Shown piece by piece: positions 1 through 64,000 of a DNA stretch of 64,000 nucleotides. Each line of letters opens with the position of its first letter. Positions within the stretch are counted from its first letter, which is position 1. The stretch covers positions 434,001 through 498,000 of the forward strand of contig JAEUTO010000006.1 of the NCBI GenBank assembly GCA_016787785.1. Reading direction: 5' to 3'. The DNA comes from Bacteroidia bacterium. Lineage in GTDB: Bacteria; Bacteroidota; Bacteroidia; B-17B0; Aurantibacillaceae. The notes below the pieces were generated by a model that was given only the letters and a program-made list of their open reading frames with translations, was not told where the DNA came from and made no database searches. The position numbers were made by a program, and so were the translations under genes.

Positions 1-2
1 GG

Positions 3-521
3 GTAATTAAAGTGCCTAAAGATCTGCCGGTACGACCAACTACAGATTTTGCTAAAGAAGGCCTCTTTAATATTTTAAATAACAAGATCAATTACGACGA
101 AACAAAAGTGCTTGACCTCTTTAGTGGAACAGGACATATTTCTTTAGAGTTTGCATCAAGAGGAAGCACGGATATTTTAAGTGTGGATATGAATTCTAAA
201 TGCGTTGGGTTTTTGAAAGCAACGAGTAAAGAATTTAAATTTAATATTGACGCGGTTAAAAGCGACGTTTTTGCTTTTTTAAAGAATTGCAATCAAAAAT
301 TCGATCTGATCTTTGCTGATCCGCCATATGAACTAGAGAATATTCCAACTATTCATCAATTAGTATTTGATAAACAATTATTAAACGATGATGGTATTTT
401 AATAATTGAACATGGCCCGAGAACAAATCTTGAAAGCCTATTGGGCTTCATGCAAAAAAGAAGTTATGGAAATGTGAATTTTAGTTTTTTCGAAAATCCG
501 AAAAATAATATAACTATATAA
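3..521 (+). CDS. rsmD: RsmD-type 16S rRNA guanine-N2 methyltransferase, 5'-truncated by the window edge
   Basis: RsmD enzymes use S-adenosylmethionine to methylate N2 of a guanine in 16S rRNA (G966 in E. coli numbering) during 30S assembly. The frame is open to the left edge, so the true start lies outside; a GTG at 12 is in frame but would remove the conserved first strand. Visible motifs are RPTTDFAKEGLFN, typical of RsmD, the SAM-binding loop LDLFSGTGHISLE, and the catalytic DPPY in FADPPYELEN. The C-terminal part is complete and ends in a TAA. It converges with gldC across a short hairpin-rich repeat. Family assignment is firm; the exact rRNA position is inferred from the family. Confidence 0.9.
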   Translation, partial: VIKVPKDLPVRPTTDFAKEGLFNILNNKINYDETKVLDLFSGTGHISLEFASRGSTDILSVDMNSKCVGFLKATSKEFKFNIDAVKSDVFAFLKNCNQKFDLIFADPPYELENIPTIHQLVFDKQLLNDDGILIIEHGPRTNLESLLGFMQKRSYGNVNFSFFENPKNNITI

Positions 522-530
522 AAAAAGAAT

Positions 531-602
531 CCTCCTCCGGTTTCCTGAACTCCATTTTGCTTCGCAAAACCTCCAAAGGAGGACACCGTGCGACTATGTG
601 GT
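531..602. repeat. Short intergenic hairpin repeat (CCTCCTCCG...CCAAAGGAGGAC family), copy 1
   Basis: This lies between the convergent ends of rsmD and gldC. It starts CCTCCTCCGG, contains the hairpin TTTTGC-TTC-GCAAAA, then CCTCC-AAA-GGAGG, and ends CGACTATGTGG. Two close relatives occur at 16993-17080 (opposite orientation) and 63107-63187; shorter relatives with a different middle are at 14398-14445 and 23465-23516. No ORF is supported inside it. Bidirectional termination or a mobile hairpin element are both possible. Confidence 0.8.
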
Positions 603-609
603 TAGGTTT

Positions 610-933
610 TTATTTCAAAACCCCGATATTCTTACCTATTTCATTAAAAACAGTTTTAACGCTGTCGGCAGTTTTAGTATCACCTGTTGCACGTAAATAA
701 GTATCAGTTAAAGTCATTATATTTTGGTGATAGAATTTTTTCATCTCATCTACCATCATATCTTTTGTCCACAGATCTATGCGCAAAGTATTATTTTCTT
801 TCTCATCCCAAAGCGCTATCATCACACTTTTGCATTTACTTGTTTCTCCTGCATCGGGCGCGTCCCATTCAATACTTATGGGTAAATTATTTTCGTCTAC
901 GGTAACTTTAAATTTTATTTCAGAGGTCTTCAT
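610..933 (-). CDS. gldC: Gliding motility protein GldC
   Basis: A 107-residue protein without signal peptide that matches GldC, a small protein of the Bacteroidota gliding/T9SS set whose biochemical role is unclear. The recognisable core runs SEIKFKVTVDENNLP, then IALWDEKENNTLRIDLWTKDM, then DEMKKFYHQNIMTLTDTYLRAT, close to GldC of Flavobacterium johnsoniae over its whole length. The gene starts 4 bases after the stop of the upstream OmpA-like gene, so the two are probably cotranscribed. With three T9SS cargo proteins elsewhere in the window it supports a gliding or T9SS-competent organism. The usual neighbour gldB is not present here. Confidence 0.9.
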   Translation of the reverse strand: MKTSEIKFKVTVDENNLPISIEWDAPDAGETSKCKSVMIALWDEKENNTLRIDLWTKDMMVDEMKKFYHQNIMTLTDTYLRATGDTKTADSVKTVFNEIGKNIGVLK

Positions 934-937
934 GTTC

Positions 938-2836
938 TTAATTTTCTAATATTTTAAATTCCACGCGCCGGTTTTGGGCATGTTCTATCTCGCTGCACGG
1001 CGTATTATCTTTACACTTATTTAATAATTTTCCTTCGCCATAACCGATAGAAATAATTCTATCTGCGTCAATACCGGCAGCTGTAATATAATTTAAAGCT
1101 GTTTTGGCCCTAAGCTGGCTTAATTTTAAATTGTCTGCGTCAGTGCCTTTACTATCGGTATGTGCACTTATCTCGATCTTAATGGTTTTATTTGTATTCA
1201 ATACTAAAATCACCTTATTCAACACTTCTTGCGCCTGTGGTAAAAGATCGGTTTTGTTTGTTTCAAATAAAATATTTTCAATAATTGTGTTGTTCTTACT
1301 ATTTGGTTTGTTGCTCATCAGGTTCAACCAAGGATCATCTAATTCAATATCTTTTATTTGATTTATTTCTGCATCAATGGGCTTATAAATAAAACGTTTT
1401 CCTTTTTCGTTGGTGATGATCTTCACTAACTTATCATCCATAGTATAAATTAAAATGTTTTTAAACGCATCCAGCAGATTATCTGAATTGTTTGCACTTA
1501 AATAAAAACGTTTTAAGAAGGGTAAGTATTTAAATTTAAAAGCACCAAAATCATCGGTAAGCACCGAATCTATCACTAAATAATTTTCGTTCAATAAAAT
1601 AATTTTTACTTTACCTAAAGGATTAGAGTTTTGATCGCCGTAAACTTTTGCGTTCACATTCATTTTCATCTCATCTTCGCTAATGGAAATAGAATTAAAT
1701 AGTTGGTTGTAATTAGAGTTTATTTTTAACGACCTTCTTGTTCCGGCAATGGTATCAAAGAACTTTACGTAGTTATCATCTTTATTTAAAAGGTCCAGCT
1801 TTTCGCCATTGCCAACCTCCTTAACATCTACACCAATAAAATAACTGGTTTCGGGTTTTATATCTTCAAACACAAAAGCACCTAAAACATTTGTGGTTGT
1901 TTTTTTAATGATGGTATTGTTTTTATTACACAAGTAAATTGTTTTATTGGCAAAAAATTTCTTTTGCTGAGCAGATGATAATAATAATTTACCGCCAATG
2001 TTAGAAGTGTATTGATTGTTTATTAGGTTTCTTAGATCGGTTGGCTTTAACACCCATTCGCAACTATTATTTACGGGTTTTGTCTCGGCAACAACAACTT
2101 TGGCAGAATTAAACAATGTAAAACTTGCCAAAGTTCCGTCGCTATTCTTTTGTTCCATTTTTAGCTTAACAATTTCGGAAGCTTTAATACCAGTAAATGC
2201 AAAAGCACCAAACCTGTTAGTGGCAGTTGTTTTCATGATCTTACCATTTTTATCAATAGCAGAAATTATCTGATTAATTACCGGTAATTTTGAATTTTTA
2301 TTTAAACAGATGTTCCCTGCGAGTATAACAGGCACCTCTACAACAGGCACCTCATCGGTCATTTGCACTTGCTGAATTGTATTTTTTAAAACAGTTCTGT
2401 TAAATTTTGAAGCATAGGCACTATCGGCTATCATTTTAGATTTACCATCAAAAACTATTCTGCAAAATGCTTTTCTGAAAGCACTCGTGTCAATATCTTC
2501 GTCTGACTTCAATACAAATGGAATATTTAATTCATGCACCATATTAATGTCTTGTTTTTCTTTTGGAATATTGTCACCAATAATTTCCATGAACATGTTC
2601 TGGTACTTTGAATTACTGAAAGAAATAATGTAATTGTGATCGAACGCTAATTTTAGATTAAAATCAGATTTTGTTTTTGTAGTTATTGTCTCTTTAATAA
2701 CACCATCTTGTTTCACATAAATGGTGGTGTTTGCAATTGGCGAACTGTTGTGTTCATTGTGACCAATAATAGTAATTTGCGCTTGCAAAAAAACAGAGCA
2801 AAAAACAATAAATAAAAACAGTAGGGTTTTCTTCAT
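938..2836 (-). CDS. OmpA-family outer-membrane/peptidoglycan-associated protein with carboxypeptidase-regulatory-like repeats
   Basis: A 632-residue exported protein. Residues 1-20 form a signal peptide ending QAQ. The middle holds several beta-sandwich repeats recognisable by the pattern GAFAF/GAFVFEDIKP/GAFKFKYLP, typical of CarboxypepD_reg-like domains. Residues about 520-632 are an OmpA C-terminal peptidoglycan-binding domain, with ENILFETNKTDLLPQA, EISAHTDSKGTDADN, LSQLRAKTALNYI, SIGYGEGK and the terminal NRRVEFKIL. It probably anchors an outer-membrane or periplasmic structure to the cell wall. It starts 36 bases after folK-dNK and runs into gldC, so a three-gene unit is likely. The specific partner is unknown. 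Confidence 0.85.
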   Translation of the reverse strand: MKKTLLFLFIVFCSVFLQAQITIIGHNEHNSSPIANTTIYVKQDGVIKETITTKTKSDFNLKLAFDHNYIISFSNSKYQNMFMEIIGDNIPKEKQDINMVHELNIPFVLKSDEDIDTSAFRKAFCRIVFDGKSKMIADSAYASKFNRTVLKNTIQQVQMTDEVPVVEVPVILAGNICLNKNSKLPVINQIISAIDKNGKIMKTTATNRFGAFAFTGIKASEIVKLKMEQKNSDGTLASFTLFNSAKVVVAETKPVNNSCEWVLKPTDLRNLINNQYTSNIGGKLLLSSAQQKKFFANKTIYLCNKNNTIIKKTTTNVLGAFVFEDIKPETSYFIGVDVKEVGNGEKLDLLNKDDNYVKFFDTIAGTRRSLKINSNYNQLFNSISISEDEMKMNVNAKVYGDQNSNPLGKVKIILLNENYLVIDSVLTDDFGAFKFKYLPFLKRFYLSANNSDNLLDAFKNILIYTMDDKLVKIITNEKGKRFIYKPIDAEINQIKDIELDDPWLNLMSNKPNSKNNTIIENILFETNKTDLLPQAQEVLNKVILVLNTNKTIKIEISAHTDSKGTDADNLKLSQLRAKTALNYITAAGIDADRIISIGYGEGKLLNKCKDNTPCSEIEHAQNRRVEFKILEN

Positions 2837-2872
2837 TTCAAATATTAACTAAATGTAATTTTTTTGGATTTA

Positions 2873-3961
2873 TTAGCCAAAATTTTCTTTTATAAAGTTA
2901 TTGATCGTTCTTATTGAAGCCTCTTCAAGCTTAGGGTGATAAGCATTTATGGGAATATTAATGGTCTTAATGTGCCTTAATTTTTGTACCCCTTTTTCAA
3001 ACTGTACAGCAATTGCTTTTAAATAATCTTCAGAAATGCTTTGTTCGTATTTACGACCACGTTTTTTAATATTTTGCTTTAATTTATCTGTTGCACTGCT
3101 TAAATGAATAATGAGATCGGGTTTAGGTAATTGTGCCAACATCAATTTAAACTGCTCTTTAAAAAGTTTATAGTCCTTTGCTGTTAAATTAATTTTTGCA
3201 AACCACAGGCATTTATAAATACTGTAATCACTTACAATTAGTTTTTTCTCATGTTTAAACGCATACTGCATCTGTTTAAAACGCGCAATTAAAAAACTAT
3301 ATTCTAAAGGAAAGGCAAATAGTTTTTTATTTTCATAGAATAAGGGCAATAGTAAATTGTCTTCAAATTCTTCGGGTAAAAAAGTGGCGTTCATTTTTTT
3401 TGCCAAAGCCTTTGCCAGTGTCGATTTGCCGGAACCTATGTTGCCTTCAATACAGATATATCTTAAATTTTTTGTGGGATCGTAGGGCTTTACAGACAGC
3501 TTATCTTTACTGTTTTTAGAAAGCGTTTTAATGGTTTTTTTTAGCACCGGATGTTTCAGATCACCCGCAATTTCGCTTAAGGGTTTTAAAACAAAATTAC
3601 GCTGGTGCAAACGCGGGTGGGGGATCTCCATTTTTTTGCCGGCGTGTATCTCATCATTAAAAAATAAAATATCAATATCAATAGTTCTATCGCTATTTTT
3701 TATCGCCCCCCTTTTTCTGCCCAATTTTTTTTCAATGGCTAATAAAGCTTTTAATAATTTTTCTGCGCTTAATTTGGTGCGTACCTCAATTACCTGGTTT
3801 AAATAATTATTTTGCGAATCGCTTCCCCAGGCTGCCGTTTCATATATCCCAGATTGTTTGTTAATTTTCCCCAAATGCCCTTCTATGGCCTTTTTGGCTG
3901 CGGTCATATTCTCTATTCGGTTGCCAATATTTCCGCCCAAACATAAAAAAGCTACATTCAT
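2873..3961 (-). CDS. folK: Fusion: HPPK (FolK, folate synthesis) plus deoxynucleoside kinase
   Basis: Residues 1-150 are 6-hydroxymethyl-7,8-dihydropterin pyrophosphokinase, which transfers pyrophosphate from ATP to the pterin in folate synthesis. LGGNIGNR, YETAAWG, DRTIDIDILF (91-100) and the HPRLHQRNFVLKPL motif are present. Residues 165-362 are a P-loop deoxynucleoside kinase: GNIGSGKST (173-181), EEFEDN, SDYSIYK, and the lid-like RGRKYEQ. A linker of only about 15 residues joins them. The fusion couples folate supply, needed for dTMP synthesis, with nucleoside salvage. I recall this architecture in Bacteroidota, so it is probably not new. It is divergent from sppA with 65 bases between the starts. 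Confidence 0.92.
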   Translation of the reverse strand: MNVAFLCLGGNIGNRIENMTAAKKAIEGHLGKINKQSGIYETAAWGSDSQNNYLNQVIEVRTKLSAEKLLKALLAIEKKLGRKRGAIKNSDRTIDIDILFFNDEIHAGKKMEIPHPRLHQRNFVLKPLSEIAGDLKHPVLKKTIKTLSKNSKDKLSVKPYDPTKNLRYICIEGNIGSGKSTLAKALAKKMNATFLPEEFEDNLLLPLFYENKKLFAFPLEYSFLIARFKQMQYAFKHEKKLIVSDYSIYKCLWFAKINLTAKDYKLFKEQFKLMLAQLPKPDLIIHLSSATDKLKQNIKKRGRKYEQSISEDYLKAIAVQFEKGVQKLRHIKTINIPINAYHPKLEEASIRTINNFIKENFG

Positions 3962-4026
3962 AATAATCTTTCAGAGTAAAATTGTTTATTCTCTACCTTT
4001 AATCAAATTACAAATATAACAGTATT

Positions 4027-5805
4027 ATGAAGCAGTTTTTTGGGGCATTTTTCGGATCGGTAATAGGCATAATCTTAGCTACTATTTTAGCGGTTATTAT
4101 CCTTGTGGGGGCAATTAAGTCGAGTTTTGGGGGTGTAGACACAAAAGATGAGAATGAGGTTTCTGTTGCCAAGACCAACTCTGTTTTAAAAATTGAATTG
4201 GATGGGCCAATTATCGACCGTGAAAAAGAAAATCCTTTTAAAGATTTTGGTGAATTAGCTTCTTTTGCTGATAAAGGCGGAAGTGGCTTAAATGTTATGC
4301 TCGACAAGATCTCGAAAGCAAAAACAGACGATAAGATAAAAGGTATTTATTTATATGCTAAAAATCTGGAAGCAGGATTCGCTACCATCGAAGAATTAAG
4401 AAATGGCCTGGAAGATTTTAAAAAATCAGGAAAATTCATTTACAGTTATGCAGAATATTATGGACAAAAAGAATATTATTTGGCTTCGGTTGCAAACAAG
4501 ATCTTCTTAAACCCACAAGGCGACTTAGATTGGAAAGGTTTAAGTATGAGCATCATGTTCTATAAAAATGCATTTGAAAAATTAGGAATTGAGGTACAGG
4601 TTTTTCGTCACGGAAGATTTAAAAGTTTTGTTGAGCCTTTTTTACTCGATAAAATGAGTGCTTCTAACAGACATCAATCGGAGACGTTTTTAAACAGCAT
4701 TTGGAATACAATGATAACACAGGTTTCAACAGACAGAAAAATTTCTGTTGATGAACTTAATAAAATGGCCAACACCTTACAGATCCGTTTTCCGGAGGAT
4801 GCTGTGGGTAAATTAGTTGACGCGGCTGCTTATGAAGACGAAGTAATTTCTGAAATTAAAAAGAAAGTAGGCGTTGCCGAAAAAGAAAAATTAAATCTGT
4901 TGGGCCTTGATAAATATGAACCAAAAGACACAAAAGTAAAAGCGAAAGATGTTCAGAAAATTGCAGTTATATACGCTATTGGCAGCATTTCTGGTGGTAA
5001 TGGTGGTGATGATGAGATTGGTTCCGATGCATTGGCAAAAACAATTAAAGATGCACGCTTGGATGACAAAATAAAAGCCATTGTATTGCGTGTTAACTCG
5101 CCGGGTGGCAGCGCTTTGGCCAGCGATGTAATATGGAGAGAAGTGGTGCTTGCTAAAAAAGCAAAACCTGTTATTGTAAGCATGGGTAATACAGCTGCAA
5201 GCGGTGGTTATTATATTAGCTGTGCAGCCGATCGCATTTTCGCACAACCCAATACTATCACGGGTTCTATAGGGGTGTTCGGGATGATCCCAAACATTCA
5301 AAAAGCATTAGATCAAAAACTGGGAATTACGGTTGATACTGTAAATACCAATTTACACAGCGATGTAGGCGGTGCTTTAAGATCTGTTTCCGCCTCAGAA
5401 TATGATTACATTCAAAGTGGGGTAGAGAAAGTGTATGATGTGTTTACAAAGCGTGTGGCCGAAGGCCGTAAAATGAGCCAGGCCGATGTGGATAGTATTG
5501 GCCAGGGTCGTGTGTGGACAGGATCTGACGCGTTAAAGATAAATTTAGTGGATGAGTTAGGGGGCCTAAATGACGCTATTGCTTACGCAGTAAAAAAAGC
5601 AAAATTAACCGATTATAAATTGGTAGAATTGCCAAAACAAAAAAGTCCTTTCGACGCATTTTTGGGCAAAAAGGAAACAGAATTAGAATCGCGTTTGATC
5701 AAAAAGAACCTAGGGATCTCTTATTCATACTTTAAAGAACTTCAAAAACTCATTAATCTAAAAGGGATCCAGGCGCGCCTTCCTTTTGAAATGCTTGTAG
5801 AATAA
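4027..5805 (+). CDS. sppA: Signal peptide peptidase SppA (67 kDa type, S49 family)
   Basis: A membrane-bound serine protease that digests remnant signal peptides. The 592 residues fit the long, tandem-domain form of E. coli SppA. One transmembrane segment covers about residues 10-31. The N-terminal half carries the catalytic lysine in RHGRFKSFVEP (Lys199) and the C-terminal half the nucleophile in NTAASGGYY (Ser392), matching the Lys/Ser dyad split over two repeats in the E. coli enzyme. The ATG is the first start after the divergent folK-dNK gene. No terminator is obvious downstream. Assignment is secure. Confidence 0.95.
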   Translation: MKQFFGAFFGSVIGIILATILAVIILVGAIKSSFGGVDTKDENEVSVAKTNSVLKIELDGPIIDREKENPFKDFGELASFADKGGSGLNVMLDKISKAKTDDKIKGIYLYAKNLEAGFATIEELRNGLEDFKKSGKFIYSYAEYYGQKEYYLASVANKIFLNPQGDLDWKGLSMSIMFYKNAFEKLGIEVQVFRHGRFKSFVEPFLLDKMSASNRHQSETFLNSIWNTMITQVSTDRKISVDELNKMANTLQIRFPEDAVGKLVDAAAYEDEVISEIKKKVGVAEKEKLNLLGLDKYEPKDTKVKAKDVQKIAVIYAIGSISGGNGGDDEIGSDALAKTIKDARLDDKIKAIVLRVNSPGGSALASDVIWREVVLAKKAKPVIVSMGNTAASGGYYISCAADRIFAQPNTITGSIGVFGMIPNIQKALDQKLGITVDTVNTNLHSDVGGALRSVSASEYDYIQSGVEKVYDVFTKRVAEGRKMSQADVDSIGQGRVWTGSDALKINLVDELGGLNDAIAYAVKKAKLTDYKLVELPKQKSPFDAFLGKKETELESRLIKKNLGISYSYFKELQKLINLKGIQARLPFEMLVE

Positions 5806-5902
5806 GGCTTTAACAGGCTGAGGTTAAGGATCTTCCCATAAGTTCCCCAAAATTTTGTTTTTAAGGTAAACTACCTTATATTTATGTGTTTTAACGTATA
5901 AA

Positions 5903-8900
5903 TTGGACACACCTACCTTAAATAATTCTACCCAGGAAATTGACGAATTAAATGCTAACGCGTGGAGTTTAAACCGCGAAAACGCTACTAAATCAATTGA
6001 ACTGGCTAATAAAGCGTTAGAGAATTCTATAGCCGCCAACTATATAAATGGTATTGCACATGCTAAAAAAACCTTAGGCGCTTGTCATGTTTGGATAGCC
6101 AAGAACGAAGATGCAGCCAATTATTGTTTTGAGGCCATTTCTTTATTTCAATCCTTAAAAGATAAAAAGAACGAATCGGAGACCAATTATATTCTGGGAT
6201 CTAATTTTTTCTATCTATCGGATTACGACACTTCCATTAAATATTATAAAAAAAGCTACGATCTAAGCACCGAGATAAATTTTGAATTTGGTATGGCCGA
6301 TGGCTTAAACGGTATGGGAACCGTTTATTACACCATTGAGCAGAACGATAGTGCCCTGGATGTGCTTACCAAAAGCGAAAAAATTTGCCGTCAACACGAT
6401 CTTAAAAGTATTTTAATTAAGGTATTGGATGGTCTTGGTGAAACGCATTATAATTTAAAAGATTACAACAAAGCACTTGATTATTATAACGATTGTTTAA
6501 ATATTATTGCCGAGTTAACCGGCAACTACAGAGTTGCTGCTTTCGCGCTTGATGGTTTAGGCAGAGCTTACACAGGGTTAAAACAATTTGATAAAGCCCT
6601 TGAAAAATTTAACCAGAGTTTAACGATCCGTAAGGATATTGATTTTAAATTTGGTGTTGCCACTACTTTAAATAACATTGGTAAATTATACATTCAAAAG
6701 AATGATAATGTTAATGCTATTAAGAATTTAACAGAGGCATACGAACTTGCGGTTCAGATCCACAGTAAGGAGGCGGCTTTTCAGGCAAGCGAAAAATTAG
6801 CAGAGCTATTTGAAAAAGAAAATAATTCGGCGGAGGCTTTAAAATTCTATAAGGTTTTTCACCAGGCTAAAGAAGATGTTCGTAATCACAAAAGCGCCCA
6901 GCTTTCAAAAAGTTTGGAGCTGCAAAATAAAGTATTACAGTCGCAGGCAGAAAAAGCGATCTTAGAAGAACGCGCCAAAGAACTTGAGAACTTCTCAGAC
7001 AGTTTGGTGTTAATGCGTGAAGTTGGACAAAAGATCATTTCTAATTTATCGGTTGCTACAATTGTAAATACGGTTTACAAAAGTGTGAATGAGTTAATGG
7101 ACGCTACCGGTTTTGGTATTGCCATCTACAATCAGGAAGACAATTCTATTGTTTATCCATTATATATTGAGGGGGAAGATCGTTTTGAGAATATAAAATA
7201 CGAGTTAAATGAAGATGATCGCTTAACTACCATTTGTTTTAAACAAAACCGCGATATCGTTATCAATAACTATGAGGAAGAGATATCAAATTACCTTGCC
7301 GCTGCCGCTGCTGCACCAAAGGCCGGCAAAAATGTTTCGTCATTGATCTATCTTCCACTTAGGAATAAAGATGTGCTTTTGGGGGTAATGACCGTGCAAA
7401 GCTTTAACAAGAACGCTTACGGTAAATACCAGGTAAATATTTTTAAAAACCTTGCAACTTACACAGCTATTGCATTAGAAAATGCAAAGATGTACGAAGA
7501 GCAGGAACTTAAAGTTGCGGAAAGGACCAAAGAGTTAGTAAAGAGTAAAGAAGAAATTGAAAAGACCTACGAGAACAATAAAAAATTAAGTGAGATCGGT
7601 AAAGAAATTACCTCGAGCTTAAATCTTGGCAAGATCTTTAAAAAATTACATGCTTCCATTAAGGAAATTATGGAGGCCGATTGTTTTGGCGTGCGTCTTT
7701 ACCGTCCCGATATTGGCGCGGTTGAATACAAATATGAGATAGAGAATGGTGTGTTGGATCAGGATGTGGCTACTATTCCATTAACTGACGAAAATAATTA
7801 CACGGTTTGGTGCGTTAAGAACAGGAAAGATATTTTCCTGAACGATAATGTAAACGAATATCAAAAATACGTTAAAGAAATAAGAGTAGTTGCCGGCGAT
7901 ATGCCAAACTCATTATTATTCACACCAATGATGTTGGGCGAAAAAATAATTGGTGTTATTACCGTACAAAGTTTTAAAAAATTCGCCTACCAATCGCATC
8001 ACATTGATATTTTACGTACTCTTGGAACCTATACTGCCATTGCCTTAGAGAATGCTTATTTGTATGAGCATATGGAGGACAAAGTAAAGGAACGTACCAA
8101 AGAAATTGTAAAGCAGAAAGAAGAAATTGAAAAAACGTTTGATAATACCCGCCTTGTTAGTCAGATCGGGAGAGAAATATCCACTACTTTTTCTATTGAG
8201 GAAATTATCAGCAAAGTATATAACAGCGTAAATAAATTAATGGATGCTACCATGTTTGGTATTGGTATTTACGATCCGGTTGCCAAACGTATTAATTTTA
8301 GCGGTGTAATTGAGGAAGGCGAGATACTGGAAGATTATTTTTATGATCTTACTGATGTTGCGCGTCCCGCAGTTTTGTGTTTTACCAATCAGGAGGATTA
8401 TGTGATCCATGATTTTACAGAAGAGTTTTTAAAAACAAATAAGATCATTAACCGTCATTCTATTCCGGGAAGAAATACAGAATCGATCATGTACATACCC
8501 CTCACTCAAAATAAAAAGAAGATAGGGGTAATTACAGTGCAAAGTTTTAAAGCGCATGCATACAGCGACTACCATTTACAATTAATAAAATCGGTTGCTA
8601 CTTATGCTGCTATTGCAATTGATAACGCTTCACTTTACACCAACATGGAAACCCGTGTTGAAGAAAGAACAGCGGAGATTGAAAAAAATTATAACGACAC
8701 ACGTTTATTGGGTGAGATAGCAAAGGAATTGAGTTCTTCTCTTTCTATTGACACGATCATTTCTTCGGTATACAAGAACATTAACCGTTTAATGAAAACC
8801 GATAGTTTCGGAATTGCCTTGTTCGATCCCAAAAATTATACTTTAGAATTTAACGGCTTTAGAGAGAACAACGAGATCCTGCCAAATTACCAGGTAGATG

Positions 8901-11125
8901 TTACCGATCTTAACCGCTTAGGTTCTATTTGTTTTCACAACAAAAAAGAAATTGTAATTAACGATTTTGTTAATGAACACTCTAAGTACGTTACTTTAGA
9001 GGCTGTTCCCGTTCTTGGTAAGGCTACTGCTTCTATTATTTATTTACCACTCTATTCAAAGAGCGAAGTTATAGGTGTTATTACGGTACAAAGTCTTGAA
9101 AAAGATGCTTACACCGATTATCACGTAAGCCTTCTTAAAAATTTAGTAGTGTCTATTGGTATTGCTTTAGATAACGCCAACTTATACCAGAATCTTGAAG
9201 AGAAAGTAAATGAGCGAACGCTTGAAGTTGTAAAACAAAAAGAAGAGATCGTTAAAACATACGAGAACACCCGTTTAGTGAGCGAGATCGGAAAAGAGAT
9301 ATCAAGTACTTTTTCTATAGAAGATATTATTGCAAAGGTTTATAAAAATGTAAACAAATTAATGGATGCCACTGTTTTTGGAATTGGCATTTATGATGAG
9401 GAAAAGAATAGTATTGTTTTTGAGGGTGTAATTGAGAAAGGTGAAAAACTAGATGTATTCTCTTATATGTTAACAGAAACGCATCGCCCGGCAATACAGT
9501 GTTTCACAGATCAAAAAGATTATTTAATAAATAATTACGCGAGAGATTACGGACAAAATAAAGTTTCTGCAAAACAGGGCGAGTTGCCGGAAGGAATTAT
9601 TTATGTGCCTATTACACAGGGTTCAAAAAAGATAGGCGTAATTACCGTACAAAGTTTTATACCAAACATTTATACTGATTATCATTTACAATTATTAAAA
9701 AGTCTTGCATTATATACTGCCATTGCTTTAGATAATGCCTCGTTATATAATAATCTCGAGGTGCGTGTAAAAGAAAGAACAGAGGAAATTCGCGTAGCAT
9801 ATGAGAACACGCGCTTATTAAGTCAGATCGCTGAAGATATTAGTTCATCGTTATCTGTAGAAACCATTAATAGCAAAGTTTACGAAAACGTAAATAAGTT
9901 AATGGACGCTACCATGTTTGGTATTGGCCTTCACAATCCGGTTAATGATCATTTGGAATTTAAAGGTTTTATGGAAAACAACCAGTCCATGGAAGCGTTT
10001 TCATATCTGTCAAACGATCCAAACCGTCTGGCCGCTCAGTGTTTTACCAACCAAAAAGAAATTTTCATCAACGATTATTCGGTTGAGTATAAAAAATATA
10101 TTAAAGGTATGCAGGCACCGGTTTCGGGTAAAGATTCTGCTTCTATTATTTACATTCCTATTTTCTCAAAAGAAATTGCTATTGGTGTTTTAACGGTGCA
10201 AAGTTTTGAGAAAAATGTTTATACCGAATATCAATTCAATATCTTAAAAACATTAGCTGTATCGGTTGGTATTGCTTTAGATAACGCTAACCTTTACCAA
10301 AACCTGGAAGAGAAGGTAAATGTGAGAACGATGGAAGTTAATAAACAAAAAGCCATCATCGAAGAAAAGAATAAAGATATTACCGATAGTATTCGTTACG
10401 CGAAGAAAATTCAACAAGCCATTGCACCAAATATTGATGAGTTCAATAAGAATTTTGTTGACTCCTTTATTTTATACAAACCAAAAGATATTGTTTCGGG
10501 AGATTTTTACTGGTTCGAGCATTTTGGAGATACTACTGTTTTTGCCGCTGCAGATTGCACAGGTCACGGTGTGCCGGGTGCCTTTATGTCGCTTATTTGC
10601 AGCGATATAATGTACAAGGTAATTAACGATCAAAAAATAACTTCTCCGGCTCTGGCTTTAAAAGGTATTGACGAGAAATTAGTGCAGTTAATTAAAAAGA
10701 GTTCAGAAGCTGCCGCAAATGATGGAATGGATATTGCATTATGTGCTTATTCGAAGAATGATAATATTTTAAATTATGCGGGAGCTCATCGTCCGCTTTT
10801 AATAATACGCGGTAACGAGATATTAGAATACAGAGCCAATAAATTCTCAATTGGTGGTCACTCAACAGAAGGAAAACATTTTGATCTCAATCAAATTGAA
10901 GTTTTTCCGGGAGATCAAATTTATTTAGTTACCGATGGTTACGCCGATCAGTTTGGCGGCGACAAAGGCAAGAAATTTAAATTTAAGAATCTAAAAGAAT
11001 TAATTCTTGCCAATTCAACAAAGCCAATGCATCAACAAAAAGAGATAATCGATCTCGCCTTCGAGTCATGGAAAGGTGCACTTGAACAAGTGGATGATGT
11101 ATGCCTCATCGGTGTTAAGATCTAA
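5903..11125 (+). CDS. Multi-sensor protein phosphatase: TPR, six tandem GAF domains, SpoIIE/PP2C domain
   Basis: A 1740-residue cytoplasmic regulator with no signal peptide or membrane segment. Residues about 1-330 are TPR repeats (for example YNDCLNIIAELTGN, ALDGLGRAYTGLKQFDKALEKF). A helical segment follows, then six GAF units at about 370-532, 562-722, 751-914, 934-1097, 1124-1284 and 1305-1467, each ending in IALxNAxLY and separated by coiled-coil linkers (VxERTxEI). Residues 1492-1740 are a SpoIIE-type PP2C phosphatase: SGDFYWFE, AADCTGHGVPGAFMS, NDGMDIAL, LVTDGYADQFGG and the final DDVCLIG supply the metal-binding aspartates. The start is TTG: the frame opens after a stop at 5867 and offers no ATG before the TPRs. 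GAF3-4 and GAF5-6 look like a duplicated pair. The ligands and the phosphoprotein substrate are unknown. Confidence 0.9.
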   Translation: MDTPTLNNSTQEIDELNANAWSLNRENATKSIELANKALENSIAANYINGIAHAKKTLGACHVWIAKNEDAANYCFEAISLFQSLKDKKNESETNYILGSNFFYLSDYDTSIKYYKKSYDLSTEINFEFGMADGLNGMGTVYYTIEQNDSALDVLTKSEKICRQHDLKSILIKVLDGLGETHYNLKDYNKALDYYNDCLNIIAELTGNYRVAAFALDGLGRAYTGLKQFDKALEKFNQSLTIRKDIDFKFGVATTLNNIGKLYIQKNDNVNAIKNLTEAYELAVQIHSKEAAFQASEKLAELFEKENNSAEALKFYKVFHQAKEDVRNHKSAQLSKSLELQNKVLQSQAEKAILEERAKELENFSDSLVLMREVGQKIISNLSVATIVNTVYKSVNELMDATGFGIAIYNQEDNSIVYPLYIEGEDRFENIKYELNEDDRLTTICFKQNRDIVINNYEEEISNYLAAAAAAPKAGKNVSSLIYLPLRNKDVLLGVMTVQSFNKNAYGKYQVNIFKNLATYTAIALENAKMYEEQELKVAERTKELVKSKEEIEKTYENNKKLSEIGKEITSSLNLGKIFKKLHASIKEIMEADCFGVRLYRPDIGAVEYKYEIENGVLDQDVATIPLTDENNYTVWCVKNRKDIFLNDNVNEYQKYVKEIRVVAGDMPNSLLFTPMMLGEKIIGVITVQSFKKFAYQSHHIDILRTLGTYTAIALENAYLYEHMEDKVKERTKEIVKQKEEIEKTFDNTRLVSQIGREISTTFSIEEIISKVYNSVNKLMDATMFGIGIYDPVAKRINFSGVIEEGEILEDYFYDLTDVARPAVLCFTNQEDYVIHDFTEEFLKTNKIINRHSIPGRNTESIMYIPLTQNKKKIGVITVQSFKAHAYSDYHLQLIKSVATYAAIAIDNASLYTNMETRVEERTAEIEKNYNDTRLLGEIAKELSSSLSIDTIISSVYKNINRLMKTDSFGIALFDPKNYTLEFNGFRENNEILPNYQVDVTDLNRLGSICFHNKKEIVINDFVNEHSKYVTLEAVPVLGKATASIIYLPLYSKSEVIGVITVQSLEKDAYTDYHVSLLKNLVVSIGIALDNANLYQNLEEKVNERTLEVVKQKEEIVKTYENTRLVSEIGKEISSTFSIEDIIAKVYKNVNKLMDATVFGIGIYDEEKNSIVFEGVIEKGEKLDVFSYMLTETHRPAIQCFTDQKDYLINNYARDYGQNKVSAKQGELPEGIIYVPITQGSKKIGVITVQSFIPNIYTDYHLQLLKSLALYTAIALDNASLYNNLEVRVKERTEEIRVAYENTRLLSQIAEDISSSLSVETINSKVYENVNKLMDATMFGIGLHNPVNDHLEFKGFMENNQSMEAFSYLSNDPNRLAAQCFTNQKEIFINDYSVEYKKYIKGMQAPVSGKDSASIIYIPIFSKEIAIGVLTVQSFEKNVYTEYQFNILKTLAVSVGIALDNANLYQNLEEKVNVRTMEVNKQKAIIEEKNKDITDSIRYAKKIQQAIAPNIDEFNKNFVDSFILYKPKDIVSGDFYWFEHFGDTTVFAAADCTGHGVPGAFMSLICSDIMYKVINDQKITSPALALKGIDEKLVQLIKKSSEAAANDGMDIALCAYSKNDNILNYAGAHRPLLIIRGNEILEYRANKFSIGGHSTEGKHFDLNQIEVFPGDQIYLVTDGYADQFGGDKGKKFKFKNLKELILANSTKPMHQQKEIIDLAFESWKGALEQVDDVCLIGVKI

Positions 11126-11336
11126 TTCCTTTTTTATAAATAATTTTTCTTTTTTACTTTTCCTTAGTCGAAACCCTTCGGCTTCGCTCAGGATAAAATC
11201 CAACAAAAGACAAGGCAAAACGATCTTTCTGCCCGCTCTTGATTTTTTTTGAAAGGCTAATAAAGTAAAAAATTCTATTCCTCGGTTTTTATATTAAGAG
11301 AACAGAATTTTAAACGACAAGCGCCTTTCAACCCAC

Positions 11337-11391
11337 GAGCCGGCTCTTCGCTAAAAATATGCATTGCATATTTTATTTACGCTCAGCCCTC
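11337..11391 (-). repeat. Hairpin cassette inserted in copy A
   Basis: The cassette begins with the palindrome GAGCCGGCTC and contains arms AAAATATGCA (11354-11363) and TGCATATTTT (11365-11374) around one base. Copy B lacks it. On the minus strand it aligns base for base with 42370-42420 in copy C (GAGCGT...TTTTTAGCGA-GAGCC), but the arms there are AAAATGTTTG and CAAACATTTT. Four of the ten pairs differ in both partners at once. Confidence 0.8.
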
Positions 11392-11511
11392 TTTCTACAA
11401 AAAAATCAATTCACCCCTCCCACGCCAAGCGTTTTGCCTACCCCGCGCTCCGATAACTCAAATATCTAAACGCAGATCAGTCCGCGTAAGCACACAATGT
11501 TAGACGGCCTT

Positions 11512-11635
11512 TTAAAATTTTGCGTAAAAAATCATTGGCATTCACAAGCGGTTGCATGTGCGAAGATGATTTTGGCTGTTCGCGAAGCGCTTAAATCATC
11601 GGCTTGAATGGTAATGATTTTTAGCAAAATTTTAA
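11512..11635. repeat. Central foldback of copy A
   Basis: The arm starting TTAAAATTTTGC at 11512 is answered by AGCAAAATTTTAA ending at 11635. Pairing continues inward with small bulges through TAAAAA, TCATT, CATTCA and AGC, about 34 paired positions. Inside, GATGATTT (11565-11572) pairs perfectly with AAATCATC (11593-11600). Copies B and C have an unrelated centre at the same place. Confidence 0.75.
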
Positions 11636-11655
11636 GAAGCCTTGATTTTTTGGTT

Positions 11656-11677
11656 ACTTTTTGATCAAGCAAAAAGT
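11656..11677. repeat. End hairpin of copy A
   Basis: Arms ACTTTTTG (11656-11663) and CAAAAAGT (11670-11677) enclose the loop ATCAAG. The same hairpin is at 42516-42537 in copy C. In copy B (14345-14366) the closing pair is swapped from G-C to C-G. Confidence 0.8.
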
Positions 11678-11862
11678 GACGCCAAAAATAAAGTTCAGAA
11701 ATTTCTGGGATTTGATTTTTTGCTTGCCACCACACTATCTCGCTCGACGCTTGGCGTTGCCGTCATCAAGCAAAAAGTGACGGCAAGAATAAGTTCAGAA
11801 ATTATTTTTAGTTTGTAAGATGGATTTTGACTTAAAAATCTTAGATTTAATATCACAATTTT

Positions 11863-13368
11863 ATGATGATCATCAGAAAAATATTATTATTCGTTCTTAT
11901 TCTAAATACGCTAAATACGTTTTCTCAAAAAGCATTTATCCCCGAACCCACACTAAACGTAATAAGCGATTTTGAAAAACTATTAACCGAAGAAGAGATC
12001 AGTACTCTTGCACACGACATTAAAGGCGAATACAATTCTAACTCTAACCAGGTAATGGTTGTAACAATTCCCACAAGTTATTTAGGGAATTTACAAATTG
12101 AAGATTACGCGCAGCAATTATTTGATAAATGGCAACCCGGACAAAAAGGGCTAAATAACGGTGTACTCGTTATCATTGCAGGTTCTAAAATTGACAGTAT
12201 TGGCCGTAAGTTGAGGATCCACACAGGTTATGGAATTGAAGGGGCTTTGCCGGATCTGCTTTGCGCCAGAATTGAAAAGGAGATGATGGTACCTGAATTA
12301 AAAAAGGGAAATTATTATAAAGCAATTAAGAACGGTGTAACTTCTATCTTAAATTTTATAAGTAAAGAAAATGTAGGCAAAGCACCAAAATATAAAATTG
12401 AAATACAAAAGAGTGGCGACCTTGTTTACGATTATGCAAGGATCTTTACTGACGAAGAAAAAAAGAAGCTGGAAGAAGAAATGCAAGGCATGTTCAACTC
12501 TAATAATTTTATTATTCTAACTGAATCACAAACCGGTTATGCTTCAAATTATGTTAGCATTTCTGAACGTTATTCTTACAGTTATGATACTACATTAATA
12601 AAGATCGCATTCAATCCTGGTTATTTTGTTGATGAAAAAGATTCTATTTTGAAATTTGATGAAAGCCGGAAAAATTATTATGTAAGCTTTATAGCAAAAT
12701 ACGCTGCTTTTGATTTTAAAGATTATAATAAACTCTATAAACAACAAGATGCCTTAGCTACTCGCATATCTTCTTCGGGAATTTACGCTGCTTGTATGGG
12801 ATTAATTGCTGAAGAAAAACTTGGTTATGCAAAGCGTTTAAACGATTTTATAATGCTTTTATGTTATTTATTAGGAACAAGCATTTTGGTATTCGTTATC
12901 TTTTTAATAACTAAAAAAGCAAAGGATAAACCTTTAAAAGAGAAAAAGAAAACGGGTCTAGTAAAAGTTTTGATTGGAATAGTATTAACACTTATAAACC
13001 TTTACTCATTTGTAAGTCTTATCTCTTTTGAATTGCTTTATTATTTAGTGTTTAATGATTTTATTGAAATGAGTGCTTTTGCTATGATCAGCTTGTTGGT
13101 TTTATTAGGAGCATCACAAATATTTAATATGCTTTTTGTACATAAGATCAATACTAATTATTTTAACTCTAAATTATTTAGCTGGTTACCTAAAGGTGGA
13201 AGCGGCGGCGGTGGTGGAAGTAATTATTCATCTTCTTCTAATTCATCCTCTTCATCCAACTCCTCTTCTTCAAGCTCTTCCAGCAGCAGCTCCAGCTCAT
13301 CTTCTAATGGCGGCTATTATGGCGGCGGCGGTAAATCCGGTGGGGGTGGTGCGAGTAGTGATTGGTGA
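11863..13368 (+). CDS. TPM-domain membrane protein (YgcG-like) with Ser/Gly-rich tail
   Basis: A 501-residue protein with an N-terminal signal segment (RKILLFVLILNTLNTFSQ). Residues about 25-165 form a TPM domain, seen in VISDFEKLLTEEEIS, NQVMVVTIPTS, QLFDKWQPGQKGLNNGVLV and HTGYGIEGALPD; this domain is found in thylakoid and bacterial envelope proteins and some members have phosphatase activity. A second, divergent copy may follow at 185-310. Membrane segments lie at about 325-348, 363-385 and 392-425. The last 55 residues are runs of Gly and Ser ending GGGGASSDW, a tail typical of YgcG-like proteins. Two consecutive ATGs begin the gene; the first is used here. Function is unknown beyond envelope location. 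Confidence 0.8.
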   Translation: MMIIRKILLFVLILNTLNTFSQKAFIPEPTLNVISDFEKLLTEEEISTLAHDIKGEYNSNSNQVMVVTIPTSYLGNLQIEDYAQQLFDKWQPGQKGLNNGVLVIIAGSKIDSIGRKLRIHTGYGIEGALPDLLCARIEKEMMVPELKKGNYYKAIKNGVTSILNFISKENVGKAPKYKIEIQKSGDLVYDYARIFTDEEKKKLEEEMQGMFNSNNFIILTESQTGYASNYVSISERYSYSYDTTLIKIAFNPGYFVDEKDSILKFDESRKNYYVSFIAKYAAFDFKDYNKLYKQQDALATRISSSGIYAACMGLIAEEKLGYAKRLNDFIMLLCYLLGTSILVFVIFLITKKAKDKPLKEKKKTGLVKVLIGIVLTLINLYSFVSLISFELLYYLVFNDFIEMSAFAMISLLVLLGASQIFNMLFVHKINTNYFNSKLFSWLPKGGSGGGGGSNYSSSSNSSSSSNSSSSSSSSSSSSSSSNGGYYGGGGKSGGGGASSDW

Positions 13369-13422
13369 GGTTATTTCATTTTAAGAACACACGGATTTTA
13401 TGCCGGAGCCTTATTACAAACC

Positions 13423-13590
13423 TTAGCTCGAGCAGAATTCGCAGCTGCCATCGTCATTACCATCGGTAATTTCAAGCATTTTCTTTTGGGCTTCGGCCTC
13501 AATTTGTTCGGGCGTCCAATCAGGGTTGGCGATCTTTATCAGCGACTTAATAAAGTTGCTGTTTGGTAGGTTTTGTGTGTTGTTTTGCAT
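13423..13590 (-). CDS. Small 55-residue ORF with C-terminal Cys-x-x-Cys, unrecognised
   Basis: A complete ATG-to-TAA frame on the minus strand in an otherwise gene-free 1.1-kb gap. It starts MQNNTQNLPNSNFIKSLIKI, has ANPDWTPEQIEAEAQKKML in the middle, and ends GNDDGSCEFCSS. Composition is that of a real soluble protein: an amphipathic N-terminal helix, an acidic middle and a Cys-rich end, with no hairpin DNA inside it, unlike nearby spurious frames. It has no signal peptide or membrane segment. A perfect 10-bp inverted repeat lies 31 bases upstream of its start. It could be a metal-binding small protein or a modified-peptide precursor; no maturation enzyme is nearby, so neither can be claimed. 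Confidence 0.6.
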   Translation of the reverse strand: MQNNTQNLPNSNFIKSLIKIANPDWTPEQIEAEAQKKMLEITDGNDDGSCEFCSS

Positions 13591-13620
13591 ACAATGAAGT
13601 TAATACAAAGCATTTTTTAT

Positions 13621-13655
13621 TAAAACAGCTATAACACATTTTACCAGCTGTTTTA
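13621..13655. promoter_or_regulatory. Perfect 10-bp inverted repeat upstream of the 55-residue ORF
   Basis: TAAAACAGCT (13621-13630) and AGCTGTTTTA (13646-13655) are exact inverse complements separated by 15 bases. The centre is A+T-rich and no T-run follows, so it looks more like an operator than a terminator. It is placed 31 bases upstream of the minus-strand start at 13590. Confidence 0.4.
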
Positions 13656-13830
13656 TAAACAGCAAAAAGTGAGAACAGTGTTAAAATGGTTTTGCCTTCG
13701 CGCAACTTATTCTTTACTTTACATTAATCGAAATTTCTTTATGTTTTTTATGTCACTTTTGGCGTAAGACTTTGCGATTTACAAAATGAGGTTCGCAAAC
13801 ATATTTGAGCCAGTCTGTGTGAGGCAGCAC

Positions 13831-14372
13831 AATTTTTCTTTTTTACTTTTCCTTAGTCGAAAAGTAAACAAAAGACAAGGCAAAACGATCTTTCCGCGCA
13901 CTCTTGATTTTTTTTGAAAGGCTAATAAAGTTAAAAATTCTGTTCCTCGATTTTTACATTGAGAGAACAGAATTTTAAACGACAAGCGCCTTTATTGCCT
14001 TTCTACAAAAAATCAATTCACCCCTCCCACGCCAAGCGTTTTGCCTAGCCCACGCGCCGATAACTCAAACATCTAACCGCCAATCAGTCGGCGTAAGAAC
14101 ACAATGCGAGACGGCCTCAAAGAAATTCCGTACGATTTGAGTTTTAATTTTTTATCCTGGCAAATTTTAAGGGCATAACCCAATTAAAATATTTATGCGG
14201 CTTGCTGCTCTTAAAATTATTCGAGCCCGCGCTGTTTGAGCCCCTCGCAAATGAGTTGCCGGAAGGGGCGAGTTTGCGGGCGACACGAAAAAAATTTAAA
14301 ACTACAAATCAAGGAATTTGTTTGTGAGCCTTGATTTTTTGGTTACTTTTTCATCAAGGAAAAAGTGACGGC
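13831..14372. repeat. Large modular intergenic repeat, copy B
   Basis: This is the most intact copy. It opens with a hairpin of arms TTTACTTTTC (13842-13851) and GAAAAGTAAA (13859-13868), loop CTTAGTC, and closes with a similar hairpin ACTTTTTC (14345-14352) and GAAAAAGT (14359-14366). The first part up to 14117 is shared with copy A; the second part (14113-14330, from GGCCTCAAAGAAATTCCGTA) is shared with copy C. In copy A the right arm of the opening hairpin is broken by an insertion. The copy lies between the TPM gene and the M1 peptidase, which converge. Confidence 0.85.
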
Positions 14373-14397
14373 AAGAAATTAGGTAAGTATTTTTTCC

Positions 14398-14445
14398 TCC
14401 TCCGCCCTTCGGGCACCTCCTCCAAAGGAGGACACTGCGTGGACT
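14398..14445. repeat. Short CCTCCTCCG...AAAGGAGGAC repeat, variant with GCCC-TTC-GGGC hairpin
   Basis: It has the same outer sequence as the repeat at 531-602, but the middle is replaced by the hairpin GCCC-TTC-GGGC followed by ACCTCCTCCAAAGGAGGACA. It lies between copy B and the terminator of the M1 peptidase gene. A third middle (TCGCTACGCGCC) is seen at 23465-23516. Confidence 0.75.
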
Positions 14446-14488
14446 AACGCTTAAGCAAAAAGAAAGGCAAAATTATTTTTCAAAAAAA

Positions 14489-14511
14489 ACGCAGGATTAC
14501 AAATCCTGCGT
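14489..14511 (-). terminator. Intrinsic terminator of the M1 peptidase gene
   Basis: Arms ACGCAGGATT (14489-14498) and AATCCTGCGT (14502-14511) are perfect complements with a 3-base loop. Read on the minus strand the hairpin is followed by a run of eight T. It begins 5 bases after the stop codon of the gene ending at 14516. Confidence 0.9.
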
Positions 14512-14515
14512 AGCT

Positions 14516-16891
14516 TTATTTCCCTTTCGCTTTTTGCATAGGATTATCGCCTGTGCTTTGGCCACGGGTTTTAGCGGCTTTTGCTTTAAAGAGATCAAAC
14601 TTGGTTGGTTCTGCTTTCACATTCCAGCTATTGTTGCGTTCATTAATATCGCAGGTCTCGCGCATGGGATCTAAAATAATGCTGGCCACTTTTTTATTTT
14701 TCATAAACGTTTTAGTAACCTCGTATTCGTTCTTGCGCCAAACATAAGCGCCAATGCGTTCTATATCACTACTGCCATCTGTATAATTAAATTCAATAAT
14801 TAATGGCGAAACCAAACCGCCTTTATTTTTAAAGCGGATCTCGTAAATAAATTTGTTGGCATATTTAGCTAAAACAGTATCGCTGGTTGGTTCTATCTCG
14901 TCAAAACGGTTCTTCACTTCTTTGGTTGTTTCGGTTGGTTTGTAGTGGTAATAAAAATCACGAAGCGTTGTATCCTTATCTACCAAAGAAATTAAACCTG
15001 CTTCTTTATTACGTGCTTGCGTAATAAATACAAATTCTTTTTGTTTTGGATAAGTATATAGGGTATCAAAAAATACCGGCACTTTATTTCCTTTAGTTAC
15101 TGTATAGGCTCTCACTGTATCAATAGCAACATCTACCGGTTCAATATCGTAAAACCAGCCTCTCCAAAACCAATCCAGATCAACCGCACTTGCATCTTCC
15201 ATAGAGCGGAAAAAATCTGCAGGTTCAGGATGTTTAAATGCCCAGCGTGTGCAATATTGTTTAAAAGCAAAATCAAATAATTCGCGACCCATAACGGTTT
15301 CACGTAAAATATTTAAAGCTGTTGCAGGTTTGCCATAAGCGTTAGGACCAAAGCCAATAATATTTTCGCTGTTGGTCATAATTGGTTCTAACTGACTTTT
15401 TGGTAAACGCATGTAGTCTGTCATTTTATGAGCAGGCCCACGTTGCGAAGGATAGTTGCTGTCAAATTCCTGCTCGGTTAAAAATTGTACAAAGGTATTT
15501 AAGCCTTCATCTAACCAACTCCACTGGCGCTCATCAGAGTTAATGATCATCGGGAAAAAGTTATGTCCAACTTCGTGAATAATAACTAAGATCATTCCGT
15601 TCTTACTTCCTTCAGTATACGTTCCGTCTTTTTCTGTACGTCCAAAATTAAAACAGATCATTGGGTATTCCATACCATTAGCAGCTTCAATACTTTGCGC
15701 TACAGGGTAGGGATAAGGAATGGTATATTTTGAATAGGTTTTAATAGTGTGTGCAACAACCTTTGTAGAATATTTTCTGTAAAGCCCATAAGCTTCTTTA
15801 CCATAAAAACTCATACACATTACTTTTTTTCCTTCTACTTGCACAGGCATAGCATCCCAGCAAAATTTACGTGAGCTGCCCCAGGCAAAATCACGCACGC
15901 TGTCTGCTTTAAAAATAAATGTTTTTGTTTTTTGCGCTGCTGCACCTGTTGCACCCGATTTTTCTGCTTCAATCGCATCTGCTAATAAACCAATTTCTAA
16001 AGGCTCTGTTGCAGTTTGCGCTTTTGCCCAACGACCAAACTGTGCGGGCGTTAAAACCTGTTGGTAGTTTTGACATTCACCTGTAGAGCAAACTAAATGA
16101 TCTGAAGGCACAGTCATTTTTACTTTAAAATTTCCGAAGGCCAAAGCAAATTCACCGCGACCGGTAAATTGTTTGTTTTGCCATCCATGAAAATCGCTAT
16201 ACACGCACAAGCGAGGGTACCATTGTGTCATGGTAAACAAATAGTTTCCATCTTCCGGAAAATATTCGTAGCCACCGCGTCCGCCATAAAGCGTACGGTT
16301 GATCATTTTATAATGCCACTTCACAACAAATTTTGTTTTTGCTTTTGACGCCAATGCTTTTGGAAGATCAATACGCATCATGGTTCCGTTAATGGTATAT
16401 TTTAAAGCTTTACCAAGTTCATCGGTAACGCCGTCAATTTTATCACCAAGTCCCGCTAAATTTTCTTTTGTCTGTAAACCTTTAATGGCTTGTTCGGTAA
16501 TAGGTTCATATAATTTATTTTCGTCAAAATAATTTACTTCGTTGGTCGGGTCATGTTGGTTCTCGTCTAGTTGTAACCAGATGTAATTTAAAATATCGGG
16601 TGAGTTGTTGTGGTAGGTAACGGTTTCTGTACCAACGATCGAAAGATTTTTTTCGTCGAGTTTTACATCAATATCGTAATCAGCTTTTTGTTGCCAGTAT
16701 TTACTTCCGGGTGCGCCGGAGGCGGTGCGGTATTCGTTTGGTGTTGGAAGAATGGTTCCTAACTGTTCAAAACGGTTACCGTGGTTAGACGTTGGGTTGT
16801 TATGAATGTTTTGTGAGAACGAAACAAGGTTGATGAGAATTAAAGAAATCCCAAAAAATAGTTTGCTGTTCTTTTTAAATAAAGTTGACAT
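14516..16891 (-). CDS. M1-family metallopeptidase (aminopeptidase N-like), exported
   Basis: A 791-residue protein with signal peptide (residues 1-27, ending SFSQ). The M1 zinc site is complete: HEVGH at 439-443 and the third ligand in DEGLN (Glu462). The substrate-binding GxMEN motif appears as GMEYP at 406-410, so the usual Asn is Tyr. An N-terminal beta domain (DYDIDVKLDEKNLSIVGTETV) precedes the catalytic domain, and a C-terminal domain follows from about 600. It probably trims peptides in the periplasm or at the surface. A clear terminator follows the stop. The divergent neighbour is the DUF6702-like gene, a pairing I recall from other Bacteroidota. Confidence 0.9.
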   Translation of the reverse strand: MSTLFKKNSKLFFGISLILINLVSFSQNIHNNPTSNHGNRFEQLGTILPTPNEYRTASGAPGSKYWQQKADYDIDVKLDEKNLSIVGTETVTYHNNSPDILNYIWLQLDENQHDPTNEVNYFDENKLYEPITEQAIKGLQTKENLAGLGDKIDGVTDELGKALKYTINGTMMRIDLPKALASKAKTKFVVKWHYKMINRTLYGGRGGYEYFPEDGNYLFTMTQWYPRLCVYSDFHGWQNKQFTGRGEFALAFGNFKVKMTVPSDHLVCSTGECQNYQQVLTPAQFGRWAKAQTATEPLEIGLLADAIEAEKSGATGAAAQKTKTFIFKADSVRDFAWGSSRKFCWDAMPVQVEGKKVMCMSFYGKEAYGLYRKYSTKVVAHTIKTYSKYTIPYPYPVAQSIEAANGMEYPMICFNFGRTEKDGTYTEGSKNGMILVIIHEVGHNFFPMIINSDERQWSWLDEGLNTFVQFLTEQEFDSNYPSQRGPAHKMTDYMRLPKSQLEPIMTNSENIIGFGPNAYGKPATALNILRETVMGRELFDFAFKQYCTRWAFKHPEPADFFRSMEDASAVDLDWFWRGWFYDIEPVDVAIDTVRAYTVTKGNKVPVFFDTLYTYPKQKEFVFITQARNKEAGLISLVDKDTTLRDFYYHYKPTETTKEVKNRFDEIEPTSDTVLAKYANKFIYEIRFKNKGGLVSPLIIEFNYTDGSSDIERIGAYVWRKNEYEVTKTFMKNKKVASIILDPMRETCDINERNNSWNVKAEPTKFDLFKAKAAKTRGQSTGDNPMQKAKGK

Positions 16892-16953
16892 ATCAAAATA
16901 GAGTTGTAGAGTTTATACAAGGCTAAATTATAGGTTTAAATCTAGCCGCACAA

Positions 16954-16967
16954 CCCCCATTTGGGGG
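16954..16967. repeat. C/G-rich palindrome upstream of the M1 gene
   Basis: CCCCCA-TT-TGGGGG stands out in A+T-rich sequence, 62 bases upstream of the M1 start codon. It may be an operator or a small dispersed repeat; no second copy was seen in the window. Confidence 0.4.
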
Positions 16968-16981
16968 GATTCACGAAAGAA

Positions 16982-17086
16982 TTTACCACATAGGCACATA
17001 GCTTGTCCTCCTTTGGAGGTTTTGCGAAGCAAAATGGAGTTCAGAAAAATGGCGGAGGAGGATTTGTATTTTTTCTATGTGGTAAA
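16982..17086 (-). repeat. Intergenic hairpin element with 12-bp terminal inverted repeats
   Basis: TTTACCACATAG at 16982-16993 and CTATGTGGTAAA at 17075-17086 are perfect inverse complements. Between them, on the minus strand, is a full copy of the CCTCCTCCG...CTGAACTCCATTTTGCTTCGC...AAAGGAGGAC repeat seen at 531-602 and 63107-63187. It sits between divergent genes, its right end only 8 bases upstream of a TAnnTTTG box, so it may influence the downstream promoter. No target duplication is evident. Confidence 0.75.
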
Positions 17087-17094
17087 AAAAAATC

Positions 17095-17102
17095 TACCTT
17101 TG
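17095..17102 (+). promoter_or_regulatory. Bacteroidota -7 box TACCTTTG
   Basis: An exact match to TAnnTTTG, 10 bases upstream of the GTG at 17113. The expected -33 TTG at 17-23 bases spacing is not present; that region is the end of the repeat element. Confidence 0.5.
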
Positions 17103-17112
17103 TTGCGTATTG

Positions 17113-17631
17113 GTGAAAAATAAAAAGTATATAGTTAAAGCAATTCTTATCCTGACCGCATTTATTTTTTTGTGCGGTTTCAAGCATCCTTTTTATTTAG
17201 GCGTTATCGATCTTAAATACAACGACAAAGAAAAAAGTCTGCAAGGCTCTGTAAAGCTGTTCACCAACGATCTTGAGGGCGCTTTAAAAAAAGCCCACAA
17301 CCATACGGTGGACCTTATTAATGTAGAAAATAAAGAATCGGTTACCATTATATTATACAACTACTTAAAAAAACACTTTGAACTAAAAGTGAACGATAAA
17401 AAGATCAGTTATAAATTAATTGGTTTTGAAAGGGAAGAAGAAGCGGTATTAATGTATGTTGAATTTGATAAAAGCGAAACGCCAAAAAAAATAGAAGTAG
17501 ACAATACATTATTATACGATCACTTAAAAGAGCAGATAAATATTGTTGAAATAGAGGTGAATAATTCCAAAAAAAGCCTCAAATGCACTAACCCTGAAAA
17601 AAACTCAAAATTCGAATTCCTGGACCAATAA
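17113..17631 (+). CDS. Exported DUF6702-like protein
   Basis: About 172 residues with an N-terminal hydrophobic segment (AILILTAFIFLCGF) that may be a signal peptide or anchor. The mature part starts KHPFYLGVIDLKYNDKEKSL and ends in a domain with NTLLYDHLKEQINIVEI, a pattern I associate with DUF6702, a Bacteroidota family of unknown function often next to M1 peptidases. GTG at 17113 is preferred over the TTG three bases earlier because it gives a K-rich n-region and sits 10 bases behind a good -7 box. The divergent M1 gene suggests a shared envelope role. The family name is from memory and moderately sure. Confidence 0.7.
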   Translation: MKNKKYIVKAILILTAFIFLCGFKHPFYLGVIDLKYNDKEKSLQGSVKLFTNDLEGALKKAHNHTVDLINVENKESVTIILYNYLKKHFELKVNDKKISYKLIGFEREEEAVLMYVEFDKSETPKKIEVDNTLLYDHLKEQINIVEIEVNNSKKSLKCTNPEKNSKFEFLDQ

Positions 17632-17773
17632 TTTAACATTTGGCGAATAATGTAGTGATTTCCACACAAAAAAGACCTAAAAAAGTTAAATGTTAATAAC
17701 TTTACCCCCAAAAAGGGAACGTAGGGTTTGCTTTTCTCGTTAAAAAATTAATCTTTGCAAATCTTCTTGAAAA

Positions 17774-18754
17774 ATGAAAAGGCTATTCGTCATATTATCA
17801 ATTACTTGTATTGGGTTTTTTAACCTAAATGCAATCAGTGGGTCGTATGGTGACGATAAGAACAAGCGCGGAGATGATAAAAAGAACAAAGCCAAACGCG
17901 AAGACACCTCCAAGTTTGTTGTTAATAACGCAAACATTATAGAGGGAGACGAAGAAACTACAGATACTGCGCAGATACTTTTCCCGAGCCATGATCTTTA
18001 TGCTACCTGGGATACTTTATCGGCACATCCTTATAACTTTAATGAGTGTTTTAAAGTTGACTCAGTTTGCATTCAATTAACCAGTATGGGCGATGGTGGT
18101 TTTGTAATGCCTATTAAAGGACCATTAACCAGCGTTTTTGGTTGGAGAAGATACCGCCCGCATTACGGCACTGATATTGATATTGAGACAGGCGACCAGA
18201 TAGTTTCCGCATTTGACGGAATGGTGAGGTTTGCAAAATACTGCCATGGTTATGGTAACTGTGTTATAATAAGACATAATAATGGTCTTGAAACTGTTTA
18301 TGGCCACCTTTCTAAATTATTGGTTGAGCCGGGGCAAAAAGTAACTGCCGGCGATCTGATCGCTTTGGGTGGTAACACCGGTCGTTCAAGCGGAAGCCAT
18401 TTACATTTTGAATTCCGTTATTTAGGGCAGGCCCTGGATACCGAAGATTTTATTGATTACGAAAAAGGTACTTTAAAAGACTATTGCTTTACTTTACGCA
18501 AAGCCGACGTTGAAAATAAATATGATCTAAGAGCTTTGCACAGTCGTCATAAAAGAGACATTGGTTATGCAAGAGCTTCTAAAGGTGGTAAATACACAGG
18601 GCCAGCTGCTAAGAATGGTATCTATTACGTACGTAGCGGAGATAATTTAGGTAGAATAGCTAAACGCAATCATACAACCATTAAAGCTTTGTGTAAAAAG
18701 AACAAATTAAAAGAAACAACTGTTCTTAGAATTGGCCAGAAAATTAAAATTTAA
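17774..18754 (+). CDS. M23 peptidoglycan endopeptidase with C-terminal LysM
   Basis: A 326-residue exported protein that should cut cross-bridges in peptidoglycan. Signal peptide at 1-20, then a Lys/Asp-rich stretch, then the LytM/M23 domain with zinc ligands His130 and Asp134 in HYGTDID and the HxH motif HLHFEF (His209, His211). A LysM carbohydrate-binding domain covers 284-326 (YYVRSGDNLGRIAKRNHTT, LRIGQKIKI). All catalytic residues are present, so it is likely active. Its last 11 bases overlap the convergent LRR gene. Confidence 0.93.
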   Translation: MKRLFVILSITCIGFFNLNAISGSYGDDKNKRGDDKKNKAKREDTSKFVVNNANIIEGDEETTDTAQILFPSHDLYATWDTLSAHPYNFNECFKVDSVCIQLTSMGDGGFVMPIKGPLTSVFGWRRYRPHYGTDIDIETGDQIVSAFDGMVRFAKYCHGYGNCVIIRHNNGLETVYGHLSKLLVEPGQKVTAGDLIALGGNTGRSSGSHLHFEFRYLGQALDTEDFIDYEKGTLKDYCFTLRKADVENKYDLRALHSRHKRDIGYARASKGGKYTGPAAKNGIYYVRSGDNLGRIAKRNHTTIKALCKKNKLKETTVLRIGQKIKI

Positions 18755-19604
18755 TTTCGCAGCCGGGTAAAAGGATCTTTAGTTTTTCTATTTCTTCCTT
18801 ATCCATCGGATTTCCCCTCAAGTCAAGTAACGTTAAATTTTCCAATTGAGAAATGCTGTCCGGTAATTTGGTAAGCTTGTTTCCTCTTAAAGAAATGAGG
18901 CGCAGCTTTTGCGCTTTGTATATCTCAAACGGAATTGTAGCTAAGGGATTGTTTTCAATTATTAAAACCTCCAGGTTTTGAAAACGCTCAAAATGCCTCG
19001 TCAAATAATGCGTGTTGGTGTTTGAGAGATTTAAGAAATTTAATGTGGTTATCCTAAACAGTTGCTTAGGAAAACTATCCATCACACAATTCTCAATACT
19101 TACGTCTTTTAAATTCTTTAAAAAATTTAAAGTAGTTGGTAAACTCAAGGTATCATCGGTATTTCCAAACTTAAACGATTGCAGTTTATTTAAAAAGGCA
19201 ATTTGCGCAGGAATGCTGTCAATTTTTGTGTGCTGTAGTTCCAGGTAATACAATAAAGCAAAAGGCCTTAAGTTAGGAGGGAAAGAGGTGAGTTTATTAT
19301 TGTAAGAAGCAAAATAAACAAGATTGGTAAGTGCGTCAAAATTTTTAGGGTAATCGGTTAACTCGTTGCTTCCTAATTTTAAAGCTTGCAGATCTTTTAG
19401 TTTGTAAAGTTTTTCGTAAAGCTTTGGTTCAATTTTCTTGTAAGTAAGATCGAGTTTGTAAACGCGTGTCTCAATTTTTAAAGCTTCTTTAAGATCTGTG
19501 TAAACAACACAACCAGCAGGACCGTATTTATCAAATTCTTTTTGCGAAAATAAATGGAGTGAAACAAAACACAGTAAAATTATTTTGGCTTTTAATTTGA
19601 TCAC
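18744..19604 (-). CDS. Exported leucine-rich-repeat protein
   Basis: A 286-residue protein with signal peptide (KIILLCFVSLHLFSQ). From about residue 65 it consists of LRR units such as LQALKLGSNELTDYPKNFDAL, LVYFASYNNKLTSFPPN, LRLISLRGNKLTKLPDSI and LTLLDLRGNPMDKEEI. Such proteins bind other proteins at the cell surface or periplasm; no ligand can be inferred. It follows the HMG-CoA lyase gene by 26 bases on the same strand and overlaps the convergent M23 gene by 11 bases. Confidence 0.85.
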   Translation of the reverse strand: MIKLKAKIILLCFVSLHLFSQKEFDKYGPAGCVVYTDLKEALKIETRVYKLDLTYKKIEPKLYEKLYKLKDLQALKLGSNELTDYPKNFDALTNLVYFASYNNKLTSFPPNLRPFALLYYLELQHTKIDSIPAQIAFLNKLQSFKFGNTDDTLSLPTTLNFLKNLKDVSIENCVMDSFPKQLFRITTLNFLNLSNTNTHYLTRHFERFQNLEVLIIENNPLATIPFEIYKAQKLRLISLRGNKLTKLPDSISQLENLTLLDLRGNPMDKEEIEKLKILLPGCEIKF

Positions 19605-19630
19605 GGATAGCGTTTTAATGATGCGTCAAA

Positions 19631-20488
19631 TTAATGATAAATATTAAATATTTCCCAACTGCTTTCATAACTTTTATTCAACTCGGCTTTATTTACATTT
19701 AAAGGGATGTTGTTTTTAGCAGCATAATCTTCCAAACTTTCGGTAGGAATGTTGCCTGTAAGGTCGTCTGCAGCCATAGGGCAACCGCCAAAACCGTGAA
19801 TGGCAACATCAAAACTGCGGCAGCCGCTTTGGTAGGCGGCATGTATCTTTTCCTCGGCTTTATCTTTGGTAGAGTGCAGGTGGGCTGCAAAGTTCACCGT
19901 TTTTAGTTCGGGTATCAATGCTGTAAATAGCTGCGTAATGCTTTCCTGGTTCGAAGAGCCAGTAGTATCGGCAAGGGCAAGATCGGTAATACCCAATTGA
20001 TTCAGTTTTTTGCACCAGTCAATGGCAATATCGGCATGCCAAACATCCCCGTAAGGATTTCCAAAAGCCATAGAAATATAGACCAGTAATTTTTTGTTGG
20101 CTTTTAAACAGAGTTCCTGGATCTCTTCAACCCGTCCTAACGATTCTTGTATGCTTGAATTGGCATTACGTTGCTGAAAGGTTTCTGAAATAGAAAATGG
20201 AAAACCCAAATAACTTATCTCGCCAAATTGCAAAGCATCTTCGGCGCCGCGCTTGTTAGCAATAATGGCCAATAATTTTGAATTGCTTTTTGAAAGATCC
20301 AGTTTTTTCAGAACCTCCGCAGTATCCTGCATTTGCGGGATAGCTTTGGGCGAAACAAAACTTCCAAAATCAATAGTATCAAAACCAACTTTTAGTAATT
20401 GATTAATATACTTTGCCTTAAGGTCGGCAGGAATTAGTTGTTTGATCCCCTGCATGGCATCGCGCGGACATTCGGTTATTTTAATCAT
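19631..20488 (-). CDS. Hydroxymethylglutaryl-CoA lyase
   Basis: A 285-residue TIM-barrel enzyme that splits HMG-CoA into acetyl-CoA and acetoacetate, the last step of leucine degradation. ECPRDAMQG near the N-terminus holds the catalytic Arg and metal-binding Asp, AAHLHST the metal-binding histidines, and FGGCPMA the active-site Cys loop. The length fits bacterial enzymes. Its start overlaps the upstream lipoprotein gene by 8 bases, so it is translated as part of the pyrD cluster. Other leucine-degradation genes are not in the window. Confidence 0.93.
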   Translation of the reverse strand: MIKITECPRDAMQGIKQLIPADLKAKYINQLLKVGFDTIDFGSFVSPKAIPQMQDTAEVLKKLDLSKSNSKLLAIIANKRGAEDALQFGEISYLGFPFSISETFQQRNANSSIQESLGRVEEIQELCLKANKKLLVYISMAFGNPYGDVWHADIAIDWCKKLNQLGITDLALADTTGSSNQESITQLFTALIPELKTVNFAAHLHSTKDKAEEKIHAAYQSGCRSFDVAIHGFGGCPMAADDLTGNIPTESLEDYAAKNNIPLNVNKAELNKSYESSWEIFNIYH

Positions 20489-21110
20489 GACTTAAATTTC
20501 TAAAGTTAGAATCTATGAGGGAATCTTTTAAGATTGTTCCTGTAATATTTTTTGTTGCACTATCAATGGTCATTATCAAATTTAATTTAAAGTTTAACAC
20601 CTTGCCATCAGGAATTGCGCTGATAAAATGCGCTAAATAATTTTTATCTTTTTTTGTGTAATAGATAGAGTTGTGTACAACGTCGTAGGTATTCTTAATA
20701 CTTTCTTTGTTACGAATAGTGCTGTCTACCCTGTTTAAAAAAGCAGTTTCCTGATCTAACTGAGCAAATAAACCGGTGGAAATATCTTTGCGATAATATT
20801 TGTTGAGGTTATAAAAGGTTTGATCGTTGTGGGCAGAAATGCTGTCGCCGATGCGTTCGTCAACAATACAACCGGCGGCGTAAATAAAATCTATATTGTA
20901 AACTTTCTCCATAATATCCAAAGCGTTTGAATACATGGGCGGAGGAGGAGGACCGGATAGTAGCAGGGTAAAGGTTTTAGCAGGCAATAAAGCAGTTGAA
21001 TCTGTCTTTAGCGCCTCTTTTTTTTCGCTTTTTGTTTCACTAGTGCATGACACCATTATAAGTGAAAGCAATAACGTGAATGCAACTATTTTACTTTTTA
21101 AGTAAAGCAT
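20481..21110 (-). CDS. Lipoprotein of unknown function
   Basis: A 209-residue protein with a lipoprotein signal ([10 protein letters not shown], Cys22 as lipid attachment site) and Lys/Glu-rich linker. The mature part has [18 protein letters not shown] and a region from about 60 with alternating helices and strands ([16 protein letters not shown]); I do not recognise the fold. It overlaps pyrD by 20 bases and HMG-CoA lyase by 8 bases, which indicates tight coupling in one transcript, although no functional link with pyrimidine synthesis is evident. Confidence 0.75.
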
Positions 21111-22128
21111 TATTTATATCGCTTATTAATTTTGGCCCTTTATATACAAAACCGGTATAGAGTTGTATAAGATCCGCCCCGGCATTTATTTTTTCAATAG
21201 CATCTTCTGCACTATGTATACCGCCAACACCCATTATAGGAAAAGCGTTATTTGATTTTTGTTTTAAATAGCGAATAACCTCCGTGCTTCTTTTGGTTAA
21301 CGGTAAACCGCTTAGCCCACCTGCCCCAAAAGCTTCAAGTTCGGCGGCTGTGTAATTTAAGCCTTCGCGACTAATGGTTGTATTTGTAGCAATAACCCCT
21401 GCAATTTTGGTATCCTTCACAATATCAATAATATCGTCAAGCTGCGTATTGGTTAGATCGGGCGCTATTTTTAAAAGAATGGGCTTGGGTTTTGTTTTTT
21501 TTAAGTTAAGGTTTTGCAGGGTGTTTAATAAGTTGGTAAGCGGTTCTTTTTCCTGTAGGTCGCGCAAATTGGGTGTGTTAGGCGAAGAAACATTTACCAC
21601 AAAATAATCTACAACATCAAACAGTTCGTTAAAACAAATAATATAATCGTTAACGGCTTCCTCGTTGGGCGTTACCTTGTTCTTACCAATATTACCACCA
21701 ATAATAAGTGTTTGGTCTTTACGATCCCTTAATTTTTTAGCAGCTTCAACAACGCCATGATTATTAAAGCCCATCCTGTTAATAAGGGCCTCATTTTTAG
21801 TGAGCCTGAATAAGCGGGGTTTTGGATTACCCGGTTGAGGTTTTGGGGTTACGGTCCCAATTTCAATAAAACCAAAGCCTAGCTCACCTAATTGATTAAA
21901 AGCGATGGCGTCTTTATCTAAACCGGCGGCTAAACCAACAGGATTTCTAAAATTTAGGCCAAAAAGTTGCCTCGAAAGGGAGGGGTGGCGGTTTATTGAG
22001 CTTTTTTTGAAAATAAGCGAAAAACCCGGTATAAATTTGCTGAATTTTAAGGCTGAAAACGTTAAGTGGTGGGCGCTTTCGGGGTTTATTAAGAATAAAA
22101 AAGGCTTAATTAATTTGTACATAAACAC
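21091..22128 (-). CDS. pyrD: Dihydroorotate dehydrogenase (quinone), class 2
   Basis: Oxidises dihydroorotate to orotate in de novo pyrimidine synthesis and passes electrons to the quinone pool. The 345 residues and the N-terminal amphipathic extension ([22 protein letters not shown]) identify the membrane-associated class 2 enzyme. Motifs: [37 protein letters not shown], and SSPNTPNLR with the class 2 catalytic Ser. It is the first gene of a tightly overlapping cluster and is divergent from the small lipoprotein at 22272. Confidence 0.96.
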
Positions 22129-22208
22129 TGTAAATTTAAGTCAAATTACCACCAAAAACGACCCTTTACAGGTAAATTTCATGAAAAAATTACGTTTTTT
22201 TGGTTTTT

Positions 22209-22240
22209 TTGTAATTGGTATTAAAAAAATTGTAGTTTTG
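22209..22240 (+). promoter_or_regulatory. Bacteroidota-type promoter of the small Ala-rich lipoprotein
   Basis: TAGTTTTG at 22233-22240 matches TAnnTTTG exactly, with TTG at 22209-22211 and a 21-base spacer in the accepted 17-23 range. The start codon lies 31 bases downstream of the box. This is the best promoter in the window. Confidence 0.7.
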
Positions 22241-22271
22241 CAAAGAATTTAAATTTAAACAAAAAACTAAA

Positions 22272-22541
22272 ATGAAAAAAGTATTATCAATCGTTGCTGT
22301 AGCTGCTTTATCAGTTGCATTCGTAGCTTGCGGTCCTTCTAAAGAAGAAATCGAAAAACGCGAAAAAGAAAAACAAGATTCAATTGCTGCAGTAGAAAAA
22401 TCTAAACAAGATTCAATCGCTGCTGCTGAAGCTGAAGCTGCTGTTGCTGCTGAAGCTGCTGCTGCTGCTGAAAAAGCAAAAGCTGATTCAATCCATTTAG
22501 CTGATTCTTTAGCTCACGCTAAAGGTGGCAAAAAGAAATAA
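22272..22541 (+). CDS. Small Ala/Lys/Glu-rich lipoprotein
   Basis: An 89-residue protein with lipoprotein signal (AALSVAFVAC, Cys20) followed by one long predicted helix made of repeats such as KQDSIAAVEKSKQDSIAA and runs of Ala and Glu, ending KGGKKK. It resembles abundant helical envelope lipoproteins in size and composition, such as Lpp of enterobacteria, but there is no sequence evidence of homology. It has its own promoter and a strong terminator, so it is a single-gene unit and probably highly expressed. The Lys tail could contact peptidoglycan or nucleic acid; that is speculation. Confidence 0.85.
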   Translation: MKKVLSIVAVAALSVAFVACGPSKEEIEKREKEKQDSIAAVEKSKQDSIAAAEAEAAVAAEAAAAAEKAKADSIHLADSLAHAKGGKKK

Positions 22542-22565
22542 TTGATAAAATAATTTCTTTGAAAG

Positions 22566-22594
22566 AACCCTTCCTGTTTCAGGAGGGGTTTTTT
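22566..22594 (+). terminator. Intrinsic terminator of the small lipoprotein gene
   Basis: Arms AACCCTTCCTG (22566-22576) and CAGGAGGGGTT (22580-22590), 11 pairs with one G-T, 3-base loop, followed by six T. It starts 24 bases after the stop codon. Confidence 0.92.
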
Positions 22595-22645
22595 GTTGGC
22601 TACACCTATAAAACCTACATATCTTCGTTACGCCGCAAAACTAAT

Positions 22646-22661
22646 CCCGATAGCTATCGGG
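22646..22661. repeat. Perfect 16-bp palindrome CCCGATAGCTATCGGG
   Basis: A perfect palindrome in the gap between the converging lipoprotein gene and the gene at 22842. I recall this palindrome as a common dispersed sequence in Bacteroidota genomes. A 64-residue frame across it (22593-22787) looks spurious. Confidence 0.7.
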
Positions 22662-22758
22662 ACTCATTTACCCTATGTAAACTGCGGTTTTAATTTTTTG
22701 TGTGCCCCGATCTTTGAATTTTATAGATGCCATTATCATTTGATATCACTATATATAA

Positions 22759-22815
22759 ATAAAAAAAGGCCCCAAATTCTCTTTTGACATGAAAACAAAA
22801 GAGTCTGGAACCTTT
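22759..22815 (-). terminator. Hairpin terminator for the gene at 22842-23177
   Basis: CTCTTTTG (22779-22786) pairs with CAAAAGAG (22796-22803); pairing resumes with CCA/TGG and AAAGG/CCTTT. On the minus strand the hairpin is followed by a T-run (complement of 22761-22767). It lies 27 bases after the minus-strand stop. Confidence 0.7.
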
Positions 22816-22841
22816 AATTAAGCCGGTTTTACCGGTTTTAT

Positions 22842-23177
22842 CTAGAACTTTTCGTTGATAGTTGTTAGAGTTTCAGTTTTTTCTAATTCAACAACTGCGT
22901 TGTTTTGTCTAAAATATTCTTTTACCAGGATATTTCTTTTTTTAAGATCTGTAAAAGTACGAGTGATATAAGAACCATTTCTAACATATGTTACTTTTTC
23001 TGTACCATAAAAAATAACATTCATTATTCTATCGTAGCTATTTTCTTTAACCGTTTTTCCAGAGTCTTTTGACATACTTGAAAAAAGGTTTGGCGTATTA
23101 AACTCGCTTTTAAAATTTAAACCTGATTGTGAGTAAACTTTTACTGATACGATTAAGATTAAGATGATAGTTTTCAT
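22842..23177 (-). CDS. Small secreted protein, unrecognised
   Basis: A 111-residue protein with a signal peptide (MKTIILILIVSVKVYSQ) and a mature part of about 94 residues rich in strand-forming sequence (MNVIFYGTEKVTYVRNGSYITRTFTDLK). There are no cysteines. It stands alone, with a hairpin terminator behind it and about 380 bases of gene-free DNA upstream. No family is recognised. Confidence 0.6.
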   Translation of the reverse strand: MKTIILILIVSVKVYSQSGLNFKSEFNTPNLFSSMSKDSGKTVKENSYDRIMNVIFYGTEKVTYVRNGSYITRTFTDLKKRNILVKEYFRQNNAVVELEKTETLTTINEKF

Positions 23178-23390
23178 GATTTCTAATTTTGATGGTTAAT
23201 TTTTTTTCTTGTTGTTATGCTGTTGTTTATAGTATTGCAGAATGTGTGCCAAAGGCTGAAAGTCTTGATTTTAAAGGGTTTTAAAAATTCGCGAGATAAC
23301 TTTTTTCCGAAAATTGGAAGATTTTTCCGGAGAATGGAACGCGGATTATTATGATGATCTCAGATTTTTAATTTTTGCGAAGCGCACAAT

Positions 23391-23516
23391 TGTCCCTCTC
23401 TGGAGAGGGTGCCCGGAGGGTGGGAGAGGGATATATACTGAACTCTATTTTGCTAAATCGAAAACCCTCCTCCGTCGCTACGCGCCACCTCCTCCAAAGG
23501 AGGACACTGTGTGTGC
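23391..23516. repeat. Two adjacent short intergenic repeats in a 378-base gap
   Basis: The gap 23178-23555 holds no convincing gene. From 23391 there is TGTCCCTCTC...GGAGAGGGA, a self-complementary repeat whose first half recurs at 49788. From 23465 follows CCTCCTCCG, a TCGCTACGCGCC middle and CCTCCTCCAAAGGAGGACA, as at 14398. Between them CTGAACTCTATTTTGCT is a remnant of the longer repeat at 531. Three overlapping frames here (about 60-100 residues) are translations of these repeats. Confidence 0.7.
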
Positions 23517-23555
23517 TCACGCGGAAGGTATTATATGGTGCGTTAGACGAAACGA

Positions 23556-25022
23556 TCATTTAATAAGCTTTTGCAAAAACTCTGTTAACCGATACGTAGC
23601 AAGTGTATCCGTTTTACAATAATTAATGAGTTCTTCTTTAATAATATCCTTTTCAACAGGATTTGTTTCGAGCCTAAACTGATCGTAATAGGCCATAGCT
23701 TCTAAGCCGGAAGTTATTTTAGAATAATAGATATCTTCTAATAGCACACTTGATGCGGTTTTTAAAGAAAAATTAGTTTTAAAAGCCGGATGATAATAAC
23801 TGAAATCTAAAAAGATATCAAACACATCAATGAATTTATTTTTTAATTCTTCCAGCTCAGGTTTTAATTGAGGAAATAATTTTGCAAGGTTATTGATCAC
23901 CATTTTTTCCATAGTGCCATCGTAAACCAAAATAGATTTAAATGTTTTTGTACTTTCAATTAATTCTTCTGCAAAATGTTTTCGCTCGTCTTTAGTGTAA
24001 TCAATAAAAATATTTGAGTGTATATTCCCGTCAAAAAAGCAAACCAGATAAGGCAATTGTTCAAACGGTTTTGTGCCGTTTATTTTTGGTATGGCAGGGC
24101 CCCACATTTCCATATCCATAGCGGCCATGGGCGTTTGTATCGTAGCTAAAAATGCAGTAATTCTTTCTTTATCTATTATTGGTTTATTCTCAAAATATGC
24201 TTCTTTTATTTTATAAATAATTGCTTTGGCGTCATGTTCTTCTCCTATTTGATCAATCGTTCGTATGCCACTGTTATACCATTCAAATAATTTTTCTTTG
24301 TTCAATAAGGGTAAATGAAAAATGCTGTTATCGGCTACAGTTTCTTTCCAGCAATTACCAAAATAATCGCAGGTATACGGTTTAAAACACTGAGCACCTA
24401 TTGCAATATTTGGAATTTTATTTTGTTCAAGTGTTAGTTGCGCGTTAAACAATTGATTCTCGAAATAAGGTAAATTCTTTTCGCTTTCGGCTTTAACACT
24501 GCGTTTTTTAAACAGTTGTTTTGGATTGAGCTCGTTCTCAAAAATATAATCCTGGTTCAATGTCACCAAAAAAAGATCTTCTAAATTGGGCAACGCATTT
24601 TTTAAAACATAATATTGCAAACAAGCATCTTTTAAATAGATCTCCGAAATTTTAAAAGAGCTTTTTACCTCGTATGCAGTATATTTTTCGTTCTCTAAAC
24701 ACAAAATATCCAACATTATTAGCGCGCCATTAAAGGTAAATGTGGCTTCGTAAATTACGGGTGTTTTATTTTCAACTAAGGTCTTGGTCAATGCCAATGC
24801 ATCTGCCGAGTTCTTGGTTTGTTTTGAAACATCGGTTCCGCCCGGAAATAAGGTTTGGGCCAGATCGCCCACCTGGTGCCCGCGGCTAAACGTAAGTTGT
24901 TTGTCTATACTTACCTTATCGCGCAAATAAGGATGCCTTTTGTAAAAGAAAAAAGCCTTCTGGCATTGTTCAAATTTAAGGTACGCTGTTTTGCTTATAA
25001 GATCAAGAGGGTTACTCATCAA
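23556..25022 (-). CDS. DUF2779 protein with Cas4/RecB-like nuclease domain
   Basis: A 488-residue protein. Residues about 10-130 look like a PD-(D/E)xK nuclease: SKTAYLKFEQCQKAFFFYKRHP with the first Cys of an iron-sulphur site as in Cas4/RecB families, then VIYEATFTFNGALIMLDIL and the ExK motif in AYEVKSS. A later Cys group (QCFKPYTCDYFGNCW, about 215-230) could complete the cluster. The C-terminal half is DUF2779, which resembles an RNase H-like exonuclease (MAAMDMEMWGPAIP, FIDYTKDE, LVYDGTMEKMVINNL, YCKTDTLATYRL). Such proteins occur widely without CRISPR; none is present here. The substrate is unknown. Confidence 0.82.
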   Translation of the reverse strand: MMSNPLDLISKTAYLKFEQCQKAFFFYKRHPYLRDKVSIDKQLTFSRGHQVGDLAQTLFPGGTDVSKQTKNSADALALTKTLVENKTPVIYEATFTFNGALIMLDILCLENEKYTAYEVKSSFKISEIYLKDACLQYYVLKNALPNLEDLFLVTLNQDYIFENELNPKQLFKKRSVKAESEKNLPYFENQLFNAQLTLEQNKIPNIAIGAQCFKPYTCDYFGNCWKETVADNSIFHLPLLNKEKLFEWYNSGIRTIDQIGEEHDAKAIIYKIKEAYFENKPIIDKERITAFLATIQTPMAAMDMEMWGPAIPKINGTKPFEQLPYLVCFFDGNIHSNIFIDYTKDERKHFAEELIESTKTFKSILVYDGTMEKMVINNLAKLFPQLKPELEELKNKFIDVFDIFLDFSYYHPAFKTNFSLKTASSVLLEDIYYSKITSGLEAMAYYDQFRLETNPVEKDIIKEELINYCKTDTLATYRLTEFLQKLIK

Positions 25023-25138
25023 TTTTTTTCCATCGCCACTAAAACGAATTATGCAAATTTATGGCCTTTTTGCAGATATTAAATCATTTTTTAATTCTTA
25101 AAGAATCATTAACTTCGGCTTCTTAAAAATAATTAACC

Positions 25139-26836
25139 ATGTCAACAACACCCGAAGGCCGCCAGATCATATTTAGTATGGTAAATGTATCAAAGATACA
25201 TCCACCGCAAAAACAAGTTTTAAAAGATATTTATATTTCCTTTTACTATGGTGCCAAAATAGGTGTTTTAGGTTTAAATGGTTCGGGTAAATCTTCTTTA
25301 CTGCGCATTATTGCCGGTATGGACAAAGATTATATTGGCGAGATCCATCAATCGCCGGGTTACTCTATCGGTATGTTGGAGCAGGAACCAAAGCTTGACG
25401 AATCAAAAACAGTAATTGAAATTGTACGCGAAGGCGTTCAAAAATATGTAGATATTTTAAATGAGTTTGAAGAAGTAAACAACAAGTTTGGTGATGAAGA
25501 GATATTGAACGATCCTGATAAAATGGATAAGCTCATTAACCGCCAGGCAGTGTTGCAAGAACAGATAGATCAGCATGATCTTTGGAATTTGGATAACCGT
25601 TTAGAACGTTCGATGGATGCTTTGCGTTGTCCGGAGAGTAATGCTTCGGTAAAAGTATTGTCGGGTGGTGAACGCCGCCGTGTGGCTTTATGCCGTTTGC
25701 TATTGCAGGAACCGGATATCTTGCTGTTAGATGAGCCTACCAATCACCTGGACGCTGAGAGCGTTGATTGGTTAGAACAACATTTACAACAATATAAAGG
25801 AACTATTATAGCTGTAACCCACGACAGGTATTTCTTAGATAACGTAGCGGGTTGGATCTTAGAGCTAGACCGTGGAGAAGGTATTCCATGGAAGGGTAAT
25901 TACAGTAGCTGGCTAGAACAAAAAGGTGCGCGTTTAAAACAAGAAGAAAAAACAGAAAGCAAACGTCAGAAAGTTTTAGCACGTGAGTTGGATTGGATCC
26001 GCCAGGGGGTTAAAGGCCGTGGTGTTAAACAAAAAGCGCGTTTAAATAATTACGAAAAAATGATGGGCGAGGATTCTCGTGCAAAAGAAGATAACCTGGA
26101 GATATTCATTCCTAACGGTCCGCGCCTTGGTAACGAAGTTATTGAAGCAGAAAATGTTTCAAAAGCATTTGGCGACAGATTGTTATATGAGGGATTGAAT
26201 TTTAAATTACCACCTGCCGGCATTGTTGGTATCATTGGGCCGAACGGTGCAGGTAAAACAACTTTGTTTCGTATGATCATGGGCGAAGAAAAACCAACCA
26301 GCGGCGAATTTAAAGTTGGACCAACCGTTAAGATAAGTTATGTGGATCAAAATCATAAAGAGTTAGATCCAAATAAAACTGTTTATGACGTAATAAGCGG
26401 TGGGCTTGATAATATTATGTTAGGTGGTAAACCTATGAATTCAAGAGCCTACATTTCACGCTTTAATTTTGCGGGTAGCGATCAGGGTAAAAAGGTGTCT
26501 GTACTTTCCGGTGGAGAGCGCAACCGTTTGCATCTTGCAATGGCTTTAAAGGAAGAAGGAAACGTTTTGTTGTTAGATGAGCCTACCAATGATCTTGACG
26601 TGAATACACTGCGTGCTTTAGAAGAAGGTTTAGAGAATTTTGCGGGTTGTGGTGTAATTATTAGTCACGATAGGTGGTTCTTAGACCGCGTATGTACTCA
26701 TATTTTAGCTTTTGAGGGCGACAGTAGCGTTTATTGGTTTGAGGGCGGTTACAGCGAATATGAAGAGAATCGTAAAAAACGTTTAGGTAATGTGGAGCCA
26801 AAAAGGCCGCGTTATAAGAAACTGGCCGTAAAATAA
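25139..26836 (+). CDS. ettA: Energy-dependent translational throttle EttA (ABC-F ATPase)
   Basis: An ABC-F protein that binds the ribosomal E site and couples early elongation to the ATP/ADP ratio. The 565 residues hold two ABC domains: Walker A GLNGSGKSS (45-53) and GPNGAGKTT, signatures LSGGERRRVALCR and LSGGERNRLHLAM, and Walker B LLLDEPTNHLD and LLLDEPTNDLD. Both catalytic glutamates are present. The N-terminal IIFSMVNVSKIHPPQKQVLKDI and the C-terminal RKKRLG...RPRYKKL match EttA rather than Uup or YbiT. It is monocistronic in appearance; a weak TAACTTCG box lies at 25110-25117. Confidence 0.95.
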   Translation: MSTTPEGRQIIFSMVNVSKIHPPQKQVLKDIYISFYYGAKIGVLGLNGSGKSSLLRIIAGMDKDYIGEIHQSPGYSIGMLEQEPKLDESKTVIEIVREGVQKYVDILNEFEEVNNKFGDEEILNDPDKMDKLINRQAVLQEQIDQHDLWNLDNRLERSMDALRCPESNASVKVLSGGERRRVALCRLLLQEPDILLLDEPTNHLDAESVDWLEQHLQQYKGTIIAVTHDRYFLDNVAGWILELDRGEGIPWKGNYSSWLEQKGARLKQEEKTESKRQKVLARELDWIRQGVKGRGVKQKARLNNYEKMMGEDSRAKEDNLEIFIPNGPRLGNEVIEAENVSKAFGDRLLYEGLNFKLPPAGIVGIIGPNGAGKTTLFRMIMGEEKPTSGEFKVGPTVKISYVDQNHKELDPNKTVYDVISGGLDNIMLGGKPMNSRAYISRFNFAGSDQGKKVSVLSGGERNRLHLAMALKEEGNVLLLDEPTNDLDVNTLRALEEGLENFAGCGVIISHDRWFLDRVCTHILAFEGDSSVYWFEGGYSEYEENRKKRLGNVEPKRPRYKKLAVK

Positions 26837-26909
26837 TGCAGTTTTCAGATATAAATTATTAAAAACATAAAAAAAAAGATATATTTATACTTACTAAAAA
26901 AATAACCTT

Positions 26910-27809
26910 ATGAATAATTTTAACGCATCAAAAGTTTTAATTCCGGTAGATTTCAGCGAAACATCCATGTTGGCTATTAAACATGGCGCATTTACAGCAC
27001 AGTTAACGCAAGGTAATGTTTACTTATTACACGTAATTAATATTCAATTCTTTTCTCAGGATGTATTTCTTCCATCTGTAACTGTTCATCAGCAAACAGA
27101 TTTTGAAAAGATAGCGCAAGACAGATTATTGCAATTAGGTGAGCAGGTAAAATCAGAATACGGTGTAACTGTAGAATGTATCACAAAAATAGGCTCTCCA
27201 AATAAAGAGATCGTTGAAATAGCTAAAGAAATTGGTGCAACTTTAATAGTTATGGGAACCCATGGTTACTCTGCTTTAGAAGAACTGGTTATCGGAAGTA
27301 CAGCATTAAAAGTTATTACAAAGGCTCCTTGTGCTACAATGGCAATGAACAGCGATGCCGATCATAAAGGTTACAGTAAAATATTAATACCAATTGATAC
27401 AAGTGCGCATTCGCGTCAAAAAGTTAATTACGCTATTGGTATGGCAAAAAAATTCAGTGCCTCTGTGCATGCAGTTGCTTTGTTAGACCATAATGAAGCG
27501 TCAGAGAAACCGGCTATGGAATTGATCTTACATCAAATTGATGTGATCGCAAAAAAAGAAAATGTACCTTACCATCACGATGTGGTTTCTGAAGTAAAGA
27601 ACAGGGCTACTACAACTGTTAATTATGCTAACAAGATAGGTGCAGATCTTATCGTTATCATGACCGACCAGGATGCTGAATTAAGTGGTTTCTTTTTAGG
27701 TCCATACTCACAACAGGTTATTCACCTAAGTAAAGTACCAGTGATTTGTATCAGGCCAGTGGTTTCTGAAACAGACATGAGTATTTTAGGTGGTACTAGC
27801 GGTATGTAA
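26910..27809 (+). CDS. Tandem universal stress protein (two Usp domains)
   Basis: A 299-residue cytoplasmic protein with Usp domains at about 5-148 and 155-299. The first has the ATP-binding pattern G-2x-G-9x-GS in GTHGYSALEELVIGST; in the second the equivalent is TDQDAELSGFFLGPYS, so the first glycines are missing and nucleotide binding there is doubtful. Tandem Usps are common in Bacteroidota and respond to starvation or redox stress. The next gene starts 22 bases after its stop. Confidence 0.9.
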   Translation: MNNFNASKVLIPVDFSETSMLAIKHGAFTAQLTQGNVYLLHVINIQFFSQDVFLPSVTVHQQTDFEKIAQDRLLQLGEQVKSEYGVTVECITKIGSPNKEIVEIAKEIGATLIVMGTHGYSALEELVIGSTALKVITKAPCATMAMNSDADHKGYSKILIPIDTSAHSRQKVNYAIGMAKKFSASVHAVALLDHNEASEKPAMELILHQIDVIAKKENVPYHHDVVSEVKNRATTTVNYANKIGADLIVIMTDQDAELSGFFLGPYSQQVIHLSKVPVICIRPVVSETDMSILGGTSGM

Positions 27810-27831
27810 TTACTTATTTAAATTTTATCCC

Positions 27832-28863
27832 ATGAAAAAACTATTTTTATTACTTCTTGTAATAACCAACTATTTTGGTTTTTCACAAAAGCAAGCCGAA
27901 GTTAGTCTCGACCTTTTGGATGGTAACGTTATTAAGGGAACTACCAGTCTATCGGATATTGAATTGGTAACAGCTTTTGGGAAATTACAAATTCCCATTT
28001 CAAAAGTTAGTCATATCGAGATCGGTATCGGAAAAGATAATTCAGTAAGCGAAAAAGTAAAAAGTAATTTAAAGATCCTGTCTGCAAGTACCGTTGATGA
28101 TACGCGTAAAGGCGCTTATAACGATCTTGTAAAAGTGGGCATCAAAGCTATTCCATTCATTCAGGATTTTTATAACGATCCAAAAAATGTTTCGGGAGAA
28201 GATACTTACACTGGAGAATATACAATTGACAATGCATTGTCTGAGATCCAGTCTGCAAGCAACATTTCGGGTGATCTGCCAAAAGAAGATATTCTTACCA
28301 TTGATAATATTTATGTAATGGGTGGTAATTACAATTTTGTAAAGTTGGATATTAAAACAGAATATGGTAGCCTGAGTGTGCCAAAAGAAAAAATAAAAAC
28401 AATAGATATTACCGTTGCTACAGAACCGGGGTCGGGCGAATATACTTTTAAATTAAGCGGCACAAAGCATATCAGTGGTAATACAAACGGTGGTTGGTTA
28501 AAAACCGGCGTGATGTTAAAGAATGGACAACGTTTTTCGCTTCAATCAAATGGTGAAGTTACTTTAGCCAGTTTAAGTAATTCTAAATACAAACCAGATG
28601 GTAGCAGCAAAGCTGAAACGGCTACAGAATGGACCAAGCCTTATGCGAGTTCGGAAGATTATGAAGGTGGCTCTGGTGGTTACCCAAGCTACGGCCAAGT
28701 GGTTTATAGAATTGGTGAAAGTACAACAGAGAATTTAAAAGCGGGAGCTAAATTTAATGGCACAGCTAAAAAAAGTGGTATGCTTTATATTTCTATTTAC
28801 GAAACAGTTTATAATGCCGCTAACAAAGGTAGCTATAACGTGAAGTTAAGTTTAGGAAAATAA
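27832..28863 (+). CDS. Exported protein with two small beta repeats and a possible LecA-like lectin domain
   Basis: A 343-residue protein. The ATG at 27832 is chosen over an in-frame GTG 42 bases upstream because it begins a clean signal peptide (MKKLFLLLLVITNYFGFSQ) and avoids overlap with the Usp gene. Two similar short beta modules occur: LLDGNVIKGTTSLSDIELVT-(x)-GKLQIPISKVSHIEIG (about 27-63) and IYVMGGNYNFVKLDIKTEYG-(x)-LSVPKEKIKTIDI (about 155-195). The last 120 residues (WLKTGVMLKNGQRFSL, YGQVVYRIGES, GMLYISIYETVYNAANKGSYNVKLSLG) resemble in order and spacing the P. aeruginosa galactophilic lectin LecA (PA-IL), ending in the same SFSVN-IGK-like strand. The lectin reading is an inference from memory. 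Confidence 0.6.
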   Translation: MKKLFLLLLVITNYFGFSQKQAEVSLDLLDGNVIKGTTSLSDIELVTAFGKLQIPISKVSHIEIGIGKDNSVSEKVKSNLKILSASTVDDTRKGAYNDLVKVGIKAIPFIQDFYNDPKNVSGEDTYTGEYTIDNALSEIQSASNISGDLPKEDILTIDNIYVMGGNYNFVKLDIKTEYGSLSVPKEKIKTIDITVATEPGSGEYTFKLSGTKHISGNTNGGWLKTGVMLKNGQRFSLQSNGEVTLASLSNSKYKPDGSSKAETATEWTKPYASSEDYEGGSGGYPSYGQVVYRIGESTTENLKAGAKFNGTAKKSGMLYISIYETVYNAANKGSYNVKLSLGK

Positions 28864-28868
28864 ACGCA

Positions 28869-29297
28869 ATGATGTTTACTGCCTACAACACTCAGATAGT
28901 ATTAAAAATAGATTGGAGTGAGTTGGATCTTTTTGGGCATGTGAACAACGTTGCCTTTTTCAAATACATTCAGGCAGCTAGGGTTAATTATTGTGAGTCT
29001 ATTGGACTTACGTCTGTTAACGAAAAAAATAAATTAAGTTTTATAGTTGTTTCTACTAATTGCAATTTTAAAATACCATTGCAATATCCGGGTAACGTTA
29101 AAGTATATTCCAGGGTCGAGTGGATCAAAAATTCAAGCTTTCAGTTAGCGCACATTATAGTCGACGATGCAGGTAATATAGCTGCAGAGTCGGCCGATAC
29201 CGTGGTACTTTACGATTATACTAAAAAATCTAAAATTGCTATTGATACAGCACTTAAAAAAGTGATAGAGAGCCGCGAAAAAAAAGTTTTCGATTAA
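28869..29297 (+). CDS. Acyl-CoA thioesterase, hotdog fold (4HBT/YbgC-FadM type)
   Basis: A 142-residue single hotdog domain that should hydrolyse acyl-CoA thioesters. The family motif DLFGHVNNVAFFKYIQAARV contains the conserved Asp, Gly-His and Asn residues, followed by CESIGL and later CNFKIPLQYPGNVKVYSRVEW. Two ATGs are adjacent; the first is used. It begins 5 bases after the lectin-like gene, suggesting one transcript. The substrate cannot be predicted. Confidence 0.88.
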   Translation: MMFTAYNTQIVLKIDWSELDLFGHVNNVAFFKYIQAARVNYCESIGLTSVNEKNKLSFIVVSTNCNFKIPLQYPGNVKVYSRVEWIKNSSFQLAHIIVDDAGNIAAESADTVVLYDYTKKSKIAIDTALKKVIESREKKVFD

Positions 29298-29336
29298 TTG
29301 ATATCTCACTCTCAAAAAAACCATTATATTTAAAAT

Positions 29337-31685
29337 GTGAAAGCACGTTCAACACTTTTAAATTTAGTTTTATGGTTGTTACCTGTTTTTTCTTTTTCAC
29401 AAAACAATTCCGATTCACTTTTAGTTATTCTTAAAAGCAATGCGCACGATACTGTAAAGATAAATGCGCTAAAAAGCCTTAGTCAGGCAAACTCAACTCC
29501 CGCCAATGCTTTAATATATTGTAGCCGTTTAAAAGAAATTGCGGACAGATTAATAACATCATCTAACCAAGCGATAAAACAAAAAGGTATAATAGCCAAA
29601 GGCAGTTATTTAAGCGGTTTAGGTTATTACTATGATGCGGCCGGTAAGTCAGACTCATCTATTTATTTTTTCGACAGGGCTAATGAATGGGGTTTAAAAT
29701 ATGGGCTTGAAAACACAAGGGCAGAGTCTTTAAATGGTTTAGGAATGATCTACCAATCGGTTGGCGATAATGAAAAAGCTATTAAGGCGTTAGAAGAATG
29801 CAGGTTACTTTTCAAAAAACTGAAGAACGAAAGCGGTTATGCTTATTGCCAGAACAACATTGCGTACATATATCAGTCAGAAGGAAATGCCGACAAAGCA
29901 CTTTCTTATTTTAATAATAGTTTAAAGATCTTTAATAAGATCAACGAAGAACAGGGCATAGCTTACACGCACATTAATATTGGTTATATCTATCGCAAAA
30001 AAGGAGATGTAAAAAGTGCGCTTGAACATTTTCATGCACACCAAAAACTGGTAGAAAAAAATAATGACCTTACAGGCATGGCCTCGGCATACAACAATAT
30101 CGGCGCTTTGTTCAAAGATATACAGGATACAACCATGGCCAAATTTTATTACCAGAAGAGCTACGAAACTTCTTTAAAAGGTGGTCTGGTGCAGGCAATG
30201 GCGGTAGCTATAATGAATATTGGACAGGTAATGAATGATGCTAAGAATTACCCTGCCGCTTTGGCTAATTTCAGAAAATCTTTAGGTTTAAATTTAAAAG
30301 CTAATGATAAAAGTTTAATAGCGTCCAATTACGGCAACCTCGGAAACGTTTACTTTAAACTAAACATGATGGATTCGTCAGAGCTATATTATAATTTAGC
30401 TTACAAGATCAACAAAGAGCTAAACTCACCGGAAGGGCTCGCCAATAACATAAGAAACATTGCCACCATAGAATTAAAGAAAGGAAATCTTGCCAAGGCC
30501 GAAGCGTATGCCAGAGAAGGTTTTGAGATGGCAACACGTTACAATTATCCAACTTCTATCTATCCATCGGCTTATGTTTTAAGTCAGGTTTATAAGGCAA
30601 GAAAAAATACAGATAAAGCGTTTTATTATTATGAGATCTACGTAAATAAGCGGGATAGTTTAAATGATCTGGATGTTCAAAAATCGGCGGTTAAACAAGC
30701 CATGCGCTATAACTATGAAAAAAAATCGGCTGCAGATAGTTTAAATGTTGCAAAAGAAAGAATTATCTCTGACGCGAAATTAAAACAGGAGGAAAGCCGC
30801 CGATATTGGCTAATTGCAGGTTTGGTGCTTATTGCAGTTTTTTCGTTCTTCATCTATAAACGCTTTTTAATTGCCCGTAAACAAAAGGTCATTATCGAGA
30901 ATCAAAAGATATTAGTGGATGTTAAGAATAAAGAAATTACAGATAGTATCAATTACGCTTACCGTTTACAAAAAGCTATTTTCCCTTCCGAAAAAATTTG
31001 GAACAGCACTTTTAAAGAGAATTTTATTTTATACAAGCCAAAAGATATTGTTGCCGGCGATTTTTATTGGCTCGAATTTGCTGCTCAGGATAAGATCTTT
31101 GTTGCAGCGGCAGATTCAACAGGGCACGGTGTGCCGGGTGCTATGGTATCCATTGTTTGCAGTAATGCACTTAACAGAGCAGTAAAGGAATTTGATCTTA
31201 CCGATCCCGGAAAAATATTAGACAAGGCAAGAGAACTGGTTGTGGAAACTTTTTCTACCAGCGAAACAGAAGTAAAAGATGGAATGGATATTTCTTTAAT
31301 GTGTATTGACAAATCAAGAAATAAAATAACCTGGAGTGGTGCCAATAATCCATTGTGGTATATAGAGAATGATAGCCCCGGTCTGAAAGAAATAAAGGGC
31401 GATAAGCAACCAATAGGCAAGACCGATCATCCAAAACCGTTTGTAACGCATGAACTGGATCTTAAACCCGGCACCACATTTTATTTATTTACAGATGGAT
31501 TTGGCGACCAGTTTGGCGGACCTAAAGGAAAAAAATTCAAGAACAAACAGCTGCAGGAGTTAGTGCTCGCTAATGCAACAATGCCGCTTTCGCAGCAATC
31601 TCAAATGCTTGACGAAGCCATAAATACATGGAAAGGCAGTCTTGAACAAATAGACGATATTTGCTTTATAGGTATTAGAATTTAA
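29337..31685 (+). CDS. TPR sensor protein with transmembrane segment and SpoIIE/PP2C phosphatase domain
   Basis: A 782-residue protein: signal peptide (LVLWLLPVFSFSQ), periplasmic TPR array from about 25 to 460 (AESLNGLGMIYQSVGDNEKAIKALEE and similar units), one membrane segment near 490-510 (YWLIAGLVLIAVFSFFIYKRF), a short coiled coil, and a cytoplasmic SpoIIE phosphatase. The catalytic part has AGDFYWLE, AADSTGHGVPGAMVS, KDGMDISL, LFTDGFGDQFGG and DDICFIG, so the metal-binding aspartates are kept. It is paralogous to the C-terminus of the 1740-residue protein (both have FILYKPKDIV, TGHGVPGA and DQFGG). The start is GTG at 29337; the ATG two bases earlier is out of frame. A near -7 box (TATATTTA, 29325-29332) lies only 4 bases upstream. 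Confidence 0.9.
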   Translation: MKARSTLLNLVLWLLPVFSFSQNNSDSLLVILKSNAHDTVKINALKSLSQANSTPANALIYCSRLKEIADRLITSSNQAIKQKGIIAKGSYLSGLGYYYDAAGKSDSSIYFFDRANEWGLKYGLENTRAESLNGLGMIYQSVGDNEKAIKALEECRLLFKKLKNESGYAYCQNNIAYIYQSEGNADKALSYFNNSLKIFNKINEEQGIAYTHINIGYIYRKKGDVKSALEHFHAHQKLVEKNNDLTGMASAYNNIGALFKDIQDTTMAKFYYQKSYETSLKGGLVQAMAVAIMNIGQVMNDAKNYPAALANFRKSLGLNLKANDKSLIASNYGNLGNVYFKLNMMDSSELYYNLAYKINKELNSPEGLANNIRNIATIELKKGNLAKAEAYAREGFEMATRYNYPTSIYPSAYVLSQVYKARKNTDKAFYYYEIYVNKRDSLNDLDVQKSAVKQAMRYNYEKKSAADSLNVAKERIISDAKLKQEESRRYWLIAGLVLIAVFSFFIYKRFLIARKQKVIIENQKILVDVKNKEITDSINYAYRLQKAIFPSEKIWNSTFKENFILYKPKDIVAGDFYWLEFAAQDKIFVAAADSTGHGVPGAMVSIVCSNALNRAVKEFDLTDPGKILDKARELVVETFSTSETEVKDGMDISLMCIDKSRNKITWSGANNPLWYIENDSPGLKEIKGDKQPIGKTDHPKPFVTHELDLKPGTTFYLFTDGFGDQFGGPKGKKFKNKQLQELVLANATMPLSQQSQMLDEAINTWKGSLEQIDDICFIGIRI

Positions 31686-31797
31686 GTGTAAAAACCCTTA
31701 AAAACTAATCATAAATTGTGTAAAAATCCCCTTTTGCGCAGAACAATATTTGCCTTTTACCGTTAACTTTACGATTCAAATTTTTTATTAAATTCTT

Positions 31798-32745
31798 ATG
31801 TCAAAAATAGAACATGTTACTTGTTTGATCATTGGTTCTGGCCCTGCGGGCTATACAGCAGCTATTTATGCTGCGCGTGCAGACCTTAAACCAGTTTTAT
31901 ATACCGGCCTAACCCCGGGTGGGCAATTGACCGAAACAACTGAAGTAGATAATTTTCCGGGTTACCCAAAAGGAATTACAGGCCCCGAGTTAATGGAAGA
32001 TCTTAAGGCTCAAGCCGAGCGCTTTGGAACGCAGGTAAGATTTGGTTTAGCTACAAAAGTGGACCTTAAATCTACACCAAAAAAAGCGTGGATAGATGAC
32101 ACGATAGAAATAACGGCTGATACAGTAATTGTATCAACCGGAGCCAGTGCTAAATGGATAGGATTAGAGAACGAAACACGCCTGCGTATGAATGCCGGTG
32201 GTGTAAGTGCCTGCGCGGTTTGCGACGGTTTTTTCTTTAAGGGGCAGGAAGTAGCAATTGTTGGAGCTGGTGATACTGCGGCAGAAGAAGCAACCTATCT
32301 TTCTAAGTTATGTAAAAAAGTATACATGATCGTTAGAAGGGGCGAAATGCGCGCCAGTAAAGCTATGCAGCACCGTGTAAAAAACACACCAAATATTGAA
32401 ATTCTTTGGAACTCCGAAACCGTTGATATACTTGGTAAAGATACGGTTGAAGCCGTGGTTGTAAAAAATAATGAGACCGGCGAGAACAGAACCTTAGCGG
32501 TAACAGGCTTTTTTGTGGCTATTGGCCACAAGCCAAATACCGATATTTTTAAGGGTCAGTTAAATATGGATGATCTTGGTTATTTAACCATAGTTCCCGG
32601 AAGTTCAAAAACGAATATTGAGGGCGTTTATGCAGTTGGCGATTGCGCCGATAAAACATACCGACAAGCTGTAACAGCCGCGGGTAGCGGTTGTATGGGC
32701 GCTTTGGATGCTGAAAGATGGCTCGCGTCATCCGGCGTTCATTAA
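31798..32745 (+). CDS. trxB: Thioredoxin reductase
   Basis: NADPH-dependent flavoenzyme that reduces thioredoxin. The 315 residues contain the FAD-binding GSGPAGYTAA, the redox pair CAVC (Cys139, Cys142), the NADPH-binding GAGDTAAEEA, and the C-terminal FAD motif VYAVGDCAD. The length and order fit low-molecular-weight bacterial TrxB. A TAACTTTA sequence at 31764-31771, one base off the -7 consensus, may be its promoter. It stands alone between the phosphatase and the TraB/GumN gene. Confidence 0.96.
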   Translation: MSKIEHVTCLIIGSGPAGYTAAIYAARADLKPVLYTGLTPGGQLTETTEVDNFPGYPKGITGPELMEDLKAQAERFGTQVRFGLATKVDLKSTPKKAWIDDTIEITADTVIVSTGASAKWIGLENETRLRMNAGGVSACAVCDGFFFKGQEVAIVGAGDTAAEEATYLSKLCKKVYMIVRRGEMRASKAMQHRVKNTPNIEILWNSETVDILGKDTVEAVVVKNNETGENRTLAVTGFFVAIGHKPNTDIFKGQLNMDDLGYLTIVPGSSKTNIEGVYAVGDCADKTYRQAVTAAGSGCMGALDAERWLASSGVH

Positions 32746-32856
32746 TTTTCGTAAATGCCTTAAGCATTTGTTACCGCATAAACTCGTAAAAAAACTTAAA
32801 AGAGTTTATTTTTTTGTAACCAATTAAATGTTTAAGTTTATATAGTAATATTCCTG

Positions 32857-35800
32857 ATGAAGAGACTCTTGTACATACTTATTTTATTGCCTTTTCTTAC
32901 TTTTTCGCAGTCTCAAAAAAAATATCCAACATTACTTTGGAAAATTACTGGTAAAGACCTTAAAAAACCGTCCTATTTGTATGGCACTATGCATGTAAGC
33001 AGCAGGGTGGCTTATCATTTATCAGAACAATTTTTTGAAGCTTTAAAAAGTGTAGATGTTGTGGGGCTTGAAACCAATCCAGGCGATTGGTTGGTTAACA
33101 TGGAAAAGACCGGTGAGTTAGATCAGGCAAACCAAATAGTTTCAAACAACAATTATCGTAAGGATTTTTACCGTTCTACTTTTATGTCGAGCTTTCCCGA
33201 CAAACGCGTGTTGCAGGGAATTTTAAGTTACGATCCGGATATCATAAACGGTTTATTGTACAGGCACAACCGCAGTAAAGAAAATTTTGAGGAGAATACC
33301 TACATCGATCTTTTTATTTACCAGTCTGCATCCAAATTGGGTAAACAACTTATCAGTCTTGAAGATTTTGCAGCCTCAGAAATCAAGGCCCGCCTTTCTG
33401 CTTTGCCTGATAATGAATTGAACGAAGAAGAGAATTCTGAAAACAGTAACAACTATTATTATAACGGACAAAAAATAGAAGACGCTTACCGCGATGGTAA
33501 TTTAGATGTTTTAGATAGCTTAAGTAAAAAAACAAGTTCAAAGAATACACAAAAATATTTGATCAACGATAGGAATGTATTTTTTGTAAACACAATTGAT
33601 TCGGTTCTAAAAACTAAATCTTTGTTTAGTGGAGTAGGTGCAGCACACTTACCCGGCGATGAAGGTGTTATCGAACTATTGAGGAAAAAAGGCTATACGG
33701 TTGAACCCGTGTTTCCTAAGAACTCTAAAAAGAGCGATGCTATTCGTGATGAACTGGACGCTTTGGTAAAACCTGTAACGTTTCAAAAACAATTTGTTAA
33801 CGATTCTTCAATGGCAATGAACCTGCCGGGTAAATTAACGCAGATCGTAAATTTTGAAACTATAAAATATTATATCTATGCAGATATGATCAATGGAAGT
33901 TTTTACACCGTTGCAAGATTAAAATATTTTGGCCCCCTGTTTAATGTTAGCACAGCGCAAATGATGCAGAAGGTAGATAGTTTACTTTTTGAGAATATCC
34001 CGGGTAAAATAACCCTTAAAAAAGAAATTACTTCTAATAACGGTTTAAAAGGTATTGAGGTTGTAAATAAAACGCGCAGAGGTGATGAGCAGCACTATCA
34101 GATCTATTTCTCAGATCTTGAAATGATCATGTTTAAATTAGGTGGCAAACAAACATATGCTACCGGCAGCGAAGCAAAGCAATTCTTTAATTCTATTCAA
34201 TTCTTACCTAAAGGGCAAACTATTGTAGATTTTACGCCAAAAACAAAAGGCTTTGCAGTTAAAGTACCTGCTAATTACAGTTACACAAAAGTTAGTGGCT
34301 CTTCTTCCAAAGGATTAATAGAAGATCTTTATGCTTATAATACTATTCAAAAGCAATTCTATGGCGTTAAGCAAGCGGTGTACAACGATTTTGAATATTT
34401 GGAGGAAGACACCTTTGAGTTGAATTTGTTCTCGAAGAATATTTTAAAGAACTATAATTTTTCTGAGAAGATAACACGCGAAATTGTTAGGGAGCAAAAT
34501 TTGCCTTGCGTAAAATTTTCTGCAAAAAATAAAATGGGTTCTAATTTTTATGGCAAGCTTTTTATAAAAGGCGTGCACTATTATTTGGTCTATTTTATTT
34601 CCGAAAAAGAAAGCAGTTTTAATAACGACTTTTTTAGCTCTTTTAAATTAACCGATTTTGAATTTATCAATCCAATAAAAACTGTAACAGATAACGATTA
34701 TCATTTTAAAGTAAAAGATGAAGTAACGGTTAACGCCAGCAGCAAGTTTAACGAAGCTTATGCCAAAGAGTACGAAATTGCTAAAGTAAAAAAAGAGAAG
34801 AAGACCCCTAATGATTACGATTACCATTCAAGCAACAAAGCGTATTACTCTCCTTCAAGTAACGAATACGTAAATATAACTTACGAAAAATATAACGATT
34901 ATGATTACCGGAATATATCTGAGATAGAGCAAAGCATTAGTACGTCTATAAAAAACACTACAGGTTTATTGATCACCAATAAAGTTACAGGTACAAAGGA
35001 TGGCATCTATTCTTATAAATGCACTTTAAAAGATACTGCTACCTCACGTGTGATGGATGTGAAGATCTATTTTAAGAATGGTATTATGCAAGAGATCATT
35101 GCGCCTTACGATTCTGTTATAGGTTTAAAAGGATGGACAAAAGATTTTATGGATAGCTTCACGCCTAAGGATACAGTTATAGGTAAGAACATCTTTGAAA
35201 ATAAATTTACTGCTTTATTGAATGATCTATGCAGCACAGATACGGTTGTTCGTCAAAGAGCTAATTCATCTTTGTTGAATTCAATTAGCATGAATAAGGT
35301 TTATATTGACGAATTTATTAAATTTATTGGAAGTAAAAATTTAAGCCTTGTTAGTGAAGACAGCCGGGCGCAGTTGTTTGTAAATGGTGGCACAATGGCC
35401 AGCAACAAAATAATAGAACCTTACAAAAATCTTTACAAACAATACACAGATAGTTTTTATTTGCAATTGTGTATGCTTAAAGGTTTAGCGTATTTAAAAA
35501 CACCTGCATCGTTTGCTACATTTAACAACCTTATTTTAAATGAAACACCGCTGGTAGGTGAAGTAACCATTGTATCGGACGTATTTGCTGTGTTACACGA
35601 TTCATTAGAGTTATGTAAGAACTTTTTTCCCGGCATGTTGGTATTAACAAAATACGATGAATACAAAGATGCTGTTTATACACTAATGTCGGAATTGGTA
35701 AATAAAAAGATCATTAGCTCCGCTGCATATCTTGCACAAAAAGATAATATTTTGGCTGATGCAAACCTTGCCTTAAAGCGCTACAATCCTTCAAGTAGCA

Positions 35801-36573
35801 AGTCGAATAGCGAATACAGCGAATATGATTACCTTGATAAATCGATCAAAGAATTAGCGGAGAATATTCAGCAGAGTTTAGATGGTTTTACAAATAACAA
35901 TTTGTTTAAGGGCTCAGCTTATTTAAAAGGTCTGGAAACTTTTAACCGCAGCCCTTTAGTGAATTACGCTATCATTTTATCGCCGTTTTACAAGACAGAC
36001 GAAAAGACGAAACAGTTCTTCACCAAACTTTCTAAACTTAAAACACAAAGTATTGCAATGCCGGTTGCAATTAATCTACTAAAGAGCAATATTGTTATTA
36101 ACGATACGCTAACTAATTTTTATTCTAAAAATAAAATTACCCGCGCTTATTTTTATACAGAGTTAGAAAAAGAAAAATTAACTGAGAAGTTCGACAAGAA
36201 ATATTTAACACAAATGAGTTTGATAGAATCTGTTCTAACAGCGCAAACGCAACTATCTAATATATACAGTTACGATAAAGATAAAGGCAAAAAAGATTCG
36301 TTGCTTTTTATTAAAGAGTTAGATGCTAAGAATAAATATCAAAAAGGTAAGATCTATGTTTACCGTATCATTAAGAGCAAAGCTGATGACGAGCGCTGGT
36401 CGGTGGCTTTTGTGCCGGATTCTAAAACAGGCATCTCATCAAATGTACAGGTAATAAACTCGGGTTATTATATCGATAAAACAAAAACCGAAGAGGAGAA
36501 TTTTAACGAGATACTTGATTATTTTAATTTAACCTATCGCAAGAGGGCTATTACTGCATCTTCTTCATATTAA
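32857..36573 (+). CDS. Very large TraB/GumN-family protein with long unassigned C-terminal region
   Basis: A 1238-residue exported protein (signal peptide RLLYILILLPFLTFSQ). Residues about 25-290 are a TraB/GumN domain: LLWKITGKDLKKPSYLYGTMHV with the conserved GxxH, VVGLETN, and the C-terminal GAAHLPGDEGVIELLRKKGY. Usual bacterial members are about 280-350 residues. The remaining 900 residues hold beta-rich repeats with KGFAVKVPANY-like strands and then a helical end; I recognise no domain there. A tyrosine- and asparagine-rich stretch is near 655-690. It is followed 22 bases later by moxR. Some TraB/GumN-fold proteins are metalloproteases; activity here is untested. Confidence 0.82.
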   Translation: MKRLLYILILLPFLTFSQSQKKYPTLLWKITGKDLKKPSYLYGTMHVSSRVAYHLSEQFFEALKSVDVVGLETNPGDWLVNMEKTGELDQANQIVSNNNYRKDFYRSTFMSSFPDKRVLQGILSYDPDIINGLLYRHNRSKENFEENTYIDLFIYQSASKLGKQLISLEDFAASEIKARLSALPDNELNEEENSENSNNYYYNGQKIEDAYRDGNLDVLDSLSKKTSSKNTQKYLINDRNVFFVNTIDSVLKTKSLFSGVGAAHLPGDEGVIELLRKKGYTVEPVFPKNSKKSDAIRDELDALVKPVTFQKQFVNDSSMAMNLPGKLTQIVNFETIKYYIYADMINGSFYTVARLKYFGPLFNVSTAQMMQKVDSLLFENIPGKITLKKEITSNNGLKGIEVVNKTRRGDEQHYQIYFSDLEMIMFKLGGKQTYATGSEAKQFFNSIQFLPKGQTIVDFTPKTKGFAVKVPANYSYTKVSGSSSKGLIEDLYAYNTIQKQFYGVKQAVYNDFEYLEEDTFELNLFSKNILKNYNFSEKITREIVREQNLPCVKFSAKNKMGSNFYGKLFIKGVHYYLVYFISEKESSFNNDFFSSFKLTDFEFINPIKTVTDNDYHFKVKDEVTVNASSKFNEAYAKEYEIAKVKKEKKTPNDYDYHSSNKAYYSPSSNEYVNITYEKYNDYDYRNISEIEQSISTSIKNTTGLLITNKVTGTKDGIYSYKCTLKDTATSRVMDVKIYFKNGIMQEIIAPYDSVIGLKGWTKDFMDSFTPKDTVIGKNIFENKFTALLNDLCSTDTVVRQRANSSLLNSISMNKVYIDEFIKFIGSKNLSLVSEDSRAQLFVNGGTMASNKIIEPYKNLYKQYTDSFYLQLCMLKGLAYLKTPASFATFNNLILNETPLVGEVTIVSDVFAVLHDSLELCKNFFPGMLVLTKYDEYKDAVYTLMSELVNKKIISSAAYLAQKDNILADANLALKRYNPSSSKSNSEYSEYDYLDKSIKELAENIQQSLDGFTNNNLFKGSAYLKGLETFNRSPLVNYAIILSPFYKTDEKTKQFFTKLSKLKTQSIAMPVAINLLKSNIVINDTLTNFYSKNKITRAYFYTELEKEKLTEKFDKKYLTQMSLIESVLTAQTQLSNIYSYDKDKGKKDSLLFIKELDAKNKYQKGKIYVYRIIKSKADDERWSVAFVPDSKTGISSNVQVINSGYYIDKTKTEEENFNEILDYFNLTYRKRAITASSSY

Positions 36574-36595
36574 ACACTATTAGAAAAAATAAATT

Positions 36596-37558
36596 ATGCA
36601 ATACAAATCAGACACTGAAGCTTTACAGGATTTTGTCACAAAGTATAATCAATTAACTAAAGAAATTTCAAAGGTTATTGTTGGACAGGAAGATACTGTT
36701 AAGAATGTTTTAATTTCTGTTTTTAGCAAAGGCCATTGTTTGTTAGTGGGTGTGCCCGGCTTAGCAAAGACCTTATTGGTAAATACGATTTCTGATGCGT
36801 TAGGTTTAAGTTTTAATAGAATTCAATTTACACCCGATCTTATGCCAAGTGATATTATTGGCAGTGAGATATTGGACGAGGACAGAAATTTTAAATTTAT
36901 TAAAGGTCCATTATTTGCAAATATTATTTTGGCCGATGAGATAAACCGTACACCGCCAAAAACGCAGGCTGCGTTATTAGAGGCTATGCAAGAGCGTCAG
37001 GTAACGGCTGCCGGTAAAAAATATGTTTTAGATACGCCGTTCTTTGTATTGGCGACGCAAAATCCAATAGAGCAGGAGGGAACTTATCCTTTACCCGAAG
37101 CACAGTTAGACCGTTTTATGTTTAATGTTTGGTTGGATTATCCAAAATTTGCAGAAGAATTGCAGGTTGTAAAATTAACAACAGCTAACTTACAGGTATC
37201 ATTAAATAAAATATTAAATGCTCAGGAGATCGTTTTTTTCCAGGATCTTATTCGTAAAATACCAGTTGCAGATAACGTTATTGAGTATGCCGTTAAGTTG
37301 GTGAACAAAACGCGTTTAAACTCTGAGTACACTGCGGAGGTAACAAAAAAATATTTATTATGGGGAGCCGGACCAAGAGCTTCGCAGTATTTGATCATTG
37401 GAGCAAAAGCCCACGCTGCTATTAATGGTAAGTTTAGTCCTGATATTGAAGATGTGAAAGCTATCGCCATCCCGATCCTGCGTCACCGTATTGTATTAAA
37501 TTACAAGGCAGAGGCGGAGGGCATGTCGGTAGAAGATATTATCAAACAATTAATGTAA
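36596..37558 (+). CDS. MoxR-family AAA+ ATPase
   Basis: A 320-residue MoxR chaperone-like ATPase. Walker A is GVPGLAKT (52-59), Walker B IILADEINR, followed by TPPKTQAALLEAMQERQVT and the sensor ATQNPIEQEGTYPLPEAQLDRF, all family hallmarks. MoxR proteins usually sit beside DUF58 and von Willebrand A (Bat) genes, whose products they help to mature. Here the neighbours are a giant TraB/GumN protein upstream and a small helical protein 9 bases downstream, with no DUF58 or VWA gene in the window. Confidence 0.93.
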   Translation: MQYKSDTEALQDFVTKYNQLTKEISKVIVGQEDTVKNVLISVFSKGHCLLVGVPGLAKTLLVNTISDALGLSFNRIQFTPDLMPSDIIGSEILDEDRNFKFIKGPLFANIILADEINRTPPKTQAALLEAMQERQVTAAGKKYVLDTPFFVLATQNPIEQEGTYPLPEAQLDRFMFNVWLDYPKFAEELQVVKLTTANLQVSLNKILNAQEIVFFQDLIRKIPVADNVIEYAVKLVNKTRLNSEYTAEVTKKYLLWGAGPRASQYLIIGAKAHAAINGKFSPDIEDVKAIAIPILRHRIVLNYKAEAEGMSVEDIIKQLM

Positions 37559-37567
37559 TAGAGTAGA

Positions 37568-38080
37568 ATGACTGATATAGTAAAAGAATTATTAGATGAG
37601 GATGCGTTTGATCCTAAAAAATTATTCAACGAAGAGGAGTATAGCACGCTGATCATTAAACGTGATGGCTTTAATAAAAAAGAAAATAATGCCGCCGATC
37701 TTCTGGAAGGCTTATTGGATAAAGAAATTACAAGAGCAGAGAGCGAAGAGATCTTTTTAAAGTTAAAAGAATCCAATTCGGTAGAGATAATGGTGGATGC
37801 TATTAAAAAGGCACAACGTGTTGAAGAGAAAACGATCTTAGCTGCGGCTTGTTGGGAATCTTGTTTGGATTTCACGAATCACTTTTTGTTTTTTGCTGAA
37901 TTAGCGTGTAACGATAATTTATTATTGTCGCTGGAAGGCCTTACGGTTGTTGAGAACTGCGAAGGCACTATTGACGAAAGTACCTTAACCAAAGCACTAG
38001 AAATAGCTCAAAATTCAAAAAGCAAGAATAGAGAGTTGGTTGAAGCTCTTATTACAAATATTAAATCAAGGATAGTTTAA
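37568..38080 (+). CDS. Helical protein of unknown function, coupled to moxR
   Basis: A 170-residue cytoplasmic protein of predicted helices, pairing acidic N-terminal helices (VKELLDEDAFDPKKLFNEEEYSTLI) with HEAT-like segments (ILAAACWESCLDFTNHFLFFAELACNDNL). No signal peptide or membrane segment is seen. It starts 9 bases after moxR and ends 7 bases before fahA, so it belongs to the same transcript. An adaptor for the MoxR ATPase is a reasonable guess from position only. Confidence 0.75.
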   Translation: MTDIVKELLDEDAFDPKKLFNEEEYSTLIIKRDGFNKKENNAADLLEGLLDKEITRAESEEIFLKLKESNSVEIMVDAIKKAQRVEEKTILAAACWESCLDFTNHFLFFAELACNDNLLLSLEGLTVVENCEGTIDESTLTKALEIAQNSKSKNRELVEALITNIKSRIV

Positions 38081-38087
38081 TTTACTT

Positions 38088-39344
38088 ATGGCAAATACAA
38101 ATTTAAAAAGTTGGGTAGAAGTTGGTGCTGATTCAGACTTCTCCATTTACAATATTCCTTTTGGTATTTATTCTGATGATAAAGTAAAACATCATGTATG
38201 CTCTGCAATTGGTGAATATATTATCGATCTTTTTGAATTAGAGAGCCAGGATCTTCTAGATATTGACCGTTCTGTATTTGACCAAAAATATTTAAATGCT
38301 TTTATTGAATTAGGTAAACCTGTTACCAATAAAATAAGAACACGATTGATAGAGATCTTATGTGATGAAAAATCTGTTCTAAGAACAGACGAAAAATTAT
38401 TCGATGCTGTTTTCAAAAAACAAAGCAGCGTTAAAATGCTCATGCCTGTTCATGTTGGAGACTATACCGATTTTTACAGCAGTATCGATCACGCTACTAA
38501 TATTGGCACCATGATCCGCGATCCAAAGAATGCGTTAATGCCAAACTGGAAACATTTGCCGGTAGGTTATCATGGCCGCGCTTCTTCAATCACAGTTTCG
38601 GGCACAAATTTTCACCGTCCTAAAGGACAACAAAAACCTGCGGACGCTGAAAATCCTGTTTTTGGTCCAACAAAATTATTAGATATTGAATTAGAAACTG
38701 CTTTTGTTATTGGCAAGTCAACGCAAATGGGCGATTCTATTTCTACTGAAAAAGCAGATGATCATATTTTCGGCATGTGTTTGTTTAACGACTGGAGTGC
38801 GCGTGATATTCAAACCTGGGAGTATATTCCATTAGGGCCTTTTTTAGCGAAGAATTTTGCGAGCACGGTTTCCCCATGGATCGTAACTTTGGAGGCATTA
38901 GAACCTTTCCGCACCAAAGGATATGTGCAGGAGCCAAAGGTATTACCGTATTTAGAATACAAGGGTGATAAAAATCTAGACATCAAATTAGATGTTTTCT
39001 TAAAGCCACAAAATGGCGAAGAGAATAAGATCTGTTCTTCTAATTACAAATACATGTACTGGACCATGGAGCAACAGTTAGCACACCATACTGTTAACGG
39101 TTGTAATGTAAACGTGGGCGATATGATGGCGAGCGGCACTATTAGCGGTCCTGATCCAAGTGAGTTTGGAAGCATGATGGAATTAACATGGCGTGGCACA
39201 AAACCAATTACTTTAAAAGATGGTACCGAACGTAAATTTGTGAACGATAATGATACAATTATTATTCGCGGCTATTGCGAGAAAGAAGGTAAGCGTGTTG
39301 GTTTTGGAGAATGTGTAGCTACTTTGTTGCCGGCAAAAAACTGA
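38088..39344 (+). CDS. fahA: Fumarylacetoacetase
   Basis: Hydrolyses fumarylacetoacetate to fumarate and acetoacetate, the last step of tyrosine and phenylalanine degradation. The 418 residues match the full-length eukaryote-like enzyme: N-terminal SH3-like domain (SWVEVGADSDFSIYNIPFGI), metal site VHVGDYTDFYSSIDHATN, YHGRASSI with the catalytic His, ELETAFVIGK, and FNDWSARDIQTWEYIPLGPF. It is encoded at the end of the TraB-moxR cluster; no other tyrosine-degradation gene is in the window. Acetoacetate is also a product of the HMG-CoA lyase encoded at 19.6 kb. Confidence 0.96.
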   Translation: MANTNLKSWVEVGADSDFSIYNIPFGIYSDDKVKHHVCSAIGEYIIDLFELESQDLLDIDRSVFDQKYLNAFIELGKPVTNKIRTRLIEILCDEKSVLRTDEKLFDAVFKKQSSVKMLMPVHVGDYTDFYSSIDHATNIGTMIRDPKNALMPNWKHLPVGYHGRASSITVSGTNFHRPKGQQKPADAENPVFGPTKLLDIELETAFVIGKSTQMGDSISTEKADDHIFGMCLFNDWSARDIQTWEYIPLGPFLAKNFASTVSPWIVTLEALEPFRTKGYVQEPKVLPYLEYKGDKNLDIKLDVFLKPQNGEENKICSSNYKYMYWTMEQQLAHHTVNGCNVNVGDMMASGTISGPDPSEFGSMMELTWRGTKPITLKDGTERKFVNDNDTIIIRGYCEKEGKRVGFGECVATLLPAKN

Positions 39345-39456
39345 CATAATTGTTGCGAACAATGCCACTTATTTGCTTTTTTTGACCAGGTATGAAAGTG
39401 ACCATTTTTTAAGTTAAATATCAGTAACTTTAATTAAAGTTTAAATTCATTTTCAA

Positions 39457-41754
39457 ATGAAAAGAAATGCTACTTTTTTTAATTTAAGAATAGTTATAAT
39501 TAGCTTTTACTTAATTTTATTTTCTTCAAATTATTTGTTTGCAAAGGAAGTCCCTTCAATACTTGCTAAAACGGTTGCCGAGAATTTCCTAAAACAATAT
39601 TCCAAAAGTAAAAATGTTAACTGTGAATTAAAATATATTGCTTTTGATTCAAACAATACACCACTTTATTATTCATTTGATATAAATAAGTCGGGCTTTG
39701 TTATAGTTAGCGCCGAAGATTCGGGAGATCCCATAATTGCTTATTCAAATGAAAAACCGTTCGAGATCCCCGATCCAAAATCGCCCGCTGCGTTTTGGTT
39801 GTCAAAACGTGCAGATGAAATTAAATTCTTGAAGCAAAATAATGCTAAGGCTAACGCTCAAATTTCAGCAAACTGGAATAAGTATTTGCAGGCGACAACA
39901 AATGCAAAATTAAATTCCGTAAACACAGTTACAGTTCCACCGTTAACGTCAACTACTTGGGCTCAATACCCTTTTTACAATGCGTATTGCCCCGGAGGCT
40001 CAGTAGCAGGATGCTGTCCGGTTACCATGGCGCAAATAATGAAGTATTGGTCTCACCCGGTGCAGGGAACTGGTTCAAGTTCTTATAATTCAGCTAATTT
40101 CGGACCACTAAGTGCAAATTACGCTGCTCATACATACAATTGGAATAATATGCCGGCCGCTGTAACAAGTTTAAATGCTGACGTTGCTCAGTTGATGTTG
40201 GATTGTGGAGTAAGTATAGAAGCAACGTATTCACTTTTACAAACCGGCGGTGCTGTTATTAATTTGGATAATGCTGTTTCTGCCGAACATTCCTATGCCA
40301 CTTATTTTGGCTACAACACTTCGCTTTTAGGAGTTTACAGATCATCATATTCTGATCCGGTATGGTTATCAATGATAAAAAACGATCTGAATTTATGCAG
40401 ACCTGTACAATACTTTGGTGTAGATACTGTTGGTGTTACCGGACATACGTGGGTATTGGATGGCTATGATCAAAGTGATTTCTTTCATATGAATTGGGGT
40501 TGGAATGGCGGTAATAATGGGTATTTTAATATTAATTCGTTAAACCCCAATGTATATAATTTTACAAGTTTTCATGAAGGCTTGTTTGGTATCGTTCCAA
40601 CTGCTACAAATTCACTTGATGCAGGAATAGTTTCTATTTCGCCTAATAGTGCATGTTCAAACAGTTTCTACTCTCCAATGATTAAACTTCGTAATTATGG
40701 AATAAATCCAATTACTTCTTGTACTATAAATTATAAATTAGATAACGGCGTAGTACAAAGTATTCCCTGGACAGGTTCTTTGGTTACTGGCCAATGGAAT
40801 AACATAACAGTTACTAATTACACTTTATCCGGCACCGACCATAGTTTTAAATGTTTTATTACAAATGTGAATAATAGCGCGGATGTGAATTTGTTAAATG
40901 ATACAATGATCTATAATTTCTCAATTTTTAGTTCTGATAATTTACCCATATCTGAAGGATTTGAAAATTCAACAACAACTTTAAATCATTGGAAGGTTTT
41001 ACTTTCCGGTGCCAACGATTGGGCATTCACGAATCAGGCATCTGCAAGTGGTGTGAGATCTTTAATGATTGATAATTTAACCAATACACCCGGTAATGTA
41101 AGCGTTTTACAAGGACTGAATAGTTACGATTTTTCGAATACTGCTGATCCTTTTATTTTTTTCAAGGTAGCCTATCAACGGAAAGCTACAAATAATAACG
41201 ACAAGTTAATGCTTCAGGTCTCAAATGATTGCGGTATTAGTTGGGTAACAAAATGGAGCAAGCAGGGTGCAGCACTTGCAACTACTACTGTATTGTCGGG
41301 ATCAAATTTTATTCCTTCAACAACTGACTTTGTGCAACATATAACGAATGCTGCATATACCAGCAATACTGTTTTTCGCTGGGTGTTTATAGCTGATGCA
41401 GCTAATCCAGGGAATAACATTTATATTGATGATATTAATATTTATGATACATCAGCGGTATCGGCAGTTGGAATCGAGGAACAAAAATTTGATCTTATTA
41501 ATAATTTTGAAATTTATCCAAACCCAAGTAATAGTGAGACCTTTTTGAAATTTAATTTAATTAAACCTGCATCGGTTGAAATAAAAGTTACAAATATTTT
41601 AGGTGAGGAATTTATTGTAATGGATAAAATACAATCAGCTTCCGGTGACCAAATAATATCTATTAATAAAGAAAGTATATTAGCCAAAGGAATATACATG
41701 GTAACGATTTATATTAACGATATAAAATTAACTCGTAAATTAGTTGTTGACTAA
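39457..41754 (+). CDS. Secreted C10 (streptopain-like) cysteine protease with T9SS sorting domain
   Basis: A 765-residue exported protein. After a signal peptide (residues 1-29) comes a Spi-like propeptide (30-140: SILAKTVAENFL, FVIVSAEDSGDPIIAYS), then the protease domain with nucleophile Cys186 in AGCCPVTMAQIMKYW and catalytic His330 in GHTWVLDGYD, followed by HMNWGWNGGNNGYF, as in streptopain and prevotellain. A beta-sandwich region follows (about 390-670), and the last 75 residues are a type A T9SS tail (FEIYPNPSNSETFLKF, LGEEF, KGIYMVTIY, KLVVD). It is probably surface-attached or released and activated by propeptide removal. A TAACTTTA box is at 39425-39432. Confidence 0.92.
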   Translation: MKRNATFFNLRIVIISFYLILFSSNYLFAKEVPSILAKTVAENFLKQYSKSKNVNCELKYIAFDSNNTPLYYSFDINKSGFVIVSAEDSGDPIIAYSNEKPFEIPDPKSPAAFWLSKRADEIKFLKQNNAKANAQISANWNKYLQATTNAKLNSVNTVTVPPLTSTTWAQYPFYNAYCPGGSVAGCCPVTMAQIMKYWSHPVQGTGSSSYNSANFGPLSANYAAHTYNWNNMPAAVTSLNADVAQLMLDCGVSIEATYSLLQTGGAVINLDNAVSAEHSYATYFGYNTSLLGVYRSSYSDPVWLSMIKNDLNLCRPVQYFGVDTVGVTGHTWVLDGYDQSDFFHMNWGWNGGNNGYFNINSLNPNVYNFTSFHEGLFGIVPTATNSLDAGIVSISPNSACSNSFYSPMIKLRNYGINPITSCTINYKLDNGVVQSIPWTGSLVTGQWNNITVTNYTLSGTDHSFKCFITNVNNSADVNLLNDTMIYNFSIFSSDNLPISEGFENSTTTLNHWKVLLSGANDWAFTNQASASGVRSLMIDNLTNTPGNVSVLQGLNSYDFSNTADPFIFFKVAYQRKATNNNDKLMLQVSNDCGISWVTKWSKQGAALATTTVLSGSNFIPSTTDFVQHITNAAYTSNTVFRWVFIADAANPGNNIYIDDINIYDTSAVSAVGIEEQKFDLINNFEIYPNPSNSETFLKFNLIKPASVEIKVTNILGEEFIVMDKIQSASGDQIISINKESILAKGIYMVTIYINDIKLTRKLVVD

Positions 41755-41815
41755 TAACTTTACAGATCAGTCGTTAAATTTTTCAAATTAATTCAAGAGA
41801 CAATAAGTTTTTCTC

Positions 41816-42184
41816 ATGGCAAAAAAAACAAACGATGCCACATACGATTACTCTTGCTTTATGGTGCTTGCTTATGAATATGGTGAGAACAAAATAAAAG
41901 ATTCTGAAAAGAAGATCAAGGCCAAACTTAAATACAACAAGCTTGGTGCTTATGATGAAGCGCGTGTAAATAAACTTCGTGAATTAAAAGAAGAACTTTC
42001 TAAAGAGATCCAATTACAGAATAGATCCGTCTATTTTAAGAAATCAGCAAACGAGTTTTGTGACATGGAGGATTTTAATTATAAAAAAATGGCCGATGAT
42101 CTTTCTAAAAAATATTCTACTATTGATAGGAAAGAAGTAGATTCTATTGTGGGAACAGCCGTGCATTTGTTCCATTGTCGTTAA
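41816..42184 (+). CDS. Conserved-looking small helical protein, unrecognised
   Basis: A 122-residue, Lys/Glu-rich cytoplasmic protein. It starts MAKKTNDATYDYSCFMVLAY and is mostly helical (KDSEKKIKAKLKYNKLGAYDEARVNKLRELKEELSKEI), ending with VGTAVHLFHCR. Three cysteines are spread out, with no metal-binding pattern. It lies between the C10 protease and repeat copy C and has no obvious operon partner. Codon use looks like its neighbours. Confidence 0.6.
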   Translation: MAKKTNDATYDYSCFMVLAYEYGENKIKDSEKKIKAKLKYNKLGAYDEARVNKLRELKEELSKEIQLQNRSVYFKKSANEFCDMEDFNYKKMADDLSKKYSTIDRKEVDSIVGTAVHLFHCR

Positions 42185-42191
42185 TACAATC

Positions 42192-42541
42192 AGGTGGCCT
42201 CAAAGAAATTTCGTACGATTTGAGTTTTAATTTTTTATTCTGGCAAATTTTAAGGGCATAATCCTTTTAAAATATTTAGGCGGTTAGCTGCTCTTAAAAT
42301 TATTTGAGCCCACGTTGTTTGAGCCCCCTCGCAAACGAATTGCCTGAAGGGGCGAGTTTGCGAGCGGCTTAGGGCGGAGCGTTAAGAAAATGTTTGGCAA
42401 ACATTTTTAGCGACGAGCCAGCCTGCGTGCAAACAAAACTACAAATCAAGCTACGCACAAGCCGGCTCAAATAAGCACAGCTTATTTGCCCTTTGTGAGC
42501 CTTGATTTTTTGCTTACTTTTTGATCAAGCAAAAAGTGAGG
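42192..42541. repeat. Large modular intergenic repeat, copy C
   Basis: This fills the 450-base gap between two converging genes; no gene is seen. It starts GGCCTCAAAGAAATTTCGTA and follows copy B (14113-14372) to the end hairpin, but lacks the first half of copy B. It carries two hairpin cassettes not in B: one at 42370-42420 (arms AAAATGTTTG and CAAACATTTT, 42387-42407) and one at 42460-42491 (AGCCGGCT, then arms CAAATAAGC and GCTTATTTG, 42468-42488). The end hairpin is ACTTTTTG/CAAAAAGT at 42516-42537. CTCGCAAAC and GTTTGCGAG near 42330-42365 form another stem. Confidence 0.85.
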
Positions 42542-42634
42542 ACAAAGATAAGTTTAGAAATTATTTAGGAGTGATTTTCTTGTTGCAAAAACAGTTTCGT
42601 TAGCTATCAGAGTATTTAATGCTATGCGTTGAAG

Positions 42635-43558
42635 CTAACCAAACATCGCTTTAACCAGCCTGTTCTCAAGTTTGCAGGCTTTGCAATCAATGGTGTTTAC
42701 GGGATGTTCAGGAATTTCATTTTCAACCCCACAACCCATACAATTAAATTTGCTTTTAATGATATTGGTCTTGTGACATTCTTCGCAATGAACCTTTAAC
42801 GAGTTTTCAGGAACAAACAATTCTGCTTTGCAAAACTGGCAAGGGGTTTTGTTTCCCTCTACTTTTATCGGATCAATATAGTCTGCATCAAAACCAGTTT
42901 GTTTTAAAAATGTTTTTCCGTCTTTTTCATTTAAATACGGCAACCAAATTTGCACAAGGGTTGAGATCTTCATTTTAAGATTCGCGTCATACGGAAATAC
43001 TTTATGCATCAATGCATAGTCAGGATTATCGTAAAATAATTTAAACTCTTCTTTTAAGTAATCTATGTAAGAGTTTATCATTCTAAAAAAACCTTCGCCT
43101 TTTACTTTTGATTGGCCTTTTTCAGTATAATATTCCATATCACTTTGTAAATGTTGTTGCTTTTTTGCTTTTTTTTGATACTCCGGATCAAAAGCAGCAA
43201 TAGTGGCCGAATCGGCGCAAATAGCTAAAAAAGGCTGATAGAAATTATCATCAAAATTTATTGTTGGTGGTAAATATTCAGGGTAAAGGCGGTAATAAAC
43301 ATCCCAGTATTTTACCTGTAACTCGTAATATTCTTTTTTATCTTTTTTAATTAAGCTTTCATTTAATTTACTTTGAAAACTAAGGTTTGCTTTTTGATAT
43401 TTCTCTGCGCGTTTTGGATCAGAGTTCCAGGCTTGCAGGCTCATGGTATAATCCAGGTCTGTAAAGTTACCGCAGTAATCACAAATAATGTAAGGCGATT
43501 TATAAGCGTTTACTTTTGGCGCGCCACAATTGTTACAAGTAAATTTTTTTATCTTCAT
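42635..43558 (-). CDS. Protein with three zinc-ribbon-like Cys clusters
   Basis: A 307-residue soluble protein. An N-terminal ribbon has CNNC (8-11) and CDYC (26-29). A helical middle part (about 40-230) is Tyr- and Lys-rich (YQKANLSFQSKLNESLIKKDKKEYYELQ). Two further ribbons close the protein: CQFC...CEEC and CMGC...CKAC, with six to sixteen residues between the knuckles. No catalytic motif is seen; nucleic-acid or protein binding is plausible. The gene starts 19 bases after ribBA on the same strand and is probably cotranscribed with it. Confidence 0.75.
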   Translation of the reverse strand: MKIKKFTCNNCGAPKVNAYKSPYIICDYCGNFTDLDYTMSLQAWNSDPKRAEKYQKANLSFQSKLNESLIKKDKKEYYELQVKYWDVYYRLYPEYLPPTINFDDNFYQPFLAICADSATIAAFDPEYQKKAKKQQHLQSDMEYYTEKGQSKVKGEGFFRMINSYIDYLKEEFKLFYDNPDYALMHKVFPYDANLKMKISTLVQIWLPYLNEKDGKTFLKQTGFDADYIDPIKVEGNKTPCQFCKAELFVPENSLKVHCEECHKTNIIKSKFNCMGCGVENEIPEHPVNTIDCKACKLENRLVKAMFG

Positions 43559-43577
43559 AACAATCTACTTTTATCAT

Positions 43578-44783
43578 TTAAAACGAGTGACCCATTTTTT
43601 CTTTCTTGGTTTGCAAATATTTTGCGTTATGTGGATTAGATTGAATGATAATAGGAACGTTCTCTACTATCTCTAAACCGTAACCAATAAGGCCCGCGCG
43701 CTTTTTAGGGTTATTGGTAAGCAATTTAATTTTATGTAACCCAAGGTCACGTAAAATTTGTGCACCAATACCGTAATCACGTTCATCCATTTTAAAGCCA
43801 AGTTCAATGTTTGCTTCAACAGTATCTCTACCGTTTTCCTGAAGCTTGTATGCTTTTAATTTATTTAGTAATCCAATGCCGCGACCTTCCTGATTCATAT
43901 ATACAATAACACCCTTGCCGGCTTTCTCAATCATTTCCATAGCGGCATGCAATTGCGGACCACAGTCGCAGCGACAACTTCCAAACACATCGCCCGTAAC
44001 ACAACTCGAGTGCACACGAACTAATACAGCCTCATCTTTTTCCCATTTACCTTTTACCAATGCCATATGCTCCTGACCGTTAGTTTGTACTTTGTAAGCA
44101 ATTAGATCAAAGTCGCCCCAATTAGTTGGCATCTTCACTTCAACAACACGTTCAACAATTGTTTCTTTAGCTAAACGGTAGCTGATAAGGTCTTTTATGG
44201 TAATTATTTTAAGATCAAAACGCGCTGCGATCTTTACAAGGTCAGGCAAGCGAGCCATGCTCCCGTCTTCATTCATGATCTCTACCAACGCACCACAAGG
44301 GTCAAATCCTGCTAAACGTGCAAGATCTATGGTTGCCTCTGTATGACCTGTTCTTCTTAATACGCCGGCTTCTTTTGCTTTTAAAGGAAAAATATGCCCT
44401 GGTCTTCCAAAATCACTTGCTTTTTTTGTAGGATCAATTAATGCTAAAATTGTTTTACTTCTGTCGGACGCAGAGATTCCGGTAGTACAACCAAAACCCA
44501 AAAGATCTATAGAAACGGTAAATGCAGTTTCGTGCGAGCTGGTGTTTGCGCTCACCATCATATCTAATTGCAATTCTTTTGCTTTTTGTTCGGTAATAGC
44601 GGTGCAAATTAATCCACGGCCATGTGTAGCCATAAAATTAATTACCTCGGGTGTTGCATTTGCTGCAGCGGTAATAAAATCTCCTTCGTTCTCACGATCC
44701 TCGTCATCAACAACTATAATAACCTTACCTTTGCGAATGTCCTCTAAGGCTTCGTCAATTGTATTTAATTTAAACTCGCTCAT
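43578..44783 (-). CDS. ribBA: Bifunctional RibBA: DHBP synthase and GTP cyclohydrolase II
   Basis: Catalyses two entry steps of riboflavin synthesis. Residues 1-205 are 3,4-dihydroxy-2-butanone-4-phosphate synthase ([43 protein letters not shown]), and 206-401 are GTP cyclohydrolase II with the zinc-binding [24 protein letters not shown] and LLTNNPKK. Both active sites look complete. The 48-base gap to the divergent Nudix gene leaves no room for an FMN riboswitch. A -7 box (TAAATTTG on the minus strand) lies 9 bases before the start, implying a very short leader. Confidence 0.96.
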
Positions 44784-44792
44784 AATGTGTTA

Positions 44793-44800
44793 CAAATTTA
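44793..44800 (-). promoter_or_regulatory. -7 box TAAATTTG of ribBA
   Basis: An exact TAnnTTTG match on the minus strand, 9 bases upstream of the ATG at 44783. No -33 TTG was found at the normal spacing. Confidence 0.5.
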
Positions 44801-44831
44801 CTTAATTTAACCCTTAATTTGCCTAATATAT

Positions 44832-45461
44832 TTGATACAACTTCTAAATAACCTTAAAATAGAACTGCAAAAGCCTTTGCCCGGATGGCCTGCGCAGTAT
44901 GGCATGGCGCATGTTACACGTAACAAGATAGATGTGGCTGATCTTGCAGAAAAACAGTACAGACCAAGTGCTGTAATGGTATTATTTTGTTTGGATGGAG
45001 AAGATAATGTATACATTCCGTTAATTGAGCGGTTCTCTTATAAAGGAGCACATAGCGCTCAGGTGAGTTTTCCGGGAGGCAAATACGAACCAGAGGATGG
45101 CAATTTGCAGAACACGGCTTTACGCGAATGTTTTGAAGAGATCGGTCTGCGGGATGAAGTTGAAGTAATTGGAAAATTGACGCAATTGTATATTCCTGTA
45201 AGTGGTTTTGTAGTTGAGCCTTATGTTGGCTTTTGTAGAATAAAAGATCCAAAGATAATTCCGCACGAAAGAGAGGTAAAGAATGCTTTAAAATTACCAT
45301 TGCACAGATTGATGGATGACAATACGATAGAGCAGGGGACTGTTGACGCAGATGGGCTTAAAATAAAAGCCCCCTACTTTTTGGTAGAGGGCAATAAGGT
45401 TTGGGGTGCAACAGCTATGATACTTAACGAGCTAAAAACGATCTTACGAACTATTTCGTAA
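44832..45461 (+). CDS. Nudix hydrolase of the CoA pyrophosphatase (NudL) type
   Basis: About 209 residues. The Nudix box reads GGKYEPEDGNLQNTALREC then FEEIGL, with the one-residue-longer spacing of the NudL group, preceded by the UPF0035 motif SAQVSFPGG that marks CoA pyrophosphatases; it should cleave CoA to 4'-phosphopantetheine and 3',5'-ADP. The conserved N-terminal LKIELQKPLPGWPAQYGMA requires a start near 44832, where only TTG is available. This TTG lies inside a perfect TAnnTTTG sequence (44827-44834), so the start is uncertain. The 3' end overlaps the convergent gene at 45451 by 11 bases. Confidence 0.85.
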   Translation: MIQLLNNLKIELQKPLPGWPAQYGMAHVTRNKIDVADLAEKQYRPSAVMVLFCLDGEDNVYIPLIERFSYKGAHSAQVSFPGGKYEPEDGNLQNTALRECFEEIGLRDEVEVIGKLTQLYIPVSGFVVEPYVGFCRIKDPKIIPHEREVKNALKLPLHRLMDDNTIEQGTVDADGLKIKAPYFLVEGNKVWGATAMILNELKTILRTIS

Positions 45462-46233
45462 AGTCGGTTAAGGTGTTATCGTAACATAAATAGTATTTTC
45501 CTTTTTTAAGATTATCAATATTTACTTGGTTTCCGTAGCCTTTTTTAACTACATCACCGTAGGCATCAAATACCTCGTAGGCAGTTTCCATACTAAAATC
45601 GATACTTTTACCGCTTTTTGGAATTGCAAAAGATGGTTTTTCAGTTGTAGATTTTAAAGTTACTTCCTGAGAATATTTTGAGAATGAATTTAAACCTTTT
45701 TGTTTTACGCGGTATTTATTTTCGCCGCTGTGCATTGTAACCTGGAAAGAGTACTCATGTGGTTCAGGACTTCCAACACCATCCATTTCGCCAATCGGGA
45801 TCCATTTGTTCCACTTAAACTGTTCGATGATATAAGGTAAAGAACCTGTTTCGTTTTTTGAATTCCATTTTAAAACACCCGTTGGTGAAATGTTCATGGT
45901 TAAAATCTCGAAAGTTGGTTTTGATTTAAGATCTTCTAAGTTCAATACTTTAGGTACGCAGTTGTCTTTATGTACAATCTCAATAACAACTTTTTGACCG
46001 TACTTTAATTGCAAAGCAGCAAGATCGATCTCAAAAGCACTGGAGTTGGTCTCATCAGTGGTGATCTTACCATTTACTTTAATTTCCTGCGCGCAAAAAC
46101 CTACACCATTAACGCCGTAAGCGTTTTGTACAAAAACGTTCTTATTTTGGTATTTTCCCTCAATAACAAGTGTAGCAGCGTCAGCAAGAGCGCCAAAGCC
46201 TAAAAAACAAGCTATAATTAAGGATTTTTTCAT
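45451..46233 (-). CDS. Exported protein of unknown function
   Basis: A 260-residue protein with signal peptide (SLIIACFLGFGALADAA). The first half is a beta-rich domain (TLVIEGKYQNKNVFVQNAYG, GVGFCAQEIKVNGKIT), the second half contains a fibronectin-III-like segment (YIIEQFKWNKWIPIGEMDG, YSFQVTMHSGENKYRVKQKG) and a C-terminal strand set VFDAYGDVVKKGYGNQVNIDNLKKGKYYLCY that resembles the general shape of T9SS tails without matching it fully. Two cysteines (in GFCAQ and DNCVP) may form a disulfide. A good -7 box lies upstream. Confidence 0.75.
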   Translation of the reverse strand: MKKSLIIACFLGFGALADAATLVIEGKYQNKNVFVQNAYGVNGVGFCAQEIKVNGKITTDETNSSAFEIDLAALQLKYGQKVVIEIVHKDNCVPKVLNLEDLKSKPTFEILTMNISPTGVLKWNSKNETGSLPYIIEQFKWNKWIPIGEMDGVGSPEPHEYSFQVTMHSGENKYRVKQKGLNSFSKYSQEVTLKSTTEKPSFAIPKSGKSIDFSMETAYEVFDAYGDVVKKGYGNQVNIDNLKKGKYYLCYDNTLTDFTK

Positions 46234-46258
46234 TTTTCGTATCTACTATTTTTGTAGA

Positions 46259-46266
46259 CAAATATA
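46259..46266 (-). promoter_or_regulatory. -7 box TATATTTG for the gene at 45451-46233
   Basis: An exact TAnnTTTG match on the minus strand, 25 bases upstream of the ATG at 46233; a clear -33 element is not seen. Confidence 0.5.
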
Positions 46267-46285
46267 GCAATTCTATCGATGGTTT

Positions 46286-46477
46286 TTATAGAAATTTCCT
46301 TATTTTAACAATTATATAGAGAATTGTTAAAAAACTTAATATTCCGATAAGAATAAGGTAAGGTTTATTAAAATGCACTTTTGTGGCTTTCCTGTCTTTA
46401 CGGTAGCTCCAGACAAGGTAGACTATAAAAACCACTAAAAAAACGAGGGTAAAAACTATCCTTCCGGTTGTGAACAT
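46286..46477 (-). CDS. Small two-helix membrane protein
   Basis: Sixty-three residues from the internal ATG at 46477: MFTTGRIVFTLVFLVVFI, a basic loop (WSYRKDRKATKVHF), and a second hydrophobic helix LILIGILSFLTILYIIVK. A longer frame upstream to 46579 would overlap the divergent WG-repeat gene and adds an unlikely N-terminus, so the short form is preferred. Similar small membrane proteins beginning MF.TGR occur in Bacteroidota, as far as I recall, with no function assigned. Confidence 0.65.
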   Translation of the reverse strand: MFTTGRIVFTLVFLVVFIVYLVWSYRKDRKATKVHFNKPYLILIGILSFLTILYIIVKIRKFL

Positions 46478-46559
46478 AATTATCAACAAAGGTATGTAAT
46501 AATTTGCTGTTTTTGGCTTGATTGGTCTTAAAATTATAACAAACTTCAAAGCTGCAAAC

Positions 46560-48647
46560 GTGAAGTTAAAGATCAACATAACTCGTACCCTTCTTATTTT
46601 CCTATCTATTTTTAGTCTTTCTAAATTAAATGCCTCTAAAGTTGAGACTGGTTTTAAAGCACTTTCTATATACGATTACTTTAAAGCTAAGAAATTATTC
46701 ACCGGCAATTTTAATTATAAGCATGATCCGTATTCTTCTTATGGGTTGGCGGTAATTTATTCCCGCAACGATAATCCTTTTTTTAATCTAGATTCGGCGT
46801 CAAAATATGCGGCACTGAGTTACAATTTTTTCTTTGTAAAACGCGAGAAGAAAGAATTCTCTCAATTTAAAATTGACAGCGCTTCTATTTTAAATTTGGT
46901 AGATTCTGTTGCCACAAAAGCTTTTCAAAAATTAAAGAAAGAAGCTTCGGCAGAAAAATGCAACAAGTTTTTAAAACAGAATTATTTAGCCAACCAAAAT
47001 TTATTAAGCGAAGTTATTTATTTGCGCGACGAACAGGATTATAATGAGGCTCTGAGATACAATGATAGCAAGCAAACCAAGGAGTTTGTAATTACCCACC
47101 CGCAAAGTTCTTTTGTGCAGGAGGCGTTGTTATTAATTGACAGACAGATCTTTGATGAATCAACCAAAGATAATTCAGATGTGTCGTACATCAATTTTAT
47201 AAAAGTAAATCCAAAAAACATTTTATTGAATTCGGCATACGAAAAATTATTTTCTATCTACAGGGAGCGGTCAGATGTTGGCGGACTTAAGACTTTCGTT
47301 GCTAACTATCCAAAAGCACCACAAAATTTAGAGGCCTGGAAATTATTATTTGCCTTAACGGTAAAATCATTTTCAAATAGTGAGCTTGAGAAATTTTTAG
47401 AAGAGAATCCAAACTTCCCTTTAAAAAATTCTATTTTAAAAGAGTTGGAGTTAAATAACCTGGTGCTTTACCCTTACGAAAAAGATGATCTTTTTGGTTT
47501 TATTGATACAAGTGCTAAAATGATCATTCCTCCTGTATTTGACGCTGTGAGCGGATTTTCAGAAGGCCTCTCCGTAGTTAACAGGAACGACACCGTTTAT
47601 TATATCAACAAAGAAAATACCGATGCCTTTGGACAGATCTTTACGGAGGGCTACACGTTTAATAACGGCATTGCGCCCGTAAAATTTGGTAAACAATGGA
47701 GTTTTATTAATAGACAAGGACAAATCATCTCACAGGTGTACGATGAGATAAACGAGATCTCGGATAATTTTTACACCGTAAAACTAAATGGAAAATTTGG
47801 CGCGCTAAATAATTTTGGGCAGGTAATTTTAGAACCAAAATTTGAAGAGCTGGGCGATTTTAAAAATGGTTTTGCCTATTACCGTTCAGAGAATAAAAGT
47901 GGTTTTGTGTCGAAAGATGGTTATCTGCACAAGCCGGAATTCGACTGGCTTTCGGACTTTGATGCAGACAAGATCGCTATTGTAAAAATCGGAAATGGAT
48001 ACGGTTTAATTAATGCAAGCGGTAAAATAATTTTAGAAGCAAAATACGAGCAGGTTATAAAAGCAAGCAAAGGTGTTTTTATGGTAGTGCTAAATAATTT
48101 ATACGGTTTTTATAATAGTAACGGTTGTTTTTTAAGCGCCGTTGCCTACGATTTTGCAAAAGAAAAACCTGCAGATTTTTATACCAACGGTTTGGTATTT
48201 AAACTCATTAAAAAGAACCAACAGGCGCTGATGGACGCCAATGGCCGCAATAGTATTGATTTTGGCGTATATGATGAAATTAATTTTGCATCAAACGGAT
48301 TGATACGCGTGAAGAATAAAAATAAATACGGTTATGTGGATCGTAAACTAAACCTGGTTATTCCCTATAAATACAGTAAAGCAGGAGATTTTAAAGACAG
48401 CTGTGCTTTGGCGCAGGTAAAAGATAAGTTTGTATTAATTAATTTACAGGGTAAAGAAGTGTTTTCCTCTACTGCCGAAATTCAAAAGATCAGCCCGCAT
48501 TATTACCTCGTGCATAGTGAAAGCGAGCAGTTAATAAACCACAAAGGCGAGCTTATTTTTAGCGATATCAGTAACATTCAGCCGGTAAAAGGCGGTGTTT
48601 TTATAATTACTTTAAACAACGGTACAATAAAATTACTACATGATTAA
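46560..48647 (+). CDS. Exported WG-repeat protein
   Basis: About 695 residues. GTG at 46560 gives a signal peptide (KLKINITRTLLIFLSIFSLSKLNA) and is preferred over a TTG 42 bases upstream. Residues about 35-310 are helical with a TPR-like outer-membrane-lipoprotein flavour (YDYFKAKKLFTGNFNY, FVITHPQSSFVQEALLLI). From about 320 there are WG (KWG-type) repeats, each a short beta unit such as LFGFIDTSAKMIIPPVFDAV, KFGALNNFGQVILEPKFEEL, GYGLINASGKIILEAKYEQV and KYGYVDRKLNLVIPYKYSKA. WG-repeat proteins are common in Bacteroidota and probably mediate surface or periplasmic binding; the ligand is unknown. Confidence 0.85.
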   Translation: MKLKINITRTLLIFLSIFSLSKLNASKVETGFKALSIYDYFKAKKLFTGNFNYKHDPYSSYGLAVIYSRNDNPFFNLDSASKYAALSYNFFFVKREKKEFSQFKIDSASILNLVDSVATKAFQKLKKEASAEKCNKFLKQNYLANQNLLSEVIYLRDEQDYNEALRYNDSKQTKEFVITHPQSSFVQEALLLIDRQIFDESTKDNSDVSYINFIKVNPKNILLNSAYEKLFSIYRERSDVGGLKTFVANYPKAPQNLEAWKLLFALTVKSFSNSELEKFLEENPNFPLKNSILKELELNNLVLYPYEKDDLFGFIDTSAKMIIPPVFDAVSGFSEGLSVVNRNDTVYYINKENTDAFGQIFTEGYTFNNGIAPVKFGKQWSFINRQGQIISQVYDEINEISDNFYTVKLNGKFGALNNFGQVILEPKFEELGDFKNGFAYYRSENKSGFVSKDGYLHKPEFDWLSDFDADKIAIVKIGNGYGLINASGKIILEAKYEQVIKASKGVFMVVLNNLYGFYNSNGCFLSAVAYDFAKEKPADFYTNGLVFKLIKKNQQALMDANGRNSIDFGVYDEINFASNGLIRVKNKNKYGYVDRKLNLVIPYKYSKAGDFKDSCALAQVKDKFVLINLQGKEVFSSTAEIQKISPHYYLVHSESEQLINHKGELIFSDISNIQPVKGGVFIITLNNGTIKLLHD

Positions 48648-48701
48648 AACATTTATTAATTTTAAACTTTCAAGTCGCATTTATAAACTAAACTAAATTA
48701 T

Positions 48702-49775
48702 ATGTCAAAGCCACACAACTTTAGCGCCGGTCCCGGAATTTTACCCGAAGAAGTTTTAAAACAAGCTTCAGAAGCCTGTATCAATTTTGATAATTTAAAT
48801 TTATCGCTGTTAGAAATTTCGCATCGCAGTAAAAATTACGAAAAGGTAATTGACGAATCGCATGCCATTATCAAAGAATTATTTGAGGTGGGTGATGATT
48901 ACGATGTAATGTATTTAGGTGGCGGTGCCAGTTTGCAATTTGCCATGGTGCCTTATAATTTATTAACCGATAAAGGTTATGCAGCATACGTTAACACGGG
49001 CGTGTGGGCCAGCAAAGCTATTAAAGAAGCAAAGATAATAGGTAACACAAAAGTAATTGCAAGCTCAGAAGACAAGAATTTTAATTACATCCCAAAAGGG
49101 TATGAAATTCCAACCGATGCAGATTATTTACACATTACCAGTAACAATACCATTTTTGGAACGCAGTTAAAAGAATTTCCTAAAACCAATATTCCTTTAG
49201 TGTGCGATATGAGCTCTGATATTTTTAGTAGAAAAATAAATGCTAAAGATTTTACGTTGATATACGCCGGTGCACAAAAAAATATGGGTCCTGCGGGTAG
49301 CACAATGGTAATGGTGAAAAAAGGTGCCCTTGGAAAAACAGGACGCAAAATGTTATCGATGCTGGATTACCAGGTACACATTAAAGGTGGCAGTATGTAT
49401 AACACGCCACCAGTATTTCCAATTTATGTAACGCTTTTAACTTTGAGGTGGTTAAAGAAGAACGGGGGAGTAGCCTGGATAGAAAAGATCAATCAACAAA
49501 AAGCAGATCTTTTATATAACGAAATAGATCGCAATACGTTATTTGTTGGTACAACCGCAAAAGAAGATCGTAGTAATATGAATGCTTGTTTCTTAACCAC
49601 CAAACCGGAGTTAGAAGCAGAATTTGATAAACTATGGAAAGACGCTAACATCAGCGGTATTCGTGGACACCGCGACGTGGGCGGTTACCGCGCCTCTATG
49701 TACAATGCTTTACCTTTAGAAAGCGTAAAAGTATTGGTAGATGTAATGAAAGACTTTGAGAAGAAGTTTGCTTAA
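48702..49775 (+). CDS. serC: Phosphoserine aminotransferase
   Basis: Pyridoxal-phosphate enzyme that makes O-phosphoserine from 3-phosphohydroxypyruvate in serine synthesis. The 357 residues contain NFSAGPGILPEEVL, EISHRSKNYEKVI, GGGASLQFAMVP, the PLP lysine in GAQKNMGPAG (Lys193), HIKGGSMYNTPPVFPIY, and the C-terminal GHRDVGGYRASMYNALPLE. serA and serB are not nearby. A repeat of the CCCTCTCTGGAG type follows the stop codon. Confidence 0.96.
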   Translation: MSKPHNFSAGPGILPEEVLKQASEACINFDNLNLSLLEISHRSKNYEKVIDESHAIIKELFEVGDDYDVMYLGGGASLQFAMVPYNLLTDKGYAAYVNTGVWASKAIKEAKIIGNTKVIASSEDKNFNYIPKGYEIPTDADYLHITSNNTIFGTQLKEFPKTNIPLVCDMSSDIFSRKINAKDFTLIYAGAQKNMGPAGSTMVMVKKGALGKTGRKMLSMLDYQVHIKGGSMYNTPPVFPIYVTLLTLRWLKKNGGVAWIEKINQQKADLLYNEIDRNTLFVGTTAKEDRSNMNACFLTTKPELEAEFDKLWKDANISGIRGHRDVGGYRASMYNALPLESVKVLVDVMKDFEKKFA

Positions 49776-49787
49776 TATTGTTGCTTG

Positions 49788-49856
49788 TCCCTCTCTGGAG
49801 GGGGCGGCAAAAGTCTGGTAGACTTTTGAGCGAGCAAGTGGGTTAGCCTTGAGGGA
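49788..49856. repeat. Intergenic repeat abutting the next start codon
   Basis: It begins TGTCCCTCTCTGGAG, as at 23391, contains the hairpin AAAAGTCT-GGT-AGACTTTT and ends CCTTGAGGGA directly before the ATG at 49857. The terminal GAGGGA could act as a ribosome-binding site, although such sites are rare in this phylum. Confidence 0.65.
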
Positions 49857-50171
49857 ATGACAAACACACAAGACATACAAGCAAGAATAAAAACCGACTT
49901 TGGCGCGCAAGCTGAAGAAGTTTTTAATTTGATCAGCACTGCCGCCTCAGGGGGACGTCATTTAAATGACCCAAGACTTATTCGATGTATCATTTTTTTG
50001 GCTGACAAGAATATTGAGAAATTAAAAGTTTGTCTTGAAAGCGCAAAAACCGATCCGCGCGACATTATCATGTGGGCAGAATATATACAGAGCGGACCCG
50101 GAGACCAAACCAAACGAGTGCGCGACTTTAGCAAGACCTTTGAGTTATCAGAGACAGATGTGAGAGAATAA
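49857..50171 (+). CDS. Small helical protein, unrecognised
   Basis: A 104-residue soluble protein: KTDFGAQAEEVFNLISTAASGG, then DPRLIRCIIFLADKNIEKLKVCLESAKTDPRDIIMWAEY, ending KTFELSETDVRE. Helical throughout, with a conserved-looking DPRLIRCI segment. It is preceded by a repeat that ends at its ATG, and followed 12 bases later by a small membrane protein. The composition is that of a real gene; no family is recognised. Confidence 0.65.
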   Translation: MTNTQDIQARIKTDFGAQAEEVFNLISTAASGGRHLNDPRLIRCIIFLADKNIEKLKVCLESAKTDPRDIIMWAEYIQSGPGDQTKRVRDFSKTFELSETDVRE

Positions 50172-50183
50172 AAAAAATTAAAC

Positions 50184-50441
50184 ATGAATAAATACATAGC
50201 CACCCTTGTTTTTTACATAGCATCATTTGTTATTATTTATGTTTTAAACTGGTTAAGTCCCGGTCAGCATGACGGTGGACTTGGCTTTGGAAGTATTGCT
50301 TTAATTTTATTAGTATTTGTTATTATTGCGCTTATGATCATAAGCATTTACAAAGGAATTAAAAAAAGCAAAGACTATTTTATTTTAACAGCCATTCATT
50401 TTTTGGTATTGCTTGGTCTACTAAGTACATTTTTTATGTAG
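50184..50441 (+). CDS. Small membrane protein with three hydrophobic segments
   Basis: An 85-residue protein with membrane segments at about 5-24 (IATLVFYIASFVIIYVLNWL), 36-57 and 66-84, connected by a Gly-rich loop (SPGQHDGGLGFGS) and a basic loop (KGIKKSKD). It is 12 bases downstream of the preceding small gene and likely cotranscribed. No function can be assigned. Confidence 0.65.
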   Translation: MNKYIATLVFYIASFVIIYVLNWLSPGQHDGGLGFGSIALILLVFVIIALMIISIYKGIKKSKDYFILTAIHFLVLLGLLSTFFM

Positions 50442-50475
50442 TTAGAGATAATTTTACTTCGCCTTTTTTCAATTA

Positions 50476-51234
50476 TTATTGAGCCACCATATAAAAATCA
50501 TTATAACCAAGACATTCAAACCTAAAACTTTTATTGCTAAAAGTTTGCGTTGAATATTTTTTTAGAACCAGTCTACAATTTAATTGTTGTCCGGAAGTAA
50601 ATACACTTAAGTCAGTTGGCGTAAAAACTATTTGATTCACCCCTGCATTTACTACTTTACTTACAATTAATGAGGGTGTTGTTGGGCTTGTAGTAATAGT
50701 ACACTGCACTTTATCATGATAGTTAAGATTGTTTAAGGGAATAACAAAATTTGAATTTAAATAGGCAGTGTCGTTTACCAATAGCGCATTAGCACTTGAA
50801 TATGTAGGGAAGGTGTCGGTTACAGAAACCGTAAAAGAAGGTAAAACAGTTGAAGTTAAAACAATGTTCTTTTGCGTTGAATAATCAGGATAAGGAGAAA
50901 AAGTAGTATCAGAATAAATATTAATAATAGTATACTGCAGGATCTTTCCATTTATCGAAACTGTACCTAAATGTGCGGCTTGCCATGTTGCATAATCCGA
51001 AACCGGGGAGCTGTAAAGTTGAACTTTGCATTGATACGGATTTACTGGGTATGAAACAACACCATTATACCAGGTACAATATTTTTCAAGAGGAAAAAAG
51101 CCATAATATGTAGTGGTTGTAGGATTAGTTGTGCTGCTGGTAGTTGATGGAGAGGGCGTTTCTACAGCAGTTTCTTTCTTTTTGCAAGAAAAACAAATTA
51201 CGGTCAATGTAATTGCAAAGATTATATTTTTCAT
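50476..51234 (-). CDS. Lipoprotein, unrecognised
   Basis: A 252-residue protein with a lipoprotein signal (FAITLTVICFSC, Cys17), a Thr/Ser-rich linker (SPSTTSSTTNPTTTT) and a beta-rich mature domain. The C-terminal region (NLNYHDKVQCTITTSP, GQQLNCRLVLKKYS, KSFRFECLGYNDFYMVA) carries several cysteines. It starts 9 bases after the T9SS cargo gene at 51244 and is probably in its transcript. No family is recognised. Confidence 0.7.
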   Translation of the reverse strand: MKNIIFAITLTVICFSCKKKETAVETPSPSTTSSTTNPTTTTYYGFFPLEKYCTWYNGVVSYPVNPYQCKVQLYSSPVSDYATWQAAHLGTVSINGKILQYTIINIYSDTTFSPYPDYSTQKNIVLTSTVLPSFTVSVTDTFPTYSSANALLVNDTAYLNSNFVIPLNNLNYHDKVQCTITTSPTTPSLIVSKVVNAGVNQIVFTPTDLSVFTSGQQLNCRLVLKKYSTQTFSNKSFRFECLGYNDFYMVAQ

Positions 51235-51243
51235 ATTACAATT

Positions 51244-52158
51244 TTATTCTTTAATGATCTTCTCAGTAGCAATTAAGTTCTCTCTATCGTATAAATGCAA
51301 GAAGTAAATACCATTTTTTAAAGTACTTATATTGATCTTATTCTCTATCTTGTCTTCTATAACATTTTGCCCAAGCAGGTTTATGATCTTTAAATCGTAT
51401 TTTTTTGTTTCCGAAAAATTTCCGAGATCGATATTAATGAATTCGTTTGTAGGATTGGGATATATATTTAAACTATAACTATCATTAAATTCTTTGTTGC
51501 TTAGTGTTAAACAACTTTGTGACATATATTGGACGTTTTTATGCTCAAAACACTTTAGGGTTGAAAAACTTGCATTGCTTATTAATGCAGCCTGGTAACA
51601 CTCGGTACCTTCAATTATTGCAGCACGATTATTAAAAACCCCTTTTAACGAGCCTATACCTTCGATCCAATAAAAATTACAGGCGCCACCTAAATTGGAA
51701 TAAGAAGATACAGGACCCTGATAACCTTCAAAACTAAAATTGTATTGTTTTCTTGAATCAAGTGTAAGCGATGTAGTGGTAATACTTGTAACTAAGTATT
51801 TATATTTAAATGTTATTGAAAGATCGGTTCTTTTATCGTAAAAGGTATCACCTACATTTAAGTTATAATCATAAATTAATATTTCGGAAGTGTCCGCATA
51901 AAAAATCACTTTGGCATATATCTTTTTGGCAAACTCTCTGTAAAAGCCTAATAATGTATTTGTTTGGTTGTAAACTTTATGATAATTTTTGCCACCTAAT
52001 AACGTGTCTCCTTTTATTATTTCTTTTTGATAGCTCGGGCCGGTTGGCGATGTCATATAAAACCCCCAATTGGCACTATCTGCAGGAAAAGGTTTATAGG
52101 TTTGCGAATAAGCAAAATTTAAGATCAAACAAAAAACTAATAATAATTTACTTTTCAT
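51244..52158 (-). CDS. Secreted protein with T9SS type A sorting domain
   Basis: A 304-residue exported protein (signal peptide LLVFCLILNFAYSQ). The central 200 residues are beta-rich and unrecognised. The C-terminal 75 residues are a T9SS tail: NIYPNPTNEFINIDL, IINLLGQNV, STLKNGIYFLHLY and a final ATEKIIKE. The tail directs transport over the outer membrane and is normally cleaved or linked to surface polysaccharide. It is followed by the lipoprotein gene. Confidence 0.88.
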   Translation of the reverse strand: MKSKLLLVFCLILNFAYSQTYKPFPADSANWGFYMTSPTGPSYQKEIIKGDTLLGGKNYHKVYNQTNTLLGFYREFAKKIYAKVIFYADTSEILIYDYNLNVGDTFYDKRTDLSITFKYKYLVTSITTTSLTLDSRKQYNFSFEGYQGPVSSYSNLGGACNFYWIEGIGSLKGVFNNRAAIIEGTECYQAALISNASFSTLKCFEHKNVQYMSQSCLTLSNKEFNDSYSLNIYPNPTNEFINIDLGNFSETKKYDLKIINLLGQNVIEDKIENKINISTLKNGIYFLHLYDRENLIATEKIIKE

Positions 52159-52192
52159 GTAATTAAATGTACAAAAAATAGCTCACTTTAAC

Positions 52193-52224
52193 AAAAAGGC
52201 GAACCGTTTCTGATTCGCCTTTTT
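52193..52224 (-). terminator. Intrinsic terminator of the T9SS gene at 52245-53255
   Basis: Arms AAAAAGGCGAA (52193-52203) and TTCGCCTTTTT (52214-52224) with a 10-base loop. The A- and T-runs on both sides make it effective in both directions; it follows the minus-strand stop at 52245. Confidence 0.9.
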
Positions 52225-52244
52225 AACTTTGATCGAAAATTATT

Positions 52245-53255
52245 TTAATGTGCTACAATAAAACGCTCATTTTTTTGCAGCTGGTTATTCATATAAACGC
52301 TCATGAAATAAACACCGGGGGCTAATTCGTTCGTATTAACTTTTAAACGATTATCTCCCGGAAGTATTGCAACTTCATTAACACCTTGAAGTTGTTTACC
52401 ATTAACATCAAAGATCTTTAATTCTGCTTTACCGCTTTCTTCTGAAGTAAAAGCAATATTTATATTATCAGAAGCAGGATTTGGGAACAAAGAAACGTTA
52501 TAAGCTAAAGATGCAAGTGAATTTACTCCGGTAACAACACTGTTAAGATAAGTGCCGCCGGTAAAAGGCGAGGTAAATGAGTTTGTTACTGTATAAGTTG
52601 CGGCTACAGCATAATGAATTCCTGGTGTGTACCAGATATATTCATTATTTGTATACGTTATTGTGAAGCTGGCTGACACATCCGTATACGTTTGCACAAA
52701 ATGTAAACGCATAGTATTTGAATATGTATTTGCAGGTGTAGTTACCGTTCCATAACCATCAGCAGTAACTGTAGTAGTGCCACTACGTGTAAACGTAATA
52801 CTGGCATTGGTAAATATACATTGCCATGAATCCGTACTCACATTATTATAATTTACAGGAAAACTTAAAATTGTTTCCGGGTTTGAATACGAGAATAGAA
52901 CACCCCCCGCAGTATTGCCATGGTTAATGCTAGATGCAGAGGTGTTGTTAGCATAACTATAAGACGATCCATCATAAAAGGCAATATTTGCTCCGGGAAA
53001 AGAAGCGGCGCTTGGTGTTGAAGCAACCGATACAGCGTTAACTGTTACACTTGTTCCTGCACCTAAGCCTGTTAAGTTCCAGGTTTGGTTGGCGCCCGCG
53101 CTACCCGGTGTAACACCAATGGTAGTGGTTTTGGTAGAAAAGATCTCGCCTATTGTAGGATTGGTGTTTGCCCCTGTTAACGAAGGTTGTGCTAGTGCTG
53201 TTACCGAGCTACCTAAGATGGCTAAAGCGAATAAATGTTGTAAATGTTTTTTCAT
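52245..53255 (-). CDS. Secreted protein with T9SS type A sorting domain
   Basis: A 336-residue Ser/Thr/Ala-rich exported protein (signal peptide LFALAILGSSVTALAQ). The mature part has beta structure with repeated SANTAY-like patterns (NQTWNLTGLGAGTSVTV, NAVSVASTPSAASFPGANIA) and no recognised enzyme motif. The tail is a T9SS domain: SLFPNPASDNINIAFT, LKIFDVNGKQLQ, LAPGVYFMSVYMN and NERFIVAH. It is monocistronic, with its own terminator. Confidence 0.88.
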   Translation of the reverse strand: MKKHLQHLFALAILGSSVTALAQPSLTGANTNPTIGEIFSTKTTTIGVTPGSAGANQTWNLTGLGAGTSVTVNAVSVASTPSAASFPGANIAFYDGSSYSYANNTSASSINHGNTAGGVLFSYSNPETILSFPVNYNNVSTDSWQCIFTNASITFTRSGTTTVTADGYGTVTTPANTYSNTMRLHFVQTYTDVSASFTITYTNNEYIWYTPGIHYAVAATYTVTNSFTSPFTGGTYLNSVVTGVNSLASLAYNVSLFPNPASDNINIAFTSEESGKAELKIFDVNGKQLQGVNEVAILPGDNRLKVNTNELAPGVYFMSVYMNNQLQKNERFIVAH

Positions 53256-53357
53256 GTTTAGAATTTAATGGTTTATATGAAAACAAGATAATCATTAATC
53301 CATCGCAGGCTCCTTTGCTTATCTAGTTAAGGCAAATGGCTTTATAACTGGTAAAAA

Positions 53358-53387
53358 AAAGCCCTTACTTGAAAAAGTAAGGGCTTT
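53358..53387 (-). terminator. Intrinsic terminator of the rsfS-ftsH operon
   Basis: Perfect 13-bp arms AAAGCCCTTACTT (53358-53370) and AAGTAAGGGCTTT (53375-53387) with a 4-base loop; on the minus strand it runs into eight T. It lies 21 bases behind the ftsH stop. Confidence 0.93.
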
Positions 53388-53408
53388 AATATTTCTAAAA
53401 TTTATTTT

Positions 53409-55523
53409 CTACAAACTATCTATCTTTGGTGGTGCAATTGTTTCCATTTTTGGAGTAACAATTTCTTCCGGTTTGTCAAACGGACGTTTACCAAAGATCT
53501 CTTCAAGGTCTTCTTTAAAGATCACTTCTTTCTCTAATAATTTTTGTGCGAGCAATGTCAGTTTATCTTTATTAACCAATAAGATCTGTTTAGTTTTTGC
53601 ATAAGCAATGTCTATCATTTTCTTAACCTCTTCGTCAATAGTTTTTGCTGTATTTTCGCTATAAGGTTTGCTAAATGTATAATCACCTTGTCCAGAACTA
53701 TCGTAGTAACTTATGTTCCCGATCTTTTCATTTAAACCGTAGTATACGATACAAGCATAAGCTTGTTTGGTTATTTTCTCAAGATCGCTTAAAGCGCCTG
53801 TGCTTATTTTTCCAAACGTTATTTCTTCAGCAACACGTCCACCTAAAGCAGCGCATATTTCATCCATTATCTGCTCTGTAGTTGTAATTTGTCTTTCTTC
53901 AGGCAAATACCAGGCAGCGCCCAACGAGCGGCCTCGAGGTACAATCGTTACTTTTACTAACGGGCTCGCATGTTCTAACATCCAGCTTACAGTGGCATGA
54001 CCTGCTTCGTGAAAAGCAATTACACGTTTTTCCTGTGGCGTGATAATTTTATTCTTCTTTTCTAAACCCGCAATAATTCTATCTACTGCATCTAAAAAAT
54101 CCTGTTTCTGTACTGTTTTCTTATTTGAACGTGCTGCAATTAACGCTGCTTCGTTACAAATGTTCGCAATATCTGCTCCGCTAAAACCGGGAGTTTGTTT
54201 TGCTAAGAAATCTATTTGCACACTCTCGTCAATTTTAATTTTCTTTAAATGCACTGCAAAAATTTCTTTACGTTCATTTAAATCGGGCATGTCAACATAA
54301 ATTTGTCTGTCAAAACGCCCAGCACGCATCAATGCTCTATCTAAGATATCTGCACGGTTAGTAGCAGCCAAAATAATTACACCGCTGTTGGTACCAAAAC
54401 CATCCATCTCGGTCAATAATTGATTTAATGTATTCTCACGCTCATCATTTCCACCGGCTGCTGCGTTCTTACCACGCGCACGGCCTATTGCATCTATCTC
54501 ATCAATAAAAATGATACAAGGCGCTTTTTCTTTTGCCTGTTTAAATAAATCACGCACACGGCTTGCACCAACACCTACAAACATCTCCACAAAATCCGAT
54601 CCGCTTAACGAGAAGAAAGGAACTTTTGCTTCGCCAGCAACAGCTTTTGCCAATAAGGTTTTACCGGTACCCGGAGGGCCAACCAATAAAGCACCTTTAG
54701 GAATTTTTGCACCTAAGTCGGTATATTTTTTTGGATTCTTAAGAAAATCTACGATCTCCATTACCTCCATTTTTGCACCGTCTAATCCGGCCACATCATT
54801 AAACGTAATATTTACGTTAGAGTCTTTATCAAATAAAGTTGCTTTTGATTTTCCGATATTAAAGATCTGTCCGGGGCCGCCACTGCCGCCACCACCGCCC
54901 ATGCGGCGCATCATCACTATCCAAAGCACTACCATAATTAATATTGGTAATAACCATGGTAACTGATCGCTCATCCAGTTGGTTTCTTCAATACTACGCG
55001 CAAAAACCTGTTTATCTTTTGGGATTCCTGCTTCGTTTTGCACTTTTTCCATGCCTAACATTAAATTATCAATGGAAGGAACGGTGATATAAAAATGCGG
55101 GCCTTTGTAATTTTTATCGGGAAATAATGCACGCGCTGTTTTAGGATCTTTGTAACGGTTTGCCGTTGCAATAGTATCCGCATCAATATAAATTCTTGCA
55201 ATTGTTTTATTTACAATTACAACTTCTTTTACATCGCCTTTTGCAAGCATATCCTGGTAAAATTTACCCTGACTAATTTCTTGCAATTTTGGTGTAAAAC
55301 CATTGCCGTAAAAAACAATAAATAATAATACGGCTATAACAACACCATATATCCAATAAAAATTATTGCCGCTGTTGCCGCCTTTGCTGCCTCCAAAATT
55401 AGAGTTAGGGCGACTGAATTTTTCTTTCATGCGCTCAAATTGCTTCTTTCTCTCCTCTTCAGAAGAACTGGACTTATTGTTCGTATCGTTCTGTGTAGGT
55501 TCTGTATTTTGTTCGTCGCTCAT
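53409..55523 (-). CDS. ftsH: ATP-dependent zinc metalloprotease FtsH
   Basis: A membrane-anchored AAA+ protease that degrades misfolded membrane proteins and regulators. Two membrane segments lie at about 56-73 and 187-205. The AAA domain has Walker A GPPGTGKT (282-289), Walker [14 protein letters not shown], and the [25 protein letters not shown]. The protease site is HEAGH at 505-509. The N-terminus has an unusual charged stretch ([18 protein letters not shown]). It follows rsfS by 24 bases and ends before a strong terminator. Length 704 residues is normal for Bacteroidota. Confidence 0.97.
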
Positions 55524-55547
55524 CTTAGGTTCTATCTATGTAAAATT

Positions 55548-56207
55548 TTAGTTAATGGTTGTTATTTCGGCATCACCCCAAAGTCCTTCAATGTTGTAAA
55601 ATTCACGCGTTTCGCGTAAAAATACATGCACTACAATGTTTATGTAATCAATTAAGATCCATTCACTATTTTGATGTCCTTCGGCGTGGTATGCTTTTTC
55701 GTTGGTTAGTTTTATTACTGTATCTTCTACGCTATCGGCAATAGAGTTAACGTGGGTTTTGCTATCGGCATCGCAAATAACAAAGTAATCAGTAACACGG
55801 TTATCTAGCTTACTGATGTTTAAAATGGTAATATTTTTTGCCTTACGTTCTTCCATACCTTCAACAATAGCGTCTAATAAGCTGGTTGTTTCTTTAGGAG
55901 TAGACGTTTTTTTAGGGCGTTTTGTACTGCTTCCTGTTTTCTTTTTATTTTCGGAGTTAGCTATAAGGTTAGCCTCACGAAACTCTCTTTCCTCGGGCGT
56001 TATAACCTTTTTCTTAATTACTTTTTTTGCGGGAGCTTTAGCTTTTGTGCTTTTTTTCTTGCCCGCTGCAGCAAAACCAAGTTTGGCCTTTACTGTTTTT
56101 TTAGCAACAACCTTTTTGGCGGGAGCAGCTTTAGTAGTTTCTTTCTTTTTAACGGCAGATTTTGTTGTTTTTTTAGCTGCTGCTTTTTTAACCGGAATTT
56201 TGGCCAT
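55548..56207 (-). CDS. rsfS: Ribosomal silencing factor RsfS with histone-like Lys/Ala-rich N-terminal extension
   Basis: The C-terminal part from about residue 107 (LLDAIVEGMEERKAKNITIL, NRVTDYFVICDADSKTHVN, AYHAEGHQNSEWILIDYINI, REFYNIEGLWGDA) is RsfS, which binds L14 of the 50S subunit and blocks subunit joining in starvation. Ordinary RsfS is about 105-130 residues; this protein has 219. The extra 105 residues are low-complexity Lys/Ala/Thr with KKAAAKKTT-like repeats, similar in composition to histone H1 tails, and may bind rRNA or DNA. It is cotranscribed with ftsH and divergent from birA. Confidence 0.93.
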   Translation of the reverse strand: MAKIPVKKAAAKKTTKSAVKKKETTKAAPAKKVVAKKTVKAKLGFAAAGKKKSTKAKAPAKKVIKKKVITPEEREFREANLIANSENKKKTGSSTKRPKKTSTPKETTSLLDAIVEGMEERKAKNITILNISKLDNRVTDYFVICDADSKTHVNSIADSVEDTVIKLTNEKAYHAEGHQNSEWILIDYINIVVHVFLRETREFYNIEGLWGDAEITTIN

Positions 56208-56263
56208 AAAATGTTATTTGTCGCTTAACTTTTAATTAAATTTACTAGGTTTACACTAAAGAA

Positions 56264-56271
56264 CAAATTTA
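56264..56271 (-). promoter_or_regulatory. -7 box TAAATTTG upstream of rsfS
   Basis: An exact TAnnTTTG match on the minus strand, 56 bases upstream of the rsfS ATG. No -33 TTG at standard spacing was found. Confidence 0.45.
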
Positions 56272-56286
56272 ATCTTATTTGGTTTA

Positions 56287-57045
56287 ATGGAAACATTATT
56301 TATTGGCAGAAATCTTATTTTTTTACCACAGGTTAATAGTACCAATTCTTATGCCATAGAGATGTTAAAGAACGTTAACCCTGTTGAGGGCACAGTGGTG
56401 CATACAGCCGATCAGACGAACGGAAGAGGGCAGCGTGGAAGCGTGTGGAAGACCGAAAAGACAAGCAATTTAACCGCTTCGCTAATTGTAAGACCAACAT
56501 TTTTAGACCTTAAAAACCAACATTATTTGTATCAAATATCGGCATTGGCCTGTTATGACGCATTGGCTGAATTATTGGACAGTAGCCAATTTGACATAAA
56601 AATAAAATGGCCAAATGACATATTGGTGAATAAACAGAAGATAGCAGGGATATTGATAGAGAACAATGTAGCAAACACGCAGTTAGGCTGGAGTGTAGTG
56701 GGAGTTGGTATAAACGTAAACCAGACCATCTTTGATGAAACATTTAATGCCACCTCGCTAAAAGTATTGCTAAATATGGATATTGAGGTAGATCGCATTT
56801 TAAAACTGTTCTGTAAATATTTTGAAAAACATTACCTGGAATTAAAAAGCAATAAATTAAGCAGGATTGAAGAAAACTATTTAAAGCATTTTTTTAGGCT
56901 AAATAACTGGATGGATTTTGAGATAGACGGCAATTTAAAAACCATGTTTGTGCAAGGGCTAAGTGATGAAGGGTTACTTTGGTTAAAGAACAAGAATGAT
57001 CAATCCTCTTTTTTTGATGTAAAAGATGTAAAATGGATCTATTAA
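56287..57045 (+). CDS. birA: Biotin-[acetyl-CoA-carboxylase] ligase, without DNA-binding domain
   Basis: Activates biotin with ATP and attaches it to the carrier protein of acetyl-CoA carboxylase. The 252 residues begin directly with the ligase core: VNSTNSYAIEML, then DQTNGRGQRGSVWKT (biotin-AMP loop), LTASLIVRP, IKWPNDILVNKQKIAGILIE and VVGVGINVNQ. The N-terminal helix-turn-helix of E. coli BirA is missing, so it should not act as repressor (group I enzyme). Divergent from rsfS-ftsH. Confidence 0.95.
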   Translation: METLFIGRNLIFLPQVNSTNSYAIEMLKNVNPVEGTVVHTADQTNGRGQRGSVWKTEKTSNLTASLIVRPTFLDLKNQHYLYQISALACYDALAELLDSSQFDIKIKWPNDILVNKQKIAGILIENNVANTQLGWSVVGVGINVNQTIFDETFNATSLKVLLNMDIEVDRILKLFCKYFEKHYLELKSNKLSRIEENYLKHFFRLNNWMDFEIDGNLKTMFVQGLSDEGLLWLKNKNDQSSFFDVKDVKWIY

Positions 57046-57060
57046 AAGGACTAAAGATTA

Positions 57061-57122
57061 ATGACTCATGACTAACGACTAGCGACTCAAGACTAACAAC
57101 TAACGACTGAGTACTAACGACT
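57061..57122. repeat. Degenerate short tandem repeat of about 7 bases (GACTAAC type)
   Basis: About nine imperfect units built on ACTAACG/GACTCA spread over 62 bases. It overlaps the last codons of the minus-strand gene ending at 57100, so part of its C-terminal tail (SLVLSR) is encoded by the repeat. Confidence 0.7.
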
Positions 57123-58011
57123 TTAACGCATTTTCTGCACTTTCAAACTCAAATTCAAATCCGGTGCTTTTTATTTTTTGATTACTGATCTTTATACCTT
57201 CGGTAACCATAACATAACCTTCTCCCATGGCTATTTTTAAAAGAAAAGCCGGCACATTCGGCAAGAAAAACGGTTTATTAAAACTCTTGGCTAATTGCCT
57301 TGAAAAGGCTTGGTTCGTTATCAATTCTGAAGCAACACCATTGTAAATACCTTTAACTTTTTGATCGAATAAGGCATGCACAAATATGGCCGCAATATCA
57401 TTAATATGGATCCATGGAAAATATTGTTCACCACTTGCAATTGCAGCGCCAAACCCTAATTTAAAAGCCGGAACCATTTTGGCATAAGCACCACTATTTT
57501 TGCTTAAAACAACACCTGTTCTTATTATCGATGTGCGAATGCCAGAATTAATAAAAGGTTGGTAGCTTTTTTCCCAAAGTATACAGCTCTCTGCAAGAAA
57601 ATCAGTTCCTGCATTATCTGTTTCTGAAAATAGTTTTTCGCTTTGTATAGCGCCATAATATCCTATAGCGCTACCGCCAACCAAAGTGCGTATTGGAAAT
57701 TTATTTTTAGAGATGTAGTTAAACAACAATTCGCTGCTTTTAACCCGCGAATCAATGATCTGTTTTTTGTAAGTACTGGTCCACCGTTTATCTGCAATTC
57801 CGGCGCCCGCCAAATGAATGATGCTTTCTACGCCTTCAAACGCTTTTTCGTCAATATAATCTTTAGCGATATCCCATTTATATTTTGTGATTCCTTTGAA
57901 ATTTCCTGCTTCCCGGCTTAGCCAAACGGGTTGATGACCACTTTTCAACAATAGTTCAGAAATTGCGCCCCCTAAAGAGCCACTTCCGCCGGTAATTAAT
58001 ATCTTTGACAT
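57100..58011 (-). CDS. TIGR01777-type NAD(P)-binding epimerase-like protein (YfcH/SulA-like)
   Basis: A 303-residue extended short-chain dehydrogenase. The N-terminus has the nucleotide motif ITGGSGSLGGAISELLL, then IIHLAGAGIADKRWT, GGSAIGYYG with the Tyr of the active site, and SIIRTGVVLSKNSGA; the C-terminus matches the DUF1731-like end (KPFFLPNVPAFLLKIAMGEG). The family is widespread and its substrate unknown; the name sulA cell-division inhibitor used for it is misleading. The last few codons come from a short tandem repeat. Confidence 0.9.
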   Translation of the reverse strand: MSKILITGGSGSLGGAISELLLKSGHQPVWLSREAGNFKGITKYKWDIAKDYIDEKAFEGVESIIHLAGAGIADKRWTSTYKKQIIDSRVKSSELLFNYISKNKFPIRTLVGGSAIGYYGAIQSEKLFSETDNAGTDFLAESCILWEKSYQPFINSGIRTSIIRTGVVLSKNSGAYAKMVPAFKLGFGAAIASGEQYFPWIHINDIAAIFVHALFDQKVKGIYNGVASELITNQAFSRQLAKSFNKPFFLPNVPAFLLKIAMGEGYVMVTEGIKISNQKIKSTGFEFEFESAENALKSLVLSR

Positions 58012-58049
58012 AACTTAACTGTTTAAACACGTTAATGTAATAAAAGTTT

Positions 58050-58358
58050 ATGGTTTTTGATATTCATATTTTTGTTTGTACTAACCAACGCTCAGGAGGA
58101 GACAGGTTAAGCTGCGGCGAAACCCACGGACTGGAACTGGTAGCCGAATTTAAAAAACAATTAAAAGACCTTAAAGTAAATTTAAAGACCCGTGCCAATA
58201 AAAGCGGCTGCCTTGGTATTTGCGATTTTGGTCCTACGGTAGCCATTTACCCTGAAGGGACATTTTATGTGGGTGTAAAAAAAACAGATGTAAAAGAGAT
58301 TATTGAGTCGCACGTTATAAATAAAAAAATTGTTGAACGCTTATTATTAAAGCCTTAG
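58050..58358 (+). CDS. Thioredoxin-like [2Fe-2S] ferredoxin
   Basis: A 102-residue protein with the thioredoxin-fold [2Fe-2S] ligand pattern: Cys10 (FVCTNQR), Cys22 (LSCGETHG), Cys54 and Cys58 (SGCLGICDFGPTVAIYPEG). The final cysteines and the FGPTVAIYPEG strand match the Clostridium/Aquifex-type ferredoxin of the NuoE fold. It probably transfers electrons in the cytoplasm. It starts 38 bases after the divergent epimerase and is followed by two closely spaced genes. Confidence 0.92.
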   Translation: MVFDIHIFVCTNQRSGGDRLSCGETHGLELVAEFKKQLKDLKVNLKTRANKSGCLGICDFGPTVAIYPEGTFYVGVKKTDVKEIIESHVINKKIVERLLLKP

Positions 58359-58361
58359 GTC

Positions 58362-58706
58362 ATGCAGGAATTAGAGGTAAACAATTTACTCATTCAGGAA
58401 AATTTATTTGAGCTGTTTAAACGCCAGCTAAAAAAAGATTTTGATAGTTGCAGTTTGGACACCGAATTTACCAACGATTTGCCGGTAGATCTTGAGCCTT
58501 TAAAAATTGCCATACGCTCGCAGTTAAAACCGCTATTAAATAATAGTCAGTTATCTGCTTTATTGTATCGTATAGATATTAGCGAATTGCAAATAAAAAA
58601 TTACGAAACGAAAAATAAAAATCTTTCTTTTGAAGAAATTTTAGCAGAGTTAATTATAAAACGCATTCTTCAAAAAGTGATCTTAAAGAAACGATTCTCG
58701 CAATAA
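58362..58706 (+). CDS. Small protein of unknown function in the ferredoxin-GNAT cluster
   Basis: A 114-residue cytoplasmic protein of predicted helices (NNLLIQENLFELFKRQLKKDF, EPLKIAIRSQLKPLLN, LSFEEILAELIIKRILQKVILKKRF). One cysteine only (Cys30 region, DSCSLD). It starts 3 bases after the ferredoxin gene and ends 3 bases before the GNAT gene, so all three are cotranscribed. No family is recognised. Confidence 0.75.
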   Translation: MQELEVNNLLIQENLFELFKRQLKKDFDSCSLDTEFTNDLPVDLEPLKIAIRSQLKPLLNNSQLSALLYRIDISELQIKNYETKNKNLSFEEILAELIIKRILQKVILKKRFSQ

Positions 58707-58709
58707 ATT

Positions 58710-59177
58710 ATGTCTGTTATCATACGAATAGGAATCGAAAAAGATCTTCCCCGCGCCCTTGAATTGGTAAGGGAATTAGCCGTTTTTGAAAAAGCCCCGC
58801 AAGAAGTGGAGGTTACTATACACGAAATGATCAACTGGGGTTTTGGTAAAGATAAACTCTTTGATTTTTTTGTTCTTGAAAAGGAAAATATAATTGTTGG
58901 TATGGCTTTATATTATTATAAGTATTCAACATGGAAAGGCAAGTGTTTATTTTTAGAAGATATTATTGTAACCGAAAGTGAGCGCAAAAATGGTTATGGT
59001 AAATTGCTCTTTAACGAAGTTTTAAAAGTTGCCAAAGCGCAAAAGGTTAGGCGAATGGAGTGGCAGGTGTTGGATTGGAACACGGCGGCGATTGAATTTT
59101 ATAAAAAATACAATTCGCATTTAGATGGAGAGTGGATCAATTGTAAACTCACTTACGATCAAATTCAATCAACGTAA
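58710..59177 (+). CDS. GNAT-family N-acetyltransferase
   Basis: A 155-residue single GNAT domain. IRIGIEKDLPRALELVRELAVFEKAP resembles the diamine/spermidine acetyltransferase-like group, followed by FLEDIIVTESERKNGYGKLLFN with the acetyl-CoA-binding RxxGxG-like loop, and QVLDWNTAAIEFYKKYNSHLDGEW. The acceptor may be a polyamine or amino acid; this is an inference from the family. It is the last gene of a three-gene unit. Confidence 0.88.
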   Translation: MSVIIRIGIEKDLPRALELVRELAVFEKAPQEVEVTIHEMINWGFGKDKLFDFFVLEKENIIVGMALYYYKYSTWKGKCLFLEDIIVTESERKNGYGKLLFNEVLKVAKAQKVRRMEWQVLDWNTAAIEFYKKYNSHLDGEWINCKLTYDQIQST

Positions 59178-59183
59178 AATTTT

Positions 59184-59338
59184 TATCCACATAGGCACAT
59201 AGAATTAAGGTAAAGCAAAGATGCCTAGAGTCTACATAGTTGCTTCGTCTTTGACGAAGCAATATCTATGGTTATCTTTTTATTTATTTATGCATAGAAA
59301 ATAAATGATTCTCTATGTTTCTATGTGTTTAATTTTTA
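59184..59338. repeat. CACATAG-bounded intergenic element with TTGCTTCGTC hairpin
   Basis: The left end ATCCACATAGGCACATAG and the right end CTATGTTTCTATGTGTTTAA are inverse-complement related. Inside is a perfect 10-bp hairpin TTGCTTCGTC (59240-59249), loop TTT, GACGAAGCAA (59253-59262). It fills the convergent gap between the GNAT gene and the gene at 59336, whose stop codon lies in the element's final ATTTTTA. A relative at 62996-63195 has a different stem with compensating changes. Confidence 0.8.
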
Positions 59339-59938
59339 GTTCGAGGGAACCAAACATTTTGGCACAAACCATTTTCCTTTGTACAGACTCAGATCAATTA
59401 TTTTATCATCACATTCAACATACAAGCCCTGTTTATTTCTTTTAAGTATGGTAGCGTTTCCGCTTTTAATTTTCCAAATAACTAGTTCTTTTAGCTTTTC
59501 CAGATTCATTCCTTTGTAAGCAACCGAAGAACCGATATTTAAACCTACGTCATTATTGTACAGATCCATAACACTGCTTAAACTATCGGGTAGTTCACCG
59601 TTCTCATTCTGATGTTTTAAAAATTGCCGGTAATTTCCTTTTTCATGTGCAATGCCTAATTTTCTGAGTTTTTTTATTTTGATCTTTTGCGCGAATGCTG
59701 CCATATAAAAAACATGACGAAAAGCGTCCAGTTTTCCACCGCTGCTTAAATTGTCTAATTGATCTTTAATGCCGGGTTGAGCATAAATGAGGTCTGCTTT
59801 TGCTTTGATCTTTTTTACTTTTAAAGCTGCAAAAGGATGCCAGATGGCCCAGCAAAGCTCTTGTTTAAAAGGTTTTAGCGCACAGGCATAATATGAAAAT
59901 GAAATTAGAAAGAGCAATATTTTAAGTTTAGGTAGCAT
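59336..59938 (-). CDS. Exported DUF6973-like protein
   Basis: A 200-residue protein with a short signal peptide (LLFLISFSYYACA). The mature part contains GGKLDAFRHVFYMAAFAQ, KLGIAHEKGNY and VMDLYNNDVGLNIGS, which match a helical, His-, Glu- and Asp-containing pattern I associate with DUF6973; these residues could bind metal, as in phospholipase-like helical bundles. No substrate is known. Its stop codon lies within the flanking repeat element. Confidence 0.7.
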   Translation of the reverse strand: MLPKLKILLFLISFSYYACALKPFKQELCWAIWHPFAALKVKKIKAKADLIYAQPGIKDQLDNLSSGGKLDAFRHVFYMAAFAQKIKIKKLRKLGIAHEKGNYRQFLKHQNENGELPDSLSSVMDLYNNDVGLNIGSSVAYKGMNLEKLKELVIWKIKSGNATILKRNKQGLYVECDDKIIDLSLYKGKWFVPKCLVPSN

Positions 59939-60037
59939 TGTTTTGTAAATTTATTCAATCGTCTATTAATAACAGCAATTAACAGTCAAATGTTAGTATA
60001 ATAGGCGAAAAAATTTATTAGTCGGCAGGCTATCTGT

Positions 60038-60045
60038 TATATTTG
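60038..60045 (+). promoter_or_regulatory. -7 box TATATTTG, 5 bases before a GTG start
   Basis: An exact TAnnTTTG match ending at 60045, with the GTG of the next gene at 60051. Transcription would begin at or next to the start codon, giving a leaderless message. Confidence 0.45.
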
Positions 60046-60050
60046 TTACC

Positions 60051-60317
60051 GTGGATATTAAAAATGATTTCATAACAACGCTTCTTAATAAAAAGACCAC
60101 CGGTCTTGTTGTTAGTATCAATGATCTGCGTGATAAAGAATTCAGTGGTATTAAGTTAACCGCTGAAGAAAAATTTGCTTTATCTAATTTTGATAGATAC
60201 CGTATCAGTATTCTTAATTCTACTGTTGACGAGGAAAAATTCCATTATCAATATCGTCAAATTCAAGTTATAGCTAACCTTAGCGACTGGCGTGAGTTCT
60301 TAAGGAAAGATTTTTAG
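60051..60317 (+). CDS. Small protein of unknown function
   Basis: An 88-residue cytoplasmic protein starting with GTG: DIKNDFITTLLNKKTTGLVV, then DLRDKEFSGIKLTAEEKFALSNFDRYRIS and HYQYRQIQVIANLSDWREFL. Predicted mainly helical with an aromatic end. It is monocistronic, between the DUF6973-like gene and fbp, with a -7 box directly upstream. No family is recognised. Confidence 0.65.
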   Translation: MDIKNDFITTLLNKKTTGLVVSINDLRDKEFSGIKLTAEEKFALSNFDRYRISILNSTVDEEKFHYQYRQIQVIANLSDWREFLRKDF

Positions 60318-60378
60318 TTTTTTACCCTCATTTTCAGCCAAATACTCTTAATTAGTTAGCTTTAATCATTAATTTTTT

Positions 60379-60386
60379 TACTTTTG
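60379..60386 (+). promoter_or_regulatory. -7 box TACTTTTG of fbp
   Basis: An exact TAnnTTTG match 22 bases upstream of the fbp ATG. At 60356-60359 TTAG takes the place of the -33 TTG, with 19 bases spacing. Confidence 0.5.
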
Positions 60387-60408
60387 ATTTTTAATTAAAT
60401 ACTTAAGA

Positions 60409-61422
60409 ATGAAGGTGAAAACATTAGGTCAATTTATAATCGAAAAACAAAACGATTTTCCGTTCGCTAAAGGCGAATTATCACGTTTATTGCGCGACAT
60501 AGGCATTGCCGCCAAAATTGTTAACCGCGAGGTAAATAAAGCCGGCTTAGTTGAAATTTTAGGAGAAACAGGTGAAACTAATATCCAGGGCGAACGCGTA
60601 AAAAAACTGGATGTATTTGCTAATGACCAGTTTATTGCGGCTTTAAAGGCTGGTGGCGAAGTTTGTGCCATTGCAAGCGAGGAAAATGACGAAATTATAC
60701 CTATTGATTCGGAGATCTCAAAGAACGCCAAATACGTAGTGGCTATGGACCCATTAGATGGATCCTCAAATATTGATGTGAATGTATCAGTTGGTACTAT
60801 CTTTTCTATTTACCGTCGCACTACGTTAAGCGGCCCGGGAACTATTGAAGATTTTATGCAACGCGGTACAGAGCAGGTGGCCGCAGGTTATATTATTTAT
60901 GGCTCAAGCTGCATGTTGGTTTATACTACCGGTAAAGGTGTTTATGGTTTTACCTTAGATCCAAGTATTGGCGAGTTTTGTTTATCGCATCCTTTAATGC
61001 AAACTAAAACTGCCGGAAATGTTTACTCTGTTAACGAAGGAAATTATTTACACTTTCCTGAGGGTGTAAAAAAATATATTAAATATTGTCAGGAAGAAGA
61101 CAAAGCAACTAACCGCCCATATTCTTCGCGTTATATTGGTTCTGGCGTTGCAGATATTCATCGTAACTTAATTGTTGGCGGTGTATATATTTATCCAACT
61201 ACAACAAAATCACCTAACGGTAAATTACGTTTATTGTACGAGTGTAATCCTTTAGCTTTTATTATTGAACAGGCGGGAGGTAAAGCTACTACAGGTTACA
61301 AACGTATTATGGAAGTGCCAATTACAGAATTGCACCAGCGTACGCCTTTAATTTTAGGCAGTTCAGATATGGTGGATAAGGTAATGGAGTTTATGACCAA
61401 ATACGCTGAGGTAAAAGCTTAA
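60409..61422 (+). CDS. fbp: Fructose-1,6-bisphosphatase, class I
   Basis: Hydrolyses fructose-1,6-bisphosphate in gluconeogenesis. The 337 residues show the class I metal site [22 protein letters not shown], the N-terminal [10 protein letters not shown], and the substrate region [23 protein letters not shown] and [21 protein letters not shown]. All expected ligands are present. It has its own promoter-like box and shares one base with the next gene (stop TAA and start ATG overlap), so fbp, the glycosyltransferase and the membrane protein form a transcript. Confidence 0.96.
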
Positions 61423-62393
61423 TGAGTTCAAACTGTCAAATATCAGTAATTATTCCTCTTAAAGATGAAGAGGAATCGTTACCGGAATTGCACGATTGGA
61501 TCGTAAAAACCATGACGGAGAATAATTTTTCTTACGAAATAGTTTTTATTGACGATGGTAGCAAAGATAATTCATGGCAGGTAATTGAAAATTTATCAAA
61601 GAAGAATTCAAACGTAAAAGCAATAAAATTCCGCAGAAATTACGGTAAGTCACCGGCCCTGCATTTGGGCTTTGAAGCGGCGCAGGGCGATGTGGTAATT
61701 ACCATGGATGCCGACCTTCAGGATAGTCCGGATGAGATACCCGAACTTTATAAAATGATAACGGTTGACGGTTTTGACCTTGTGAGCGGCTGGAAACAAA
61801 AACGTTATGACAATGCTTTTACAAAAAACCTGCCTTCTAAATTATATAACTGGACCAACCGTAAAATAAGCGGCATTAAATTGCACGATATGAATTGCGG
61901 TTTAAAAGCCTATAAAAAAAAGGTAGTAAAAAGTATTGAAGTGTATGGCGAGATGCACCGCTTCATTCCTGTAATGGCAAAGGCTGCGGGTTTTGGCAAT
62001 ATTGGCGAAAAAGTTGTGCAACACAAAGCTCGTAAATATGGTGTAAGCAAATTTGGTTGGGATCGTTTTATAAATGGTTTTTTAGATCTGTTAACGATCA
62101 CCTTTACTTCGAAATTCGGCAAACGTCCTATGCATTTTTTTGGTTTAGTGGGCACATTATTATTTTTAGTTGGTTTTGCTTTTGCATTTTATTTGGGAGC
62201 CTATAAACTTTATTGCGCTTATACACACCATGCAGCGAGATTGATCACTGAGCGCCCGTCGTTCTATATTTCATTAACGTGTATGATCATAGGCAGTATG
62301 ATGTTCTTAGCCGGTTTTATTGGCGAATTAATTTTGCGCAACAGCCCGGTTAGAAATAACTATCTTGTAGATGAGAAATTAAATCTAAAATGA
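61422..62393 (+). CDS. Family 2 glycosyltransferase with two C-terminal membrane segments (DPM1/GtrB-like)
   Basis: A 323-residue GT2 enzyme: ISVIIPLKDEEESLPEL, IDDGSKDNSW, MDADLQDSPDEIPELY (the DxD-type metal site) and SGWKQKRYD. Two membrane helices near the C-terminus (GLVGTLLFLVGFAFAFYLGAYK, ISLTCMIIGSMMFLAGFIGELIL) match the GtrB/DPM1 group, which transfers glucose or mannose to a polyprenyl phosphate. It overlaps fbp by one base and the next gene by four, so the three are translationally coupled. Confidence 0.9.
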   Translation: MSSNCQISVIIPLKDEEESLPELHDWIVKTMTENNFSYEIVFIDDGSKDNSWQVIENLSKKNSNVKAIKFRRNYGKSPALHLGFEAAQGDVVITMDADLQDSPDEIPELYKMITVDGFDLVSGWKQKRYDNAFTKNLPSKLYNWTNRKISGIKLHDMNCGLKAYKKKVVKSIEVYGEMHRFIPVMAKAAGFGNIGEKVVQHKARKYGVSKFGWDRFINGFLDLLTITFTSKFGKRPMHFFGLVGTLLFLVGFAFAFYLGAYKLYCAYTHHAARLITERPSFYISLTCMIIGSMMFLAGFIGELILRNSPVRNNYLVDEKLNLK

Positions 62394-62989
62394 AGGAAGA
62401 GGGAAAAAAGCGACCACCACGTATCCCTTTAACTCCTGAGGAAGTAGCAGAATTAGTTGAGATCAAAAAGATCCGCGCCTTCAACAAAGTTCAACGTTTC
62501 AAAAGATCATTCACTTATAAATTCTTAAACTGTTTTAATGTATTTTGTTTTTTCGTTTTCTGCGAATTAATTATTTCTTTTTATGGCCCTTGTCATTACC
62601 AAACACACTATTCAAAAAATGTGCTGGTAACCTTTGGTGATAAAAAAAATGAAGCCGGTAAACGTAAGATCTCTGACATCGTGTTAATTGATGTACACGA
62701 CAAAAACTATAAACTGATCGTAAATGAATTTATTGAAACACCCACAAAATACACAACCTTTAAAGTAGGGAAGGATTATTTGCTTCAACGTGAAATTAAA
62801 GCTTATATAAATACGTCTGATGATTATTATAGGATCCAGGATGCCAGTCCTATCTTGTTCTTGTCGGTTTTTTTAGGGATCTTTTCGCTGATCTTTTTTT
62901 CGTACAACTTAAATCAAAACTTTCATTCCTTAGGAGCCATCTCTATTATTAATGCCATTACACTGTTGGCCTTTCTTGGTATCTCGTAA
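62390..62989 (+). CDS. Membrane protein coupled to the glycosyltransferase, unrecognised
   Basis: A 199-residue protein with a cytoplasmic Pro/Arg-rich start (KKRPPRIPLTPEEVAELVEIKK), one membrane segment at about 46-66 (FLNCFNVFCFFVFCELIISFY), an extracytoplasmic beta domain (NVLVTFGDKK, DIVLIDVHDKNYKLIVNEFIE) and two more segments at about 153-199. It overlaps the glycosyltransferase by 4 bases (ATGA). A role in the same lipid-linked glycan process is plausible from coupling only. Confidence 0.75.
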   Translation: MKEEGKKRPPRIPLTPEEVAELVEIKKIRAFNKVQRFKRSFTYKFLNCFNVFCFFVFCELIISFYGPCHYQTHYSKNVLVTFGDKKNEAGKRKISDIVLIDVHDKNYKLIVNEFIETPTKYTTFKVGKDYLLQREIKAYINTSDDYYRIQDASPILFLSVFLGIFSLIFFSYNLNQNFHSLGAISIINAITLLAFLGIS

Positions 62990-62995
62990 TAAAAA

Positions 62996-63195
62996 AAACA
63001 TAGCCACATAGGAAAGAGGTAAAACTTTACACCTAAGAGTTTACAAAGTCTCTTCGTCTTTGACGAAGAGATCCTATGTTTTCTTTATAAATTTTTAGAA
63101 ATTCCTCCTCCGCCCATTTGTTTTTCTGGACTCCATTTTGCTTCGCAAAACTTCCAAAATAGGACAAGCTATGCGCCTATGTGTTTAATTTTTTA
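62996..63195. repeat. Composite intergenic element with TCTCTTCGTC hairpin plus CCTCCTCCG repeat
   Basis: The left half (62996-63100) begins ACATAGCCACATAGG and holds the perfect hairpin TCTCTTCGTC (63049-63058), loop TTT, GACGAAGAGA (63062-63071), homologous to 59240-59262. The right half (63107-63187) is the repeat of 531-602, with TTTTGCTTCGCAAAA. The right end CTATGTGTTTAATTTTTTA includes the stop codon of the minus-strand gene at 63193, as at 59184-59338. It lies between convergent genes. Confidence 0.8.
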
Positions 63196-63813
63196 TTCTA
63201 GGAGATCAGAGCTATACATATCGCCGGGCGAGATCATATTCTCATCCATCGGAATATTCTTACCATAACGTTCTTCTAATTTCTTTTTTACTGCCGGATG
63301 CGTTAGATCAAATGCTTTTAAAGGTTTTAAAGCGCCTATATTTATGCCGAGCGTTTTGTTATAGAGTTTCCAGACATATTCAGAGCAATACATTTCTTTA
63401 TCATCCCAGCTAAAACCAAGGTCGTAGTGCAACCCTAATTTCGATTTGGCGTCCGATAACATTTTAATGATTGCCTCAGGTGTTAAAAGCGATTGATCTT
63501 TTAATCTTCTTATTTCGTAAGTACCATCGGCGCTCATGCTTGTAAAACCTTCCAGTGAGCTTCTCATAACGGGTTCTACGGCATGGTAAACATATTCTTT
63601 ACCATCTTCAAAAAAGATAACACCAACGTGCGTGTATTTTGATTTGGTTGCTAACTGAATAGCCTTTCCCTGGCCGGAAGGATTAACGATAAAAATAATG
63701 TCGCCATTCTTATGTGGTTTACCTGCTTTGTTTTTTTCTATTGTATGAAAAGCCGTAAAGCCAAATACAAAAAAAGAAATAATAAGGGTGGAGAGTAAAA
63801 TGATCTTGCGCAT
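63193..63813 (-). CDS. YiiX/YebB-like NlpC/P60-superfamily cysteine hydrolase, exported
   Basis: A 206-residue protein with an N-terminal signal or anchor (IILLSTLIISFFVFGFTAF). The permuted papain-like pattern is visible: HKNGDIIFIVNPSG, YTHVGVIFFEDGKEYVYHAVEP with the catalytic His, and YCSEYVWKLYNKTLG with the nucleophile Cys. Related proteins are thought to act on amides or lipids at the envelope; the substrate is unproven. It is monocistronic, with a repeat element at its 3' end. Confidence 0.88.
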   Translation of the reverse strand: MRKIILLSTLIISFFVFGFTAFHTIEKNKAGKPHKNGDIIFIVNPSGQGKAIQLATKSKYTHVGVIFFEDGKEYVYHAVEPVMRSSLEGFTSMSADGTYEIRRLKDQSLLTPEAIIKMLSDAKSKLGLHYDLGFSWDDKEMYCSEYVWKLYNKTLGINIGALKPLKAFDLTHPAVKKKLEERYGKNIPMDENMISPGDMYSSDLLE

Positions 63814-63885
63814 GATGGGATTTTTAAATAAAACGTTTGAAAAACGAGAAAGTTACAGGAGTTAACAAACTTTAATAAATGGAAG

Positions 63886-63939
63886 ATGTAAGAGGTAAAG
63901 TGGAAAGGCAAAATACATTTTCCATTTTCCCTTTTACAT
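63886..63939. repeat. Long imperfect hairpin at the right edge
   Basis: Two 21-base arms at 63886-63906 (ATGTAAGAGGTAAAG...) and 63919-63939 (...CCCTTTTACAT) pair with one mismatch and two G-T pairs; the loop is 12 bases. It is directly downstream of the stop of the truncated minus-strand gene and could be its terminator or a dispersed element. Confidence 0.65.
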
Positions 63940-63944
63940 TTAAT

Positions 63945-63998
63945 TTAGCTACTCAATATCTCTATCAACTCCTCAAGATCTTTATTTAATTTTTGGTG
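63945..63998 (-). CDS. C-terminal end of a truncated minus-strand gene
   Basis: The frame enters from the right edge, reads HQKLNKDLEELIEILSS and stops with TAA; the other two minus-strand frames stop within this segment. The 17 visible residues form an amphipathic helix such as ends many small regulators. Too little is present to name it. Confidence 0.4.
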   Translation of the reverse strand, partial: HQKLNKDLEELIEILSS

Positions 63999-64000
63999 AT

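Follow-up and report, generated by a model that had tools for sequence, protein, structure and literature searches.

Gene-flanking mosaic repeats in a Bacteroidia genome are composites of interchangeable folded halves and look like small mobile elements

Three intergenic copies of related sequence (A, 11143-11688; B, 13832-14375; C, 42196-42545) lie in the 64,000-nucleotide stretch of DNA analysed here, which we call the window, and their overlapping sets of parts raise the question of what kind of element trades its modules and how. The earlier note on this DNA had offered two answers, a mobile or recombining non-coding element and a structured RNA family with swappable domains. We found that the copies are mosaics from one genome-wide family of non-coding, gene-flanking repeats, each a composite of interchangeable folded halves that end in a pseudoknotted hairpin, and that these repeats look like small mobile elements. 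Mosaic repeats such as BIME and BOX have long been known in bacteria, and to our knowledge the exchange of their modules has rarely been visible; in the relatives compared here, the same sites are found empty, differently filled or flipped. The family was not found in the literature searched.

Architecture and distribution of the arms

The mosaic structure read from the letters of the window was borne out. Copies A and B have the left module L1 in common (82% over 187 positions, 90% over 120) and differ in their centres, a foldback (CF) in A and a second type (CB) in B; copy C consists of the centre of B (91% over 171 positions) and the end hairpin, without the left module (Table 1). Copy B had rightly been described as flanked by two related hairpins, which form terminal inverted repeats matched by model R1 at 13839-13883 (-) and 14326-14372 (+), both having been part of the alignment from which R1 was built. 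Likewise, the opening hairpin of A is disrupted by an insertion, copy C has two insertions with hairpins of their own, and there is no convincing gene inside; the ORFs of at least 35 aa listed over A and B reach 68 aa at most, flanking genes aside. The interval first described also contains an unrelated TPM-domain gene (11863-13368) between A and B.

Table 1. Positions in the window of the parts of copies A, B and C and of adjoining features
Feature	Position	Strand	Basis or remark
A, left arm L1	11143..11473	+	Profile match, E=2e-63; inserts at 11171-11201 and ~11338-11390; L021 has the same two
A, outer hairpin, first arm and loop	11153..11170	+	R1 only 14.7 bits
A, outer hairpin, right arm interrupted by 31-base REP-like insert	11171-11201		
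A, core K (CGTAAGCACACAATG) between both arms	11485..11499	+	Exact match
A, right arm CF (foldback centre)	11506..11645	+	Covariation
A, end module: GCCTTGAT and hairpin 11653-11680	11639..11680	+	R1 67.4 bits; pseudoknot test
Degenerate second end hairpin, small hairpin inserted inside	11739..11789	+	
Stretch that relative L079 (G006) lacks at the orthologous site	13685..14391	+	BLAST segments
B, left arm L1	13832..14080	+	E=8e-77; covariation
B, left end module: hairpin 13842-13868, pseudoknot strand 13874-13879	13842..13879	-	R1 51.0 bits; L1 covariation helix 3
B, core K, 1 mismatch	14092..14106	+	
B, right arm CB	14112..14327	+	E=5e-81 including end module; covariation
CB internal motif, CTGTTTGAG-[variable stem]-CGAGTTTGC	14232..14277	+	
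B, end module: GCCTTGAT and hairpin 14342-14369 with pseudoknot	14328..14369	+	R1 67.9 bits; pseudoknot test
REP-like arm immediately outside copy B	14396..14437	+	
C, right arm CB, without left arm or recognisable core	42196..42368	+	Best core match: 7 mismatches
C, two small inserted hairpins, 42381-42414 and 42464-42490	42381..42490	+	By eye
C, end module with pseudoknot	42499..42540	+	R1 65.7 bits

Each element comprises two folded half-elements, here called arms, placed head to head. An arm measures about 140 to 260 bases. Its head is followed by a long nested stem, and the hairpin that closes the end is pseudoknotted, its loop pairing with some 6 bases just inward; the loop of the copy A hairpin, for instance, is able to pair with CTTGAT. 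There are two left arms (L1, L2) and two right arms (CB, CF), and all four pairings occur, as do right-right pairs: the 49 elements found in six genomes include L1/CF (6), L1/CB (8), L2/CF (4) and L2/CB (8), two of these 26 left-right elements having an additional L1 fragment, together with right-right pairs arranged head to head (5), one tail-to-tail arrangement, two larger clusters and 15 single arms. Two-arm head-to-head pairs, that is, extragenic inverted doublets, thus make up 31 of the 49 elements, and none of the 49 was classed as lying within an ORF. A 31-base insert recurs in the L1 arms of copy A, L021 and L023, whose partner is CF in two cases and CB in one, indicating that an arm, once altered, was copied and joined to a new partner.

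The earlier note had named as the contrary outcome that only these copies would be found, with no conserved boundaries or structure; instead, the source genome gave 31 matches to copy A and 15 to the centre and end of B (E<=0.001), scattered over four contigs or more. Of 198 Bacteroidia genomes, 76 contain the end hairpin; these span many genera, so that further intergenic repeats of the class that lack an explanation could be classified by it. In the six genomes the arms usually meet at a 15-base core, which 72 of 89 arms have at their inner end (three mismatches or fewer, either strand), as against 1 of 40 arms in 17 other genomes (38 of the 40 distinct, L040 and L061 overlapping); its absence outside one clade shows that it is dispensable for the wider family. 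Three features had not been foreseen in the earlier note: a core shared by arms that meet head to head, the pseudoknot, and the occurrence of the end hairpin across the class.

Folds kept through paired changes

The size and folding of the arms made covariation tests feasible. Relative to 100 shuffles each, folding z-scores were -7.1 for copy B as DNA and -6.9 and -6.0 for its two strands as RNA, -4.9 for A and -3.7 for C. Of 162 non-overlapping arm matches, only near-full-length ones entered the alignments, and in hand-chosen sets that omitted more divergent or gappy sequences (20 of 23 for L1, 17 of 21 for CF, 19 of 36 for CB), covariation was 0.241 against 0.086 in shuffled alignments for L1, 0.231 against 0.108 for CF and 0.139 against 0.088 for CB, with none of 500 shuffles reaching the observed value in any of the three. 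The folds of L1, CF and CB are maintained through paired changes. Further pair types occurred at or near chance level (CB, 244/500; end module, 111/500), and RNAalifold gave a poor consensus on the gappy 36-sequence CB alignment. L2, left out of the shuffle-based test, had compensatory changes at 9 of 25 pairs by RNAalifold (14 sequences). The loop of the end hairpin covaries with the strand just inward of it, as expected of a pseudoknot (mean 5.73, against 5.20 with partners swapped; 0 of 500 swaps). Paired changes in palindromes can also arise by template switching.

A strand preference of the arms is suggested by an excess of wobble pairs read on the head-to-end strand; summed across four arms, the pair-events number 50 against 24 (p=0.003), in counts omitting those pairs whose commonest Watson-Crick pair fell below 60% (1 in L1, 8 in CF, 11 in CB and 2 in L2). 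RNAalifold-based counts for L2, read end to head, favour the opposite strand (G-U 21, A-C 5). Such counts favour G-U by construction, and the L2 count on the hand-set pairs agrees with the other arms.

Orthologous sites and gene context

Comparison with relatives revealed presence and absence, as well as turnover of arms, at orthologous sites. The site of copy B is empty in G006, where BLAST segments bring window positions 13684 and 14392 together at 12819 and 12820 of L079; a REP-like arm similar to that just outside copy B also adjoins this empty site. Site 21 is empty in G018 (a gap of 29 bp against 651), site 22a in G018 and G020 (about 91 against 897) and site 25 in G018, G020, G006 and G034. 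Conversely, the G020 element L082 is missing from the source genome at window 58011-58050. Filled sites differ in content: site A holds L1/CF in the source genome and L2/CF in G018, and site B holds L1/CB in the source genome and an inverted L2/CB in G018. Together with the genome-wide copies, these empty sites, swapped arms and inverted element uphold the proposal of a mobile or recombining non-coding element.

The arms common to orthologous sites are mostly not mutual closest relatives, so that hot-spot reinsertion and in-place exchange are not told apart. Simple orthology of the CF arm at site A was rejected, since the two arms are 92% identical, yet each is nearer to copies elsewhere. No obvious target-site duplication was seen by eye at sites 21, 22a and 25 or at copy B, where flanks are only about 80 to 90% identical, and no clean boundary was found at sites S9 and C. 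At site S8 in G020, the gene between two elements is inverted.

Divergent gaps are rare among the 49 elements, 18 of which lie in convergent, 4 in divergent, 23 in tandem and 4 in unclear gaps (18:4, p=0.004). With one of the 23 tandem cases dropped for a spurious ORF, orientation relative to the tandem genes was the same in 9, opposite in 10 and both in 3; a function in mRNA 3' UTRs was rejected, as this orientation looks random.

Known systems, candidate enzymes and rival explanations

Single-strand elements of the IS200/IS605 type have sub-terminal secondary structures at their ends, a likeness extended by the strand preference suggested here; unlike them, the present elements have ends that are inverted copies of each other, and the source genome has no Y1 gene. 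REPINs and BIMEs, associated with RAYT transposases, are described in PMC3116915 and PMC3733652 as extragenic folded inverted doublets forming mosaics and dimers of like or unlike units, and our family resembles them in these features and in its spread within the genome, but differs in arms several times larger, nested stems, a pseudoknotted end and the lack of a linked Y1 gene among the loci examined. In described architecture, BOX repeats of streptococci are likewise modular, intergenic, separately folding and variable at their ends, the middle module in S. suis being enclosed by either boxA/C or boxE/F (PMC3049150), but their middle modules (boxB) stand in tandem, whereas the present elements join two folded arms by their heads and exchange either one. 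As MITEs are characterised in the same paper (PMC3049150), the likeness lies in non-coding elements below 1 kb with related inverted ends, folding and empty orthologous sites; the exchange of halves sets our elements apart, and neither a target-site duplication, by eye, nor a same-ended parent transposon, among the genes and loci examined, was found.

We consider the family to be, probably, a composite, non-autonomous mobile repeat (MITE-, BIME- or REPIN-like), in which each arm is a unit of its own that folds as a single strand and can change partners. Its behaviour could be accounted for as follows: (i) each arm would act as a separate folded single strand, either ssDNA in replication or RNA; (ii) arm copies would be made in trans by a putative enzyme recognising the folded end; (iii) insertions would survive mostly away from gene starts; and (iv) arm swaps, element flips or loss of a half would follow from recombination or renewed insertion, with the core as a possible crossover point, giving mosaics because the arms are separate units with a common core and near-identical ends. 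If so, mobile elements can be built from interchangeable halves.

A REPIN/BIME system with a RAYT-type Y1 transposase, since lost from the source genome, is a quite unlikely alternative. The inverted, extragenic, hairpin-forming doublets would suit it, as would the 33 Y1_Tnp matches, which came from 11 of the 12 arm-rich genomes searched. However, Y1_Tnp had no match in the source genome, and the end hairpin was at none of the 21 Y1 loci of relatives (of the 33 matches) whose surroundings were examined, 4 of 7 tested having other inverted flanks (a test that omitted L169 among the Y1 loci and, for DUF559, the fragments or atypical loci L119-L123, L128 and L129); on these grounds an IS200/RAYT identity was rejected. 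Moreover, the arms measure 140 to 260 bases, in contrast to REPIN/RAYT palindromes of 20 to 40 bp with a GTAG or CGTC tag, and no such tag was seen by eye at the arm head, where the core, if present, is CGTAAGCACACAATG; nor did the source genome or the 21 loci have a cognate Y1 gene flanked by the repeat. The search for a parent transposon with the same ends gave no transposase in 15 neighbouring genes (Pfam), and no enzyme gene bounded by family ends was found among the Y1 and DUF559 loci examined.

A DUF559 gene of the source genome lies between inverted REP arms bearing the same core, which makes this nuclease a candidate. Inverted flanks (E<=1e-3) were present at 7 of 14 standalone DUF559 loci and also at 3 of 9 large fused ones, which served as control, and the 30 DUF559 loci had no large arm and one weak end-hairpin match (E=0.01), common to two overlapping loci; as the arm-rich G018 also lacks DUF559, it was rejected as a proven partner. 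A fuller version of the composite-repeat reading makes the arms independent genetic units, pseudoknotted half-elements of a class-wide family that fold as single strands; at persistent intergenic sites they would join at a short core, invert and find new partners, moved by a non-RAYT enzyme, DUF559 being one candidate. In its entirety this strikes us as distinctly improbable.

It is unlikely that transcription of the elements yields a structured non-coding RNA family whose domains can be swapped and which acts on neighbouring mRNAs or in trans, although the strong covariation, the pseudoknot, the wobble excess on the head-to-end strand and the internal motif around a variable stem, common to another family of the class, all speak for it. 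Within an element the arms occupy opposite strands, and a single transcript could therefore not have both on the favoured strand; presence among relatives is patchy; and Rfam 15 gave no match at gathering score in the window or in five loci (one sub-threshold miRNA match, E=0.048). Of the RNA proposal, the structural part is supported by the covariation and the pseudoknot, and the seemingly random orientation relative to genes in tandem (9 same, 10 opposite) counts against the rest. Passive, immobile repeats, spread by duplication and reshuffled by homologous recombination or gene conversion, would be compatible with the altered gene order or orientation near clustered elements (L023 against L066; L099 against L081), the lack of visible target-site duplications and the variation of arms at orthologous sites. 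This we regard as improbable, as several sites are empty despite collinear flanking genes, requiring insertion or near-precise loss, and copies are dispersed over the contigs.

Two further identities were set aside. Integron attC sites had been suggested by GTTAGAC in copy A, which by eye is lacking from copy B and the G018 copy. Carriage of copy A by plasmids or phages returned no records; among viral contigs, none had the internal motif, and two had the exact end hairpin.

Arms, pairings and folds

The earlier note had described three intergenic copies as mosaics of exchangeable parts, and the features it reported for copies A, B and C are present in the window sequence. A gene encoding a TPM domain lies within its interval 11142-14372, between A and B, so that these are two separate elements, one on each side. 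Profile searches over the fetched loci defined the end module (E) and the folded half-elements, here called arms, of which L1 and L2 stand on the left and CB and CF on the right (see the table). Among 49 elements counted in the 4.6-Mb, 16-contig source genome (G000) and five relatives (G018, G020, G006, G034 and G025), left and right arms are paired as L1/CF (6), L1/CB (8), L2/CF (4) and L2/CB (8), the other classes being right-right head-to-head (5), tail-to-tail (1), larger clusters (2) and single arms (15). Left and right arms of one element are always joined head to head; two of the left-right pairs carry an extra L1 fragment. A 31-base insert inside L1, found in copy A and loci L021 and L023, is joined to CF in two cases and to CB in one. 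End-hairpin arms also occur in tandem arrays, with a spacing of about 200 bp in G033; in G056 the spacing is 250-380 bp, and two of three arrays are located at contig starts.

L1, CF and CB each contain one long nested stem. On the basis of the structures that the window copies show, paired cells made up 96.2%, 93.9% and 91.6% of the total, respectively, the pairs changed on both sides numbered 27, 23 and 17 (shuffled means, 11.4, 9.4 and 10.0), and covariation was 0.241, 0.231 and 0.139, which none of 500 shuffles reached, slid versions of the structures scoring at most 0.069. The end module alone gave 0.182 versus 0.116 shuffled (0 of 500). Further pair types were at chance level in CB (244 of 500 shuffles) and came to 111 of 500 for the end module. 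Such paired changes could also arise by template switching in palindromes.

In the end hairpin, the loop base-pairs with the strand adjoining the hairpin on its inner side, at least six Watson-Crick pairs being possible in 104 of 128 hits (76 loci, tandem copies included). The 76 distinct loop/strand pairs average 5.73, versus 5.20 with swapped loops (0 of 500 swaps as high), and the alternatives are CTTGAT/ATCAAG, CTTGAC/GTCAAG, CTTGAA/TTCAAG and CTTGTC/GAC(T)AAG. CB further contains the motif CTGTTTGAG-[variable stem]-CGAGTTTGC, found exactly in 4 of 198 genomes of the class (5, 5, 12 and 3 copies), with no reversed-control motif among the genomes listed; in G095, of another family, it lies inside arms with the same end hairpin.

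Turnover and spread

Locus pairs fetched for carrying arms are biased towards occupied sites, and a second comparison set started from G000 sites alone, including sites 21, 22a and 25. Orthologous sites are empty or differently filled, in one case by an inverted element; outside the elements, the overlapping parts of L070 (G018) and L078, a locus of the MAG UBA2475 (DDPF01), do not differ. Locus L079, of another relative, belongs to JAEUTP01. One element, L066/L067, is clearly inherited, with both arms 97% identical and flanks about 90%, and reciprocal best matches are the exception among the remaining shared arms.

Features compared (window coordinates unless a locus is named)
Feature	Position	Source genome	Relatives
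Copy A (site A)	11143-11688	L1+CF	G006, ~60 bp gap between genes; G018, L2/CF
TPM-domain gene	11863-13368
Copy B (site B)	13832-14375	L1+CB	G006, 13685-14391 missing; G018, L2/CB inverted
Copy C (site C)	42196-42545	CB alone	both flanks comparable only in G020: other sequence, armless
Site of L082	58011-58050	missing	G020, L2/CB
Site 21			armless in G018 (collinear) and G020 (outer remnant, by eye); G006, L2/CB
Site 22a			armless in G018, G020; G034, CF-like fragment
Site 24 (right flank only)		L1 alone	G018, L2/CF; G020, L2 + CF fragment
Site 25			armless in G018, G020, G006, G034
Site S3		L1/CB	G020 and G018, CF-like arm with CB; G034, CB (one flank)
Site S8		REP pair	G006, L1/CB; G020, neighbouring gene inverted between L2/CF and L1/CF elements
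Short REP-like repeats between genes (CCTCCAAAGGAGGACA and relatives)	541-585, 14414-14455, 23486-23527, 63122-63166
DUF559 gene	L098 2063-2440	C13, ~416.3-416.8 kb
Tandem arrays	L061 1230-1750; L058 285-1091; L059 114-409; L060 1451-1747
Altered gene order or orientation	L023 3600-7700 versus L066 and L067; L099 versus L081

In relatives, the order of genes between elements is altered (P-X-Y-Z versus P-Y-X-Z), or genes are inverted between two elements, as if the elements helped to move genes. The 49 elements lie in convergent (18), divergent (4), tandem (23) and unclear (4) contexts, with ORFs of at least 100 aa taken as genes and one tandem assignment resting on a spurious ORF; they are rare in divergent compared with convergent gaps (p=0.004).

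A search with copy B matched 37 of 60 genomes, mostly partially, and the end-hairpin model matched 76 of 198 genomes of the class (53 of 120 genera), with at least 30 matches in one genome. Copy A found nothing in plasmid and phage collections; two stretches in viral contigs match the end hairpin. Our literature search, which left out preprints and most subscription papers, returned no paper describing the arm family or combining DUF559 with 'repetitive extragenic palindromic'.

Core, a possible favoured strand and candidate enzymes

The best-supported reading, which we consider probable, makes the family a composite mobile repeat whose units are the arms. What the data show are the arms with their pairings and folds, the sites that are empty, differently filled or inverted in relatives, and the scarcity in divergent gaps. 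Such a repeat may move through a single-stranded intermediate, be acted on in trans, and cross over at core K (CGTAAGCACACAATG), the 15-base sequence between facing arm heads in the six genomes. With up to three mismatches allowed, 72 of 89 arms there have K at their inner end, compared with 1 of 40 (38 distinct, as L040 and L061 overlap) from 17 further genomes, and the arms are thus more widespread than the core. With up to two mismatches, K occurs 12 times in the source genome versus 4 for the reversed control; eleven matches fall within elements examined and one on contig C2. K also heads smaller REP-like arms, as in L099 (REP'-K'-K-REP).

Read from head to end, all four arms show more wobble departures than complementary A-C mismatches (pair-events: L1, 11:7; CF, 9:1; CB, 18:11; L2, 12:5; sum, 50:24, p=0.003 with events treated as independent), a hint that this strand is the folded one. 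Counts based on RNAalifold point to the opposite strand for L2, a result on which that program's preference for G-U in whichever strand is supplied bears. An element's two arms are on opposite strands, so the acting unit would be a single arm and not the element as a whole.

As to the enzyme, Y1 transposases were found in 11 of 12 arm-rich genomes and are absent from the source genome, and the end hairpin lay beside the Y1 gene at none of 21 loci examined (of 33 matches). Four of seven Y1 genes tested in relatives have small inverted flanking repeats of their own (E<=1e-3; L168-L175), and these flanked loci are RAYT-like, with other REP families. DUF559 (nuclease-like, PF04480) is a lead only: in the source genome, one such gene is flanked by REP-like arms in inverted orientation, each bearing core K on its outer side (L098, K-REP-DUF559 gene-REP'-K'), a cassette with the core. 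Beside the same gene in G034 (L092; one flank compared) lie CF, CB and L2 arms. Among the 14 standalone DUF559 genes from this genus (L109-L118, L124-L127), 7 have inverted flanks (E<=1e-3), as do 3 of the 9 fused-type loci.
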